64,000 bases of DNA from Tridacna crocea (lineage: Eukaryota; Mollusca; Bivalvia; Cardiida; Cardiidae). The notes beneath the pieces are model-generated. The model saw only the letters and a program-made list of their open reading frames with translations. It searched no databases and was not told the origin of the DNA. Every line of letters starts with the position of its first letter. The first letter of the stretch is position 1. The stretch is taken from positions 6,181,001 to 6,245,000 of the forward strand of contig OX031063.1 in the NCBI GenBank assembly GCA_943736015.1, given 5' to 3'. Both the position numbers and the translations under genes were made by a program. Below are positions 1 to 64,000 of this stretch, piece after piece.

Positions 1-339
1 ACAGATATTGTAAAATATGATGTAACAGACCTCACCAGGGCTATGACAACGGCTCAAGTTTTCCTTAGAAAATATTAAGACCAAAATGGTTATCAATTTT
101 TTTAGATAGTAACAATTTCATCCTATAACAATATACACTGACACTGTCAACTGTGTCCAACATTTTTAAGAGCCAGGGCAGAATCTGAATCAGCTGGTCA
201 TTAAATCTTTTCTTATACATATAGAATCAAAGCTAGAAGAAAGGATACAATATAATTATAGTGGAATATGGAATTCATCAAGCAAAATAATTGAAGTGAA
301 TCTTTAGAAAGACCTGGCTTAGCACATTACCAAACGATC

Positions 340-480
340 CAGTGCTTTAATGACCCTTAAAAAAAAAGGCCTTTAAAACCATTGTGGGGAAAAGGATAAA
401 ATGCTGGAAACCAGCATTATTCCCTTTCCAGACAATGTTGTTGACCCTTTAAAAGCCAATCCTATCATCTGGCCATCTGG
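340..480 (+). mobile_element. TTAA MITE, very old copy
   Basis: AAACCATTGTGGGGAAAAGGAT and AATGCTGGAAACCAGCATTATTCCC remain. No clear ends. Confidence 0.55.
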
Positions 481-559
481 TAACTAGCATTTTCTCCCCT
501 TTTCTCTCTGTGTTTTAAAAAGCATTCTTTCCAAGGGTCATAAAAGTCCTGATAGTTTG

Positions 560-1435
560 GCAATTAGTCAAACAGAATAGATGTTGCAAGGCAACAGTAA
601 CAATTTAATTACCAAAACGTTTTGACTTTTTAACTTTAAATGCTGAAATACAAAAAAACATGAATATCAAATAAACACACAATGCAAATTTAGGCAGTAT
701 GATACCAGTATAAATTGCATCTAGCTTCGAGCAGAAGTGTACAGTCAGTCAGATAAAGTTGGTGCTGACCACCAAATTCACATCAATGTAAACAAACTAA
801 AATCCATCAGCATAATTATCATCTAAATCTTATTGTAAGTTTTGGTATTGCTATCTTTTTGTCTTACTATATCTAAGTAGAACATAGACATTGACTTACC
901 TCCCTTTAAGCACCATGTATGCATTGTACTTTGTTTAAATATTTAGATGTAGTTGAATAAGTAAATATTACAATGACAATGTGTTACCTCCTTTTCATCC
1001 TAACTTATGCAAAGGCGTTCAGCCTGCACAGTGATAGAATATTTGGAAGTAGTTGGGTTATTAAGTTGTATACTAACAATGTATTACTTCCCTTAATCAA
1101 CAGTTTATGCAAAGGAGTAAAACCAGTACAGTGTTAATGTATATGATGTGGTTATTTTTATTCTTGAGTTCAAGAGGTCTGGAATGGAAGATATAGTGGC
1201 ATAATCTCATATAAAATCATAAAACTTCAAAATAACTAAAACAAGTATGAAGTAGCAAATTTTAAAACAGAACACAAAAACCACAACTGCATTTTTTGCA
1301 AACACATAAACATCGAAATAGTCTAAGTTTGGAACTCAGCAAAGCTCACCCATGCTAAAACAGCAACACTGGACAATATTTCTAAGACCTAGATGACGGA
1401 ATTTCAATAAAACTGTTATTTTTACATCAACCAAT
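560..1435. other. No recognised feature
   Basis: AT-rich intronic or terminal sequence of the JIP gene. No terminal JIP exon, no frame and no repeat family was recognised. Two loosely similar blocks (TGCAAAGGCGTTCAGCCTGC at 1008 and TGCAAAGGAGTAAAACCAGT at 1109) hint at an old local duplication. Confidence 0.6.
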
Positions 1436-1694
1436 CCATATGGCCAGCCACACGCGAAGAAGGGCATTCAGACATTTGCTTAACATGTTGTCTCAGCTCA
1501 GCCTGTAGAGTCTGCACAGGCTAATCCAAGACGGTAATTTCCTTTGTTATGTAGTTTTTGGTTTTGGGCAAGTCTACTGTAGCACAAAATCTAATGTAGT
1601 TGTAAAGTGCTGTTTCAGATTACCCTGGGCAGGCTGATCTGAGACGACACATTATGCAAATGTCTGAATGCCCCTTTTGGTGTGTTGCAAGCCA
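1436..1694. mobile_element. GCGCAGGCT foldback MITE, copy
   Basis: Same layout as 52150-52412 (AAGGGCATTCAGACATTTGC ... GCAAATGTCTGAATGCCCCTTTTGG), moderately diverged. Confidence 0.82.
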
Positions 1695-2136
1695 AATACA
1701 GTTCATACAAAGGCCACTGACATGAAGATGGCACAACGATGATGTGAACCTGTCCATGATTCCTGACACATCAAAATGTGTTGACATGTTTTCTAATAGT
1801 GACTCTTTGCCAAATATCAATTTCTTTTTTAATGGCACCAAATTGAATACAATTGCAGGCACGTATATGTAGCAAAAAGACGACCGGTATTTGTATCTTT
1901 GAAATAGAAGAAAACATGTTTTGGGAATGGGGAAAATGCTAATGAAAAGCACGTGGTTTCAAAAAACAATCCTCTGCAAAACACATGATTGCTAAGCAAA
2001 GTGTTTTTCGGTTCCTCTCATTAATGAGTTTTTAGGATTTCCAACTGATTTCAATACAGATTCTCAGCTGATATGTACTTAAGTGAGAGATATTTCTATA
2101 TAGGTAGCCTTTGTGATCTAAATATAAAGTTACCTT

Positions 2137-2277
2137 TTATCACACAATCCCAACTTTTAACAATCTTTGGAACATTTGAAAACATTGTTGGAAATAGAGG
2201 GAATGCTGGGAACCAGCATTTTCTCCTTTTCCCACAGTGTTTTTTTAATCCTTTCAAAGTTAATTTCCACATTTTAA
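2137..2277 (+). mobile_element. TTAA MITE class A, truncated
   Basis: Core GGAATGCTGGGAACCAGCATTTTC. The left end is worn (TTATCACACAATCCC) and the right part is cut where the next copy begins. Confidence 0.8.
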
Positions 2278-2502
2278 CCCTTTACCACACAATCCCGACT
2301 TTTGACAACCCAGAGAAAGATAACTTTTGAAAACATTGTGGGAAAAGGAGAAAATGCTGGTAACCAGCATTTTCTCCTTTTCCAACAATGTTTTCTTCCC
2401 TTCCTAAAATAAATTTCAATTTTTGAGTCATATTTATTTTGTCGTCTGCAAATGCCCTCAATATGGGCCAGTCTAAAATTTTGTTGTTTGGTAAAAAGTT
2501 AA
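2274..2502 (+). mobile_element. TTAA MITE class A, full length 229 bp
   Basis: A typical copy. The left end is TTAACCCTTTACCACACAAT, the palindromic core is centred on GGTAACC, and the right end is TTTGGTAAAAAGTTAA. Plus orientation is defined here by the single centre base A in GGTAACC; minus copies read GGTTACC. Confidence 0.93.
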
Positions 2503-2680
2503 GCCACATTTTATTCACTCATTGCCTTCAAATGCTTTAGATTTGACAGGTCTAATATTTTGTTGTCTGGCATAGAGTTTATGTTCAGGTCAATCTGTAG
2601 TTACATACGACAAAAAGTTCACAATAGCATATAATTGTTCAAATAGACTTATTTAAGATGGTCAAGCTGGGAAACATAAT

Positions 2681-2761
2681 TTTTATGTCATCAGTTATAA
2701 TTTTCATGTCACCAGTTATAATTTTCATGTCATCAGTTTTAATTTTCATGTCATCAGTTAG
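2681..2761. repeat. 21-bp minisatellite, four units
   Basis: Units of ATTTTCATGTCATCAGTTAT type with one or two substitutions each. Confidence 0.85.
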
Positions 2762-2861
2762 GCTTCACATAAGAAAACAAGTGTAAGTTATAGGTTGATG
2801 AAATCTGGTGTCTTCTTAGACCTTTCCCTGGAAAACTAAATATTACTAAAGAGCATATAGA

Positions 2862-3190
2862 GGATAATCAACTGATTTTTTTTGATATGAAAAATATCTC
2901 ACGAGGATGCGTTGTTAGGCGTTGAAAAAATGAGTGCGCAGCATGAGTGAGATATTTTTCATATCAAAAATAACCAGTTGATTATTCTATTTATTATATA
3001 CCTTATAAACATCATTATTTGTAATCTTGCGTTAGAAAGTCGAAAAAAATGTAGTCGAAATAAAAAAGTAGTTCCCAAATTACAGCAGGAAGTGAAAGTG
3101 AAAGTTGATAACGTCACTAGTGATGATATCAAAATTTATTACACTGGGAAATCCCAGGATTTCACTGCTAGGTATATAATAAAAATACAT
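2862..3190. mobile_element. Hairpin-plus-TIR element
   Basis: A left hairpin has arms at about 2864-2900 and 2949-2985 built on GATATGAAAAATATCTCAC and its complement. It is followed by about 190 bp whose ends are complementary: ATTTATTATATACC near 2989 and GGTATATAATAAAAAT near 3172. The same layout with different sequence occurs at 59724-60200. The superfamily is not recognised. Confidence 0.6.
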
Positions 3191-3236
3191 AAACTTTTCC
3201 CATATTTCAGAGACTTGCACAACAAATGTACCATAC

Positions 3237-3356
3237 CTATTCTAAAATCAACGTATCCTTCACCACCAGAAATAACCAATCGTGTCCGAGGATCAGCTTC
3301 ATCTCCCAACTCATTCATAGCATCTCCAGCATTACTTATACCTTTTCTGCTCTTTC
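3237..3356 (-). CDS. MAPK8IP3/SPAG9: JIP gene exon: VISGGEGYVDFRIG segment
   Basis: 120 nt, acceptor cctgtttcag|GA is reached through ttctgtttcag; donor AGAATAG|gtatgg; phase 1 to phase 1. It encodes GKSRKGISNAGDAMNELGDE then DPRTRLVISGGEGYVDFRIG. Human ends ...SMLVISGGEGYIDFRMG..., so this is the penultimate or near-last exon. The first two bases complete the glycine from 48875, which shows that the two exons are neighbours across the 45.5-kb intron. Confidence 0.96.
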
Positions 3357-3468
3357 CTGAAACAGAATTAATAAATTACAAATGTAATGTTGAATGTAGG
3401 CTCCTAACCAGCATTTCTTACTTTCTTCTTCATAATATTTTCTTTCCTTTCAAAGACATCCTCATTCT

Positions 3469-3697
3469 TTAACCCTTTACCAAACAATCCCTGGTTTTTA
3501 CAACCCTTAGATAGAAGCCTTTTGAAAACATTGTTGGAAAAGGAGAAAATGCTGGTAACCAGCATTTTCTCCTTTTCCCACAATGTTTTCTTCCCTCCTG
3601 GGTACAAATTTTAGTTTTTGAGTAACATTTATTTTGTCGTCTGCAAGTGCTTTCAAATTGGATCAGTCTAAAAATTTGTAGTTTGGTAAAGGGTTAA
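3469..3697 (+). mobile_element. TTAA MITE class A, 229 bp
   Basis: Complete, core perfect, right end GGTAAAGGGTTAA. It begins 113 bp upstream (in gene sense) of the JIP exon acceptor at 3356. Confidence 0.93.
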
Positions 3698-3927
3698 GCC
3701 TTTTCTGCAAAATCCAGAGCTGTAAAGACCCTGTGGAAGAAGGCATATAAAAGCATTGTGGAAAAATGTGAAAATGTCATTATCCAGCATTTTTCCCTTT
3801 TCCACCACCTTTTTCAACCCTTTGAAAGACAAAATTTAATTTCACCATTTGTCTGACATTTTTTTATGTTTTCTGTAAACTCTTTGAATTTGGACTAGTC
3901 CACAACTTTGTTGTTTGGTAAAGAGTG
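3694..3927 (+). mobile_element. TTAA MITE class A, old copy
   Basis: Shares TTAA at 3694 with the preceding copy. The core is eroded (GAAAATGTCATTATCCAGCATT) and the right end is GGTAAAGAGTGAA. Confidence 0.75.
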
Positions 3928-4254
3928 AAACATCATGTTATCAGCAAAATGCTTTTAAAATAGAAAAGGCCAACGTTCTTTCATCAGATACAAGTGTCTA
4001 AGAAAGTTTTTTGGTAACAACAAAATCTAAATTTGCAGGGATAACAGGACAGATGGACAGAAAGACATGAAGACAGATGGTCTATCTCATGGATAGCAAA
4101 CCTATAGCCTCATTTAATTTTGGTAAAAAATTGGCAAAGGACTTATAAGAACACATAAGATTCATTACAATAAAATCATTTTGAATTATGTAATTTCGAT
4201 GAATCTATATTTACTTATCAAAATCAGATCTCCTTCACTTAACTTTTCACCAGG

Positions 4255-4435
4255 GCCTGTAGTCATCAACCATTCCTGAGAATATTCTTAGTCTTATTCT
4301 CCAAGGTTTCCTAAATTTGTACCACAACTTTTGATTGGCTAAACCATTTGGTTTAGCTAATCAGCTCTCTTTAACAGTCAGAAAATATTGACAAGTAAGA
4401 CTAAGAATGTTCTTGAGAATGGTTGGTGAATACGA
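4255..4435. mobile_element. CCAATCAG foldback MITE, copy 1
   Basis: The palindromic centre is TTGGCTAAACCATTTGGTTTAG and the ends are complementary (ATCAACCATTCC / GAATGGTTGGTGAAT). A SINE has entered its right end with an 11-bp target duplication, GGTGAATACGA, at 4425 and 4700. Confidence 0.8.
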
Positions 4436-4699
4436 TTTTGGTTTTATTGGGGTTTAACGCCACTTTAACAGCTAAGGTCATATCATGGCGGTCGGTGACG
4501 CACATGTGTTTCCTAGCTTTCTCACACCGGTACTAACACAACTTTCTTTCCAAAGCCACCAACTACTTTTCTCACATGCTTCAGCAGAGGTGAGAGGCGA
4601 AAGTACGCTGGAAAGAAAGTTCGCCTCAGCCGGGTATCGAACTCACAACCACCAGATCATGAGTCCAACACGCTCACCACTGAGCCACCCGGGCGGGCA
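4436..4699 (-). mobile_element. tRNA-derived SINE, family alpha, complete
   Basis: On the minus strand the head reads TGGCTCAGTGGTGAGCG (A box) and GAGTTCGATACC (B box), like an RNA polymerase III tRNA promoter, then a tail ending GGGGTTTAACGCC in reverse. There is an 11-bp target duplication on both sides. Confidence 0.88.
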
Positions 4700-4886
4700 G
4701 GTGAATACGAACCCAGGATTGTTTGCTAATGTGCCAACTACAATCCTCAACCTGATATTATAATTATGTTGCACTGCTGGGTGAATTCCATGTTATGTGC
4801 TTGTGCTACAGTTAGATCTAATGTGAATCTCATTCCAATGCAGGTGTCTATTGTTTGACTGCTTTTCTGAACAGTTCAAATTTACA

Positions 4887-5104
4887 TTAACCCTTTACTC
4901 CATAGATACTCATTTGTACACATTGCTTGTAGGAGCCTTTGGAAAACATTGTGGCAAAAGGTGAAATTGCTCGTAACGAGCAATTTCAACTTTTGTCACA
5001 ATGTTTTCTATGTTATCAAAAGGTATCATTTACACATAAGAAACGACTTCATCCTTGCTGTTATTTAGGGTCAATTAGAGATGCCTTATGGGGTAAAGGG
5101 TTAA
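4887..5104 (+). mobile_element. TTAA MITE class B, 218 bp
   Basis: Class B body (CTCCATAGATACTC ... GCCTTATGGGGTAAAGGGTTAA) with core GGTGAAATTGCTCGTAACGAGC. About 11 bp of the right interior is missing compared with the 229-bp copies. Confidence 0.92.
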
Positions 5105-5126
5105 TGTAGGGAACAGTAACAACTAA

Positions 5127-5257
5127 CCCATTACCACACAATCATGACTTTAATGACCCAAAAGAAGACAAGGCTCTTGATAACAATGTGTAAAATGGAG
5201 AAAATGCTTATAACAATGTTTTCAAAAGCCTTTTCAATAGCCTTTTTTAAGAATTCT
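5127..5257 (+). mobile_element. TTAA MITE class A, collapsed core
   Basis: The left end AACCCATTACCACACAATCATG is kept. The core is reduced to GAGAAAATGCTTATAACAATG, so one arm is mostly lost. Confidence 0.65.
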
Positions 5258-5400
5258 TAACCCTTTACCACACTGCAAAATTTTAGACCTATCCAAGTTG
5301 AGATCATTTGCAGAATGATGACAATTTCAAGTGGCTAAATGGTGCTTTTTTTCTTTGATAGGGTAGAAAACTTTGTGGAAAAAGGAGAAAATGGTAGAGA
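5257..5400 (-). mobile_element. TTAA MITE class A, half copy
   Basis: The left half (TTAACCCTTTACCACACTGC ... TAGACC...GTAGAAAACTTTGTGG) runs into the first core arm and stops at GGAGAAAATGG. Confidence 0.75.
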
Positions 5401-5819
5401 ATCTTGGACCCAAATCCATCAGCAATTAATTTTTTGCATTCTTCATGTTATGCTAGAATTAGAAAGTAAAAGAAATTCTGATTGGCTCAACCCAATAAAT
5501 AGTTCAGCCATTCAGAATTTCTCTTAAATTCTAAATCTGGAATAGGATGAAGCATTAGACAAGATTCATGTTACATCGACTTTCATTGCCGAAAAACATA
5601 TGGATTTGGCTAAGATTATGGCAATCCATAATTGATTGGCTGATGGATGCTGGTTCCCCATATCGATTACAGATTACTTGAGTCATGGCCGAATCTGTAT
5701 GATTTTCGGAAATAAAAAGCGATGCTACACAATCAAACTTGGGTGCCCATTGGGGAGCCCTATCCTTAAGAATACTTTGTGAATAAAAGACCTGACTTAG
5801 TGTAAAGTAAGCTTTGAGT

Positions 5820-6047
5820 TTAACCCTTTCCCAAACGACGAACTTTTGGACTAGACCAAATTGAAAGCATTTCAGACGACAATTCAACTCTTGCTGAAAA
5901 GACGATTTTTGTCTATGATGGGGTAGAAAATATTGTGGGAAAAGGAGAAAATGCTGGTTACCAGCATTTTCTCCTTTTCCCACAGTGTTTTCAAAGGGCT
6001 ACTATTCTAGACCCGTAAAAACCAGGGATTGTTTGGGAAAGGGTTAA
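5820..6047 (-). mobile_element. TTAA MITE class A core in class C-like ends, 228 bp
   Basis: The outer ends are TTAACCCTTTCCCAAACGAC and TTTGGGAAAGGGTTAA, as in class C. The core is the class A AAAATGCTGGTTACCAGCATTTT, so the copy is a mosaic of the two classes. Confidence 0.9.
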
Positions 6048-6270
6048 AGGTATCTTTAGTGTCAATGGAAAAGACATGTTGAGAGAAGTACCTTATCAGA
6101 TTTAAGGATCATGTGTACGTAAAAGGCTAATTTACTTAATAATTCAAAATTCTCTATTTGAAATATTTCATAGAAAGAATTTACATCAGTACTGCACGCC
6201 TGTCTCAGACCTATTTCTCTTCTACTTCTAAAAGCAATTTATAGTTCTATAAATAAAGACAAAGCTCTAG

Positions 6271-6455
6271 ATAAGAGAGAGAGAGAGTGATTGTATTCTA
6301 AATCCATTATTTCTATTCTAAACCCTATGTTGTGGGTACTCATTAGAATCGTCTCGATGAGGCGATTCTAATGAGTACCCTCAACATAGAGTTTAGTGGA
6401 CAATAAATTCTATTTTCAATTTTGAAATCAAAATCACTCCCTCTATCTGAAGCTC
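6271..6455. mobile_element. GTACTCATTAGAAT foldback MITE, copy 1
   Basis: Inverted arms built on GGGTACTCATTAGAATCGTC and its complement flank a short centre. The ends are AGAGAGAGTGAT / ATCACTCCCTCTATC. A second copy is at 13432-13618. Confidence 0.8.
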
Positions 6456-6786
6456 TAAAAGACATGAAATATTAAATTGAAAGCACAGGTAGACTAGACC
6501 CTAAAATTCTAAAAGGGAAATATATTAGCCTTGCTCTGGCAATAGGGAGCTTAATGTCCATCCGTGACGCAGTATCCGAAGTGAGTCATCTCATAATTAC
6601 GAATCCGTAAAACCCATTTTGTACGACAAACAACTGAACTAAAAGGTATTACAGTCTTCAGACATCCAGACAACTCACTTATAGCAAGAAGTTGATATGT
6701 GGCAGACTAGCATGGGGGCAATACTTTTTGCAGATGCATTAAACCCCTTTTCACAGAGCGTGACACATATATAAGTGGCGTGCCAT

Positions 6787-7015
6787 TTAACCCTTTACTC
6801 CATAGATACTTATATCTACGCATTGCCTGTAGGAGCCTTTGGAAAACATTGTGACAAAAGGTGAAATTGCTCGTGACGAGCAATTTCACCTTTTGTCACA
6901 ATGTTTTCTATGCTTTCAAAAGGTGTCATATACACGTAAGAAATGACTTCATTCTTGCTGTTATTTAGGGTCAATTAAAGATACCATAGAAATGCCTTAT
7001 GGGGTAAAGGGTTAA
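6787..7015 (+). mobile_element. TTAA MITE class B, 229 bp
   Basis: Core GGTGAAATTGCTCGTGACGAGC, perfect arms through CATTGTGACAAAAGG. The right end is GGGGTAAAGGGTTAA. Confidence 0.93.
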
Positions 7016-7071
7016 ATATAGTTTGATGCCTTTGTAATTAGTATTTCGCCGTCTGTGCAGGCTGACCTGGA

Positions 7072-7254
7072 TTAACTCTTTATCAAACGACAAAATTCTA
7101 GACTTGTCCAACTTGAACGCACTTGCAGACAAGAAAACATTGTGGGAAAAAAGAAAATGCTGGATACCAGCATTTTATCTTTTTCCCACAATGTTTTAAA
7201 AAAGATTCTTTCTCAAGGTCATGACAACCCCCGATTGTTTGGGAAAGGGGTTAA
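7072..7254 (-). mobile_element. TTAA MITE class A, 183 bp
   Basis: The left interior is shortened (GACAAGAAAACATTG joins early). The core AAAATGCTGGATACCAGCATTTT is still palindromic. Confidence 0.88.
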
Positions 7255-7345
7255 AAGTTTCAGCTATATATCTTGTTAATTTCCTGCATGTTATAGCATC
7301 TTTCTATCACATTATTCAGCTGGTTTTCAGACAAATTAAATCCAT

Positions 7346-7606
7346 TTAACTCTTTACCAAACAACCAAATTTTTGCCTTGTCCAAATTTAAAGCATTTGA
7401 AGGTGACAAAATAAATGTCAGTCAAAAATTGAAATTTATTTCCAGCATGGTAGAAAATATTGTGCGAAAAGGAGAAAATGCTGGTTACCAGCATTTATTT
7501 TTTCCCAACAATGTTTTTATAAGGGTTTGGTCTCAGGGTCATCAAATTTAGCTGAAACAGTTGTATCAGGGTAGTTAAAACTCAGGACTGTGTGGTAAAG
7601 ACTTAA
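7346..7606 (-). mobile_element. TTAA MITE class A, 261 bp
   Basis: A complete element with about 30 extra bases near the right end (ATTTAGCTGAAACAGTTGTATC). The core is intact. Confidence 0.88.
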
Positions 7607-7692
7607 ATCCCCTTTTTTCCAGAGCAGCTTCAATATACATCTATAAAACAATAGGCAGAAAAAGACTTCTAACAAAGAAAGAACTGGCCTAT

Positions 7693-7906
7693 ATTGCCTG
7701 CCACACATAAAAAAAGGGCATTCAGACTGTTGCGTAAAGTGTCATCTCAGATCAGCCTTCGCAGTCTGTGCAAGCATATCCAACACAGCACTTTATGATC
7801 TTATTGCACTTTGTGCTCCAGTACACTTGTGCAACACAGAAAATTACGCAAAAACAGAAAGTGTCGTTTCGCATTAGCCTGCTTTGACTGCGCAGGCTGA
7901 TCCAAG
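7693..7906. mobile_element. GCGCAGGCT foldback MITE, truncated
   Basis: Homologous to 52150-52412 (GCCTGC...CACACATAAAAAAAGGGCATTC ... GCGCAGGCTGATCC). The right end is cut by the class C MITE at 7915. Confidence 0.75.
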
Positions 7907-7914
7907 ACAAAAAT

Positions 7915-8050
7915 TTAACCCTTTCCCAAACAAGCCTTTGTTTTTATTTGTCTGCATTACAAATCTTTTGAAAACACTGTGGGAAAAAGAGAAATTGCTC
8001 GTAACAAGCAATTTCTCCTTTTTCCACAGTGTTTTTTACCCATTTGGATA
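7915..8050 (+). mobile_element. TTAA MITE class C, truncated right
   Basis: Starts TTAACCCTTTCCCAAACAAG; core GAGAAATTGCTCGTAACAAGC; breaks off after CACAGTGTTTTTTACCC. Confidence 0.8.
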
Positions 8051-8284
8051 GCAAATATCTGACTGTCCGTTTTTGCATGTTGCAGGCCATATAGAAAGTC
8101 ATCATTATTTTGTTATAATGTGTTAATACTGAAGAAAAGGGTTGGCGCAGTATTTTCAGGGAATGAAAGTCAAACAACAGAAATGGCAAAGGTCATATTG
8201 TTTCAGTCTAAAAGGTTTCCAGAGACATTAATCTTCAGCATAAAATTTCATGTTTTCACTATCCTGGCGAAAAAAGTTTTTTGT

Positions 8285-8430
8285 ACGTATTGAAAATACT
8301 GTTGGCAATTCTTCTTTCCCCAAAATGTGTTGAACCCTATCAAAGACAGTGCCCTTCATTTCAGCCACATTTAAAGTGACGCCTGCAAAAACTTTGAATT
8401 TGGCCAAGTCTAAAATTTTGTCTGGTAAAG
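8285..8430 (+). mobile_element. TTAA MITE class A, right-half remnant
   Basis: Keeps one core arm (TCTTCTTTCCCCAAAATGTG) and the right body GCCAAGTCTAAAATTTTGTCTGGTAAAG. Confidence 0.6.
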
Positions 8431-8615
8431 AAGCGACAGCCACTGTTATTAATTTTGTTTCATTGCCATTCTATCGAACATTTAATTTACTAAAGGTGGC
8501 CAATGCAACTACTGATACATTAAGCTGTCAGAGTGCAGCTTGATTATAGTTCACTAACAGATGAGCCATGCATTCTTGTCAGTTAAGCCATCATTGTCCC
8601 TAGATAAAATCTGGA

Positions 8616-8830
8616 TGAGCCTCTATAGCTCAGTCAGGAATGTGCAAAGCTTAAATATCAAGTTGCAAGTTCTGTTCTTAGCTTGATCAAATTGAATTGA
8701 TGATAGTCATTCAGGCAGAATTCCGTCCTTCCTCATTTGTTGAACATTATTTCCACAATACTCATGTCGACAAGCAGCCAGCGCCTCACAGGGAATATAG
8801 TGTAAAGTACTGGTTAAACAAATCAGCCTA
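8616..8830 (+). mobile_element. tRNA-derived SINE, family gamma, diverged
   Basis: tRNA-like head (CTCTATAGCTCAGTC ... GCAAGTTCTGTTC) followed by a body shared with 39093-39338 (GATAGTCATT..GGCAG, AAGCAGCCAGCG, AAGTACTGG). Confidence 0.75.
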
Positions 8831-9071
8831 CGCCGACTGTGACATCTTGGGCATATTCCTTTCGCTACTCCGAACACTCCAAACATATTCTAGGTCAATG
8901 GAGTATTTCAGAACACTGTGCATGTTCTTCAGAAGATGTTTTGACTGCTCTAATCCAATCGAGGTGTAGCGCACCTGCTGAGTGGTTGCTAGGTGATACA
9001 AGATGGCTGAAAGACGTACAATTCGTCATGGCAAAATTTGCAGTTGTTCTTTTTTACGACATGAATAGCAT

Positions 9072-10297
9072 AATAAGAGGGCCAAGATGGCCCTGGACCC
9101 ACTCACTTGAATTTTTGAGATGACCATAGCCTATTTTTTTTGAGGTATTGAAACATTGGAACCAAAATTATTATTTTGCCAAGCAATTTTCTAAAGGTCA
9201 CCTGTAAAAGTCATTTCAAAATCTGAACATCAGTTTCAGAAAGAAGAATTTTTAAGAATTCATTTCCGTTTAAGTGCAAGTTAGCCCCCATTCACAAGAG
9301 CCATGTTTCTTGACGGATCAAAATTTTACCAACAAGCTTTGAAACGGGTCACCCAAGGAACATTGTTAAGAAATTCTTTTAAAATCTGACCAGGGTTTCA
9401 GAGAAAGAGAATTTTCAAGAATTTCATCATATCCATATAGTGCAAGTAGCCCCCATTCACAAGAGCCATGTTTCTTGATGAATCAAAATTATATGAACAA
9501 TTTTTGAAAAGGGTCACCCAAGGCACATTGCTTTGAAATTATTTTAAAATTTAACTGGGGGTTTCAGAGAAGAAGAATTTTCAAGAATTTCTTCATCTCT
9601 GTATAGTGTAAGTAGCCCCCAATCCCCAGAGCCTTGTTTCTAGATGCATCAAAATTTCGCGGATAATTTTGAAAAGGGTCACCCAAGGAACATCTCTGTG
9701 AAATTATTTCAAAATCTGTCCAGCCATTTCAGAGAAAAAGAATTTTCAAGAATTTCTTCATTTCCCTATAGTGCAAGTAGCCCCCATTCACCAGAACCAT
9801 GTTTCTTGACGAATCAAACTTTCGCGAACAATTTTAGGAAAGGGTCACCCAAAGAACATCCCTGAGAAACTATTTCAAAATCTGACCAGCTGTTTCAGAA
9901 AAGAAGAATTTTCAAAAATTTCTTCATTTCTGTAAAGTGCAAGTAGCCCCCATTCACCAAAGCCATGTTTCTTGACGGATCAAAATTTTGGGAACAACTT
10001 TTGAAAAGGGTCACCCAAGGAACATCTCTGTGACATTATTTTAAAATCTGGCCAGCGGTTTCAGAGAAGAAGATTTTTAAAGAATTTCTTAGAAAATTCC
10101 ATTTGGTTGCTATAGCAACCAGAATTTTTGATGGAATCAAATTCTGTGAACAATTTTTAAAGAGGACCTCCTAAGGAACATTCCAGCCAAGTTTGGTACA
10201 AATTGGCCCAGCGGTTAGGAGTTGATGTTTAAAGAATTGTTCACGACAGATGACAGACACCGGGTGATCCTCAAACGTTGTGCTCAGGTGAGCTAAA
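9072..10297. mobile_element. AGAGGGCC...GGTGAGCT interspersed repeat with internal array
   Basis: Starts AGAGGGCCAAGATGGCCCTG and ends CTCAGGTGAGCTAAAT. The middle (about 9220-10090) holds five to six units of about 165-180 bp sharing TTTCAGAGAAGAAGAATTTT, AGTAGCCCCCATTCAC, CATGTTTCTTGACG and GGGTCACCCAAGGAACAT. No transposase frame is seen. A relative without the array is at 23718-24527. Confidence 0.75.
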
Positions 10298-10558
10298 TAG
10301 GGGCATAATAGACTCATCTCTACCCTCTCTCTGCAGCTAATCATTTTCTAAAGTAACACAGCCATGACAATAGCTCTTGCAACAGCCATCATGCCAATGT
10401 AATTTCATTTCGATATGGTTCAGAACAATGTTCTGAACATGCTCCATTCAGAACATACTTCCGGAACAGTGTACTGTGTTCTCAAATATTCCTTTCGCAC
10501 ACTCCAGAGCAGCATTCCAACACACAAAACATTGTGCCAGAACAGGCGAAAGAAGGAA

Positions 10559-10690
10559 TACGCACCTTGACTAGTACAATACACTATGGAGGTGCATTTA
10601 TTCATGCTCCCCCCAGCTTGGAGAGAATACTGGTAAAACAAACTCCAGGATAAAATAGATAGGTGCACTAGCTGCCACAACATAACTGAA
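10559..10690 (+). mobile_element. SINE family gamma, 3' fragment
   Basis: GGTGCACTAGCTGCCACAAC matches the end of the 39.1-kb copy (GTGCACTGGCTGCCACAATA). Confidence 0.6.
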
Positions 10691-10724
10691 AGTCCAAAGT
10701 CCAGAAATATGACTTCTATTTAGC

Positions 10725-10953
10725 TTAACCCTTTACCCCATAAGGCATTTCTATGGTATCTGTAATTGACCCTAAATAACAGCAAGGTTGAAGCCGTTTT
10801 TTATGGGTATATGACACTTCTTGATAGCATAGAAAACATTGTGACAAAAGGTGAAATTGCTCTTCATGAGCAATTTCACCTTTTGCCACAATGTTTTCCA
10901 AAGGCTCCTACAAGCAATGCTTAGAAACCAGTATCTATGGAGTAAAGGGTTAA
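10725..10953 (-). mobile_element. TTAA MITE class B, 229 bp, inverted
   Basis: The mirror image of the 4.9- and 6.8-kb copies: starts TTAACCCTTTACCCCATAAG and ends ATCTATGGAGTAAAGGGTTAA. Core GAAATTGCTCTTCATGAGCAATTTC. Confidence 0.93.
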
Positions 10954-11029
10954 AACTCACTTAAAACTCACTTAAAATACCCTTGTTGATAGTTGGTGCC
11001 AAGTACACAGTATTACTACATAAAATGAC

Positions 11030-11210
11030 ACCAGTGTCCATATTTACCAACTATTCTCAAAAAAAAAAAATCTTAGCCTTATGTTCAAGAATTTACGAAA
11101 TCTGAAAGTAACAAAACTTCTGATTCGCTAAACAAGTGGTTTAGCCAATCAGAAGTTCTGAAGAATTAGACTCAGGATGAAATCAAGAATGGTTGTGAAT
11201 ATGGACCCTG
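11030..11210. mobile_element. CCAATCAG foldback MITE, copy 2
   Basis: Centre CTTCTGATTCGCTAAACAAG ... TTTAGCCAATCAGAAG. Ends ATTTACCAACTATTCTCA / TCAAGAATGGTTGTGAATATGG. Confidence 0.78.
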
Positions 11211-11912
11211 AATATATACAATATAACCTTTGCCATGAAAGAAAGTTAAAGTCTATCCTACTTCTGTGCAGATTACATTATTGCAAAAGCCTTCAACACG
11301 GTACTACCTGCTCTCCTAGGTACATCTGGTCTAAATCTTGACTCAACTAAGAAAAGAAACATAGTAATGTGCATAACAGGTTGAACTGTTATTCTTAAGT
11401 AGACTGTAACCCGGTTGTAATCTGCTAATTTTGGAAAGTCAAACAGGAAGTTCAGGGCATATCTCTACTTATGCTGTTGCAACAAAAAATAGATCCTCAT
11501 TTTTAAATGTCAACTATGCTATCAACAGCTATGGTACCTTACGGATACTTAAGAAAATGCCTGTATAAGTATTTTTCTCTTTTCCTACAATGTCTCCAAA
11601 AGAAGGGCAGATAATCCTCAAAATATTTTTGACACAGTCCAGTTTCAACTAGAATATTCATTGAGAAAGGACCCAAAGAGCTTTTCAAGCACCTGCTTGC
11701 AGTACTCTTGTACAGCGTTGTGATATTTCTGATCCAAAACAGGAAGTATAATCCTCATCATTCATCGCTGGCATCATTGTACAAGTATTCTAAGAATATA
11801 AATTTCCCATGATGCAGTTTTTATGTGACATCTGCAGGCAAGGAGAAGAGTTTGATTTTTAAGCCTGACAAGCTTTACGGCCATCTTCAGTGACAAGGGA
11901 GCCATTATCAAG

Positions 11913-12142
11913 TTAATCCCTTTACCAGACTACAAAATTTTAGGCTTGTCCAAATTTAAAGCATTTTCATACGATAAATATCAGTGTGGTTCAAATAATG
12001 CAATTTTTCTTTGATATAGTAGAAAACATTATGGGAAAAGGAGAAAATGCTGGCCACCAGCATTTTCTCCTTTCCCCAAAATGTTTTAAAAGGTCTCATT
12101 CCCAGGGTTATTAAAAGTCTGCATGTTGTGGTAAAGAGTTAA
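11913..12142 (-). mobile_element. TTAA MITE class A, 230 bp
   Basis: Core AAAATGCTGGCCACCAGCATTTT has a two-base C-C variant at the centre, which makes it a perfect dyad about CC. It is followed by a partial tandem duplicate. Confidence 0.9.
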
Positions 12143-12342
12143 CTCATTACCCAACAGCAAAATTTTGGACTGTCGTGGATATAGTAGAAAACATTATGGG
12201 AAAAGGAGAAAATGCTGGCCACCAGCATTTTCTCCTTTCCCCAAAATGTTTTAAAAGGTCTCATTCCCAGGGTCATTAAAAGTCTGCATGGTGTGGTAAA
12301 GAGTTAACTCATTACCCAACAGCAAAATTTTGGACTGGCGTT
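12013..12342. repeat. 165-bp tandem duplication of a MITE core and its end
   Basis: 12013-12177 and 12178-12342 are nearly identical and share the rare GGCCACC centre. The repeat covers the core, the right end and the first 30 bp after the TTAA, so this is a segmental duplication and not a second insertion. Confidence 0.88.
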
Positions 12343-12545
12343 ATGGAAGACCATTCCTTCATGCACAGCTTTGTCCCGAATTGCATACAATACCCAACAA
12401 CAGTTTACTGCATTACAGAGATGTCTCTTTAACTCAGAGGTTATGATATTGTCTTTCAAAGCTTGTAAAACAAGGATATTGGCCAATCATGGGTTTGGAT
12501 CCCGCCAGAAGCGCTTTGTATTTCAGCTATGCATTTGTTCATTAT
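12343..12545 (+). mobile_element. SINE family delta, old copy
   Basis: Matches 42243-42427 (CCTTCATGCACAGCTTTGTC, AGAGATGTCTCTTTAACTCAG) but has about 50 bp inserted in the tRNA-like head, between the A-box region and GGTTTGGATCC. Confidence 0.65.
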
Positions 12546-14072
12546 CTCCCGCTAGATGGCATTCTATAAATACTCATCTATCCAATTTGGGCATCCTGGG
12601 TACAGAGCCGAACCACTTTCCTACGGGACAACCGTTACTTTGAATTTCAAACTAAAATAAACGTTTACTCAATAAAATGCTACCTCGTGCAATTCACTCA
12701 GCTATAATCAGCTGTCTAGAGAAATGTGGAGCTAAAGCAGGTCTCATTTCTCCTCAAACGTATTGATAAAAGCTATTTTCTACATAACTACTTTATAGAG
12801 CGTAATATTACAGTCAGCCCGCTTTTGGGGCTAGTGATGCGTCATATAAGACAGTCGAATCTTCGAAGAATATGACATGCGCAGACAACGTGCATTTGTT
12901 GCGAATTTTCAAGATCATAAGACTAGACCACACTGAAAGCATTTGCAGACGATAAAATAATTGTAGCTCAAAAGATGATTTCTGTCTGTGATAGGGTAGA
13001 AATGCTGGCTAACAGCTTTTTCTCCTTTACTCACAAATTTCTTTTTGTAAAGCCTTGTCTTTTAAAATCATTCAAAATCGGAATTTTTCAGTAAAAGGTT
13101 GACTAATAATCAAATGACAACAGTATCAATCCACCAACTTGTGTCAATTGACCTTTCTGTAAACGCGAGTTTGGCACGCCCCCCTTAGTAACACGCTATA
13201 TAGGTTGTCAAGCCTGACAAGCTAACCAGAAATTGTGTCAGACTTTTTTGGTTACATGACACCCAGTGCTGCATTTTCATAGGCCAATAAGACGTTGGTA
13301 GACCTGTCAATCAAAATTGGCAGAAAGGTCAATTCCTGTGCCTCTGTGGACTAACTGAGTTGACATGGTAACTTTTGCCATCTTCAAATTTTCTGTAGGT
13401 TGAGGGAGAACTCTGCCTCATCAGAGCATCAGATAGGAGGGAGTGATGGTATTCTAAATCCATTATTTCTGTTTTATATCCTATGTTGTGGGTACTCATT
13501 AGAATGGTCTCGACGAGATGATTCTAATGAGTACCCACAACATAGGGTTTAGTGGAGAATATGTCATATTTTCAATTTTGAAAAATCAAAATCCCTCCCT
13601 CTATCTGGAGCTCTGCTCATGATTCAGTTCATTGTTAAAGAGAAAGGATTAACATACCCATACCGGTAATTATGTGATGACTTGCTCAGTATATGAATTG
13701 AGGACAAGTATTCGTTGTCTGCGCATGTCATATTCTTCGAAGATTCGACTGTCTTACATGACGCATCACTACTAGCCCTGAAAGCGGGCTGACTGTAATA
13801 TTACGCTCTATAAAGTAGCAATGTTGAAAATAGCTTTTACATATCAATACGTTTGAGGAGAAATGAGACCTGATTTAGCAACAGATTTCTCTAAACTGGT
13901 GATCATAGTTGAGTGAACTGCACGAGGTAGCGTTTTATTGGGTAAACCTTTTTTTTCTTTTAAATTCAAAGTAACGGTTGTCGCGTAGGAAAGTGGTTCG
14001 GTTCTATACCAAGGATGCCCATATCAGATAGATGAGTATTTATAGAATGCCATCTAGCGGAAGATAATGGAC
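12543..14072. repeat. Large inverted duplication, ~350-bp arms
   Basis: 12543-12889 is the reverse complement of about 13708-14072 with scattered substitutions and small indels. Shared blocks include GCTAGATGGCATTCTATAAA, CAACCGTTACTTTGAATTTC and CAGTCGAATCTTCGAAGAAT. The 820-bp spacer holds a foldback MITE (13432-13618) and a degraded TTAA MITE (about 12900-13100). No transposase frame was seen. Confidence 0.85.
13432..13618. mobile_element. GTACTCATTAGAAT foldback MITE, copy 2
   Basis: Arms GTTGTGGGTACTCATTAGAA and its complement are perfect over about 20 bp. It matches 6271-6455 throughout. Confidence 0.85.
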
Positions 14073-14077
14073 AAGCA

Positions 14078-14304
14078 TTAACTCTTTACCACACGAGAAA
14101 ATTTTAGACTGGTCCAAATTGAAAGATTTTGCAGACGACAAAATAAAGGTGACTGAAAAATTGAAATTTGTTCTGGGAAGGGTTGAAAACACTGTGGGAA
14201 AAGGAGAAAATGCTGGTTACCAGCATTTTCTCCTTTTCCCACAGTGTTTTCAAAAGGCTTCTTTCTCAGGGGCGTCAAAAGTAGGGATTGTGAGGTAATG
14301 AGTT
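14078..14304 (-). mobile_element. TTAA MITE class A, 227 bp
   Basis: Complete; core perfect with CACTGTGGGAAAAGG arms. It abuts the right arm of the large inverted duplication. Confidence 0.93.
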
Positions 14305-14785
14305 AAACCCCGTCACACCAGAACACTGCTCAGATTTTCTTGAAACTCTGGGTTTAAAATTTCTGATGTACTGCAAAATCATGTTCTAAAAGACGACACA
14401 GAACCTTGTTTACTGTCCTAATTGCACTAGTTCATGTCATTTACAGAGAACAGGAAATATTGCTGAGAAATTAACTCATTAGTGAGTGATTACCGCAGAA
14501 GCTTTTGTCAACTAGACATGATGGTCACCAGGAAATCTTATGCAAACGGAGAAATTTTAGTAGAGAAAAAAAATATAGAGCTGCTCTTGCTTTAACTCTT
14601 TACCAGTTTTCAGTTTCATTTATTGGCATAAATGACATAGTATATGTCTTTGGCCATCTACGATTGAAAAATAAGAAATATGGAAAAGACATGTGTGTAC
14701 ATATAAATATTAACAATAGTGTTTGAACATATTGAGAGCACTTGCTGACACAAAAATCTAACCCTTTACCACACAATCCCGAATT

Positions 14786-15054
14786 TTAACCCATTACCAC
14801 ACAATCCCTACTTTTGACGCCCTGAGAAGGAAGCCTTTAGAAAACATTGTAGGAAAAGGATCGGACATTACTAACCCGATGGAAGAATCTTCAGAAGGAA
14901 AGATTTGTTCACTTGGAGTAATTTATCTCCTTTTCCTATAATGTTTTCTACCCTTCACAAAACAAATTTCAAATTTTCAGTCACTTTTATTTTGTCATCT
15001 GCAAATGTTTTCAATTTGGACAAGCCTAAATATTGTGGTTTGGTAATGAGTTAA
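14786..15054 (+). mobile_element. TTAA MITE class A with replaced core, 269 bp
   Basis: Ends and outer body are typical. The palindrome centre, however, is replaced by about 70 bp of unrelated sequence (from CGGACATTACTAACCCG to TTCACTTGGAGTAATTT) between the outer stems GGAAAAGGA and CTCCTTTTCC. A 26-bp left-end fragment precedes it at 14760. Confidence 0.85.
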
Positions 15055-15345
15055 AGACCCTAGGCCCTGAAAATATGGTGAAAAAATGAGAAAAAGCATT
15101 TTCTCAATTTCCTACCATGTTTTCTAGACTCTCTGATTCAAATCCCATAATTTGTGCAATGGCAATTTTTGTCGTCTGCAAGTGCTTTCAAATTGAACCC
15201 ATCTTAGACATTGTCTTTCAGGAAAGAGTTGGCTAAATACAAATGAGCTGAAGTTTTCCCATAGTGTATAATATTGTGGGAAAAAGAGAAATAGTTTGCT
15301 ACCAGTAATTTCTCTTTTCCCCACAATTAATTAAAACCTTACATA
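15055..15345. mobile_element. TTAA MITE remnants
   Basis: Two worn pieces: GAAAAAGCATTTTC with a right body up to GGAAAGAGTTGG, then GGGAAAAAGAGAAATAG...CTCTTTTCCCC. Both cores are shortened. Confidence 0.55.
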
Positions 15346-15451
15346 AACAGGGTTGTTAAAACAGGTTTAATCTATTTCCGACTCAATGAAACTAGACTAT
15401 TTTCCAGAAATTTAACCATTACTGAGTGCTGACCAGGCTGTCTTCTGTCAG

Positions 15452-15680
15452 TTAACCCTTTACTTCATAAATACTCATTTCTACACATTGCTTGTAGGAG
15501 CCTTTGGAAAACATTGTGGCAAAACGTGAAATTGCTCATCACGAGCAATTTCACCTTTTACCACAATGTTTTCTACACTATCAAAAGGTGTCATATACAC
15601 GTAAGAAATGGCTTCATCCTTGCTGTTATTTAGGGTCAATTAGAGATACCATAGAAATGCCTTATGAGGTAAAGAGTTAA
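15452..15680 (+). mobile_element. TTAA MITE class B, 229 bp
   Basis: Core GAAATTGCTCATCACGAGCAATTTC. One arm has CAAAACGTG and the other CACCTTTTA, small mismatches in an otherwise long stem. Confidence 0.92.
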
Positions 15681-15802
15681 ATATGATGCAAGGACGAAAT
15701 ATTTAGGGCATAGGAAATCGAAAGTCGAAACAGTGGCAGGAAAGGGAAAGGGAAGTTCTGATTTAAGTCAAATGGCGGTCAGAATGGAAAAGCAGCAAAT
15801 GC

Positions 15803-16057
15803 TTAACTCTTTAACAAACAATCCCTGGTTTTCATGGCCCTGGGAAGGAAAGCTTTTAAAAACCTTGTGGGAAAAAGAGAAAAGGCTGGTAACCAGCATT
15901 TTCTCCTTTTCCAACAATGTTTTTTACCCTTTGAGGCAAATTTCACAAACTGAGACATTCTTAATTTGTTGTCCAAAATTGCTCCTCTAAGGCTAAAGCA
16001 GGTTCCTAGAGTTGGTCAAGTCTAAAGTTTCACTATCTGGAAATACGTGTAGGTTAA
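15803..16057 (+). mobile_element. TTAA MITE class A, 255 bp
   Basis: The left half is typical (TTAACTCTTTAACAAACAAT). The right body is diverged and 26 bp longer than usual. It shares its right TTAA with the next copy. Confidence 0.8.
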
Positions 16058-16282
16058 CTCTTTACCACACAGCAAAATTTTAGACTGGTTCAAACTGAAA
16101 GCATTTGCAGACGACAAAATAAAGGTGACTGAAAAATTGAAATTTGTTCTGGGAAGGGTAGAAAACACTGTGGAAAAAGGAGAAAATGCTGGTTACCAGC
16201 ATTTTCTCCTTTTCCTACAGTGTTTTCAAAAGGCTTCTTTCTCGGGGGCGTCAAAAGTAGGGATTGTGTGGTAATGGGTTAA
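16054..16282 (-). mobile_element. TTAA MITE class A, 229 bp
   Basis: Complete. It shares TTAA with both neighbours, so three elements stand in a row with single TTAAs between them. Confidence 0.94.
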
Positions 16283-16497
16283 CTTTTTACCACACAATGA
16301 TGACCCTGTGGAAAGAACTTTTTGAAAACATTGTGGGAAAAGGAGAAAATGCTGGTAACCAGTATTTTCTCCTTTTTCCACAAAGTTTTCTACCCTATCA
16401 AAGCAAAATTGCACCATTTAAGCCACTTTGAAATTGTCTTCTGCAAATGCTTTCAATTTGGATAGGTCTAAAATTTTGCCGTGTGGTAACGGGTTAA
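16279..16497 (+). mobile_element. TTAA MITE class A, 219 bp
   Basis: The third of the chain, in opposite orientation to its left neighbour. Core GCTGGTAACCAGTATT has one mismatch. Confidence 0.93.
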
Positions 16498-16897
16498 TTA
16501 GACTAAAAGGAAACCAGAAGCTGACATGTTTTAAAACGGCAAAAACTGTGCATCCCAAGGCTGAATCTACATGCATTCCTTCCAAAAGCAATTATTGATT
16601 GAGCCATCGAGGGGGAAACTGCACAGAACTTGCACGCAATTATGCAATCAATCTATCCCTTTGCTGCAGAAAAAAAAATCACTCATGCTTTTTTCCGGCC
16701 ATGGGAAGCCATGGGAAATACAATTTGGCTACATTACATTATGTTTAGGTCAAAGATTGACTTTAGATTACTGATTAAGTAGAGCGGGAATGAGACTAGA
16801 AGTTTTGTGCTGTCTGATCTTTCATTGTAAACAACTTGCTTTGCAAACAAAGGTCAAAGGATTACAATTGAATATACTGTGATTCTATGTCCAACCC

Positions 16898-17117
16898 TTA
16901 ACACTTTAGCACACAATCCCAACTTTTAACGACTTTGACATTGGAGGCTTTCGAAAACAATGTGGGAAAAGGAGAGAATGCTGGTTACCTGTACTTTCTC
17001 CCTTTTCCACCAAGTTTTCAACTCTAACAAGACAATTTTCATTTGCATTTAACTTTCGCTCTGCAAATCCGGTAGGTTATGATAAGCCTAAAAAAAATTT
17101 ATGCAGTAAAGGGTTAA
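16898..17117 (+). mobile_element. TTAA MITE class A, worn
   Basis: Core GAGAATGCTGGTTACCTGTACTTTC is partly unpaired. Ends TTAACACTTTAGCACAC and CAGTAAAGGGTTAA. Confidence 0.82.
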
Positions 17118-17139
17118 TAAAACAAATCTTAGCTGAATC

Positions 17140-17478
17140 AGACCTGGAAAAGAACGCTTTTAAAAACTTTGTGGGAAAAAGAGAAAATGCTGGTAACCAG
17201 CATTCTCTGCTGTCTGCCAATGTTTTCAATATGGAAGTCTTCAATTTTCTACTTGATCCAAAATTTACCTATTACCATACATGCTATACCATGACATACT
17301 GCCAGCTAGTTTTGAAAACATTGTGGGAGAAGGAGAAAATGCAGGTGAGCAGTACATTTGTTTTCTTTTTAACAGCAATACTTTTTTAGCCTATCAAAGA
17401 CAGCATTCAAACAACATTCAATGTGACACCCACAAATGCTTTCAAATTAGACAAATTTTAATTTTTGTTATATTGTAA
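17140..17478 (+). mobile_element. TTAA MITE fragments, two
   Basis: 17150-17235 holds a core (GAAAATGCTGGTAACCAGCATTC); 17310-17478 holds AACATTGTGGGAGAAGG and a right body ending near TGTTATATTG. Confidence 0.6.
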
Positions 17479-17531
17479 ACAGATAAAACCCCGACCACTG
17501 TCAGAGTTGAAATGTAACTTGTACTATATGC

Positions 17532-17761
17532 TTAACCCTTTCCAGAGCAATCCCTGGTTTTTACAGGTCTGGAATAGTAGCCTTTTAAAAACATAGTGGG
17601 AAAAGGAGAAAATGCTGGTAACCAGCATTTTCTCCTTTTCCCACAATGTTTTCTACCCAACCATAGACAGAAATCATCTTTTTAGAAAGACTTGAATTGT
17701 CGTCTGCAAATGCTTTTAATTTGGTCCAGTCCAAAACTTTGTCGTTTGGGAAAGGGTTTAA
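17532..17761 (+). mobile_element. TTAA MITE class A, 230 bp
   Basis: Complete; right end GTCGTTTGGGAAAGGGTTTAA. Confidence 0.93.
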
Positions 17762-17810
17762 GCGTTAACTCCTAAGGGAGAAAACTATTCAATGCCTCGG
17801 GGAAGACACT

Positions 17811-17978
17811 AAGCCCTTTCCAAACAACGAAGTTTTGGTCTAGTCCAAATTAAAAGCATTTGCAGGCAACAAAAATAAATGTGAATCAAAACTTTAAAAT
17901 TGGTTTAGGAAGGGTAGAAAACATTGTGGGAAAAGGAGAAAGACCAGTTTAACATTTTGTTGTTTGGTAAAGAGTTAA
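17811..17978 (-). mobile_element. TTAA MITE class A, internal deletion
   Basis: Runs from the left end to GGGAAAAGGAGAAA in the first arm, then jumps to a plus-type right end (GACCAGTTTAACATTTTG ... GGTAAAGAGTTAA). The join therefore also changes orientation. Confidence 0.82.
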
Positions 17979-18203
17979 CTCTTTATCAAACGACGAAATT
18001 GTGGACTGGTCCAAATTGAAAGCACTTGAAGATGACAAAATAAATGTGACTGAAAATTGAAATTTGGTTTGGGAAGGGTAGAAAACATTATGGGGAAAAG
18101 GAGAAAATGCTTGTTACCTACATTTTCTCCTTTTCTCACAATGTTTTCAAAAGACTTCTTTCTCAGGGTCATGAAAACTAGGGATTGTAAGGTGAAGGCT
18201 TAA
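17975..18203 (-). mobile_element. TTAA MITE class A, 229 bp
   Basis: Shares TTAA with the deleted copy to its left. Core GCTTGTTACCTACATT is slightly worn. Confidence 0.92.
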
Positions 18204-18539
18204 AGATACATCTTCACAACCAGAGAGTAAAGAAACACTGTAAAAACTTGAAAGTGTGTAGAATCTAGTTAGCTGTATAAAAGTAGATAGAAATCAATAT
18301 CACATGGTGGCAATACAGAAACACTAGGGATTTGTCTTGGATTTAAATCTGAACATGTGGTTGTAATGTCTTGGGATAGCTTCAATAGAATGAAATGTAT
18401 TTTGATACTGTCACAATCTGTGCAGCTATGCAACCATCTGGAGCAAGATTTGGCACGAAGATACAACAATGACCAAAGTTTCATAAAATAAAAATAACAT
18501 CATTCCAAAAACTACATGAAAATGAGTAACGGTGTACCT

Positions 18540-18721
18540 TTAACCCTTTCCCAAACAAACCCTGGTTTTTACGTGTCTGCAGTAAAATTCTTTTGAAAAC
18601 ACTGTGGGAAAAGGAGAAATTACTCGTAACGATCAATTTCTCCTTTTTCCACAGTGTTTTCTACCTTTTTTGAGAACTTTCTGCCATTTTCTCCAAAATT
18701 TGTTGTTTGGGAAAGGATTAA
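18540..18721 (+). mobile_element. TTAA MITE class C, 182 bp
   Basis: Core GAGAAATTACTCGTAACGATC has two mismatches. The right body is shortened to TGTTGTTTGGGAAAGGATTAA. Confidence 0.88.
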
Positions 18722-18929
18722 GGGTAAAAATTGACATGAAAAAAAAAAAACTGCTTCATCATCTCTACTGGGTTTTGCTTTGCTGGCAATTAAAAATCTA
18801 AAGATAGGGGAGGAAGACATTCATCAAAACTCATTTTCTGCTAATTACAGAGTAGCTTGGAAACAATTTCATGTCATTATCGTGCTAGAAAAGCCTTTAT
18901 CTTTAAAATCTATTATTCATTAATACTTT

Positions 18930-19110
18930 ACTCAATCCGTAAAACTTTAGTCTAGTTCAATTTGAACGAGAACGGTGAAAAACACTGCAGAAAAAAAAAG
19001 AGAAAATGTTAGTTATCTTCTCTTTTTCCCACAATGCTATCCAGAGGCTTCAATCTCAGAGTTATAAATTCAAAATTATGAAAACCTGGAATTGTTATTA
19101 ACTAAAGCTA
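18930..19110 (-). mobile_element. TTAA MITE, old remnant
   Basis: ACTTTAGTCTAGTTCAATTTG and GAGAAAATGTTAGTTATC...CTCTTTTTCCCACAATG are recognisable, but the ends are lost. Confidence 0.6.
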
Positions 19111-19114
19111 TCAC

Positions 19115-19724
19115 TAAACGCGATCAAACCCCCACCAGCTCCTCATCATAAAACAGGTCTTTGTCACAGAATGCAGAATGGTTTAGTAGAAGAGTAAGAG
19201 TTGAAAGAAGTTCAAAGGGACAAGTAGTGGCTTTACCAGATAAGAAAAGAACATAAAACAGTTATGAATGAACAAATAAAATGATTTTTTATCAGTTACT
19301 CCTCCATTAGGTTGGTGTGTCCAAGCCTTAAAGGAGGCCCTTCAGATTTTGGGACAAAAATTTTACTAAAGTGCAAAAAAAATCATCCTTATACTCCCAA
19401 AGCCTTTTAAGTTGCGTTCATAAAGCCCCAGTAGTCGAAAACCATCCGACCAGATATTAGAGATTAACTATGGCCCAGGTTGACTCCAACGGGAGACACA
19501 TTCAATTTGTAGATTATCAATTCACTCATTTACATACAGGAATATACTGACAAAGTTTCAAACATAATGTCTGAATAAGACAATATGGAAAATAATTATT
19601 ACATGTTTGTTATGTAATGGAATTAAAGCATTATTAGTGTTGTGCCAGTCACTTGACATTTCCACAATGCTTTATTGATTTTCTGTGCGAAATCTAAAAA
19701 TACTCTAAGAGGCTAGGTAGCCTT
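19115..19724. other. No recognised feature
   Basis: Intron sequence. TAGTCGAAAACCATCCGACC and CAACGGGAGACACATTCAAT stand out slightly, but I cannot assign them. Confidence 0.5.
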
Positions 19725-19952
19725 TTAACTCTTTACCACACAATCCCTACTTTTAACGACCCTGTGATAAAATCCTTTTGAAAACATTCTGGGAAAAGGA
19801 GGAAATGCTGGTACCCAGCATTTTCTCCTTTTCCCACAAATTTTTCCCCTACTGGAAACAAATTCCAATTTCATATTTAAAGTTTAATTTGTCTTCTGGA
19901 AGTGCTTTCAATTCAGACAAGTCCAAAATATTGTTGTTTGGTAAAGAGTTAA
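19725..19952 (+). mobile_element. TTAA MITE class A, 228 bp
   Basis: Core GAAATGCTGGTACCCAGCATTTT; outer arms CATTCTGGG / CCCACAAATT are partly unpaired. Confidence 0.92.
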
Positions 19953-20090
19953 GTGAATACCATCAAAAAAGTCTTTTTTTGTAATTATATGAGTCTTAAT
20001 TATTGATGATTTGTATCATTTTTTCATACAAATTTCAGTGATATATATATTTTTAATTTGGTGAGATGTAAAAATTCTAAATACCCACCT

Positions 20091-20309
20091 TTAACTCATT
20101 ACCCAGCGACAAAATTTTAGACTGGTCCAAATTGAAAGCATTTGCAGACGACAAAATAAAGATGACTGAAAAATTGCATTTATTCTTGGAAGGGTAGAAA
20201 ACACTGTGGGAAAAGGAGAAAATGCTGGTTACCAGCATTTTCTCCTTTTCACACAGTGTTTTCAAAAGGCTTCTTTCTCAAAAGTAGGGATTGTGTGGTA
20301 ATGGGTTAA
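20091..20309 (-). mobile_element. TTAA MITE class A, 219 bp
   Basis: Complete with a 10-bp loss near the right end. Right end GTGTGGTAATGGGTTAA. Confidence 0.93.
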
Positions 20310-20422
20310 GGTTTTTGCTAAGGCCTGCCCAATCAACATGGTACTGCCAGCCTAGGGCAACAATCTCTATTGCTTGGGTCTAACCCTGAAAGTCTTGGCT
20401 TACAAACCCACTCAATCAACCT

Positions 20423-20647
20423 TTAACCCTTTGCCACACAATCTTGACTTTTAACAAGCCTGAGAAAGAAGGCTTTTGAAAACATTGTGGGAAAAGGAGA
20501 AAATGCTGACAATCAGCATTTTCTCCATTTCCCACAATGTTTTCTTTTACCAACAAATCCCATTACTGCTGCCACATTTACCATGTCCTTTGGAAATGTG
20601 TTCCAGTTAGGATCCGTCTAAACTTGTGTCATTTGGTACAGAGTCAA
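20423..20647 (+). mobile_element. TTAA MITE class A, diverged right half
   Basis: Core AAAATGCTGACAATCAGCATTTT carries paired changes at GAC/ATC so it stays palindromic. The right end is TTTGGTACAGAGTCAA. Confidence 0.88.
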
Positions 20648-21153
20648 TTAACACAGCAGGCTTTGTGAAGTGTTGACTACTCTAATGCCATCATCAACAG
20701 GCTCAGACCAGTTGCTAAGTTTGTACTAAGCAGGACTAGTAATCTTGGGATTGTGAACCTGAATCACAGATTTGCAGGTCTTTTTGAGAATGAATGATAA
20801 TTATTGCTACAGGATTTCTCTACTCTCATATTTTAATTTCGTTGGAGGGGCATGATAAGAAATGCTTTGCAAAGTACTTACAGAAAAAATCAAGGCAAGC
20901 CTAGAAAGGTGCCTTTTGTCACAAAGATATGACTCATATACCGTAAAATATTGAATAAAGTAAGTACATGTAAACATATTAATCAAAGTACTGAAAGCAT
21001 TGTGTGCTAGGCTTGTTTTCTTTAAGTATCAAGCACAAAGGAAGTGTAAGTTACGGCAGTTGTACAATAAATTCTTAAAAACAATATTCCATTGGTAAAA
21101 CCTAGTTAGTAGGCATCTCCATCCATTATTTGTACTGCAAGTTTATTTTTATG

Positions 21154-21368
21154 TTAACGACAATATTTTAGGCTTGTTCAACTCGAAAGCATTTGCAGAC
21201 GACAAAGTAAAAGTGACTAAATAAATTGAAATTTGTTTTGTGAAGGGTAGGAAACATTGTGGGAAAAGGAGAAAATGCTGGTTATCAGCATTTTCTCCTT
21301 TTCCCGCAATGTGTTCTAAAGGCTTCTTTCTCCGGGTTGTCAAAAGTAAGGCCTGTTGGGAAATGAAG
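21154..21368 (-). mobile_element. TTAA MITE class A, shortened left end
   Basis: TTAACGACAATATTTTAGGC lacks the CCCTTTACCAAA part. The core is good; the right end GGGAAATGAAGTAA is worn. Confidence 0.85.
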
Positions 21369-21422
21369 TAATGAACTGTTTATCAAACATTCCCTCTTCT
21401 GTGTCATATTCTAACAACCCTG

Positions 21423-21650
21423 TTGACCCTTTACCACACAATGATGACTTTTGATGGACCTGAGAAAGAAGCCTTTTAAAAACAATGTGGGAAAAGGAGA
21501 AAATGCTGGTAACCAACATTTTCCCCTTTCCCACAGTGTTTTCTTCCCTTCCCAAAAAAAATTTTAAATTTTCGGTCACTTTTATTTTGTTGTCTGCAAA
21601 TACTTTCAGTATGGACCAGTCTAAAATTTTGTCATTTGGTAATAAGTTAA
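21423..21650 (+). mobile_element. TTAA MITE class A, 228 bp
   Basis: The left TTAA is changed to TTGA. Core GCTGGTAACCAACATTTT has one mismatch. Confidence 0.92.
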
Positions 21651-22407
21651 AGAGAGAGCCTCTGAAACTATTGTGGTAAAAGAAGTAATTGTTGGTAAAT
21701 CTTAAATTGATTTCTACCATTTGACAGACAAATCTTGCCATCTGAATGACATTCAATTGGTCCCCTGCTTTCAATTTGGAGGACTCTAAGTATTTATCAT
21801 CTATTAAGAGGTTACAAATCAATGAAAGAAAAAAAAGCCCACTGGTACTAAATCTACTAGAGAGTTCCGTAAACTGTTTCATTAACAGAATGGCAAGATG
21901 TACTGACTCATCAACTTTGAATATATTTTTTTACATCAAACAACATCCATTCCTGATAGATTTTTACCTTAATTGACATCAAATTGATGTCAAACAGACT
22001 TGGCAAAGACCATTAAGGAAATTGAAAGTCGATGGCAGACTGAACTTAGAGTGCCTTTCGTGATTTTTGTTGCCTATGTGGCAAGTGATGATCAAGATTG
22101 CACTACACAAAGAATGTAGTCTGATCTTTAATTTACATCATCTGTTTTGCTTAGACATTCTGCAAAACCTTAAAGTTGCAACTATGTAGGTCTTATTTCT
22201 GGACTGAAAGTGTCTGTTAGGTCTATTTGGAACAGTGAAGGTCACAGTATTATAGCCTACAGACAATTTGTTTCCATATTGAAGCAGATCATTTTTCACC
22301 AGCCATTTCTCCTTTTGCTTCAGCAATTTCACAAGACCGTATTCACATGTTCAACTTCTTATCAGGTTAGTTTTTCCAATTTTACGCTGTCATTTTCAAG
22401 TGTGACC

Positions 22408-22607
22408 TTAACTCTTTACCAAACAACAAAATTTTAGATTGGTCCAAATTCGAAGCATTTGCAGATGACAAAATGAATGTGACTAAAGAATTGAAATTTG
22501 TTTCAGGAAGGGAAGAAAAGATTGTGGGATTTTCTCCATTTCCCATGTTTTCAAAAGGCTTCTTTAACAGGGGTGTTAAAAGTCGGAATTGTGTGGTAAA
22601 GGATTAA
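22408..22607 (-). mobile_element. TTAA MITE class A, core lost
   Basis: Outer body complete. Between GATTGTGGG and TTTTCTCC about 30 bp of the palindrome are deleted, giving 200 bp. Confidence 0.9.
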
Positions 22608-23190
22608 TATGCTTCTTGAACAGCTTCTTATTTTCAAAGCAACAAAATCTAGTGCTGTGAAGTACACAAGAAACATCTAAAAGGATGAAAAATCTCTGAA
22701 TTATATAGAAACACTGTGACAGATGAAGAAAAGTCTTGAAAATGGCCTTGTTGATTTCCCGCTAGGTTGAAAGCTTTAAATCAAAAGAGAAGTATACGTT
22801 ATATTGTTGCAGTAAATGAATTCAGAAATGACAAAGAAAAGATTGCCTGTTGGGAAAAGAGCCCAGATTGAATATGGCAATTATTCCTTGATTGTAAGAT
22901 GAGATAGCATGCAATAAATTTCTATATATAGGAAGACAATTAAAGACAATTGCAGAAACTAAATGCCAGAGGCTGCCATGTTTTCACTTTGTCTATTCGA
23001 GAATTTTCTGATATCAAATTGATTCTACGATGATTGCACCCTCTTCACTATTTACCACCTTATATGGTAAAAAACAAGAAGGAATGCTGATCACCAGCAT
23101 TTTCTCTTTTTCTAACCTTTTTTAAAAAATTTTCTTTTCCGCAGAGTTTCTAAAAACACAGGATCATTTGCATTAAAATGATAGCTGTAC
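22608..23190. other. No recognised feature
   Basis: Intron sequence with a worn MITE core near 23070-23120 (GGAATGCTGATCACCAGCATTTTC) and nothing else that I can name. Confidence 0.5.
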
Positions 23191-23541
23191 TTAACGTAGT
23201 AGACCCCTAATAGAAAACAGCTATTTCCACAATAATATTATCCTACAAAATTTGCTATGATTAAAAAAGAGTGTTATTGTACTGCTTTAACCAAGCCACT
23301 TTTCCCTTTTTGTCTTTTTAATAATTATCACTTATAAATCTAAAACCACTATATTTTCATTACAAAGAGAGTAATTACCTCCCTTTTCTGGAAACTAACA
23401 AAACTATTTACAAATAATTTCAAGATAGGCGTAAAGAAATTTCTGGTCCATTAAAAATACCTGTATAAATCTGTATTTATCAACTATCAAGAAAACTTTA
23501 TGCAATGCAGCACTAGAGGTATTAGGGGTCTACTACCTTAA
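23191..23541. mobile_element. Second TTAA-flanked MITE, 351 bp
   Basis: TIRs TTAACGTAGTAGACCCCTAA and (reverse) TTAAGGTAGTAGACCCCTAA match over 22 bp with one change. The interior is unrelated to the 229-bp family and has no frame. TTAA at both ends suggests piggyBac-type targeting. Only one copy is in the window. Confidence 0.82.
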
Positions 23542-23717
23542 TAGTTTCTGATTTTTTTCCCTAGAAAATGTTCAAACCTAAATGATCCTACTTAGTACCC
23601 ATAGGGTACTGGGTTAAACATTAGAGCAAAAAAATAATACAGAAAGGACATTTTAGATTAGGGAAAAATCTCCAAATGTGCATTCTTTAAGAAATGTTTT
23701 CAGACCAGAGTACATCA

Positions 23718-24527
23718 ACAAGAGGGCCAATATGGCCCTGTATCGCTCCACTGGCTTTTTAACCCTTTACCACTGAAATTGAAGTGTTCATGATCCTGAA
23801 AAAGAGGCCTTCAAAAACAATGAACACTGTCAGGAAAAAAAAGAGGTTTATTTGTTTGCATGAAAGGTAGAGTTCTTGGAAAAGAAAACTGAATGATAGA
23901 AACCTTACTTTGAATTCAATATTAAACGCATGTGAGCATATTAACTGTTAGCATCAAAATGAATCACTCTCCCTGAAAACAGACTTATTTTCTATCAAAA
24001 AACTTAAATGTGTAGCACTAATCATGTATCACTGCAGTTTGATAATCAAGGGAGGTAACTAGTAACAAACTTTATCCTCTATTAAAAAAAGTTACTTCCC
24101 TTGATCAATGTTGAAATAACTATTATGTGGAAGCCTATGTTAAACTTGTCATCCCAGGACTGGAGCCCATTTTGACCCCAGGCCTATAATATGAACAAAC
24201 TTATTAAAGGTCCATTAGATAAAGCTACATGCCAAATTCAGTAGCCCTGGGCCTTGCAGTTTCAGAGAAGAAGATTTTAAAAAATGTTAATATTTTTTAA
24301 GTTTTGTAGCCATGGCAACCAGCTAGAGTTTTTGAAAAATCAAATTCTTACAGGAGGACCATGGCAGTATAATTTCTGGGAAGTTTCATCAAATTTGGTT
24401 GGGTAGTTTCAGAGAAAAGGATGTTTGAAATAGAAGTTAACTCACACTCGCACGGACTGACGGATGTACAACTGACACCTGGCCATGACATATGCCCACT
24501 GGCCTTTGGCCAGCGAAGCTAAAAATG
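23718..24527. mobile_element. AGAGGGCC interspersed repeat, second copy
   Basis: Starts AAGAGGGCCAATATGGCCCT. It shares TTTCAGAGAAGAAGATTTT and AGTTTC..CAAATTTGGT with 9072-10297 but has no array. The end differs (GGCCTTTGGCCAGCGAAGCTAAAAATG). A TTAA MITE left end is embedded at about 23757-23830. Confidence 0.65.
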
Positions 24528-24868
24528 CTGCAAATTTAAATCAAGATCAGACTGCATATTCTATGAGGCCTGATCTTGAGGTAAGTTGTCCACAACAGAA
24601 TCTTTCATATGTTCAATCCTCTAGGAATCATAAAATTTTTAACCAGTTGAATGCATTTTAAATCTGTCCAAATTAAAAGTATCTGGAGACAATACATATT
24701 CTCAAATGGTGCTTAGCCGGGCAATTCAGTGGCTTATCTGATTCATTACCATGTGGTCTGAGTTTGATATCCTGTTTAGGCAAACTTTTTCAAGCCAGCT
24801 CTTCACCTCTGATGCATGTGAGAACAGCAGTCAGTGACTTCGAGAGGAAGTTGTGTTAATAGTGGTGT

Positions 24869-25097
24869 TTAACCCATTACCACACAATCCCTACTTTTGA
24901 TGCTCTCGAGAAAAAAGCCTTTAGAAAACATTGTGGGAAAAGGAGAAAATGCTGGCAACCAGCATTTTCTCCTTTTCCCACAATGTTTTCGACCCTTCAC
25001 AAAACAAATTCCAAATTTTCAGTCACTTTTATTTTGTCATCTGCAAATGCTTTCAATTTGAACCAGTCTAAAATATTGTCGTTTGGTAATGGGTTAA
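24869..25097 (+). mobile_element. TTAA MITE class A, 229 bp
   Basis: Complete; core GCTGGCAACCAGC with a C-A centre. Confidence 0.94.
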
Positions 25098-25191
25098 AAA
25101 GCCAGGAAACACATGTGTAGGTACACTGACCCCATGATGTGACATTAGCTATTAAAGTAGCATTGAAACCGAATACAATCAACTAAAATCT

Positions 25192-25335
25192 TCAAATGGT
25201 GGAATTTATCATTCAAACCCAAACAAACAGAAAAGAATAAACAACTGCAGCATTTCCTTCTTTTCACACGGTGTTTTCCAAAGTTATCTTCCTTGAGTTC
25301 CTTAAAACAAAAGCTTATTAGGTAAAGAGTTAACT
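25192..25335 (-). mobile_element. TTAA MITE, right-half remnant
   Basis: Retains CACGGTGTTTTCCAAAG and the end TTAGGTAAAGAGTTAA. The core is gone. Confidence 0.5.
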
Positions 25336-25551
25336 CCATGGAGCTGCCAATCAAACCCATACAGCTGGACAAGGAGATCTAATTACTGTAGTAGCTATTG
25401 TACAAGTTTTCCCGGAAACAGGAATCCCGTCCCTGTACTAATCTTCTATAATCTGCCTACATCAAAGTGGCATGGATTGTACTGGTTCAATAACATCACC
25501 TTCAGGTTAACGCTTTTCCCTCGCATCATTTTGAGATTATACACTTCCCTC

Positions 25552-25850
25552 ATGATCAGCCTGCATAGCTCAGTTGGTAGTGCGTAGGACTTGTAATCAT
25601 GAGGATGTAGGTTCAGTCCCCACCGCTGGCCATCTAAAATTACTTATAGTCTTTCTGATGAGACTTTAACCAAGGTCCTGTGTGACGGTGCTAAACACAA
25701 ACACATTAAAGAACCTGGTGAGACTTAGAATGGGCTTTGTCCTGTATCTGCACTATCCCCTGTAACAATACCAACAGCCTTCAGGGGGGCGTTGCCCATA
25801 TGGGAAACCGGTGTCGACGATAAAGACAAATTCAATCAATCCCTCATATC
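25552..25850 (+). mobile_element. tRNA-derived SINE, family epsilon
   Basis: Head GCATAGCTCAGTTGGTAGTG (A box) and AGGTTCAGTCCC (B box), then a body with GGAAACCGGTGTCGACGATA and an AT-rich tail. About 295 bp. It is not a tRNA gene: the acceptor stem does not pair. Confidence 0.82.
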
Positions 25851-26680
25851 ATTTTGAGGTTAACTTTTCCCTCACATCACCAGGTTAACACCTTTTCCTC
25901 ACATCATTTTGAGGTTAACACGTCCCTCACATCATTTTGAGGTCAACACTTTTTCCTCACTTCAACTTCAGGTTAATACCTTTTCCACACATTATTTTGA
26001 GATTAACACTATCCCTCACATCATTTTGAGGTTAAAGCCTTTCCCTGACATTATTTTGAGGTTTACACTTTCCCTCACATTATTTTGAGGTTAACCCTTC
26101 CCTAAAATCACCTTCAGATTAAAGCTTTTCTCTCACATCATTTTGAGGTTAACACTTTCCCTCACATTATTTTGAGGTTAACCCTTCCCTAAAATCACCT
26201 TCAGATTAAAGCTTTTCTCTCACATCATTTTGAGGTTAACACTTTCCCCTCACATTATTTTGATGCAGACATTTAAACCCATTACCAGACGACAAAATTT
26301 TAACCTTGTCCATATTGAAAGCATTTGCAGACAACAATTTCAGTGTGGCTCAAATGGTTCAATTTTTCTTTGATAGGGGAGAAAACATTGTGGGAAAAGG
26401 AGAAAATGCTGGTTACCAGCATTTTCTCCTTTTCTCACAATGTTTTCAAAAGGCTTCTTTCCCAGGGGCATCAAAAGTCCGGACTGTGTGGTAAAGAGTT
26501 AACCTCACATCAATTCAAGGTCAACCCTTTCCTTTTGCATCATTCCAAGGTTAAAACTTTTTCTTTCATTATTTAGAGTTTAACACTTTTCCCACATCAT
26601 TTTGAACTTAACACATTTCCCTTGCATCATTTTGCGGATACCAATTTTCTCTTACATCATTTTAAGGTTAGCACCGTCTC
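25845..26680. repeat. ~30-bp minisatellite interrupted by a MITE
   Basis: About 20 units of TCATTTTGAGGTTAACACTT with TCCCTCACA. A block of about 90 bp is itself duplicated (26080-26175 and 26165-26250). A TTAA MITE (26273-26502) splits the array. Confidence 0.88.
26273..26502 (-). mobile_element. TTAA MITE class A, 230 bp, inside the minisatellite
   Basis: Complete. The GTTAAC in each minisatellite unit supplies TTAA target sites. Confidence 0.93.
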
Positions 26681-27010
26681 CAACTTTATCTTAAGCCTGG
26701 TTACAAGTATTTTCTTCTATCCATATGCAGTTGCCAGCCACTATTTATGGTTAGGACTAATTTTCTGGAAATGCAAAGAGTTACCTCCTAGAGTGCAATG
26801 ATTATTTCCAAAGAAGGCTCTAACAAGACCCAAGAATTCAGTTCCAATGCTCTCTATGTCTGAATATATCACAAAATACTTAACATTATAGTCAAAAGAT
26901 TAGGCTGCATTTTCTGTGCAATCTGTACTTTGATTTACAACATCAATCTGTGAAAGCAACTACAGTTGACAGTTGGCATCATGTGTTCTTACAACTTATA
27001 CTAGTCTCTT

Positions 27011-27241
27011 TTAACTCATTACCAAACGATAAAATTTTAGGCTTGTCCAAATCGAAAGCATTTTGCAGACAACAAAATAAAAGTGACTGAAAATTTTAAA
27101 ATTTGTTTTGTGAAGGGTAGAAAGCATTGCGGGAAAAGGAGAAAATGCTGGTTACCAGCATTTTCTCCTTTTCCCACAATGTTTTCTAAAGTCGTCTTTC
27201 TCCGGGTCATCAAAAGTAGGGATTGTGAGGTAATGGGTTAA
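27011..27241 (-). mobile_element. TTAA MITE class A, 231 bp
   Basis: Complete; core perfect with arms CATTGCGGG / CCCACAATG (one mismatch). Confidence 0.93.
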
Positions 27242-27440
27242 CTCTGCCTCCTGGGAACTATATTGGTACTGAATGTTGGGCCCAATGAAAAACCCCAAAG
27301 TTGACACCCACTCAAGAGTCCTAAACTCAGGACCTTTTGGTTATGTGGCTAATGCTCTACCTCACAGCCACAGACACCAGATCTGGCACCTTACAGGTTA
27401 AGTATGATCCAATACCAAAAGTAAACAATCCCTGGGTCCC

Positions 27441-27627
27441 TATTCACCAGTAATCCTTTGAAATATTCTTTGTCTACTTTTCAAGAATTTTCTTCATTTG
27501 AAAGTTACACATCTTCTGATTGACTAAATGGTTTAGCCAATCAGAAGTTGTGTAACTTTCAAATGAAGAAAATTCATCAGCAGTAGACTGAGACCTTTCT
27601 CTTGTATGGTTGGTGAGTACTGACCCT
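27441..27627. mobile_element. CCAATCAG foldback MITE, copy 3
   Basis: The best-preserved copy. Arms of more than 30 bp read AAAGTTACACATCTTCTGAT ... and the complement around GACTAAATGGTTTAGCC. It ends 24 bp before the BEL element. Confidence 0.85.
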
Positions 27628-27650
27628 AATTAAGGTTAAATGTTAAGCCC

Positions 27651-28906
27651 TGTAATGGATCATATTTTTTATAAGCTTATTCTTTCCAATGGCTTTCCAT
27701 TGTTAGTTGTTATTTGTCAGATTTGGAACTGGCATCAGGTGTCAAGGGACGTAACTCTCTTTAGCTGATCAGTCGATCAGTTTGATAGAGTTACTTCTCT
27801 TAGACTGGATTTGCATTTCAGTATTGCGAGAGTTATTCGCCTTTACTGAAGCTCTCCTTTTGCACGTGAAGTCCAATATGGATGCAGCAGGGAAGAGAAA
27901 ATTCCTGTTTAGTGGTCGAGAATGTGTAAACTATAGTGGTGCACAGGGTAATTATTGTCATTTTTGTGTGTTAAACACTTCTATATTTCAATCGCTTTGT
28001 CATACTTTGCTGTTGGACTTGAATAGGTGCATTTTGGAGTATTTAAGTTTATGATGACGTCATTTTGTTTAAACTGCTTGGAGGGAATTGATATAGAAAT
28101 CCCACTCTTTTCTATCAAAGCTGGAGTTTATAAGTCGTAAATAGAGTTTTAACCCTTATTCTGTCAAATAACTTCTGTTTAACATTTCAAGTATTCAGCA
28201 GAGACCTAGTTTTGCAATTTCCAAAACTTTTTTGGGAAAAGATAGGTCCTGATCAAAGACTGTGAATCTAGGATCAGAATGCATGTTCTGTGCAGTCTGA
28301 TCTTGATCTACAGTGTTTGCAAAGGGCGGTGAGTCATGTTTAGGGACTTAATATATGAGTTAACATTGTGGAGCAAGTGCCTTTTGTGCATGAGTCACTT
28401 TATTTCTATTGGTTCATGTGCATCAAGTTGTTGTATGCTTCTTGCTGCACATACAGATTAGTCTCAGGATTAGTGTAATCTTAGGCTTAGCTCTGCTATA
28501 GCCTGAGGAGTTTCATACTTTGTTGCAATATTTAACCTTTTTATTAGAATTTTAGACTGTCACAATTAATTGCACTTTTAACTGGAAGTACATGTATGAT
28601 GTTGAAAACATTTGAATATTCATTGTATAAAATTAGAAATACATTGTGGCAAATGAGACGGTTGCCTATTCAGAGCAATTGGTGCATTTGCCAAAATGCT
28701 TTTCCATAGATTTGGAGAAAACATTATCTTTGGGAAAGAATAAGAGATGAAAACATATAGTACATTGAATTTATTTGTATATTTCAGTTTTTTATGGAAT
28801 ATTTAACCATTAACTTTGCAAATAAAGTTATCCGGGAAAACATTGGTGTTATTAATAACAGAAGACCAAGAAGAGTCCCGGGGTTAGCTGTGTGTGATAC
28901 AGTACA
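27651..28906 (+). repeat. 5' LTR of the BEL/Pao element
   Basis: Begins TGTAATGG and ends AGTACA, with the TG...CA borders usual for LTRs. The small frame at 27782-28054 occurs identically in the 3' LTR and shows no known domain. A TTAACC...TTTAGACTG stretch and an imperfect CATTGTGGCAAA dyad near 28530-28745 resemble the local TTAA MITE. Confidence 0.96.
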
Positions 28907-28941
28907 ATAAAAAACCTTGCTTATTATAAGATTTACACATC

Positions 28942-31900
28942 ATGGAGAGTACCAAAACAAGATTATCTGCAAGAACAGAAAAAGGGGAAGGGTTATTTCA
29001 AGAAAATCTGAAAAAACAAAGAGAAAAATTGCTAAAAGTTCAGAAAGAAATTGACAGTACTTTGTCAAGGTATATTTCACCAGATGTTGATGAAGATAGA
29101 CAGGCTTATAAAATTCAAATAGAGAAACTGAAAATTGATCTGCATAGAGTTTATACAGAATTAGTTGATTTTTTAGTTAGAAACAAAGAAGAACAGTTAA
29201 TGATTGAAGAAAAGTTCAATTATAGTAGATATTTGGAACAGATTGAATTTACATTAGGTAGAGCAGTTGCAGATACAGTTTCGCATAAATCAGAAAGTTC
29301 ATCAAGATCATCTAAATACAGAGCTAAAGCTGAAGCAGCTAAAGTAAAATTACAGTACATTCAGCAAGAAGTTGAATTAAAGAAGCAACAAGCAGTTTTA
29401 GCTGCAGAATTAGAGTTACTAAATTCTCGCAAAGAAGTAGCAGCATTAGAAGCTGAAGCTGGTCTGTATGAAGCTTTGTCTGATAAATGTTCAGTTGTGT
29501 CTCAGCCACCTGTAAATTCACGACAAAAAACTGAAGAGTATGTTAATTCATTGTTTGTTAATAAACAACAAAATGAGAATCAGAATATTTCATCAGAAGT
29601 GGTTCAGTGCCTCTACAGAAAAGATGTTTTACTTAGTCGGTTAAGCAAGTTTAGTGACAATCCGGCATATTTCTCTGTTTGGAAAGCAACTTTCAAAAGT
29701 GTTGTCAATGAACTAAGACTATCAGCAAGAGAAGAAATAGACTTGTTGTTAAAGTGGCTTGGACCAAGTTCAACAAATCAAGCATGGAGCATTCATGCTA
29801 GTAATGCTAATGCGCCAGAAAAAAGTTTAGAAAGAATATGGCAGAGATTGGAAGAAAGGTTCGCTGCACCTGAAATAGTGCATTCAACAATAACTAAAAA
29901 AATTTACTCTTTTCCTCGGATATCTACTGACTTGACCAAATTGTATGAATTAGCGGACGTTACAACAGAAATAGAATACTTAAAAGAAGATCCAAAGCTT
30001 GCTTTAGCATTTTCCCTCTATGACTCTTCCATTGGTGTTAACCAGTTAGTTACTAAGTTACCACATTATATCCAAGACAAGTGGACAAATAAAGCTGTAG
30101 AATATAAAAGAAAGTATAATGCATCTTATCCTCCATTTTCTGTATTTGCACAATTTATCAGAGATCAGGCAAGAGATAGGAATGACCCAAGCTTTGGATA
30201 TGAAACAGAAAGGTTAAGACAGAGAGGAAAAAGAACAGAATTTAGTGTTAAGAAAACTGATACAAAGCAGAGCAAGGACAATTTATCCAACACTACTAGT
30301 AATAAGAAAGTAGATTCAGATTCATTAGAATTTAACTGTTTATTTCATGACCTACCTCATTCTCTAAACAAGTGTACAAAGTTTAGAAAGCTTCCCTTAA
30401 GTGACAGAAAACATCAGTTATTTGTAAACAGAGTCTGTTTCAAGTGTTGTGAGTCGAAACAACATTTAGCAGGGGAATGTAAAGCGTCAATTAAATGTGA
30501 CATTTGTGCATCGAACACACACTCAACCGCTCTACATGATTTTGGGAGAAAGCCAAAGAGTGTAAGTGACAACAGCGGGGAGAATAGTGGTTCAAAGAGA
30601 GATTTCACAGATACAAGAAATCCTATTGTAACTAAACATACAAATCTAAACAAAGGTGACAAGTTTAAGTCTTGTGCAAAGGCTCTTCTTGTAAAAGTCT
30701 ACAAGAAAGATAGACCAAATCATTATATGTTGACATACGCATTAATAGATGATCAGAGTAATAGATCGTTAGCCAAAACTGAGTTGCTTGACTATTTCAG
30801 TGAATGTAGTTCCAATATTGAGTATACTTTGTCATCTTGTGGTGGTCAAGTGTTGAAGAGTGGCCGAGTGTCAGAAGGGTTTGTTGTTGAAAGTATGCGT
30901 GACAATGAAAAAATAGAGTTGTCTCCCCTCATTGAATGTAATGATATTCCAAACAATAAAGATGAAATCCCAACACCAGAAGTATGTGAACAGTTTTCCC
31001 ATTTGAAAGGGTTAAAGGCTGATATTCCAAAATTACAGCATCAAGCTAATACGCTATTATTGATAGGAAGGGACAATCCTATGGCACATCATGTGCTTGA
31101 ACAAATAGTGGGAGAGGATAATGAACCATTTGCACAGAAGTTGAGACTTGGATGGGTCATTGTAGGTGAAGTTTGTTATGGTTCCTTTCATTCGTCAAGA
31201 ACTGTAAATGTAAGCAAAACATATATACTCAACAATCAGAGACCGTCACTTTTTAAATCATGTGATATGACATTTAAATGTGACATTCAGAGTAGTGATG
31301 TTAAAACTAGCAGAGATTTTGATAGTGTAGGTAGTACAGTCTTTGAAAGAACAATTCATGACAATAAAATTGGCCCATCTATAGAAGATAAACAGTTTAT
31401 TAAAGTCATGGAGAACAACTGGGAGAAAACAGAAAATGGCAATTGGATATTTCCATTACCTTTCAAAGAAAAATCTCTTAACAGACCATTACCATCAAAT
31501 TTTCAGTCAGCCAAAAAGAGAACTGACATACTATGCCAGAGTCTGAAGAAAAACTCAGAAAAATGTGAAGATTTTTGTCAGTTTATGGGAGAAATGTTGA
31601 AAAATGGCCATGCTGAAATAGCACCGTCTTTACAGAAGGGGGAAGAACATTGGTACCTCCCAATATTTGGTGTCTACCACCCACGAAAACCTAGAAAAAT
31701 ACGTGTAGTATTCGATTCATCTGCCAAATACAATGGAGTCTGCTTAAATGATGTGCTTATGACTGGACCTGATTTGACTAACAGTTTGATTGGTGTTCTC
31801 TTACGATTTAGGAAACACAAAATTGCAGTAATAGCAGATATTCAGCAGATGTTTTTCTGTTTTTACGTGAAACCAGAACACAGGAATTTCCTACGCTTTT

Positions 31901-34683
31901 TATGGTTCAGAGATAATGATGAAAACAAGAACATTATTGAGTATCGTATGTGTGTACACGTATTTGGAAATTCGCCGTCGCCGGCCATAGCTACATATGG
32001 ACTACATAGAACCATTACTTCTCAAAGAAATGACTTTGGTGAAGATACTGTGAACTATGTAATAGATAACTTTTATGTTGATGATGGGTTATTATCAGTT
32101 AACACTCCAGAAATAGCTATTGATGTGCTAAAAAGAACTCAAGCTGCATTGAAGAAAGGAGGTAATTTGAGACTTCACAAAATTGCATCAAATAGTAAAA
32201 AGGTCTTACAAGCATTTGATCAAGAAGATATAGCTACTGATCTTAGGAATATTCAAATCAATGAACATGAATTACAGTTACAGAAGAGCCTTGGTATTTC
32301 ATGGGATTTGGTAACAGATTGCTTTACATTTACTGTGCCTATTGAGAATAGACCATTTACCAGAAGAGGCATGTTATCAGTGGTGAACAGTCTGTATGAC
32401 CCGCTGGGATTTGCCGCACCAATTACAGTTCAAGGAAAGTTGTTTTTACGGAATTGGATTTCTGGTAATGACTGGGATGAACCACTGCCAAGTAGCTTGA
32501 AGCCCGAGTGGGATATGTGGCTTTCATCTCTCACACATTTGAAAGATGTAAAAGTGAAGCGTGCATATGGTCCAGAAAATTATGACAGTCAGTGTGAACT
32601 TTTCATATTTTGTGATGCATCAAAAGAAGCCATAGCGGCAGTAGGATTTTTAAGATCAGTTAATTCTTCAAAGCAACATGAAGTTTCATTTGTAATGGGA
32701 AAGGTAAAAGTGGCACCGAAACATGGTCATACTATCCCAAGACTTGAGTTGTGTTCAGCAGTGTTAGGGTTAGAACTAGCTGAGTTTATTTGTGACCAGT
32801 TGAACTTAGACATTTCTACCGTTAAATTCTTCTCTGATAGCCAAGTGGTATTAGGTTACATTCATAACGAGACTCGCAGATTCTATGTGTATGTTACAAA
32901 CAGAGTTGACCGAATTAGAAAATCTGCAAAACCATCTCAGTGGAGTTATGTTACTTCAGAAGAAAACCCTGCTGATCAAGGTACAAGGAAAATCAATGTA
33001 ACTCAGCTTCAAGATAGCATGTGGTTAAATGGTCCACCTTTCATGTATTGTGAAAAATCAGGAAAAGTGAATTTAAAGGGTTTTACATTGGTAAATCCAG
33101 AAAATGACTGTGAAGTCAGACCAGAGGCAAACATTAAGGTATTTAAAAGTGACATTGACACTAAATTAGAAAGATTAGGGCCAGAAAGATTTCTCAGATT
33201 TTCTAAGTGGCAAACTTTAGTTAATGCAATTGTGACTTTGAAAACACTTGCAAACAAAAAAGGTTCTTATAATTTCTCCAAAACATATTTGGAGCTGAAA
33301 AAAGAATCTGAACTGTTGATAATAAAAGAAGTACAAAAAACATATTTTCAAAGAGAAATAGAGTGCTTGATAAGTGAAAAACTCTTGCCAAGAGACAGTA
33401 AAATTCTGTCTTTAAATCCATACCTGGATAAAGATACTATTCTGAGAGTAGGAGGACGGTTGAAATTTGCAAAAATAGATGACTTTCAAAAACATCCAAT
33501 TATCATTCCGAAGTCGGATCACATTGCTAAGCTTTTGGTTGAATTTTGCCATGCAGAAGTAAAGCATCAAGGGAGGTTATTCACTGAAGGTATTTTGAGG
33601 AGTAAAGGTTACTGGATCATTGGTGCCAAAAGACTTATATCTAGTGTGTTACATGCATGTGTTATCTGTAGAAAACTTCGTGGGAAGATGGAATATCAAA
33701 AAATGGGTGATCTTCCGGAAGATCGTGTAACTCCGTCCCCTCCATTTAGTTGTGTAGGCGTGGATGTCTTTGGACCATGGGAAATAATCACCAGGAAAAC
33801 CCGTGGAGGAGTGGCTAATAGTAAAAGGTGGGCTGTGTTGTTCACTTGCCTGTCAATAAGAGCAGTGCATATCGAACTTATTGAAGAAATGTCTTCTTCC
33901 TCATTCATAAATGCGCTTCGCAGATTTATATCCATTAGAGGTACATTAATTTTACTGCGTTCGGACAGAGGTTCAAATTTTGTATGTGGAGCTAAAGAAC
34001 TAGGATTGAATACTATAAATGTAGAAGATTCTCAGATTAAAAGGTTTCTCCAAAACAAAGGTATTGTGTGGAGATTTAATTCTCCTCATTCCTCTCATAA
34101 AGGGGGAGTATGGGAACGAATAATTGGAATGAGCAGAAAGATTCTAGACTCTATGTTCCTTAACAGTTCACAGAAACTTTTGACACATGAAGTTTTATCC
34201 ACTCTAATGTATGAAGTTTGTGCAATCATAAACTCTCGTCCGTTGGCGACTATATCTTATGATGCTGAAGATCCAACTATTTTAACACCTTCCATTCTTC
34301 TCACTCAAAAGTATCCGGATATGGATATTAGTTTTAAGGACTTACCTGTAAGCTTGAAGGATGCATACAAATCACAGTGGAAATATGTTCAATACCTTGC
34401 AGACATTTTTTGGAGCAAATGGAAAAAAGAGTACCTACAAACGCTTCAGTTGCGTCAAAAATGGGTTAATTCGCGTCGCAATATTCAAAAAGGTGATGTA
34501 GTGTTGTTGAAGGACAGTAGTGTTCATAGAAACCAGTGGCCAATGGGACTTGTCACCGAGACATTCAAAGGAGAAGATGATTTGGTTCGTCAAGTGTGTG
34601 TTAAAACTGTTCGCAATGGAAAAACATCATTTTTACAACGACCTGTGACTGAACTGATAGTTTTATTAGAGTCAGAGGTTTAA
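28942..34683 (+). CDS. BEL/Pao gag-pol polyprotein
   Basis: A 1,913-residue frame starting at the first ATG after the 5' LTR. Order of parts: N-terminal coiled-coil gag region (about 1-190), a DUF1759-like gag segment (about 220-420), CCHC-type zinc knuckles (about 499-535), an aspartic protease of the DUF1758 kind (around 603), reverse transcriptase with YVDD (around 1045), RNase H (around 1225), an HHCC zinc-binding domain (from about 1537), integrase core (about 1600-1730) and a DUF5641-like C-terminus. This order (protease, RT, RNase H, integrase) and the Pao-type motifs place it in BEL/Pao rather than Gypsy or Copia. Confidence 0.97.
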   Translation: MESTKTRLSARTEKGEGLFQENLKKQREKLLKVQKEIDSTLSRYISPDVDEDRQAYKIQIEKLKIDLHRVYTELVDFLVRNKEEQLMIEEKFNYSRYLEQIEFTLGRAVADTVSHKSESSSRSSKYRAKAEAAKVKLQYIQQEVELKKQQAVLAAELELLNSRKEVAALEAEAGLYEALSDKCSVVSQPPVNSRQKTEEYVNSLFVNKQQNENQNISSEVVQCLYRKDVLLSRLSKFSDNPAYFSVWKATFKSVVNELRLSAREEIDLLLKWLGPSSTNQAWSIHASNANAPEKSLERIWQRLEERFAAPEIVHSTITKKIYSFPRISTDLTKLYELADVTTEIEYLKEDPKLALAFSLYDSSIGVNQLVTKLPHYIQDKWTNKAVEYKRKYNASYPPFSVFAQFIRDQARDRNDPSFGYETERLRQRGKRTEFSVKKTDTKQSKDNLSNTTSNKKVDSDSLEFNCLFHDLPHSLNKCTKFRKLPLSDRKHQLFVNRVCFKCCESKQHLAGECKASIKCDICASNTHSTALHDFGRKPKSVSDNSGENSGSKRDFTDTRNPIVTKHTNLNKGDKFKSCAKALLVKVYKKDRPNHYMLTYALIDDQSNRSLAKTELLDYFSECSSNIEYTLSSCGGQVLKSGRVSEGFVVESMRDNEKIELSPLIECNDIPNNKDEIPTPEVCEQFSHLKGLKADIPKLQHQANTLLLIGRDNPMAHHVLEQIVGEDNEPFAQKLRLGWVIVGEVCYGSFHSSRTVNVSKTYILNNQRPSLFKSCDMTFKCDIQSSDVKTSRDFDSVGSTVFERTIHDNKIGPSIEDKQFIKVMENNWEKTENGNWIFPLPFKEKSLNRPLPSNFQSAKKRTDILCQSLKKNSEKCEDFCQFMGEMLKNGHAEIAPSLQKGEEHWYLPIFGVYHPRKPRKIRVVFDSSAKYNGVCLNDVLMTGPDLTNSLIGVLLRFRKHKIAVIADIQQMFFCFYVKPEHRNFLRFLWFRDNDENKNIIEYRMCVHVFGNSPSPAIATYGLHRTITSQRNDFGEDTVNYVIDNFYVDDGLLSVNTPEIAIDVLKRTQAALKKGGNLRLHKIASNSKKVLQAFDQEDIATDLRNIQINEHELQLQKSLGISWDLVTDCFTFTVPIENRPFTRRGMLSVVNSLYDPLGFAAPITVQGKLFLRNWISGNDWDEPLPSSLKPEWDMWLSSLTHLKDVKVKRAYGPENYDSQCELFIFCDASKEAIAAVGFLRSVNSSKQHEVSFVMGKVKVAPKHGHTIPRLELCSAVLGLELAEFICDQLNLDISTVKFFSDSQVVLGYIHNETRRFYVYVTNRVDRIRKSAKPSQWSYVTSEENPADQGTRKINVTQLQDSMWLNGPPFMYCEKSGKVNLKGFTLVNPENDCEVRPEANIKVFKSDIDTKLERLGPERFLRFSKWQTLVNAIVTLKTLANKKGSYNFSKTYLELKKESELLIIKEVQKTYFQREIECLISEKLLPRDSKILSLNPYLDKDTILRVGGRLKFAKIDDFQKHPIIIPKSDHIAKLLVEFCHAEVKHQGRLFTEGILRSKGYWIIGAKRLISSVLHACVICRKLRGKMEYQKMGDLPEDRVTPSPPFSCVGVDVFGPWEIITRKTRGGVANSKRWAVLFTCLSIRAVHIELIEEMSSSSFINALRRFISIRGTLILLRSDRGSNFVCGAKELGLNTINVEDSQIKRFLQNKGIVWRFNSPHSSHKGGVWERIIGMSRKILDSMFLNSSQKLLTHEVLSTLMYEVCAIINSRPLATISYDAEDPTILTPSILLTQKYPDMDISFKDLPVSLKDAYKSQWKYVQYLADIFWSKWKKEYLQTLQLRQKWVNSRRNIQKGDVVLLKDSSVHRNQWPMGLVTETFKGEDDLVRQVCVKTVRNGKTSFLQRPVTELIVLLESEV

Positions 34684-35101
34684 GTAGCACAGCTTGACTT
34701 TAACATTCTGATATATGTACAAGATTCAGTGGTCAATGACAAACTGTGTTGACCAATATTGGCTTGCTTATAGAAGCAGTCTAATTATGGTTTACACACC
34801 TTGTCAACCAATTTTATTGTTCAGAATAATGTAGACATTTGGTCAAACAACTGACTTTGTGAAATACATGTATTAAAAAAGGTTTCAAGTTGACCCAACT
34901 TTTATTACATGGGCTTATATGTTTATAAAGAAGGGGTTGTTAAACACTATAGCTTATTGTAATCCGTGTATAGTAAAAAAGTTGTCTTACTCTACTGTAA
35001 ATTGTGCATTTGTATTTGTATGATATGTAATTCACAAATTACAGTGTCAATGTTTGAATTTCGATATTTGAAAACAGTGATTTGGGAAATCAAGCGGGGA
35101 G
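34684..35101 (+). other. BEL/Pao 3' untranslated region and polypurine tract
   Basis: No coding frame. It ends in a purine-rich stretch (GCGGGGAG at 35094-35101) directly against the 3' LTR, as expected for the plus-strand primer. Confidence 0.8.
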
Positions 35102-36357
35102 TGTAATGGATCATATTTTTTATAAGCTTATTCTTTCCAATGGCTTTCCATTGTTAGTTGTTATTTGTCAGATTTGGAACTGGCATCAGGTGTCAAGGGA
35201 CGTAACTCTCTTTAGCTGATCAGTCGATCAGTTTGATAGAGTTACTTCTCTTAGACTGGATTTGCATTTCAGTATTGCGAGAGTTATTCGCCTTTACTGA
35301 AGCTCTCCTTTTGCACGTGAAGTCCAATATGGATGCAGCAGGGAAGAGAAAATTCCTGTTTAGTGGTCGAGAATGTGTAAACTATAGTGGTGCACAGGGT
35401 AATTATTGTCATTTTTGTGTGTTAAACACTTCTATATTTCAATCGCTTTGTCATACTTTGCTGTTGGACTTGAATAGGTGCATTTTGGAGTATTTAAGTT
35501 TATGATGACGTCATTTTGTTTAAACTGCTTGGAGGGAATTGATATAGAAATCCCACTCTTTTCTATCAAAGCTGGAGTTTATAAGTCGTAAATAGAGTTT
35601 TAACCCTTATTCTGTCAAATAACTTCTGTTTAACATTTCAAGTATTCAGCAGAGACCTAGTTTTGCAATTTCCAAAACTTTTTTGGGAAAAGATAGGTCC
35701 TGATCAAAGACTGTGAATCTAGGATCAGAATGCATGTTCTGTGCAGTCTGATCTTGATCTACAGTGTTTGCAAAGGGCGGTGAGTCATGTTTAGGGACTT
35801 AATATATGAGTTAACATTGTGGAGCAAGTGCCTTTTGTGCATGAGTCACTTTATTTCTATTGGTTCATGTGCATCAAGTTGTTGTATGCTTCTTGCTGCA
35901 CATACAGATTAGTCTCAGGATTAGTGTAATCTTAGGCTTAGCTCTGCTATAGCCTGAGGAGTTTCATACTTTGTTGCAATATTTAACCTTTTTATTAGAA
36001 TTTTAGACTGTCACAATTAATTGCACTTTTAACTGGAAGTACATGTATGATGTTGAAAACATTTGAATATTCATTGTATAAAATTAGAAATACATTGTGG
36101 CAAATGAGACGGTTGCCTATTCAGAGCAATTGGTGCATTTGCCAAAATGCTTTTCCATAGATTTGGAGAAAACATTATCTTTGGGAAAGAATAAGAGATG
36201 AAAACATATAGTACATTGAATTTATTTGTATATTTCAGTTTTTTATGGAATATTTAACCATTAACTTTGCAAATAAAGTTATCCGGGAAAACATTGGTGT
36301 TATTAATAACAGAAGACCAAGAAGAGTCCCGGGGTTAGCTGTGTGTGATACAGTACA
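35102..36357 (+). repeat. 3' LTR of the BEL/Pao element
   Basis: Same length and, by eye, the same sequence as 27651-28906. It is followed at once by the AGCCC target duplication. Confidence 0.97.
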
Positions 36358-36479
36358 AGCCCCGATTTATTTCCACAGAGATTGTCTCAATAACTTCTTG
36401 ACCTTTTTTATAATTCAAGTTAATACACATTACTTCCACTTCTGCTGACAGAATTCTGGGAATTCTTGCCACTCTTCAT

Positions 36480-36575
36480 TTAACTCTTTACCAAACAAAA
36501 TTATTTTAGACTAGTCCAAATTGGAAACATCTGCAGACAAGAAAATAAATGTGACTCAAAAAACGCTGAAAAACA
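36480..36575 (-). mobile_element. TTAA MITE, left-half fragment
   Basis: TTAACTCTTTACCAAACAAA and the body up to AATAAATGTGACTCAAAAA. No core. Confidence 0.7.
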
Positions 36576-36730
36576 TACAGATTTTGCGTCAACTTGTGTA
36601 ACCCAGAATCAATCAGCTGATAGATGATGGTTACCCGCATCAATTACAGAATGTCTGAGCCTTTGCAGAATCCATGTTTTTCAGCAATGAAAGGCTATGT
36701 TACATGCATCCCATTAGGCTGCTTTGTCCT

Positions 36731-36959
36731 TTAACCCTTTACCAGACAATCTCTAGCTTTTACGACCCTGAGATAGAAGCCTTTTGAAAACATTATGGGA
36801 AAAGGAGAAAATGCTGGTAACCAGCATTTTCTCCTTTTCCCACAATGTTTTCTACCCTGCTTGACACAAATTTCATTTCATGAGTTAAATGTATTTTGTG
36901 GTCTGCAAGTGCTTTCATTTTGGACCAGTCTAAAATTTTGTTGTTTGGTAAAGAGTTAA
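36731..36959 (+). mobile_element. TTAA MITE class A, 229 bp
   Basis: Complete; right end TTGGTAAAGAGTTAA. Confidence 0.94.
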
Positions 36960-37097
36960 ATATAGGATTTTTGGGTGAAAGGTAGTTTAAATAAGCTTCC
37001 TTATCTGATGTTAGACCCTGATGGATAAAAATAGAAACCCCTCACATCAAAGGCAATAAAATCTTCTTTTTAGACTTTAGACTAATTAATAAGTTCC

Positions 37098-37717
37098 TTA
37101 ACTCTATACTAAACGACAAAGTCAAAGCATCTGCAGACAACAAATTCAATCTTGGCAATATGATAATTTCTAACTTTCATAGGGTAGAAAATATTTTGGG
37201 AAAAGGAGGAAATGCTGGTTACCGCATTTTTTCTGGTTCCAACAACATTTTCCATTATCTTCTTTCTCAGGGCCCTTAAAAGTCGAGATTGTATGGTACA
37301 GAGATAAAGGAGAAAATGCTGGTTACCGCATTTTCTCCTTTTCCAACAACATTTTCCATAGGGTTCTTTCTCAAAGTCAAGATTGTATGGTACAGAGTTA
37401 AATGTTGTTCAACAGATCGAATTTATCTTTGATAGAGTTGAAAATACTGTGGGAAAAGGAGAAAATGCTGGTTACCGCATTTTCTCTGGTTCCAACAACA
37501 TTTTCCATTATCTTCTTTCTCAGGGCCCTTAAAAGTCGAGATTGTATGGTACAGAGATAAATGTTGCTCAATAGATTGAATTTGTCTTTGATATTGTAGA
37601 AAACATTGTGGGAAAAGGAGAAAATGCTGGTTACCAGCATTTTCTCCTTTTCCCGCAATGTTTTCTATAGGCTTCTATCTCAGAGTCATCAAAACTCAGG
37701 ATTGTGTGGTTTAGGGT
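37098..37717 (-). mobile_element. TTAA MITE amplified in place, four cores
   Basis: One left end, then four successive cores (near 37215, 37318, 37463, 37627), each followed by TTCTTTCTC...ATTGTATGGTACAGAG. The first three share the asymmetric centre GCTGGTTACCGCATTTT, which lacks CA on one arm; the last is perfect. This is tandem duplication within an element, not four insertions. Confidence 0.85.
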
Positions 37718-37725
37718 AAATGCAG

Positions 37726-37941
37726 CTTTAAACCTTTTAGACTGGTCCAAATTGGAAGCGTTTGCAGACGACAAAATGAATGTGACTAAAGAATTGAAGT
37801 TTGTTTTTAGGAAGGGGAGAAAACATTTTAGAAAAAAGATGAAAATGCTGGTAACCAGCATTTTCTCCTTTTCCCACAATGTTTTCGAAAAGCTTCTTTC
37901 ACAGGGGTGTTAAAAGTTGGGGTTGTGTGGTAAAGGGTTAA
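37726..37941 (-). mobile_element. TTAA MITE class A, left end shortened
   Basis: Starts TTTAAACCTTTTAGACTGG. The first arm is worn (CATTTTAGAAAAAAGATG) and the second arm perfect. Although the body is minus-type, the centre is GGTAACC. Confidence 0.85.
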
Positions 37942-38262
37942 TTCACCAACACCAATTCACCGAAAATTTTTTTTTGCATCAAAATTTTCAGAACAAAAAC
38001 AGAAGCAACGATATTAAAGGAAACATACTGAAACTCTCCCAAGTGGAGGTAAGAAAATAACTGTTATTCTGTTATAAGGTCAAGGGTTATTTCTGTCCAA
38101 CCATAAATAGAAATACGGACATTTTCCAGGAGCCTGGACTCATTTATCTCTCCTCCAAGATCATGAACTTAATGAAGCATGAATGTCCTCCTTTATCTAT
38201 CTCAAAATGGGAATACAGACTAAATTTGTCCTTCCATCACCCCTTTTCCTAAAGTCCGATGT

Positions 38263-38371
38263 TTAAACCATTACCAAGTAATCCCTACTTCTGACAACTC
38301 TTGAGAAAGAAGCCTTAAGAAAACATTGTGGGATACTGAGTCCAATATTTTGTGGTTTGGTAAAGAGTTAA
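38263..38371 (+). mobile_element. TTAA MITE class A, 109-bp deletion form
   Basis: Both ends are present. About 120 bp from ATTGTGGGA to AGTCCAATATTTTG, including the whole palindrome, is missing. Confidence 0.85.
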
Positions 38372-38394
38372 GAAACCCAATTTTTCTGGTTAAG

Positions 38395-38702
38395 AATTGA
38401 TTGACTGATTGTATGGTGTTTATTGTCATTTACAACATTACTTCAGTTATATCGTGGTGGCAGTGCACCTATCCTGGAGTTTCTTTAACTTGTGCTGCGC
38501 AAAATTTTATTTCCAAGCCACTGGCTGCCTTCTTACATAACCATCATCAAAACCAAAGCAATGGTCAGTGGTCGGAGAAAAATGAATCCCATTACAAGGA
38601 CTATCATCAATCTTAGGAAAGGAATTGGCCGAGCCACCAGGGTTTGAACCCACAAGCCCCTTTTCTCAAGTTCAAGTTACAGACTGTGCTACCAGGGCTC
38701 AA
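38395..38702 (-). mobile_element. tRNA-derived SINE, family beta, complete
   Basis: On the minus strand the head reads CCCTGGTAGCACAGTCTGTA and GTGGGTTCAAACCCTGG. The tail end is ATTGATTGACTGATTGTATGG on the plus strand. Fragments are at 47524-47600 and 55655-55745. Confidence 0.82.
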
Positions 38703-38811
38703 TATTCTTAAAAGCCTCTTCCCACGGCTTCTTGAAACATTGGACTACTAGTATTTAGTGAAGGATTCTCGCTCATTGCATCAAATGAACCCAAGAGTCT
38801 ACAAAACATTC

Positions 38812-39041
38812 TTAACCCTTTACCAAACAATCCCTGGTTTTTATGACCCTGAGATAGAAGCCTTTAGAAAACATTGTGGGAAAAGGAGAAAATGCTGGTA
38901 ACCAGCATTTTCTCCTTTTCCCACAATGTTTTCTACCCTGCTGAAAACATATTTCTATTTTTGAGTTACGTTTATTTTGTCGTCTGCAAAACTGTTTTCA
39001 GTTTGAACCAGTCTAAAATTTGTCGTTTGGTAAGCCATTAA
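38812..39041 (+). mobile_element. TTAA MITE class A, 230 bp
   Basis: Complete with a perfect core; close to the family consensus. Confidence 0.94.
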
Positions 39042-39092
39042 ATGATTGCTATTTCAGCTATAGTTAGTCACAGATGGCTAAGCAAAGTGGGC

Positions 39093-39338
39093 TGAGCCCC
39101 TGTAGCTCAGTGGGTAGTGTACAAGATTTGAGAACAGGGGGTCATGAATTCTATCCCCGGCTCGGCCAGTTTCTTTAAAAGAATTGATAATAGTCATTGC
39201 GACAGGATTTATTCATCTCTCACTGCTGATTGTTGTTTCGCCGACAGTAATGTGGGAAAGCAGCCAGTGGCTTGGAAGGAATATTGTGTGGAGTGCACTG
39301 GCTGCCACAATATAGTTGAAATAATGTTAAAACGATGT
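39093..39338 (+). mobile_element. tRNA-derived SINE, family gamma
   Basis: Head CCCTGTAGCTCAGTGGGTAG (A box) and a diverged B box (TGAATTCTATCCC). Body ends TGGCTGCCACAATATAGTTG. Confidence 0.8.
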
Positions 39339-39356
39339 TGAAAACTATGCAATCAA

Positions 39357-39583
39357 TTAACCCTTTCCCAAACGACAAATTTTGAACTCTTCCAAACCAA
39401 AAGAGTTTGCGGACGGCAATTCTAGATTTGGAGAAAATACCAGAAAGTTCTCAAACAGGGTAGAAAACACTGTGGGAAAAGGAAAAATTGCTCTTACGAC
39501 CTATTTCTTCTTTTCCCACAGTGTTTTCAAAAGACTTTTACTGCAGATACGTAAAAACCAGGGCTTGTTTGGGAAAGGGTTAA
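39357..39583 (-). mobile_element. TTAA MITE class C, 227 bp
   Basis: Class C ends (CCCTTTCCCAAACGAC / GTTTGGGAAAGGGTTAA), body GACTCTTCC-like. The core AAAAATTGCTCTTACGACCTATTTC is damaged in one arm. Confidence 0.9.
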
Positions 39584-39662
39584 CTAAGCAATGTAGAGAG
39601 TGTAGGGCAAAGTCTGCACATTTTATGCAGTTTGATATTATCCATACTAACTGTAAAGTTAA

Positions 39663-39895
39663 TTAACCAACCCATTACTGCATAATCCAGACTTTTAACA
39701 CCCCTGTGACCGAAGCTTTTTGAAAACACTGGGGGAAAAGGAGAAAATGCTGGTAACCAGTGTTTTCTCATTTCCCCACAATGTCTTCTTCCCTTCCTAA
39801 AACAAATTTTAATTCTTTAGTCACATTCACCTTGTCTTCTGCAAATGCTTTCAATTTGGACCAGTCTAAAATAGTGTCATTTAGTGAAGAATTAA
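39663..39895 (+). mobile_element. TTAA MITE class A, 233 bp
   Basis: Core AAAATGCTGGTAACCAGTGTTTTC with two mismatches; ends TTAACCAACCCATTAC and GTGAAGAATTAA. Confidence 0.9.
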
Positions 39896-40241
39896 GGCAC
39901 ACAAAGATGCTTTATGGGTGAAGTGGTCAAAGAATACAGAAAAGTGTGTATACCAGACTGACCGATAACAACATCATTTCTGTAGTATACGGTTGACGTA
40001 TACAGTTGACCACGGGCAACAATTATGGCGTGAAGACTTTATCGCTTCACGTGTGTAATTACCCCGAGGCAATTTTGACCTAAAAATTGTCTGCTGGAAA
40101 TTATAGCCCACTATGCACGGGAAGATTGCCATTGATAATGTAATATAGAGAGCTGTGATTTGTAGAATTCGGGGAAATTTTGATGGAATTGGTTTTTTTC
40201 TTTTTCTCCACTCTAAGACTTACAATACTGTCCTCCTTGGC

Positions 40242-40472
40242 TTAACCCTTTCCCACACAATGAAGACTCTTGAAGTCACCCTTGGAAAGAGACCATTTGA
40301 AAACATTGTGGGAAAAGGACAAAATGCTGGTAACCAACATTTTCTCCTTTTCCCACAATATTTTCTACTTTATCAATAAATAATTGCACCATTGGAGCCA
40401 CACTGAAATTGTCATCTGCAAATGCTTTCAATTTGGACAGGGCTAAAATTCTGTTGTCTAGTAAAGGGTTAA
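40242..40472 (+). mobile_element. TTAA MITE class A, 231 bp
   Basis: Body of the TCAAAG..AATTGCACCATT subtype also seen at 16279, 46513 and 52898. Confidence 0.93.
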
Positions 40473-40547
40473 CAGTTATAAACACTTCTTTTACCAGAAG
40501 ATGAAATTTCATGTTCATCAAAATTGAAAGCATTTGTAGGAGACAAC

Positions 40548-40939
40548 TTAACTCTTTACCAAACAATCCCGGGTTTTCATGACTATCAAAAAGAAGCCTT
40601 TTGAAAACATGGTGGGGAAAGAAGATGCCGGTAACCAGCATTTTCTCCTTTCCCAACAATATTTTCCATCCTTCCAAAAACATATTTCAATTTTTGCGTC
40701 ACATAAATGTGCAAACTTGGAAAATGCTTTCTCTCCGGACAAGTTAAACATTTGTTGGTTGGTTGTATATTGGGGTTTAACGCCGCTTTAACAGCTAAGG
40801 TCATATCATGGTGGTCGGTGATGCACGTGTTTCCTTGCTTTCTCACACCAGTACTAAAACAACTTTCTTTCCAAAGCCACCGACTACTTTACATGCTTCA
40901 GCAGAGGTGTTAAACATTTGCTGTTTGGTCAAGAGTTAA
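40548..40939 (+). mobile_element. TTAA MITE class A split by a SINE
   Basis: The left end, core (GATGCCGGTAACCAGCATTTT) and right body run to 40757, and the last part CTGTTTGGTCAAGAGTTAA resumes at 40921. The insert is a family alpha SINE. Confidence 0.93.
40758..40908 (-). mobile_element. SINE family alpha, head-truncated, with target duplication
   Basis: Tail GGGGTTTAACGCCGC to TTCAGCAGAGGT; the tRNA-like head is missing. It is flanked by a 15-bp duplication of MITE sequence, GTTAAACATTTGTTG / GTTAAACATTTGCTG, at 40743-40757 and 40909-40923. Confidence 0.92.
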
Positions 40940-40950
40940 TGAAACACAAA

Positions 40951-41104
40951 AGATAGAAAATGGGTTGGGAAAGGTAGAAAACATTGTGGGAAAAGAAGAA
41001 ATGCTGGGAACCACCATTTTCTCCTTTTCCCACAATGTTTTCAAAAGTCCTTTTCCGTAGGGTCATCAAAACTAGTGGTAACAATAATGTGGTAAAGGAA
41101 TTAA
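40951..41104 (-). mobile_element. TTAA MITE class A, left-truncated
   Basis: Begins at GGTTGGGAAAGGTAGAAAAC; core GCTGGGAACCACCATTTT; right end TGTGGTAAAGGAATTAA. Confidence 0.85.
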
Positions 41105-41110
41105 ATCATA

Positions 41111-41339
41111 TTAACCCTTTACCCCATAAGACAGTTCTATGGTATCTCTAATTGACCCTGAATAATAGCAAGGATGAAGCTGTTTCTTATGTGTATATGG
41201 CACCTTTTGATAGCATAGAAAACATTGTGGCAAAAGGTGAAATTGCTCGTCACGAGCAATTTCACCTTTTGCCACAATGTTTTCCAAAGGCTCCTACAAG
41301 CAATGCGTAGAAATTAGTATCTATGGAGCAAAGGGTTAA
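41111..41339 (-). mobile_element. TTAA MITE class B, 229 bp, inverted
   Basis: The core GGTGAAATTGCTCGTCACGAGC and both outer arms are perfect; the best class B copy. Confidence 0.95.
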
Positions 41340-41344
41340 ATAAC

Positions 41345-41405
41345 TTGTCTTCAATTGCTTTTGATCAGGATCGTCTAAAATTTTGTCCTTTGGTATAGAA
41401 TTAAG
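41345..41405 (+). mobile_element. TTAA MITE right-end fragment
   Basis: TCTAAAATTTTGTCCTTTGGTATAGAATTAA only. Confidence 0.65.
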
Positions 41406-41617
41406 AAAAGTCATTGTGCCAAGTCTCTTGTTAGTAATATGATGTTATTTCTATGTGCTGATAAAAAAGGCACTTCTCTTCAACAAAATCTTTAAAATCT
41501 TTAGAAAATTACAAGAATCTCAGATTTCGTCATAATCCGTCATTAAAACTGTTGCTATGACACAAAACGAAAACAGCTATTTAATGCCAAATACGTGATA
41601 ATGTCTCCAAGAATTTC

Positions 41618-41766
41618 TTAAACTCTTTACCAAATGATAAATATTTTAGACCGGTCCAAAATGAAAACAGTTGCAGATGAAAAATTCAATGTTTCTAAGC
41701 CCTTTACCACAGAATCCAAAGTGTGATTATTTTTACTATATCTAATTTGTCTAAAATTTTGTTGTT
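41618..41766. mobile_element. TTAA MITE end fragments
   Basis: A minus-type left end (TTTACCAAATGATAAATATTTTAGACCGG) joins a plus-type left end (CCCTTTACCACAGAATCC) and a right end (TCTAAAATTTTGTTGTTTAA). No core. Confidence 0.65.
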
Positions 41767-42000
41767 TAACCCATTACCACACAGTCCCTACTTTTGATGA
41801 CCCTGAGAAAGAAGCCTTTAGAAAACATTGTGGGAAAAGGAGAAAATGCTGGCAACCAGCATTTTCTCCATTTCCCACATTGTTTTCTATCCTTCACAAT
41901 ACAAATTTCAAATTTTTAGTCAATTTTATTTTGTCGTCTGCAAAATTTAATGCTTTCAATTTGGACCAGTCTAAAATTTTGTCATATGGTAAAAAGGTAA
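41766..42000 (+). mobile_element. TTAA MITE class A, 235 bp
   Basis: Core GCTGGCAACCAGC; right end GTCATATGGTAAAAAGGTAA. Confidence 0.9.
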
Positions 42001-42002
42001 TA

Positions 42003-42146
42003 AAGTGTTATAATTTGAAATTTGTTTTTCATAGGAGAACAAAACATGACCGGTTATCAGTACTCATTCTTCTCATTTTTCCCACTATGATTTCTAAAGC
42101 TTTTTCCTCAGGGTTGTCAAAAGTCAGGATTGTGTGAAAAGGATTA
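42003..42146 (-). mobile_element. TTAA MITE class A, left-truncated and worn
   Basis: TTGAAATTTGTTTTTCATAGG, residual core GGTTATCAGTACTC, right end AGGATTGTGTGAAAAGGATTAA. Confidence 0.75.
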
Positions 42147-42242
42147 AAAAAAATGTATTTTTTTCTCTGCCTTGAACTGACATTTAAATGAACTTAGTGC
42201 ACCGGAATGTTTTTTCTTGCCAGGAAATTTGAACCATTTATC

Positions 42243-42427
42243 TGTTACGGGACATCACTCCTTCATGCATGGCTTTGTCACGATTTAATACCTGCGTCAG
42301 AGAAGTGTCTCTTTGGCTCAGTGGTTAAGGTATTGGCCTTTCCTCCGCGAGTCCCAGGGTTCGAATCATGCCCGGTCCCTTTATTTCTGCCATGCATTTG
42401 TTAATTTATTTTTTGTTACAGACTTTT
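42243..42427 (+). mobile_element. tRNA-derived SINE, family delta, copy 1
   Basis: Head TTTGGCTCAGTGGTTAAGG (A box) and AGGGTTCGAATCATGCC (B box), preceded by CATCACTCCTTCATGCATGG and followed by TTTATTTCTGCCATGC. Confidence 0.82.
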
Positions 42428-42548
42428 TTCGTAAGGGGGCTCATCCGGGATTGCCAATTGAGCCATTATTCCCAATGGTTGTCCTAAAATAGTCTTTCTG
42501 CCTAATAGGGCTTTGAGTCATCAATAAATGATGATGTTAAGAGGGGGT

Positions 42549-42741
42549 GTGTTATGGGACACCACTCCTTCACGCATGGCTTCTTCCCGATTTAAATACA
42601 ACACCTGACTACTGCATCAGAGAGATATCTCTCTCGCTCAGTGGTTAAGGTATTGGCCTTTTGTCTGGGCATTCTAGGGTTCGAATCCTGCCCAGTCCAT
42701 TTATTTCTGCCAAGCTTTTGTTCATTTGTTCTATGTTACAG
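42549..42741 (+). mobile_element. SINE family delta, copy 2 in direct repeat
   Basis: Repeats the previous copy 306 bp downstream (CTCGCTCAGTGGTTAAGG, GGGTTCGAATCCTGCC, TTTATTTCTGCCAAGC). It is probably a tandem duplication including the spacer, or two insertions. Confidence 0.82.
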
Positions 42742-42967
42742 ACTTTGTTCAATAGATATCACATGCCTGAACCTTTGTTCAACTGGGGTACCTTTTCTTG
42801 AAGTCCACAGCCATCAATGCTATGACTTACAACGGAGGTAATTCTGCTCTGTGATAATCCTTTTCCTAGCTCAGTATTTAAGGGCTATTTGTAATTTATA
42901 GACAATATTACCTCAACAATGACAGATAAAATAAAATTGGTCATCTAACTGCTTTGAATTTGGACAA

Positions 42968-43122
42968 GTGTTTACCAAATGACAAAATTTTGCACCAGTC
43001 CAAATTGATAGCATTCGCAGACGACAAAATAAACTTAATTGAAAAATTGAACTTTGTTTTGGGAAGGGTGGAAAACATTCTAGGAAAAGGAGGAAAGTCA
43101 GGATTGTGTGGTACAGAGTTAA
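42968..43122 (-). mobile_element. TTAA MITE class A, core deleted
   Basis: Left end TTTACCAAATGACAAAATTT and the body to GGAAAAGGAGGAAA, then directly GTCAGGATTGTGTGGTACAGAGTTAA. Confidence 0.85.
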
Positions 43123-43143
43123 AATTCCATCATCTGGTAAGAG

Positions 43144-43372
43144 TTAACTCGTTACCAAACAACAATATTTTAGGTTTGTCCACATTGAAAACATTTGCAG
43201 ACAACAAAATAAAAGTGACTGAAAATTTGAAATTTGTTTTGTAAATTGTAGAAAACATGGTGGGAAAAGGAGAAAATGCTGGTTACCAGCATTTTCTCCT
43301 TTTCCCACAATGTTGTCAAAAGGCTTCTACCCCTGGGTTGTCAAAAGTAGGGATTGTGTGGTAATGGGTTAA
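43144..43372 (-). mobile_element. TTAA MITE class A, 229 bp
   Basis: Complete, perfect core. Confidence 0.94.
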
Positions 43373-43714
43373 ATGTATTTAATTGTCTAGTGCTTTTTAA
43401 AGTTTTAAGCCTGTACTGGCAAAATGTAATACAGTTATTCCAAAGCCTTTCAGTGCATTCCAAATGTTTGAGAGTCTAAAAAAGTCATTTTCCCTATTTT
43501 GTCTACGATATCCTGCTGCGCAAAGGAAATTGCTACCTTAATAATTCAGTGAGAACATTTCCGCCGCCAGACAATTATAGTACACTTGTCATAATATCTT
43601 TTGATAGACAAAAAACAGATTCGTAAAACTGAGATTCTGCTGTGTTTTTTTTCCCGTTTTCAATTAATTCTAATGGAATTGGTTTTTCTTTAGATGTCAT
43701 TTTGTCTTTACCTC

Positions 43715-43943
43715 TTAACTCATTACCAAACGACAAAATTTTAGGCTGGTCCAAATTGAAAGCATTTGCAGACGACAAAATAAAAGTGATTGAAAATTTG
43801 AAATTTGTTTTGTAAAGGATGGAAAACATTGTGGGAAAAGAAGAAAATGCTGGTAACCAGCATTTTCTCCTTTTCCCACAATGTTTTCTAAAGGTTTCTT
43901 TCTCGGGGGTGTCAAAAGTTGGGATTGTGTGGTAATGGGTTAA
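43715..43943 (-). mobile_element. TTAA MITE class A, 229 bp, with paralogous empty site
   Basis: Complete. The centre is GGTAACC although the body is minus-type, so the core is flipped relative to the body. The flank GGAATTGGTTTTTCTTTAGA recurs at 44215 without the element. Confidence 0.94.
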
Positions 43944-44009
43944 CCAGATGACAAAATTTTACACTTCATCCAAACTGAAAGCCTCTGCAGATGCCAAATC
44001 AAAGCTGGC

Positions 44010-44213
44010 TTAACATTTACCAAAACTCTGAGGAAGAAGCCTTCAGAAAGCATTGTGGGAAAAGGAGAAAATGCTAGTAACCAGCATTTTCTCCTTTTCC
44101 TAAAATGTACCCATCCTAAATCAAATTTCCATTTTGAGTCACTTTAATTTTGTCATCTGCTAGTGCTTTGAATTTGGACCTGTCTAAAATTTTGTCATCT
44201 GGTAGAGGGTTAA
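44010..44213 (+). mobile_element. TTAA MITE class A, 204 bp
   Basis: Left end shortened (TTAACATTTACCAAAACTC), core GAAAATGCTAGTAACCAGCATTTTC, right end CATCTGGTAGAGGGTTAA. It is preceded by a left fragment at 43940-44010. Confidence 0.88.
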
Positions 44214-44254
44214 TGGAATTGGTTTTTCTTTAGATATAATTTTATCCTTACCTT

Positions 44255-44420
44255 CTGACCAGATGACGAAAATTTACAATTGTCCAAATTGGAAGCCTTA
44301 GCAGACGAAAAACCAAAATTGGCAAAATGATTAAATTTTGAGAAGAGAAAATTGTGCGAAAAGTCTCAAATGCTGGATACCAGCATTTATTTCCTTTTCT
44401 GAATTTCCAAACAGACCTTA
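44255..44420 (-). mobile_element. TTAA MITE class A, old copy
   Basis: CCAGATGACGAAAATTTACAAT, core CAAATGCTGGATACCAGCATTTATTT, right end worn off. Confidence 0.7.
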
Positions 44421-44648
44421 ACCCATTACCACACAATCCCGATTTTTGACGACCCTGAGAAAGAAAGCTTTTTGAAAATATTGTGGGAAAAGGAGAAAAT
44501 GCTGGTAACCAGCATTTTCTCCTTTTCCCAGAATGTTTTTTAACCTTTCCAAATCAAATTTCAATTTTTGACTCACATTTAGTTTGTCCTCTGCAAATGC
44601 TTTCAATTTTGGGCCAGTCCAAAATTTTGTGGTTTGGTAATGAGTAAA
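44418..44648 (+). mobile_element. TTAA MITE class A, 231 bp
   Basis: Complete; the right TTAA is changed to GTAA. A right-end fragment follows at 44649-44735. Confidence 0.91.
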
Positions 44649-45394
44649 CATGCATTTCTTGAGTCGTATTTATTTCGCATCTCCAAATGCTTTTAAGTTG
44701 TACTGAGTCTAAAATATTGTCGTTTAAAAAAACCATTACGGCGCTAAGCATGACTCACTAACCCTTTGCAGACAGTGTAGATCAAGATCAGACTCTGTGA
44801 AGGATAAGGAGATATTTTTCCCCCCAAAATAGGTTTGAAGTAGATTTTTTTTTTACCATCAGCTTAAAAGTTTGATTGAAATTATTTAGCACAAAAAAAA
44901 ATTATGTGACTTCATAACTCAAAATCACTTCCATCAAATCTAATATTGTATCTTCAGAATAGTTTCTTGGACACATGTACAAATTTCACAAAATTCTGTC
45001 CAATGGTATTGGAGATATTGTCCCGCACAGACAGAGAAACAGAAGGATGGATGGAAGGACGGATCGATTCACAATGCTAAAATGATATCCATCCTCCCTC
45101 AGCAGGCAATAATATCTACAGACACAAAATGGACATTGCAAAATGTCAAAGTGTTTGCACATTAGCAACACTGACAATGACAAAACCAGGGCTACAACAA
45201 TAACTCCTTGTTTCCTCCAAAAAATGTTGAGCTGAAAATCTGTCTAACTTCCTGCAGATTGTACTTCTAGCCGTCAAAAGAGGTCCTATTTTATATCTGT
45301 GGCACTAAACGAGTCACGGAAAGAGAACGAATTTCATTATCTATTGACCTGCCCATGGCATATCATCTAAACACTTTACCAAACAATCCCATGT

Positions 45395-45450
45395 TTAACC
45401 CATTACCACACAATCCCTACTTTTGACGACCCTGAGAAATAAGCCTTTAA
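45395..45450 (+). mobile_element. TTAA MITE left-end fragment
   Basis: The first 50 bases only (to GAGAAATAAGCC). It is followed at its TTAA by a complete copy. Confidence 0.8.
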
Positions 45451-45674
45451 CCCATTACCACACAATCCCTACTTTTGACGCCCCTGAGAAGGAAGCCTTA
45501 TGAAAACACTGGGAAAAGGAGAAAATGCTGGTAACCAGCATTTTCTCCTTTTCCCACAGTGTTTTCTACCCTTCCCAGAACAAATTTCTATTTTTCAGTT
45601 ACCTTTATTTTGTCGTCTGCGTTATGCTTTCAATTTGGACCTGTCTAAAATTTTCATGTGTGGTAAAGAGTTAA
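45447..45674 (+). mobile_element. TTAA MITE class A, 228 bp
   Basis: Complete. First of a chain sharing TTAA with its neighbours on both sides. Confidence 0.94.
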
Positions 45675-45847
45675 GAAAACATTGAGGGAAAAAGGAGAAA
45701 ATGCTGGTAACCAGCATTTTCTCCTTTTCCCACAATGTTTTCTACCCCTCAAGACAAATTTCAAATTTTCAGTTACTTTTATTTTGTCGTCTGCAAATGC
45801 TTTCGATTTGGACCAACCTAAAATTTTGTCGTTTGGTAATGAGTTAA
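45671..45847 (+). mobile_element. TTAA MITE class A, left-truncated at core
   Basis: TTAAGAAAACATTGAGGGAAA: the left 50 bp are absent and the TTAA abuts the core. Otherwise complete. Confidence 0.92.
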
Positions 45848-46071
45848 CTCCTTACCAAACGACAAATTCACAGGGTGGTCCACATCGAAAGCATTCGCAA
45901 GCGACAAAATAAATGTGACTGAAAAATTGAAATTTGATTTGGGAAGGGTAGAAAATATTGTGGGAAAAGGAGAAAATGCTGGTTACCAGCATTTTCTCCT
46001 TTTCCCACAATATTTTCAAAAGGCTTCTTCACAAATGTATTAAAAGTCAGCATTGTGTGGTAAAGGATTAA
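45844..46071 (-). mobile_element. TTAA MITE class A, 228 bp
   Basis: Complete, inverted relative to the previous two. Right end GTGTGGTAAAGGATTAA. Confidence 0.94.
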
Positions 46072-46109
46072 TAAAAGCCCATGAGGGAAAAAAGGCTTTT
46101 GAAATGAAA

Positions 46110-46268
46110 ATGCTTAAGTGTGACAATTTCTGACTTTGATATGATAGAAAATATTGTGGGAAAAGGAATAAATGCTGGTTACCATCATTTTCTCCTATTC
46201 CCACAATGTATTCAAAGGGCTTCTTTCTCGGGGTCGTTAAAATTCGGGATTGTGTGGTAAAGAGTTAA
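46110..46268 (-). mobile_element. TTAA MITE class A, left-truncated
   Basis: Core AAATGCTGGTTACCATCATTTT; right end TTGTGTGGTAAAGAGTTAA. Confidence 0.85.
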
Positions 46269-46512
46269 AGTACCAGTAAGACCAAAACAAAACCTCCAAA
46301 ACAACTGCCCTTTCAAGACTGCTTTTAATCAGAATGTCCAAGCAAAGATAGTATAGAACAAAGATCAGACTGAAACCTTTGTGCATTCTGATCCTGATTC
46401 CAACTGGCTGTCAAAGCAACTGTAGCCATGGAAAGACACTTTAAGGTCAAAACATCCATATCACGGAAATCACTTCCTGTACAAAGTGATGGTCAGTGGA
46501 CATTTTTATTGA

Positions 46513-46739
46513 TTAATCTTTTACCAAACAATGTTGACTTTTAACTACTCTGGGAAAGAGACCTTTGGAAAACACTGTAGGAAAAGGAGAAAATGCTGGT
46601 AACCAGCATTTTATCCTTTACTACAATTTTTTCTACCAAATCAAAGAAAATTTGCACCATCTGAGCCATACTGAAATTGTCGTCTGCAAATGCCTTCAAT
46701 TTGGACAAGGCTACAATTTTTTTGTCTGATAAAGGGTAA
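46513..46739 (+). mobile_element. TTAA MITE class A, 227 bp
   Basis: TCAAAGAAAATTTGCACCAT subtype. The second arm is worn (TTTTATCCTTTACTAC). Confidence 0.88.
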
Positions 46740-46878
46740 AGTGTTGCCGCTAGCATCAACTATTGATGACGACATATCAAACAGCACTCTCGTTCCCATC
46801 AAAACACAATTTATATATTCAATTAGATGGATTCCCCTGTTCTCCTCCTGATAACAAATCATGAATACCTAGTTTCTA

Positions 46879-47105
46879 TTAACTCTTTACCCAATGAGGT
46901 AATTTTGGTCTGCTGAAATTGAAAGAAATTGCAGACGACAAATTTAGAGTGGCCAAAAAGGTGGTATTTTTATCTGTAAGAGAAGAAAACACGGTGGACA
47001 AAGGAGAAAATGCACATTAAGAGCATTTTCTTCTTTTTCAACAATGTTTTCAAATGCCTTCAACTTCAGTGCTATAAAAACCAGGACTTCTCTGGGAAAG
47101 GATAA
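46879..47105 (-). mobile_element. TTAA MITE, diverged core
   Basis: Core GAGAAAATGCACATTAAGAGCATTTTCTTC is intermediate between classes and only partly paired; right end CTCTGGGAAAGGATAAA. Confidence 0.83.
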
Positions 47106-47151
47106 AAAAAAATCTTCACTTTATGCGTTACCCTGTACCATGCAAATCTTT

Positions 47152-47418
47152 TAGTTGGTTGGTTGTATTGGGGTTTAAAGCCACTTTAACGGCTAAGGTC
47201 ATATCATAGCGGTCGGTGACAGACATGTGTTCCCTGGCTTCTTTGCACCAGTACTAACACAACTTTCTTTCCAAAGCCACCGACTACTTTTCTCACATGC
47301 TTCAGCAGAGGTGGTATGCAAAAATACGCCGGAAAGAAAATTTGCCTCAACCAGGTATCAAACTCACAACCACCAGGTAAAGAGTCCGACACGCTCACCA
47401 CTGAGCCACCAGGGCGAG
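47152..47418 (-). mobile_element. SINE family alpha, complete
   Basis: Matches 4436-4699 throughout, including the A-box and B-box regions (complements ACGCTCACCACTGAGCCACC and GGTATCAAACTC). Target duplication not evident. Confidence 0.85.
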
Positions 47419-47523
47419 GCTGCAACTCTGGTATAGAACATAAATTTGAGCAATACTCTCTGAAAAAAGTATTGGCACAGGTCAGCAGGTGCATTCCAGC
47501 AGGCTGACCTTAGCTGTAAATTA

Positions 47524-47600
47524 CTGATTGATTGTATAGTGCTTAATGCCGTTTTCAAAATTATTGCAGTTATATCTTGGCAGTCAGTGCACCATTTGAG
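47524..47600 (-). mobile_element. SINE family beta, tail fragment
   Basis: GATTGATTGTATAGTGCTTAATGCCG matches the tail of 38395-38702. It is followed by a MITE right-end fragment (47601-47660). Confidence 0.7.
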
Positions 47601-47658
47601 TCAGATATATTTTGTCGTCTGCAATGTTTTCAATCTGGACAGGTCAGGTAATAATGAA

Positions 47659-47881
47659 TTAACTCTTTACCACACAATCCTGACTTCAAACGACCCAAAG
47701 AAAGCCTTTGAAAACATCGTGGAAAAAGGAGAAAATGCTGGTAACCACCATTTTCTCCTTTTCCCACAATGTTTCCTACCCTTTCCAAATAAAATTTTAA
47801 TTTTTCACTTACATTTATTTTGTTGTCTGCAAGTGCTTTCAATTTTGACAAATCCAAAATTTTGTTCTTCGGGAAAGAGCA
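47659..47881 (+). mobile_element. TTAA MITE class A, 223 bp
   Basis: Core GCTGGTAACCACCATTTT; right end TTCTTCGGGAAAGAGCAAA. Confidence 0.88.
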
Positions 47882-47901
47882 AACAAATTTAAAGCATTCA
47901 A

Positions 47902-47965
47902 AAATATTTCAAAAGGCTTCTTTGTTAGAGACGTTAAAAGTTAGGATTGTGTGAAACAGAGTTAA
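47902..47965 (-). mobile_element. TTAA MITE right-end fragment
   Basis: AATATTTCAAAAGGCTTCTTTG to GTGAAACAGAGTTAA. Confidence 0.65.
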
Positions 47966-48049
47966 ATTGTCCAATAATATTGTTTCTGTACAAATGACAG
48001 AAAGGTTGGTAAACACTGGGGGTCGTCTATAACATTGACTTAGGGGAAC

Positions 48050-48082
48050 ACTTAGAACAGAAATAAAGATTTTAACAGCATC
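48050..48082 (-). pseudogene. Short decayed copy of the 48.9-kb JIP exon end
   Basis: 33 bp match 48873-48905 at 28 positions. They cover the codons of DAVKFFISV and the donor region, where the splice GT is still preceded by A. Four of the five differences are C-to-T or G-to-A changes on one strand. It sits 0.8 kb downstream of the exon inside the long intron. The region around it (47909-48145) has an open frame but no further JIP homology. Confidence 0.55.
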
Positions 48083-48661
48083 CCCTTCTCTTTGAAAATA
48101 CATTATGACTTTGCTGACTATAAAATAGGGTTCAACACTGACCAAACATTATTTAGGAGGAAGAAATAATTAATGAATTCTTAAACGAAAGGAAAAATGT
48201 CACATCTCTTTTGGAATAATCAGGCTGTGGCCAATATAAATCAAGAGCACTGCATATGGGTGCTCATACCCAGCTGCAGTTATTTGATTTTCTAGCAAAA
48301 AAATTGTATGTTGAAAAAAAGGGACATAACAATCATGAATACTTTGACGGTTACCTGCCCTTATTGTTGGGTTTCCCTTTTTTATAGATAAAGACTCATC
48401 CAAGTTCAAAGTATACAAGCCATGCACTACAAAAAGGGAGCTAAATGCATTTCTGAAAAGTTCGGATCAAGGTCAGCCTGCAAACTCCTCAAAACTTTTT
48501 GCTTGTGGTCAATTTTCTGTCCCTCAAACAGCTAGTTTACCTCATGATACAATCGGGTTGTTTGACGAAATAAACTTTTATTGATCTATATGGCCATGTG
48601 ATGCCTTGTTTTGTATCATGCATCAAGGAGATACATTAAGCCCCCTTTTACCAGAGCTGCG

Positions 48662-48663
48662 CT

Positions 48664-48734
<71 letters not shown>
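48662..48734. repeat. Compound microsatellite (AC)n(AT)n(AG)n
   Basis: Three uninterrupted dinucleotide runs in succession: about 11 AC, 8 AT and 17 AG. Confidence 0.97.
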
Positions 48735-48738
<4 letters not shown>

Positions 48739-48874
48739 TATAAAATGTCAAAATTTTTGCATGATGACAAAAAAAGGCCATGACACATGACTTATACTTT
48801 GAAACAGCCAAGCTAATAAAGTAACCATAAAAACACGAAAATAATTCCCATACAGAGGAAGATAAAGTACATAC

Positions 48875-49063
48875 CTGGAACGGAAATGAAGAATTTAACA
48901 GCATCTTTGTGTCCATGGAAGGAGAGCTGGGCTTGGGCCATTGTACAGTACGGTATAAAACTTCCTGGGGTGACACTGTCTGTTTTAGTATCACTGTAGA
49001 CCCGCACCAAACCCCCTGGTCTACCAACTTGTGATGCACCCATAGAAACTGCCTGCTTGTTGG
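48875..49063 (-). CDS. MAPK8IP3/SPAG9: JIP gene exon: RPG-VRVYSD...[11 protein letters not shown] segment
   Basis: 189 nt, acceptor cattttcag|CC, donor TTCCAG|gtatgt, phase 1 to phase 1. It encodes [20 protein letters not shown], then [18 protein letters not shown] and [16 protein letters not shown], matching human [33 protein letters not shown] and DAVKFFVAVPG. The next exon downstream is 45.5 kb away at 3356. Confidence 0.97.
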
Positions 49064-49132
49064 CTGAAAATGAAAAACTTGAAAGTCACGTATGTGTTTA
49101 ACCTTTTACAAAATGATTCTGTTTTTATTTTT

Positions 49133-49349
49133 TTAACCCATTACCACACAGTCCCTACTTTTGACGACCCTATCAAAGAAGCCTTAAGAAAACATTGTAG
49201 GAAAAGGAGAAAATGCTGGTAACTAGCATTTTCTCCTTTTCCCACAATGTTTTCTACCCTTCACAAAACAAATTTCAGATTTTCAGTCACTTTTATTTTG
49301 TCGTCTGCAAATGCTTTCAATTAAATATTGTCGTTTGGTAATGAGTTAA
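49133..49349 (+). mobile_element. TTAA MITE class A, 217 bp
   Basis: Complete with 12 bp missing before AATATTGTCGTTTGG. It lies 70 bp upstream of the JIP exon at 49063. Confidence 0.92.
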
Positions 49350-49460
49350 ACAGTGTGGTAAAAGAAGACTATTTTTATGCAAATGACCTTTTTCCCATCA
49401 GCACAACCTTGGTTTGCTGACTTATGAGCACTGTACACAAAGGTTACCTTGTAAATAGGT

Positions 49461-49686
49461 TTAACTTTTTACCAAACGACAAAATTTTGGACTAATCCAA
49501 ATTGAAAAGCACTTGCAGACGATACAATAAATTTGAATCAAAAATCGAAGTTTGATTTTGGAAGGGTGGAAAACATTGTAGGAAAAGGAGAAAATGCTGG
49601 TTACCAGCATTTTCTTCTTTTCCCACGTCTTCAAAAGTTTTTTTTCTTAGGACCATTAAAAGTCGGGATTGTGTGGTAAACAGGTA
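49461..49686 (-). mobile_element. TTAA MITE class A
   Basis: The second outer arm is shortened (CCCACGTCTTC). The right end GTGTGGTAAACAGGTAA is worn. Confidence 0.88.
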
Positions 49687-50205
49687 AGCAGGAGTCAAAC
49701 CTGCCACAGCAGAATTACAAGTTATACGTCTTAAGTACTGCAAAATCAAGGGTTAATGATATGTAAAATAGAAAAGAAAAAATGTTCCAAAATAAAATTC
49801 TACCATTTCTGAACAATAATCTGTTTAATGCTTACCAAGGTTTTAATTATGTTTGGATTGGATTTTATTAAGCCCTGTAATAATGCACTCGAAAGTCATA
49901 TTATGACAGTTATTTGAAAGATGGAAATTCAGAGCTCGCACCAAGTTGTCCACACATCATAATGTTCAGTCTAGTACAACTTTTTCTATTCACAACAGAA
50001 AAAGACTCTCATGATTTCTTTAAATAGAGCAGACAAAAAGAGGACTTGACAAAGAGAAACTTCAATATTCAAGTGAAAAATCCAGCTGTCTGAAAGTATA
50101 CACTCATCCGATTTTACAAGGATTTTCCGAACTGTCTACGTATGATAATATTACTTTGAAATATTGCTTCGAACATCTGTGAAGGTTAATGAACTTGATA
50201 CTTAC

Positions 50206-50319
50206 TTTCTGAAAGTGGCACTGATATAATGACTCCATTTCCTGTTCCGATCCACAGTCTGTTACATGAGATTAACATGGAGGTGATTCGAACAAACGAA
50301 AAACCTAGTTTACCAGTTC
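50206..50319 (-). CDS. MAPK8IP3/SPAG9: JIP gene exon: [13 protein letters not shown] segment
   Basis: 114 nt, acceptor tctttttcag|GA, donor CAGAAA|gtaagt, phase 1 to phase 1. It encodes [13 protein letters not shown] then [20 protein letters not shown]. Human has [13 protein letters not shown] and [20 protein letters not shown]. The trailing A joins CC at 49063 to make the threonine of TNK. Confidence 0.97.
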
Positions 50320-50627
50320 CTGAAAAAGATGTACGCATAATAATATTATGATGTATGTACAATCAAAAACATTACTACTAATTTCTAACTTCCTGATATA
50401 CAAGGTCGGTCGCAAGAGACTTTAATTTCATATTTTTTCTAGTTTTAATCTCATGGTTATCAGAACTGTTCCTACCCAAAATATGTAACTATGGTATGCA
50501 TATCAAAATGCACTTGCCAAAAGAAAATCAAAGACTACTTGCTGTTAAAAAGTAGCCTTAACTTCTCCATCTGTCCTTGTTTTTATGTCTCTTGAAACTC
50601 TGTCCCTCATTTCAAATTTGAGCTCTT

Positions 50628-50853
50628 TTAACCCTTTACCACATAATCCTAGGTTTTAACAAGCAATAGGAAGAAGCCTTCTGAAAAAATTGTGGAAAAA
50701 GGAGAAAATGCTGGTAACCAGCATTTCCTCCTTTTCCCACAACTTTTTTCCACTATTTCAAAAATATATTCCCTCTTTGAAATAATCTTAATATGTTGTT
50801 TACAAATAATTTCAAATTAGACAAGTCTATAATCTTGTCCTATGATAAAGAGT
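50628..50853 (+). mobile_element. TTAA MITE class A, diverged right body
   Basis: The core keeps GAAAATGCTGGTAACCAGCATTTCC. The right end is CTATGATAAAGAGTTTA. Confidence 0.86.
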
Positions 50854-51080
50854 TTACCCATTACCACACAATCCCTACTTTTGACGACCCTGAGACAGAA
50901 GCCTTTACAAAACATTGTGGGAAATGGAGAAAATGCTGGTAACCAGCATTTTCTCCTTTTCCCATAGTGTTTTTTACTCTTTACAAAACACATTTCTAAT
51001 TTTCAGTTCTTTTATTTTGTCATCTGCAAATCTTTCGAATACGACAAAACTAAAATTTCGTTGTTTGGTAATGAGTTTAA
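50853..51080 (+). mobile_element. TTAA MITE class A, 228 bp
   Basis: Follows the previous copy directly, sharing the changed TTTA end. Right end TTTGGTAATGAGTTTAA. Confidence 0.92.
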
Positions 51081-51149
51081 CAGAGGCGCACAAAGGCTTT
51101 TCATTATCTCCTTGACTCCTATATAAATGAAGCAGATATTTCAAAGTCA

Positions 51150-51315
51150 ACTGAAACTAGAGCTGTCACTGAATGTGACTATACCCCTACCCGCACTTTG
51201 ACAGTATCTTGTACACAGACAGACACACAGACAGATGCATGGACAGATACACGGAAAGACAGGCCCATTCCAGTATACCCCTGAAAACAATCATTTTGCG
51301 GGGATATAATACGTA
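51150..51315. mobile_element. GGACAGA-type repeat tail
   Basis: CACAGACAGACACACAGACAGA ... GCGGGGATATAAT, a kind of tail also seen near 44990-45110 and 4040. Probably a decayed SINE or LINE end; no frame. Confidence 0.45.
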
Positions 51316-51447
51316 CCTCAAGCAACTCGGAAGTACCAGGCTATTTCAAAATGATTACCTCATAAATACTGGATAGGAAACATCTATTACAAGAGGTATT
51401 GTTCAACAAACCATTCTTAATGTCTTTCTTATTATGAATTTGATGAC

Positions 51448-51531
51448 TTCATTCAAATTCTCATTTTTAATTCTTCATTTTGGCTGGTCGCTGAATTCAA
51501 AATGAAGAATTAAAATTGAGAATTTAGAATA
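51448..51531. repeat. Small foldback, 28-bp arms
   Basis: AAATTCTCATTTTTAATTCT ... and its complement AGAATTAAAATTGAGAATTT around a 22-bp loop. Confidence 0.75.
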
Positions 51532-51735
51532 AGTCTTCAAATTTTAAATCCATCTTAAACTAAAAATGCTACAAAAGAAACACACTAGTGTTCAATATTT
51601 CTACTCTCGCCCTTTTCAAGAGTTTTTTGTTTGAATACAGAACCACAATGCAAGTTCTCTGCAGTCTGATCTTGGTCTACACTGTCCTCAAAAGTATCTG
51701 CAATAGGCTTTGTGATCCAAAAGTCCTATTTATCA

Positions 51736-51933
<198 letters not shown>

Positions 51934-52149
51934 CTAATGAAGAAAATATAAGATGAAAGTCACGTTGTGAAAAGAGGGTTTAATGCATCTACAAAAAGTA
52001 CCGACCCATGTCCACCTGTTTGGTCCTCACAGGCTGACACGAGTCAAAACTTTATGCATTTTGAATTTTATGCAGCTCCAATGACCATTATTCCTCTATT
52101 TCAAATTAGCTGTCTGACTGAACGGAATTTATGGATCCCTTACTATTTG

Positions 52150-52412
52150 GCCTGCAACACGCAAAAAGGGACATTCGGACATCTGTGTAAAGTGTCGTTT
52201 CGGATCAGCCTGCGCAGTCTGCGCAGGCTAATCCGAGACGACTCTTTCCGTTTTCATGCAATTTTCTGTTTTGCGCATGTCTACTGTATCACAAAATCTA
52301 ATGTAGTCGTAAAGTGCTGTCTCGGATTAGCCTGCGCGGATTGCGCAGGCTGATCCGAGACGACACTTTACACAGATGTCCGAATGTCCCTTTTGGCATG
52401 TTGCACACCATG
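52150..52412. mobile_element. GCGCAGGCT foldback MITE, best copy
   Basis: Subterminal inverted arms GGACATTCGGACATCTGTGT and GATCAGCCTGCGCA with complements at the far end; about 263 bp; no frame. Relatives are at 1436, 7693 and 55808. Confidence 0.88.
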
Positions 52413-52428
52413 TAATGTCTTGCTGGGT

Positions 52429-52622
52429 ATAACACAATCCCGACTTTTAGCAGGCCTGAGAAAAGAACAACCTTGTGAGAAAAGGAGGAAATGCTGGTAA
52501 CCAGCATTTTTCTCTTTTTCCCACAATTTTTTCTGCTATTCCAAGAAAATGATACCATCATTCAAACCACAGTTCAGCTATTGTCAGCATTTGCTTTCAA
52601 TTTGAACAAGTCTTTTGCAGTG
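52429..52622 (+). mobile_element. TTAA MITE class A, ends lost
   Basis: ACACAATCCCGACTTTTAGC and a perfect inner core. The right end stops near GTCTTTTGCAGTGTGG. Confidence 0.78.
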
Positions 52623-52774
52623 TGGAAAAAGGAAAATGCATCATGGGAATGTATTATACACCCTTTTGACAGGTCCTTGCTTGTAGTGTTTATTCCTACA
52701 ATTAAAACTGTAAACCTAAAACTTATAGGCCAGACTGAATAAAATGTATATTTCTTGTCAGTAATTTCAAAAGT

Positions 52775-52860
52775 TTCATGGGTCCTGTGTGGCTCAGCCA
52801 TGACCGCAGGATTTGCAACCAGAAGGTCCTGGGTTCGATACCCACTCCTACCTCTGTTTT
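52775..52860 (+). mobile_element. tRNA-like SINE head
   Basis: TGTGTGGCTCAGCCATGACC and CTGGGTTCGATACCC are 35 bp apart, as in pol III promoters. The acceptor stem is absent, so it is not a tRNA gene. Confidence 0.65.
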
Positions 52861-52897
52861 TTTGTTTTTTGGTGGAAATATTCTTGAGTAAGACACC

Positions 52898-53126
52898 TTA
52901 ACCCTTTACCACACAATGACGACTTTTAACGTCTCTAAGGAAGAAGCCTTTTGAAAACATTGTGGGAAAAGGAGAAAATGCTGGTAACCAGCATTTTCTC
53001 CTTTTCCCACAAAGTTTTCTACCCTATCAAAGCAAAATAGCACCATCTGGGCCACTTTGAAATTGTCGTCTGCAAATGCTTCCAATCTGGATAGGCGTAA
53101 AATTTTGCTGTGTGGTAATGGGTTAA
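52898..53126 (+). mobile_element. TTAA MITE class A, 229 bp
   Basis: Complete; TCAAAG..TAGCACCATC subtype; right end CTGTGTGGTAATGGGTTAA. Confidence 0.94.
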
Positions 53127-53290
53127 GAGTCCTAGCCCTGAAATGGTGAAACAAAGGACACAAGATGAATATGTAAGCTGTCTCTTTAAGATTTGCACAA
53201 TGTTGCAATCAGCATAAAACACCATTTCCAACCAATTCAAGCCAGAAAATCTACTTACTGCAATATCAAGGCTGCTTTTGTTTTTGTTTA

Positions 53291-53511
53291 ATCAACCCTT
53301 TCCCAAACGACCAATTTTAGACTCTTCCAAACTGAAAGAGTTTGCAGACGACAATTTCAACTTTCATCAGAAAATTATCCGAATGGACAGAAAACACTGT
53401 GGGAAAATGAGAAATTGCTCGTTACGAGCAATTTCTCCTTTTCCCACAGTGTTTTCAGAAGACTTGTACTGCAGACACGTAAAAACAAGGGCTTGTTAAG
53501 GAAAGGGTTAA
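53291..53511 (-). mobile_element. TTAA MITE class C, 221 bp
   Basis: Class C body (CTTCCAAACTGAAAGAG, TACTGCAGACACGTAAAAAC). Core GAGAAATTGCTCGTTACGAGC is perfect. The left TTAA is changed to TCAA. Confidence 0.92.
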
Positions 53512-53561
53512 GAAAACATTGAAGCTTAACTTGTCACCTCTTGTGAACAAAATAAATTGTC

Positions 53562-53740
53562 TTTAACCACACAATCGTGAGTTTAAACAATCTCGAGAGA
53601 AAAGCTTTTGAAAACATGGTAAAAAGAGAAATACTGTTTACCAGCATTTTCTCCTTTTACCACAATTTATTTTAACCTTTTAAATTGAGTCACATTTAAA
53701 ATACTGTTTGCAAGTACTTTCAATTTGGACAAATCTTTAT
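53562..53740 (+). mobile_element. TTAA MITE class A, short worn copy
   Basis: TTAACCACACAATCGTGAG lacks the CCCTTTA part. Core GAGAAATACTGTTTACCAGCATTTTC. Confidence 0.75.
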
Positions 53741-53942
53741 CTTTATCATGCAGACCTGTGCCTCAAATGACATTGGTTGTGGATCAATCACAAGCAATTT
53801 TGTTCTCATATTCACACCAGACAAGTTCATTTGAAACCACAGTCATACAAAATGTAATGGAATGCAATGGAGTCTAAAACTGGGTCTATAGTGTGTGAAC
53901 AATACCAGAAAGGAGCTGTGACATACAAAAGTAAATTCTCAC

Positions 53943-55014
53943 CTCTATTGACATGGACTGGGGATCAACCACATGTGTTTTGTTCTTATAACCACACCAA
54001 CCATGTTTACTGACTATCACAGACATACCTACCTCTATTGACATGGACTGGGGATCAACCACATGTATTTTGTTCTTATAACCACACCAAACATGTTTAC
54101 TGGCTATCACAGACATACCTACCTCTATTGACATGGACTGGGGATCAACCACATGTATTTTGTACTTATAACCACACCAAACATGTTTATTGGCTATCAC
54201 AGACATACCTACCTCTATTGACATGGACTGTGGATCCACCACATGTATTTTGTTCTTATAACCACACCAAACATGTTTATTAGCTATCAGAGACATACCT
54301 ACCTCTATTGACATGGACTGGGGATCAACCACATGTATTTTGTTCTTATAACCACACCAAACATGTTTACTGGCTATCACAGACATACCTACCTCTATTG
54401 ACATGGACTGGGGATCAACCACATGTATTTTGTTCTTATGACCAAACATGTTTATTAGCTATCACAGACATACCTACCTCTATTGACATGGACTGTGGAT
54501 CAACCACATGTATTTTGTTTTTTATAACCACACCAAACATGTTTATTGGCTATCACAGTCATACCTACCTCTATTGACATGGACTGGGGATCAACCACAT
54601 GTATTTTGTTCTCATAACCAAACATGTTTATTGGCTATCACAGACATACCTACCTCTATTGACATGGACTGTGGATCAACCACATGTATTTTGTTTTTTA
54701 TAACCACACCAAACATGTTTATTGGCTATCACAGACATACCTACCTCTATTGACATGGACTGGGGATCAACCACATGTATTTTGTTCTTATAACCACACC
54801 AAACATGTTTATTGGCTATCACAGACATACCTACCTCTATTGACATGGACTGGGGATCCACCACATGTATTTTGTTCTTATAACCACACCAACCATGTTT
54901 ATTGGCTATCACAGACATACCTACCTCTATTGACATGGACTGGGGATCAACCACATGTATTTTGTTCTTATAACCACACCAAACATGTTTATTGGCTATC
55001 ACAGACATACAGCG
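53943..55014 (-). repeat. 12-unit tandem array of an exon tail plus its splice donor
   Basis: Units in gene order end at 54925, 54835, 54745, 54654, 54569, 54478, 54393, 54303, 54213, 54123, 54033 and 53943. Spacing is 90 bp except for two 91+85 bp dimers (units 4-5 and 6-7), so a short higher-order repeat exists. Each unit is GTAGGT plus 84 bp of the exon, reading [19 protein letters not shown] then [11 protein letters not shown]. Every unit carries a GAG|gtaggt donor; the last, at 53943, has GAG|gtgaga. The reading frame is open through units 1 to 3 and closes in unit 4 because of the 91-bp spacing. No unit has its own acceptor. Unit-to-unit identity looks above 90%, so the expansion is recent or is homogenised. 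Confidence 0.95.
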
Positions 55015-55076
55015 TATGGAATGGTGTGGTTTACCTAGGTCCAGTAAGTGGTAATTCTGTAAGTCCCATTGTCCAT
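54925..55076 (-). CDS. MAPK8IP3/SPAG9: JIP gene exon: DGQWDL...WCGY segment, start of the exon-tail array
   Basis: 152 nt, acceptor cttggcag|AT, donor ATAGAG|gtaggt, phase 1 to phase 0. It encodes [20 protein letters not shown], then [19 protein letters not shown] and [11 protein letters not shown]. Human has [20 protein letters not shown] and VWCGYRNKIYVV. The human continuation IEK|SFDAH fits the next exon starting KSFDAH, so a donor after SIE is right in protein terms. The last 84 bases recur 11 more times downstream, each with its own GT, so which donor is used in vivo is open. A class C MITE ends 71 bp upstream of the acceptor. Confidence 0.93.
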
Positions 55077-55146
55077 CTGCCAAGTTAGAAAAAATACATC
55101 GTTCAGAAACAAGTTTTAACCCTTTCCCATCATACAGAAACAAGTT

Positions 55147-55370
55147 TTAACTGTTTTCCAAACGAAAATTTTAGACTCTTCCAAAATGAAAGAGTTTGCA
55201 GACGACAATTTTAACTTTCAAAACAATGACAGAAAATTATCCGAATGGGCAGAAAACACTGTGGGAAAAGGAGAAATTGCTCATTACGAGCAATTTCTCC
55301 TTTTCCCACAGTGTTTTCAAAAGACATGTACTGCAGACACATAAAAAGGGCTTGTTTGGGAAAGTATTAA
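55147..55370 (-). mobile_element. TTAA MITE class C, 224 bp, next to a JIP exon
   Basis: Core GAGAAATTGCTCATTACGAGC. It ends 71 bp from the acceptor of exon 54925-55076, and a 30-bp class C end fragment (AACCCTTTCCCATC) lies between. Confidence 0.92.
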
Positions 55371-55603
55371 ATAGGTGCAAGACAAAAAACTGAGACAAAT
55401 GGATATACACTTTTGTCTGAATGTATTGGTATGATCCAAGATTAGACAGCATATTACATGTGGTTTGATCTTGATCTACAAAAATGCTAAAGCAAACAGT
55501 TTCATCAAACATTTTAAGGTTTAAAAGCATCTCAAATTCCTGGAAAGATTTTCCTTTAAACTTTATTATTTCAAAATCCAATTTAACCTCTTCTTTAAGA
55601 GTT

Positions 55604-55745
55604 TATAAGACAATTTGGACCACTCTTAAAATATTGTCGTTTGGTAATGGGTTAACCAATATTGAAACAGTGATCAATGGTCAGAGAAGTATGAATTCTA
55701 TCACAATGACTTTCATCAATGCCAGGGAAGAAATTGGCTGAATTG
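55604..55745. mobile_element. MITE right end plus SINE beta fragment
   Basis: GACCACTCTTAAAATATTGTCG ... GGTAATGGGTTAA (55604-55655), then CAATGGTCAGAGAAGTATGAAT matching SINE beta. Confidence 0.7.
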
Positions 55746-55807
55746 AAATTCTGAACGAGCAAATTTCTTTCTGCCCTTTAACCTTTTTATTTAAAACTAC
55801 TGTCCAT

Positions 55808-56024
55808 AATATGGTCTGCAACACACGATACAAAGGCATTTGGACATTTGCATAAAGTGTTGTCTAAGATCAGCCTGTGCAGTCTGCTCAGGCTAATCCA
55901 AAACAACATTTTCCATAGTCCTCGAGTGCTGTCTTGGATTAGCCTGCATGGACCAGGCAGGCTGATCCAAGATGACACTTTACACAAATGTCCAAATGCC
56001 TCTTTTTGTGTGTTACAAGCTATT
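55808..56024. mobile_element. GCGCAGGCT foldback MITE, copy
   Basis: GGCATTTGGACATTTGCATA ... ACAAATGTCCAAATGCCTC arms. The middle is about 45 bp shorter than in the best copy. Confidence 0.82.
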
Positions 56025-56180
56025 TTGAATCAATGTGTTTTAATGTGTCAAAGACACATCTGCCATTTGAGCAACATTACATTTGTTGTTTATACATACT
56101 TTCAATCTGGACAAGTCTAAAGCTTTGTTAAATAGTAAAGAATTTATTAGTTTGGACACAAGAAAAGCAAAGTTATTTAC

Positions 56181-56248
56181 CTTTATCTCTATGGAATATT
56201 GCAACTGTCCCATTGGCCAAGGCAGCTAGTACTCTACCTTTTACATGA
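56181..56248 (-). CDS. MAPK8IP3/SPAG9: JIP gene exon: HVKG...AIFHR segment
   Basis: 68 nt, acceptor gtctatttcag|T, donor ATAAAG|gtaaat, phase 2 to phase 1. It encodes HVKGRVLAALANGTVAIFHR then DK, matching human HVKGIVLVALADGTLAIFHR. This is a beta-propeller blade. The final G joins AT at 55076 to make the aspartate of DGQWDL. Confidence 0.95.
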
Positions 56249-56300
56249 CTGAAATAGACATACATATACGTTGATAGTAATGTTACATATATGTTCACAC

Positions 56301-56400
56301 ATTAACCCTTTACCATACAGTTCAAAGAATGAAAGATCCTTCAATAGAAAGTTTTTGAAAACACTGTAGGAAAAGAAAAAATGCTGAGAACCAGCATGAG
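56301..56400 (+). mobile_element. TTAA MITE class A, left half
   Basis: TTAACCCTTTACCATACAG to GAGAACCAGCATGAGG; stops in the core. Confidence 0.75.
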
Positions 56401-56449
56401 GACATGTAATTTGGCCAATACAAAATTACTTAATTAATGCTAACTTCAT

Positions 56450-56600
56450 TAATCCTTTACCATACGACAAAATTGTAGCCTTCTTCCAATTTGAAAGTGT
56501 TTGCAGATGACAATTTAACTATAGAACAAATGGTGCAATTATCAATCGATAGAGTAGAAAATGTTATGGCAGATGGTTTCACATTTGGCATTGTATGAAC
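56450..56600 (-). mobile_element. TTAA MITE class A, left half
   Basis: TTAATCCTTTACCATACGAC ... GTAGAAAATGTTATGGCAGATG; stops in the first arm. Confidence 0.72.
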
Positions 56601-56921
56601 TATTTTTGCCTTACAAATGCAAGAACAGTGTAAATTTATCATGACTGAATTGACTCCATATCAACAGGACTTAAATATCGATGACATTTACAGGTATAAC
56701 ATGGTTCATAGAAAATTGTTACAAATGTCTTAGTTTGTTAAAAGATAAGATAAAAAATTCAGTGAGCTGTTGGTCTTTATCTAATGCCAATTCCTTGGAG
56801 TATCTTGTCAGATTATTACCATATTTATTCAAAGTATATATATTCAAATGCCCAGGATTATAATCTTTATTCAAAGTATTAACTTCTGTCACACTATAAA
56901 AGATGAAACAAAAACTCTTAC

Positions 56922-57002
56922 ACAATATTCAAAATTGAGTCCCGCAACTTCACTGAATGCAAACATTTCTTCCACTGCGATACTGATGAATGGACATACA
57001 AA
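56922..57002 (-). CDS. MAPK8IP3/SPAG9: JIP gene exon: LYVHSSV...QW segment
   Basis: 81 nt, acceptor atatatttcag|T, donor TTGT|gtaaga, phase 2 to phase 2. It encodes [16 protein letters not shown] then [10 protein letters not shown]. Human JIP3 has LYVHSSVAQWRKCLHS then IKLKDSILSI at the same place, so the match is nearly residue for residue. The first base completes the serine codon from 57567 and the last two bases begin the valine finished at 56248. Confidence 0.95.
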
Positions 57003-57301
57003 CTGAAATATATTTCAATAGCGTTTAAAAGTTATTCAACAGTGTCATGTTTGGAAGTGACAATGTATCGGCATCAAAACATATCTGCATGAAACATACA
57101 TGCTTAATACATGTATACACTTATTTAGCATGCTATGCCGTCTTATCTTGGATGTCCCCATAATTAAGTATATGGTCAAAAACATTTTTAACTGAAGTAA
57201 AATTCCATTAGCATTAATTCAATAATTTTTCAGAATGTATGGAAATTGACACAAACAATTTATTTACAACATTCTAAGGGAGCTTTTAACTTAACCTTTA
57301 T

Positions 57302-57410
57302 TACAATTTACCTCCGACTTTGAGCCCCCATCCACTTGGTGGACAGGACATTGCTTGATTTCTCCACCTCTTCATTCTATATATTACCTCCTTATGCCAT
57401 AGCAATTATT
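57302..57410 (-). pseudogene. Downstream copy of the 3' end of the 57.6-kb JIP exon
   Basis: About 110 bp aligns without large gaps to 57558-57667, the exon's last ~100 bases plus the start of its intron, with roughly ten to fifteen substitutions by eye. The GT donor with its GGAG|gtaaat context is kept and the exon frame is still open here (ending WMGAQSR). The 5' part of the exon and its acceptor are absent, so this cannot act as a free exon. It could only be reached as an alternative donor if the exon read through about 260 bp. Confidence 0.8.
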
Positions 57411-57437
57411 TCAAAAGAAGTTTTGATTTTGTCTTTT

Positions 57438-57500
57438 ACTTACCTCCTTTTTTGAGCCTGCTATCAACATAGATGCCAGGACAAGACTTAATTTTTTGTT
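57438..57500 (-). pseudogene. Second, more decayed copy of the same exon tail
   Basis: Starts with the donor complement (ttacctcc...ttgagcc) and then follows the exon tail at 57561-57610 with many substitutions. It lies between the exon and the better-preserved copy at 57302. The homology is short and weak. Confidence 0.5.
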
Positions 57501-57566
57501 TTCAAGAGAGCATTTATACAATCTTTTACAAGTTAAAGTAAATCATTAATAATTATCACAATTTAC

Positions 57567-57798
57567 CTCCCACTTTGAGCCCCCATCCACATGGTGGGCA
57601 GGACACTGCTTGATTTCTCCGCCTCCTCATTCTGTATATTACTACCTGATGCCAGAGCATTAATACCATCCTTCACCATTTCTGAGGGCTCCTTAAGGAG
57701 ACGTCTACTGGCAATAGCTCCTGATACTTCAGGTGTGGCTGTACCAGAGGACACTGGCGAGCCTCTGGCTTTAAATACTGTTGGCTGAGTTACCTCTC
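57567..57798 (-). CDS. MAPK8IP3/SPAG9: JIP gene exon: linker and first propeller strand
   Basis: 232 nt. The acceptor follows a strong pyrimidine tract (ttttttttcccctcat...aaag|GA) and the donor is GGGAG|gtaaat. It runs from phase 1 to phase 2. The product goes from a Ser/Thr-rich linker (PVSSGTATPEVSG) into EKSSSVLPTMWMGAQSG, which matches human JIP3 KMSSLLPTMWLGAQNG. The last serine codon is completed by the first base of the exon at 57002. Two decayed copies of this exon's 3' end lie downstream, at 57302-57410 and 57438-57500. Confidence 0.93.
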
Positions 57799-57835
57799 CT
57801 TTAATTACATGAGGGGAAAAAAATCAGAATATGAG

Positions 57836-58066
57836 TAAACTCTTCACCAAATGACAAAATTTTGGACTTATCCAAATTGAAATTGATTGCAGGAGAAAAA
57901 CTAAAACAATGCTGGAGGCATGAAATTCTTTCATAAAAGGGTAGAAAACACTGCTGGGAAAGGAGAAAATGCTGCTTATCAGCATTTTCTCCTTTTCCAA
58001 CAATGTTTTCAAAAGCTTTCTTTCTATATGTTGTTTAAAGCTTGGGACTGTGTAGTAATGGCTTAA
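57836..58066 (-). mobile_element. TTAA MITE class A, 231 bp
   Basis: The left TTAA is worn to GTAA. Core AAAATGCTGCTTATCAGCATTTT; right end GTAGTAATGGCTTAA. It lies just upstream (gene sense) of the 57.8-kb exon acceptor. Confidence 0.9.
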
Positions 58067-58250
58067 ATATTTAGAAATGACAAAATTTTTGTGCTCAACT
58101 AAATTGAAAGCATTTGCCGAAGATAAGTATCTGTACCTTAAAAGGTGATCTCTGTCTTTGAAATGGTAGAAAAAGATAGTGGTGTAAATGGATTTTTTTT
58201 TTTCATTTTAGCACGATGTTTTCGACAGCCTTTTCCTTCACTGTTGCTTT

Positions 58251-58350
58251 AACTCTTTACCGAATTACAAAATTTTGGATTAGTCCAAACTGAAAGCATT
58301 TGCAGACAACAAAATAAATGTGAATAAAAGCATGAAATTTTATTTGGAAA
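58251..58350 (-). mobile_element. TTAA MITE left half, continuing into a minisatellite
   Basis: TTAACTCTTTACCGAATTAC ... ATTTTATTTGGAAAGG, then 32-bp repeats begin where the core should stand. A very worn copy lies at 58070-58250. Confidence 0.8.
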
Positions 58351-58800
58351 GGCCATTTTTAGGCTTATAACCAATGATGAAAGGCCATTTTTAGACTTAA
58401 AACCAATTATGAAAGGCCATTTTAAGACTTTACACCAATTATGAAAGGACATTTTCAGACTTAGAACCAATTATGAAAGGGCATTTCTAGACTTTAAACC
58501 AATTATGAAAGGCCATTTTTAGGCTTAAAACCAATTACGAAAGGCCATTTTTAGACTCGACACCAATTATGAAAGGCCATTTGTAGACTTAAAACCAATT
58601 ATGAATGGCCATTTTTAGACTTAAAAACCAATTATGAAAGGCCATTTTTAGACTTTACATCAACTATGAAAGGCTATTCCTAGACTTAAAACCAAGATGA
58701 AAGGACATTTCTAGACATTAAACCAATTATGAAAGGCTATTTTTAGACTTAAAACCAATTATGGAAGGCCATTTGTAGACTTTAAACCAATCATTGCCAT
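58345..58800. repeat. 32-bp minisatellite, ~14 units
   Basis: Unit AAAGGCCATTTTTAGACTTA + AAACCAATTATG. Degenerate relatives (CTTTTAGACTTACCATCAAT style) continue to about 59330. Confidence 0.92.
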
Positions 58801-59349
58801 GTTTTACTCTTACAATGAATTGTATGTACCTTTTAGACCACCAATTATAAGATGCAACTTTAAGACTTATGGAGTATTACTGCATGCAAATTTTAGACTT
58901 TCAATCAATAACAAGCCATTTTCAAACCTACCACTAATAACTAGAGGCAATGATTGTTAGCATTACGACAAATTCAAACCATATTTGGACTAACCATCAA
59001 TAACTATAGGACATCATCAGCCTTACATGCAATAACTACAAGTAACTTTCAGACGTACAATCAATTACTACAAGCAATTCTTAGCTTAACCAATTATTAC
59101 AGGCCACTTTTAGGCTTGCCATCAGTTACTAACAGCCTTTTTCAGACTGGCAACCAATTATTACAAGCAACTTTAAGACATAGTATCAATTCATAGTGAT
59201 TTTAAGATTGTCTCCAATGACAAGAGCAACTTTCGGACTTACCAATTTCAGACTTACCACCAAGCACTACTGGCTTTTTTTAAAAAGAAATACCAGTAAT
59301 TACTATGGCAATCTTTAGCCTTAACACTGATTGTTACTATAGGTACAGA

Positions 59350-59525
59350 AATTGTCTACTTGACTCTTTGCCAAACAATATTTCAGACTTGTTCAGTTTG
59401 AAAGCATTTTCAGACAAGAAGTTGAAATTATTTTATGTGTGGGGGTAAAAGAGAAAATTCTGGTTATCTCTATTTTCTCCTTTGTCAACTACATTTTCAT
59501 GACCCTTCCTCTTCTGGGTAGTTCA
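59350..59525 (-). mobile_element. TTAA MITE, old remnant
   Basis: GACTCTTTGCCAAACAATATTT, GAGAAAATTCTGGTTATCTC, TATTTTCTCCTTTG; ends lost. Confidence 0.6.
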
Positions 59526-59723
59526 TAGAACTGCTTGCTAGAGGCTCAAAAGTTAATTTCTGTTTCTTATCTTTTTTTTTCTATCAACATGCTTTTTAAG
59601 CAATTCTTTTTCTACAAACATACTTTTTAAGCTATCATAATCACAATTCAGAACCATGAATCCAGAGGTTAATACAACGACAGACAGAAAATATTCTTTT
59701 GTAAGTGTTAGGCTATTCATTAC

Positions 59724-60200
59724 AAAGACATATAGGATATTTGTTTTTTCCGGTGAAAGATCGAAATTTATTTCATCGAGTGAACACCATCGGTAATATT
59801 TTCACGAGTGGCACAGCCACAAGTGAAAATATTACTGGTGGTGTTCACGAGATGAAATAAATTTCGATCTTTCACTGGAAAAAAACAAATATTCGATTTA
59901 TTTCATGCTTTTAACCCTTTCTGGGAGGAGCTTTATCAAATTCCAGTACAGTTCTTTTCCGTTATTCCCCGTGGTGTACCCCTCCCGCATGGCAACGCAT
60001 TACAATATTACGTCAAGCGTGAGAAATGTAAGGTATATGACGTCATATTTCCCATCTGGTTGTGAGGCACGCGCAATTTACCTAGGCAATAAGAACGTGA
60101 AAACCGGTATTTTCACTGGTGGTACCGGTGTAAGATCGAAAAATATTTTCACTGCTATTTCTCGATATCCCACCGGAAAGTATGAAATAATATTATTCAT
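59724..60200. mobile_element. Hairpin-plus-TIR element, second example
   Basis: Hairpin arms at about 59741-59790 and 59833-59887 (GTGAAAGATCGAAATTTATT and complement, GGTGTTCAC). Then about 300 bp follow, with end repeats CATGCTTTT / AAAGTATGAAATAAT and internal ACCGGTATTTTCACTGGTGG. Same plan as 2862-3190. The frame at 59905-60273 has no recognisable domain. Confidence 0.6.
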
Positions 60201-60360
60201 TTTAAATCATATTCTGTTTTTAAGACATGGACAAAAAAGTGAAGTAATAGTACACATAGTCAGGGATTTTTAAAGATAGGAATGGTTTAAAAGCTTTTCA
60301 AATTTTAAATTCACACATTCCATGTCTAGATTTGGCAGACCCTTGGGGACAAAAAAGACC

Positions 60361-60589
60361 TTAACCCTTTACTACATGACAAAATTTTAGACCTATCCAA
60401 ATTGAAAGCATTTGCAGACGAAAATTTCATAGTGGCTCACATGACACAATTTTCCTTTGATAGGGTAGAATACACCGTGGGAAAAGGAGAAAATGCTATT
60501 TACCAGCATTTTCTCCTTTTTCCACAATATTTTCAAAAGGATTCTTCCTCGGGGTTGTCAAAAGTCGTCATTGTGTGGTAAAGGGTTAA
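60361..60589 (-). mobile_element. TTAA MITE class A, 229 bp
   Basis: Complete; core AAAATGCTATTTACCAGCATTTT with a small internal mismatch. Confidence 0.93.
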
Positions 60590-60659
60590 AAGGATGGAAA
60601 GGACCAAAAGACAATAACCCTTGTAGTGCTGAGCCTCATAATTATATCTAGATACATTG

Positions 60660-60760
60660 AAAATGTAGATTAAGATCAGCCTGCATAGAAAACAAAGGGC
60701 AATCTTGGATTTTTGATTAAGATCAGCCTGCATAGAAAACAAAGGGCAATCTTGGATTTC
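60660..60760. repeat. 49-bp direct duplication
   Basis: TTAAGATCAGCCTGCATAGA ... GGCAATCTTGGATTT occurs twice, back to back. Confidence 0.92.
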
Positions 60761-60946
60761 CCGCTTGTTTCTCTTTTGAGAAAAATTGCTTCAAAATTGC
60801 AATATCTGTATTTTCAATACTTAATGAAAATGTCCAATAAATTTCAATTATTTATTTACCGTAGCACTACCAAGATTACTTTGATGTTGGTGCAGTTAGA
60901 GCATATTTGAGCATATGAAATGGGCAAGGTTGGGTGTAAAGGTAGT

Positions 60947-61155
60947 TTAACTCTTTGCTGCACAATGGGGACTTTCAACGACTCGGGAAAGACACATTTT
61001 GAAAACATTGTGGGAAAGGGAGAAAATGCTGGTTACCAGCATTTTTTGCCTTTCCCACAATGTTTTCTACTCTATCAAAGAAAAATTGAAATTGACGACT
61101 GCAAATGCTTTCAATTTGGGCAAGGCTACAATTTTGTCGTCTGGTGAAGGATTAA
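60947..61155 (+). mobile_element. TTAA MITE class A, 209 bp
   Basis: Core GCTGGTTACCAGCATTTTTTGCC is flipped relative to the plus-type body. The right end CTGGTGAAGGATTAA runs into a 73-bp tandem array. Confidence 0.9.
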
Positions 61156-61588
61156 AAGCTCTTTAATAATTACGGCTTAAGCAAGAGTTCCTTTTAAAAT
61201 GACTGTAATTGTGATAAAGAAGGATTAAAAGATCTTTAATAATTACGGCTTAAGCAAGAGTTCCTTTTAAAATGACTGCAATTGTGATAAAGAAGGATTA
61301 AAAGCCCTTTAATAATTACGACTTAAGCAAGAGTTCCTTTTAAAATGACTGTAATTGTGATAAAGAAGGATTAAAAGCTCTTTAATAATTACGGCTTAAG
61401 CAAGAGTTCCTTTTAAAATGACTGCAATTGTGATAAAGAAGGATTAAAAGATCTTTAATAATTACGGCTTAAGCAAGAGTTCCTTTTAAAATGACTGCAA
61501 TTGTGATAAAGAAGGATTAAAAGCTCTTTAATAATTACGGCTTAAGCAAGAGTTCCTTTTAAAATGACTGCAATTGTGATAAAGAAGT
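61151..61588. repeat. 73-bp tandem repeat, six units
   Basis: Units start at 61151, 61224, 61297, 61370, 61443 and 61516. Each is ATTAAAAGCTCTTTAATAAT ... GACTGCAATTGTGATAAAGA with one to three changes. The phrase GAAGGATTAA at each joint equals the MITE end at 61146-61155. Confidence 0.96.
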
Positions 61589-61619
61589 AACCTCAAACTT
61601 GTGTAACTTTTCAATGTTA

Positions 61620-61895
61620 TCTCTTTATAAAATAACACAATTAAAGACTTAGTTGAAAGTGCTTGCAGACAAAAATTTTAATGAGGCTTAAATTGTGCAA
61701 TTTTTCTTAGATAGACAAAGAAAAAAAAAAAAAAAAAAAACCATAGTGGGAAAGTTGTAAGGGAAATGGTAGAAAACATTGTAGAAAAAGGAGAAAATTC
61801 TGGATGCCAGCATTTTCTCCTTTTCCCACAATTTTGTCCAAGACTTTCTTCTCCAGGTTTGTTAAAAGTCAGGACTGAAAGATTAAGCCTGAACA
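61620..61895 (-). mobile_element. TTAA MITE class A with A-rich insert
   Basis: Left body at 61650-61710, then about 20 A's and 30 bp (61722-61765), then core GAGAAAATTCTGGATGCCAGCATTTTC and a worn right end. Confidence 0.72.
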
Positions 61896-62146
61896 AGAGC
61901 TTCACATAGTAGCATGTATTAGCCCAAAGGGGCTTGCCAGTGAAATGGGTTAAAATCTAAAATGCCTACAGAAATCCAAATTTTAAGAGTCACATGCACA
62001 ACTGCACATCATTGAGATTCATTGTGAATTTATTCCAATGAAAACTGTAGGAGAAGTTGCACACACAAGAAATTGCTAATGGACGGAGTTGTAAAAGCAT
62101 TTAGGCAAGTGTTAAATTCATTTAGATGCAGATTGGAAAAAGGAAC

Positions 62147-62275
62147 TTCATTCACCAACCATTATAAATTACAGTCTTAGTCTGGTCATAGGAATTTTCT
62201 TGATACCAAAGTAACTAAATTTCTGCATAACCAAATGTTTTAGCCAATAAGAAACTTTGTTACTTTCTAAATTAT
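62147..62275. mobile_element. CCAATCAG foldback MITE, partial copy
   Basis: TTCACCAACCATTATAAATT to CAAATGTTTTAGCCAATAAG; the right end is missing. Confidence 0.7.
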
Positions 62276-62327
62276 GACAAGGAACAAAACTGCAATTGAA
62301 AATGATTGGTATATTCAAGCCCATGAC

Positions 62328-62492
62328 CTGTATTTACCAGCCATTCATATTTTATATTTAGAAGGTAACACAACATCTGATTGGCTAAACCATTTGGTTT
62401 ATCCAATCAGAATTTGTGTTACTTTTAAATTTAGTAAATTTAAGAAAGAGACCTAGAATTTCTTCAAAAGTGGTTGGTGAATATGGACAATA
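62328..62492. mobile_element. CCAATCAG foldback MITE, complete copy
   Basis: TAACACAACATCTGATTGGC and TATCCAATCAGAATTTGTGT arms; ends TTTACCAGCCATTC / GTGGTTGGTGAATATGG. Confidence 0.8.
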
Positions 62493-62576
62493 ATCTTGCC
62501 TAAAAGTAAGATTTGGGGTTAAGTTGGGCAAAAGAGAGCAGGCAAGCACATGCAGTCTATTTGGCATGCCCTTCAC

Positions 62577-62723
62577 CTTTGTCAATGGACTGTATGGAGC
62601 CCTGGGAAGCCCTTTTCATGGGTAGGGAGTCCTGGGAGCCCCTATCTAGGGACTGGATAGACCCTCGCGAAAATCTAGCCTCATTCAAACTTGCTGAGCT
62701 TCCACTGTGATTGGACACTGAAT
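62577..62723 (-). CDS. MAPK8IP3/SPAG9: JIP gene, serine-rich linker exon (probable)
   Basis: Open 147-nt exon encoding a Ser/Gly/Arg-rich stretch with two similar motifs, GSIQSLDRGSQDS and GSIQSIDKG. The donor is AAAG|gtgaag. The acceptor is probably ccatcag|AT; an alternative catccag|TT 27 nt upstream keeps the same frame. It enters and leaves in phase 1, which fits the next exon at 57798. I do not recall a conserved counterpart in vertebrate JIPs; the equivalent region there is a variable low-complexity linker before the propeller. Because it is a symmetric exon it could be skipped without changing the frame. Foldback elements lie on both sides. Confidence 0.65.
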
Positions 62724-62769
62724 CTGATGGTGGGACAAGTATGTTTATAACTGGATGCACATCCACCAA

Positions 62770-62942
62770 GCATTCTATGTAGCATTTTCATTCTTGTTTT
62801 AAACTTGGAAAGTAACATAATTTCTGATTGGCTTAACAATAAATCATATAGCAAATCAGAATTTATGAGCCTTTGAAATTTAGACAATTCTAGAGTATTA
62901 GATTAAGAATGCACTTAAGAATGAATGGAGAATGTGGCCCTA
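62770..62942. mobile_element. CCAATCAG foldback MITE, diverged copy
   Basis: TAATTTCTGATTGGCTTAAC and AGCAAATCAGAATTTATGAG arms; ends TTCATTCTTG / AAGAATGAATGGAGAATGTGG. Confidence 0.7.
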
Positions 62943-63109
62943 GTTTTTATTATTTCAAATAAGCAAGACCTAAAAACATCCCATGCAAAAAAAATGAACT
63001 TATTCTGTTTCAATTTTTCTTTCGAAAAGCAGAGATACCGTATTTCTCCTTACAAAAATGTCCTCCCTTATTGTAGCCTTATTACATGTATATGAAATCT
63101 GTCTTGGAA

Positions 63110-63225
63110 AGTGTATAAAAAGTTTTATGAAAAGGACAAAATACTGTTACCAGCAATTTCTCCTTTTCTAATGGAGGATTCAAAAGCTACCTTTAAGGTC
63201 ATAAAAGTAGAGAATGGTCAAATAA
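63110..63225 (+). mobile_element. TTAA MITE core remnant
   Basis: GAAAAGGACAAAATACTGTTACCAGCAATTTCTCCTTTTC, with ends lost. Confidence 0.6.
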
Positions 63226-63272
63226 TAATTCAAAATTTCTAAAGATATCAAACTATTCTAATGATTAAGTTG

Positions 63273-63501
63273 TTAACCCTTTACCAAACAATCCCTGGTT
63301 TTTACGACCCTGAGAAAAATGCTTTTTGAAAACAATGTGAAAAAAGGAGAAAATGCAGGTAACCAGCATTTTCTCCTTTTCCCACAATGTTTTCTACCCT
63401 GCTGGAAACAAATTTCAACTTTTGAGCTATCTTCATTTTGTCGTCTGGAAATGCTTTCAACTTGGACCACTCTAAAATTTTGTTGTTTGGTAAAGGGTTA
63501 A
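63273..63501 (+). mobile_element. TTAA MITE class A, 229 bp
   Basis: Complete; right end TTGGTAAAGGGTTAA; close to consensus. Confidence 0.94.
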
Positions 63502-64000
63502 ATAATCGACTTCAAAGATATAAGAAATAAATAATCTTACATAAGTGTTTATGTATTATCATTTTTACCAAACAAGTTGACTAAAATTGTATGATGCAAG
63601 CCTTGGCAAGTGTCAAATACATTTTAGTCTACAAATTTGATAAAACTGATACTACATAAGCATGAATGTGAGATTCTATTTATCACATAAAACACGACAG
63701 ACAGAAAAATATCCTGCATCATCACCTTATCCTCTATATTGTTCACAGGTCTTTATTTACAGTTGTAGTTTGGTTTCAAATGTGTTCATACACAAGTAGA
63801 TAGTTCTTTGACATTTACACTAACAGAAAAATGAAAATAGTTTATGATAGGGATAAATCCACCTGTTTCCACAATACTATTGGTTTTTAGAGAATTTCGC
63901 TGCATATCTTGGTTTTTATCAAAACACGAAAATGAAAAACTTTCTATGCATATACGTCTTAACAACAGTGATGTCATTTTTCCATGAAACGGAGAAGCAG
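63502..64000. other. No recognised feature
   Basis: Intron sequence upstream of the 62.6-kb exon. No further JIP exon was seen. Confidence 0.5.

Follow-up and report, generated by a model that had tools for sequence, protein, structure and literature searches.

Why does the end of one exon of a scaffold gene stand twelve times in a row where its intron begins, each time with a splice donor, and which of these donors is used to make the mRNA? The question is raised by positions 53943 to 55076 of a stretch of 64,000 nucleotides of Tridacna crocea DNA (the window).

On its minus strand the window contains the 3' portion of a JIP3/4 (MAPK8IP3/SPAG9) scaffold gene, the 5' portion of which, with the RH1 and leucine-zipper half, falls outside. 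Spliced in silico, seven exons of this strand give an open frame of 335 residues, on the assumption that 57798-57567 contributes its first two bases to the preceding codon. In the order of transcription they are Eb (57567 to 57798, last base 57567, donor GAG/gtaaattg, where a slash marks a splice boundary), 56922 to 57002, Ed (56181 to 56248), Ee (54925 to 55076), Ef (51762 to 51933, acceptor ...tcattag), 50206 to 50319 and Eh (48875 to 49063). The spliced fragment matches the Pfam family WD40_2 (PF19056, E 2.4e-42), and clam JIP4 proteins align to the exons in collinear order; propeller and collinearity together identify a JIP3/4 gene. Among the best matches, identity is 90% to the JIP of Mactra antiquata and 89% to that of Mercenaria over the 335-residue fragment, and 85% to those of Mya, Dreissena and Ruditapes. 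The exon under study, Ee, is a WD40-propeller exon of 152 nt bounded by the acceptor ...cttggcag/ATGGACAATGG and by donor 1, GAG/gtaggtat. It is 89% identical to Mercenaria JIP4 in tblastn and splices cleanly with the preceding exon, Ed, and the following one, Ef, both of which have protein matches of their own. The WD40-like JIP3/4 exon of the initial annotation, with its two neighbours, is thereby borne out. An exon near 3.3 kb is also matched by both clam proteins shown, and one near 62.7 kb by P0125 alone. The intron that follows Eh would measure about 45 kb (3357 to 48874), since no JIP exon was matched before 3.36 kb, a length that is derived from the matches of two clam proteins, by which small exons may have been missed. 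No solved structure matched a 146-residue fragment at E up to 1, and no Rfam family reached its gathering score between 50000 and 60000.

The array is made up of twelve tandem units, each composed of the last 86 nt of exon Ee (55010 to 54925) and of a 4-nt junction, GTAG, and every one of them ends GAG/GT. A tandem-repeat finder (TRF) delimits it at 53941 to 55010, with a period of 90, 12.0 copies and 93% matches. The last exon-like bases of the units are 54925, 54835, 54745, 54654, 54569, 54478, 54393, 54303, 54213, 54123, 54033 and 53943, corresponding to spacings of 90, 90, 91, 85, 91 and 85, then 90 five times. The initial annotation had reported twelve units here, mostly spaced by 90 bp, and seven of the spacings do have this value; it had also recognized that what was amplified is the exon's tail together with the donor, which the unit ends and the alignment confirm. 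Its definition of the unit as 84 bases plus GTAGGT is an equivalent phasing of the same repeat, 86 nt plus GTAG being the more exact one.

The alignment of the units, all on the minus strand, allows their relationships to be followed. Unit 1 (54925 to 55010), the founding exon tail, encodes 28 residues. Unit 2 (54835 to 54920) departs from it by one valine-to-glycine and one silent change, and unit 3 (54745 to 54830) is identical to unit 1; both are in frame. Unit 4 (54654 to 54740) has a 1-nt insertion and contains a stop at 54678, and unit 5 (54569 to 54649) has a 5-nt deletion. Unit 6 (54478 to 54564) shows a single difference from unit 4, while unit 7 (54393 to 54473) carries the 5-nt deletion of unit 5, from which it differs at three places. 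Units 8 to 11 follow at 54388-54303, 54298-54213, 54208-54123 and 54118-54033, and unit 12 (53943 to 54028) ends with a donor unlike the others, GAG/gtgagaat. On average, two units differ by 3.2 substitutions per 86 nt, and two pairs (1 and 3, 8 and 11) are identical. The 11-mer GAGGTAGGTAT occurs 11 times in the window, always within the array, against 0.04 expected from shuffled sequences. Farther into the intron, a decayed thirteenth copy (53762 to 53849, minus strand) is still 76% identical to the exon tail, its frame being broken and its donor lost (blastn E 4e-12; score 73, against a best of 32 among 100 shuffles). Searches for more decayed units directly past donor 12 or the thirteenth copy gave no significant score (reached by 644, 263 and 333 of 1000 shuffles).

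A minisatellite is a tandem array of units of roughly 10 to 100 bp with high identity, and the array, with its period of 90, 12.0 copies and 93% matches, is one. Given the 3.2 differences per 86 nt and the two identical pairs, it is plausible that the number of units varies between individuals. The window has further tandem arrays at 9213-10090, 25840-26263, 58347-58791 and 61146-61587, each with about 5 to 15 units; none of the four overlaps a matched JIP exon.

What would each donor produce? With donors 1, 2 and 3 the frame stays open and the product gains 0, 30 and 60 residues, respectively, as initially proposed. The same proposal held that the donors fall out of frame from unit 4 on. The outcome is as foreseen but the reason is not, because donor 6, which adds 447 nt, restores the phase and would still be non-productive, the in-frame stop at 54678, which precedes all of donors 4 to 12, being encountered first. 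Hence, it is this stop and not phase alone that splits donors 1 to 3 from the rest. Moreover, the first eleven junctions carry a second GT 4 nt further (GAG/GTAG/GTATGT). At donors 1 to 3, use of the shifted GT leads to a stop in the next exon; at donors 4 to 11, the shifted GT lies behind the stop at 54678.

The donors were also compared by their predicted pairing with the 5' end of U1, pseudouridines being handled as U and the JIP donors being placed by the conserved frame. Donors 1 to 11, which share GAG/GTAGGTAT, have a predicted energy of -12.3 kcal/mol and donor 12, GAG/GTGAGAATTT, one of -9.7 kcal/mol. The 4-nt-shifted site of donor 1 is predicted at -6.7 kcal/mol, and the six other scored JIP donors range from -4.3 to -10.5 kcal/mol. 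Only 12 of the 6832 GT sites on both strands of the window reach -12.3: the eleven array donors, donor 1 included, and a site in the middle copy of Eb's tail, which is described below. Consensus-like intronic donors placed behind an in-frame stop are found at donors 4 to 12 and at 57444 and 57312, after exon Eb; this is one feature of latent donors (SOS), sites which normally stay silent and become active under stress.

We consider it likely that tandem duplication across the 5' splice site made this intron grow and that donor 1 makes nearly all of the normal mRNA. The last donor differs from the other eleven, and these borrow the letters of the next copy, so that the simplest order of events starts from GTGAGA. 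Donor 12 is therefore the probable ancestral exon-intron boundary, a status assigned from its odd sequence and not from an outgroup genome. From this single ancestral donor, a duplication would have crossed the 5' splice site of Ee, from a left break within the exon, 86 nt in, to a right break close behind the start of the intron. The new junction would then read GAG/GTAG/GTATG, where the start of the second copy, the exon letters GTATG, has become the intron side of the first donor. In this way the junction would have created GTAGGTAT, a donor with better predicted U1 pairing than the ancestral GTGAGA at the same position, and would have spread with the units. Since the new and more strongly pairing donor stands at the old exon end, the protein would have remained unchanged and the first duplication would have been tolerated. 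The array may have reached twelve units through additional rounds of slippage or unequal exchange, one of which would have copied two units at once (4-5 to 6-7); the insertion and the deletion shared in the same order by units 4-5 and 6-7 point to such a duplication.

As to donor use, we infer that the normal mRNA comes almost entirely from donor 1, since the exon opened by the acceptor is shortest when it ends there. Donors 2 and 3 may yield rare products with 30 or 60 more residues. mRNAs with early stops decay, and donors 4 to 12 would either be silent or give mRNAs that are destroyed, with the stop at 54678. When identical donors compete, on the other hand, the intron-proximal one is favored if U1 occupancy is high; such a preference would favor donor 11 or 12 and thus counts against donor 1 as the main site. 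The duplication reading accounts for the unit, the donor sequences, the seemingly unconstrained drift of the copies, the stop, the decayed relic and the second exon concerned, and the other minisatellites of the window were counted for it as well. The array is most likely a case of neutral intron growth, and the evidence would also fit mild harm. Neutral growth with competing donors had been named in the initial annotation as the alternative to a functional module, and the array, the drift of the units and the proteins of relatives all speak for it. We do not class the array as an intron gain; the intron is most likely an old one that was enlarged.

Exon Eb would have been struck earlier by an event of the same kind. 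A diverged middle copy of its tail (57440 to 57494, minus strand) ends with a donor-like GAG/gtaagtaa, whose last exon-like base is 57444. Its score of 48 was reached by none of 1000 shuffles, the best of which attained 36, and the predicted U1 pairing of its donor is -12.3, vs. -6.9 for Eb's own donor. A third copy (57298 to 57408, minus strand) comprises the tail, the donor (57312) and 14 nt of intron, with 98 of 111 aligned columns identical; a copy of Eb extending far into the intron was not significant (283 of 1000 shuffles). When the frame is read past the donor of Eb, a TAA begins right at the junction. As the strong donor of Eb is a downstream copy, this exon supports recurrence of the event, not a rule by which every junction makes the first donor stronger. 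A weak match to the tail of Eh (48055 to 48082, minus strand; 25 of 28 nt, blastn E 8e-4 for 26 nt) sits about 800 bp downstream of exon 49063-48875, in its own intron.

A scan of the tails and heads of nine exons, with flanking intron of at most 2.5 kb per side, 100 shuffles and only approximate ends for exon Ea, places these cases in the context of the gene. Tails exceeded all 100 shuffles in the downstream intron for three of the nine exons (Eb, Ee without the array, and Eh, weakly), and heads in the upstream intron for none of nine; the reverse-complement controls gave 0 of 18. One tail of nine also passed the shuffles in the upstream intron (Ef, 17 nt), as did one head of nine in the downstream intron (Ee, where the head query includes most of the repeated tail). 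The bias of tails over heads is not significant (Fisher P 0.21, or 0.47 without the weak Eh case), and for this reason it is only a lead. It is thus tentatively, and with more doubt than confidence, that we propose that exon tails with their donors, and not heads with acceptors, have repeatedly been copied into the following intron, resulting in one-sided intron growth in this lineage. What would permit such growth is that the exon stays whole when its donor is copied downstream of the existing one; the growth would at times also protect itself, the junction making a stronger donor.

Could the array instead have been retained for the donors themselves, as a regulatory decoy that cuts JIP output via stop-containing products or that collects U1 at the start of the intron? 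This is unlikely. Of the window's twelve best-pairing sites, eleven are indeed donors of the array and the twelfth is a donor in the tail copied from the other exon, and early stops result from nine of the twelve donors and from all eleven 4-nt-shifted sites. However, the copying of one junction is enough to account for eleven of these twelve best sites, and conservation of the donor core is within chance: neither the absence of change in the 11-nt core across units (P 0.15) nor the longest change-free stretch, of 27 nt (P 0.09), is significant.

The other possibility put forward in the initial annotation, a length-variable splice-choice module, is quite improbable and was not upheld; in this reading, donors 1 to 3 would be chosen by tissue or individual so as to add 0, 30 or 60 residues to the propeller. 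In its favor, neither a stop nor a frameshift interrupts units 2 and 3, unit 3 being equal to unit 1, and the 90-nt period preserves the frame; nevertheless, a frame-keeping period arises by chance one time in three. The proteins of relatives bear on it directly. The 240 relatives compared, among which isoforms of a single species are numerous, are the best 120 of 262 and the best 120 of 4498 matches. The exon pair was matched in 238 of them (two had no match) and its junction was spanned in the best alignment in 236, two further relatives not spanning it. None of the 236 spanning proteins contains a copied unit at the junction, and donor 1 alone gives the form of the protein seen in relatives. 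Candidate carriers of an insert were rejected: in P0228 and P0052 nearly the whole exon is present a second time, but at another place of the protein, and P0117 shows 20 gap positions around the junction, where its letters are unrelated to the unit. A query with a two-copy junction returned 63 proteins, none of which covered it with two copies of the unit; coverage was 41%, which equals one copy, for 61 of them, and 59% for P0241 and P0040, where the WCGY motif occurs once. The protein database is clustered at 90% identity, so that rare insert-bearing isoforms could be hidden in it.

Two further observations argue against a choice among donors 1 to 3 for the sake of the protein. First, the units show no sign of coding constraint in their drift. 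They differ by 15 distinct changes (13 substitutions and 2 indels), the junction letters proper to donor 12 being left out of the substitution count. In the exon frame, nine of the substitutions change an amino acid and four are silent, where 19% silent changes are expected without constraint; no coding constraint on units 2 to 12 is visible in these numbers. Second, in the structural model of a Dreissena relative, P0126 (mean pLDDT 84-95 in blocks across 481-530, 58 for the whole model), the unit corresponds to residues 487 to 514, running from the end of strand a through b and c into the first part of strand d of one blade, and it lacks the 12 residues leading to the next strand at 527. According to this model, an inserted unit would form a blade that is all but complete yet has no link to the following one, and its folding is putative.

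An assembly artefact is very unlikely, since, even if long tandem arrays are difficult to assemble, the units carry 15 distinct changes with shared sub-patterns, and the decayed copy and the second exon bear witness to earlier events of this type; the number of units in the assembly could nonetheless be inexact. The least probable idea, that each 85-91-nt unit is spliced as a mini-intron after intron gain by tandem duplication, is suggested by the AG/GT that closes all twelve units and by a mechanism documented in the literature, but the array is already intronic and, by eye, its units have no clear pyrimidine tract before the AG and contain earlier AGs.

The kinds of component that make up the favored account, tandem-duplication intron change, tandem donors and latent donors behind stops, are already known. 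Tandem duplication across or near splice signals is described as an established route of intron change (PMC4974935, PMC3443670). In the potato RdRp gene, a tandem duplication of exon sequence with splice signals likewise crossed an intron-exon boundary (PMC4974935), and tandem duplication of exon sequence with splice signals is also considered in a review (PMC3443670). In the potato case as reported, however, the 3' boundary of the intron was duplicated and a new intron resulted (PMC4974935), whereas in the clam the 5' boundary is repeated to twelve units, an existing intron is enlarged and donors are multiplied. In the fission-yeast genes SPOG_01682 and SOCG_00815, introns are similarly reported to consist of tandem repeats (24-nt) of the adjoining exon, with proto-splice sites (PMC3629103); those introns are reported as gained, whereas the clam intron is most likely old and has a full donor in each unit. 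The donor pairs 4 nt apart at eleven junctions resemble GYNNGY tandem 5' splice sites (PMC4267661), the alternative use of which is described there as primarily noise and secondarily regulation, mostly through decay. GYNNGY sites are pairs 4 nt apart, whereas in the clam the pair is itself repeated and the main spacing is 85-91 nt. Finally, strong downstream donors behind an in-frame stop are known from work on Suppression of Splicing and latent 5' splice sites (PMC3510495, PMC8996931), in which a preceding stop is reported for over 98% of the latent sites (PMC3510495). Their counterparts in the clam are donors 4 to 12 and both copies after exon Eb. Unlike latent sites, donors 2 and 3 have the same core without a prior stop, and represent an inner control. 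Searches of open-licence papers listed no twelve-unit array in which each unit has a complete donor, three of the donors being in frame and the other nine after a stop; this is weak evidence that there is no precedent.

Choice among equal 5' splice sites is usually studied with built constructs. The array is a natural competition between twelve donors in which frame and distance vary and sequence hardly does: eleven donors share their 11-nt core and nearly all of the 80 nt upstream, and differ in their distance from the acceptor and in the presence of a prior stop. Counts of donor use would show whether usage declines gradually with distance, as under exon definition, or drops abruptly between donors 3 and 4, which would mean frame sensing or decay of stop-bearing mRNA. 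The array also illustrates how an intron can enlarge from its own exon with the protein unchanged.

Other repeats were noticed in the window. Short hairpin-forming repeats, with arms like GTGGGAAAAGGAGAAA and TTTCTCCTTTTCCCAC, were seen by eye at about 55309-55261, 53446-53399 and 53010-52962; similar stretches recur in the translations of the window, and the repeats are perhaps a small family of mobile elements. A direct repeat of 1257 bp, 100% identical and on the same strand, occurs at 27651-28907 and 35102-36358, about 6.2 kb apart, and may reflect a recent duplication, a mobile element or an assembly effect.
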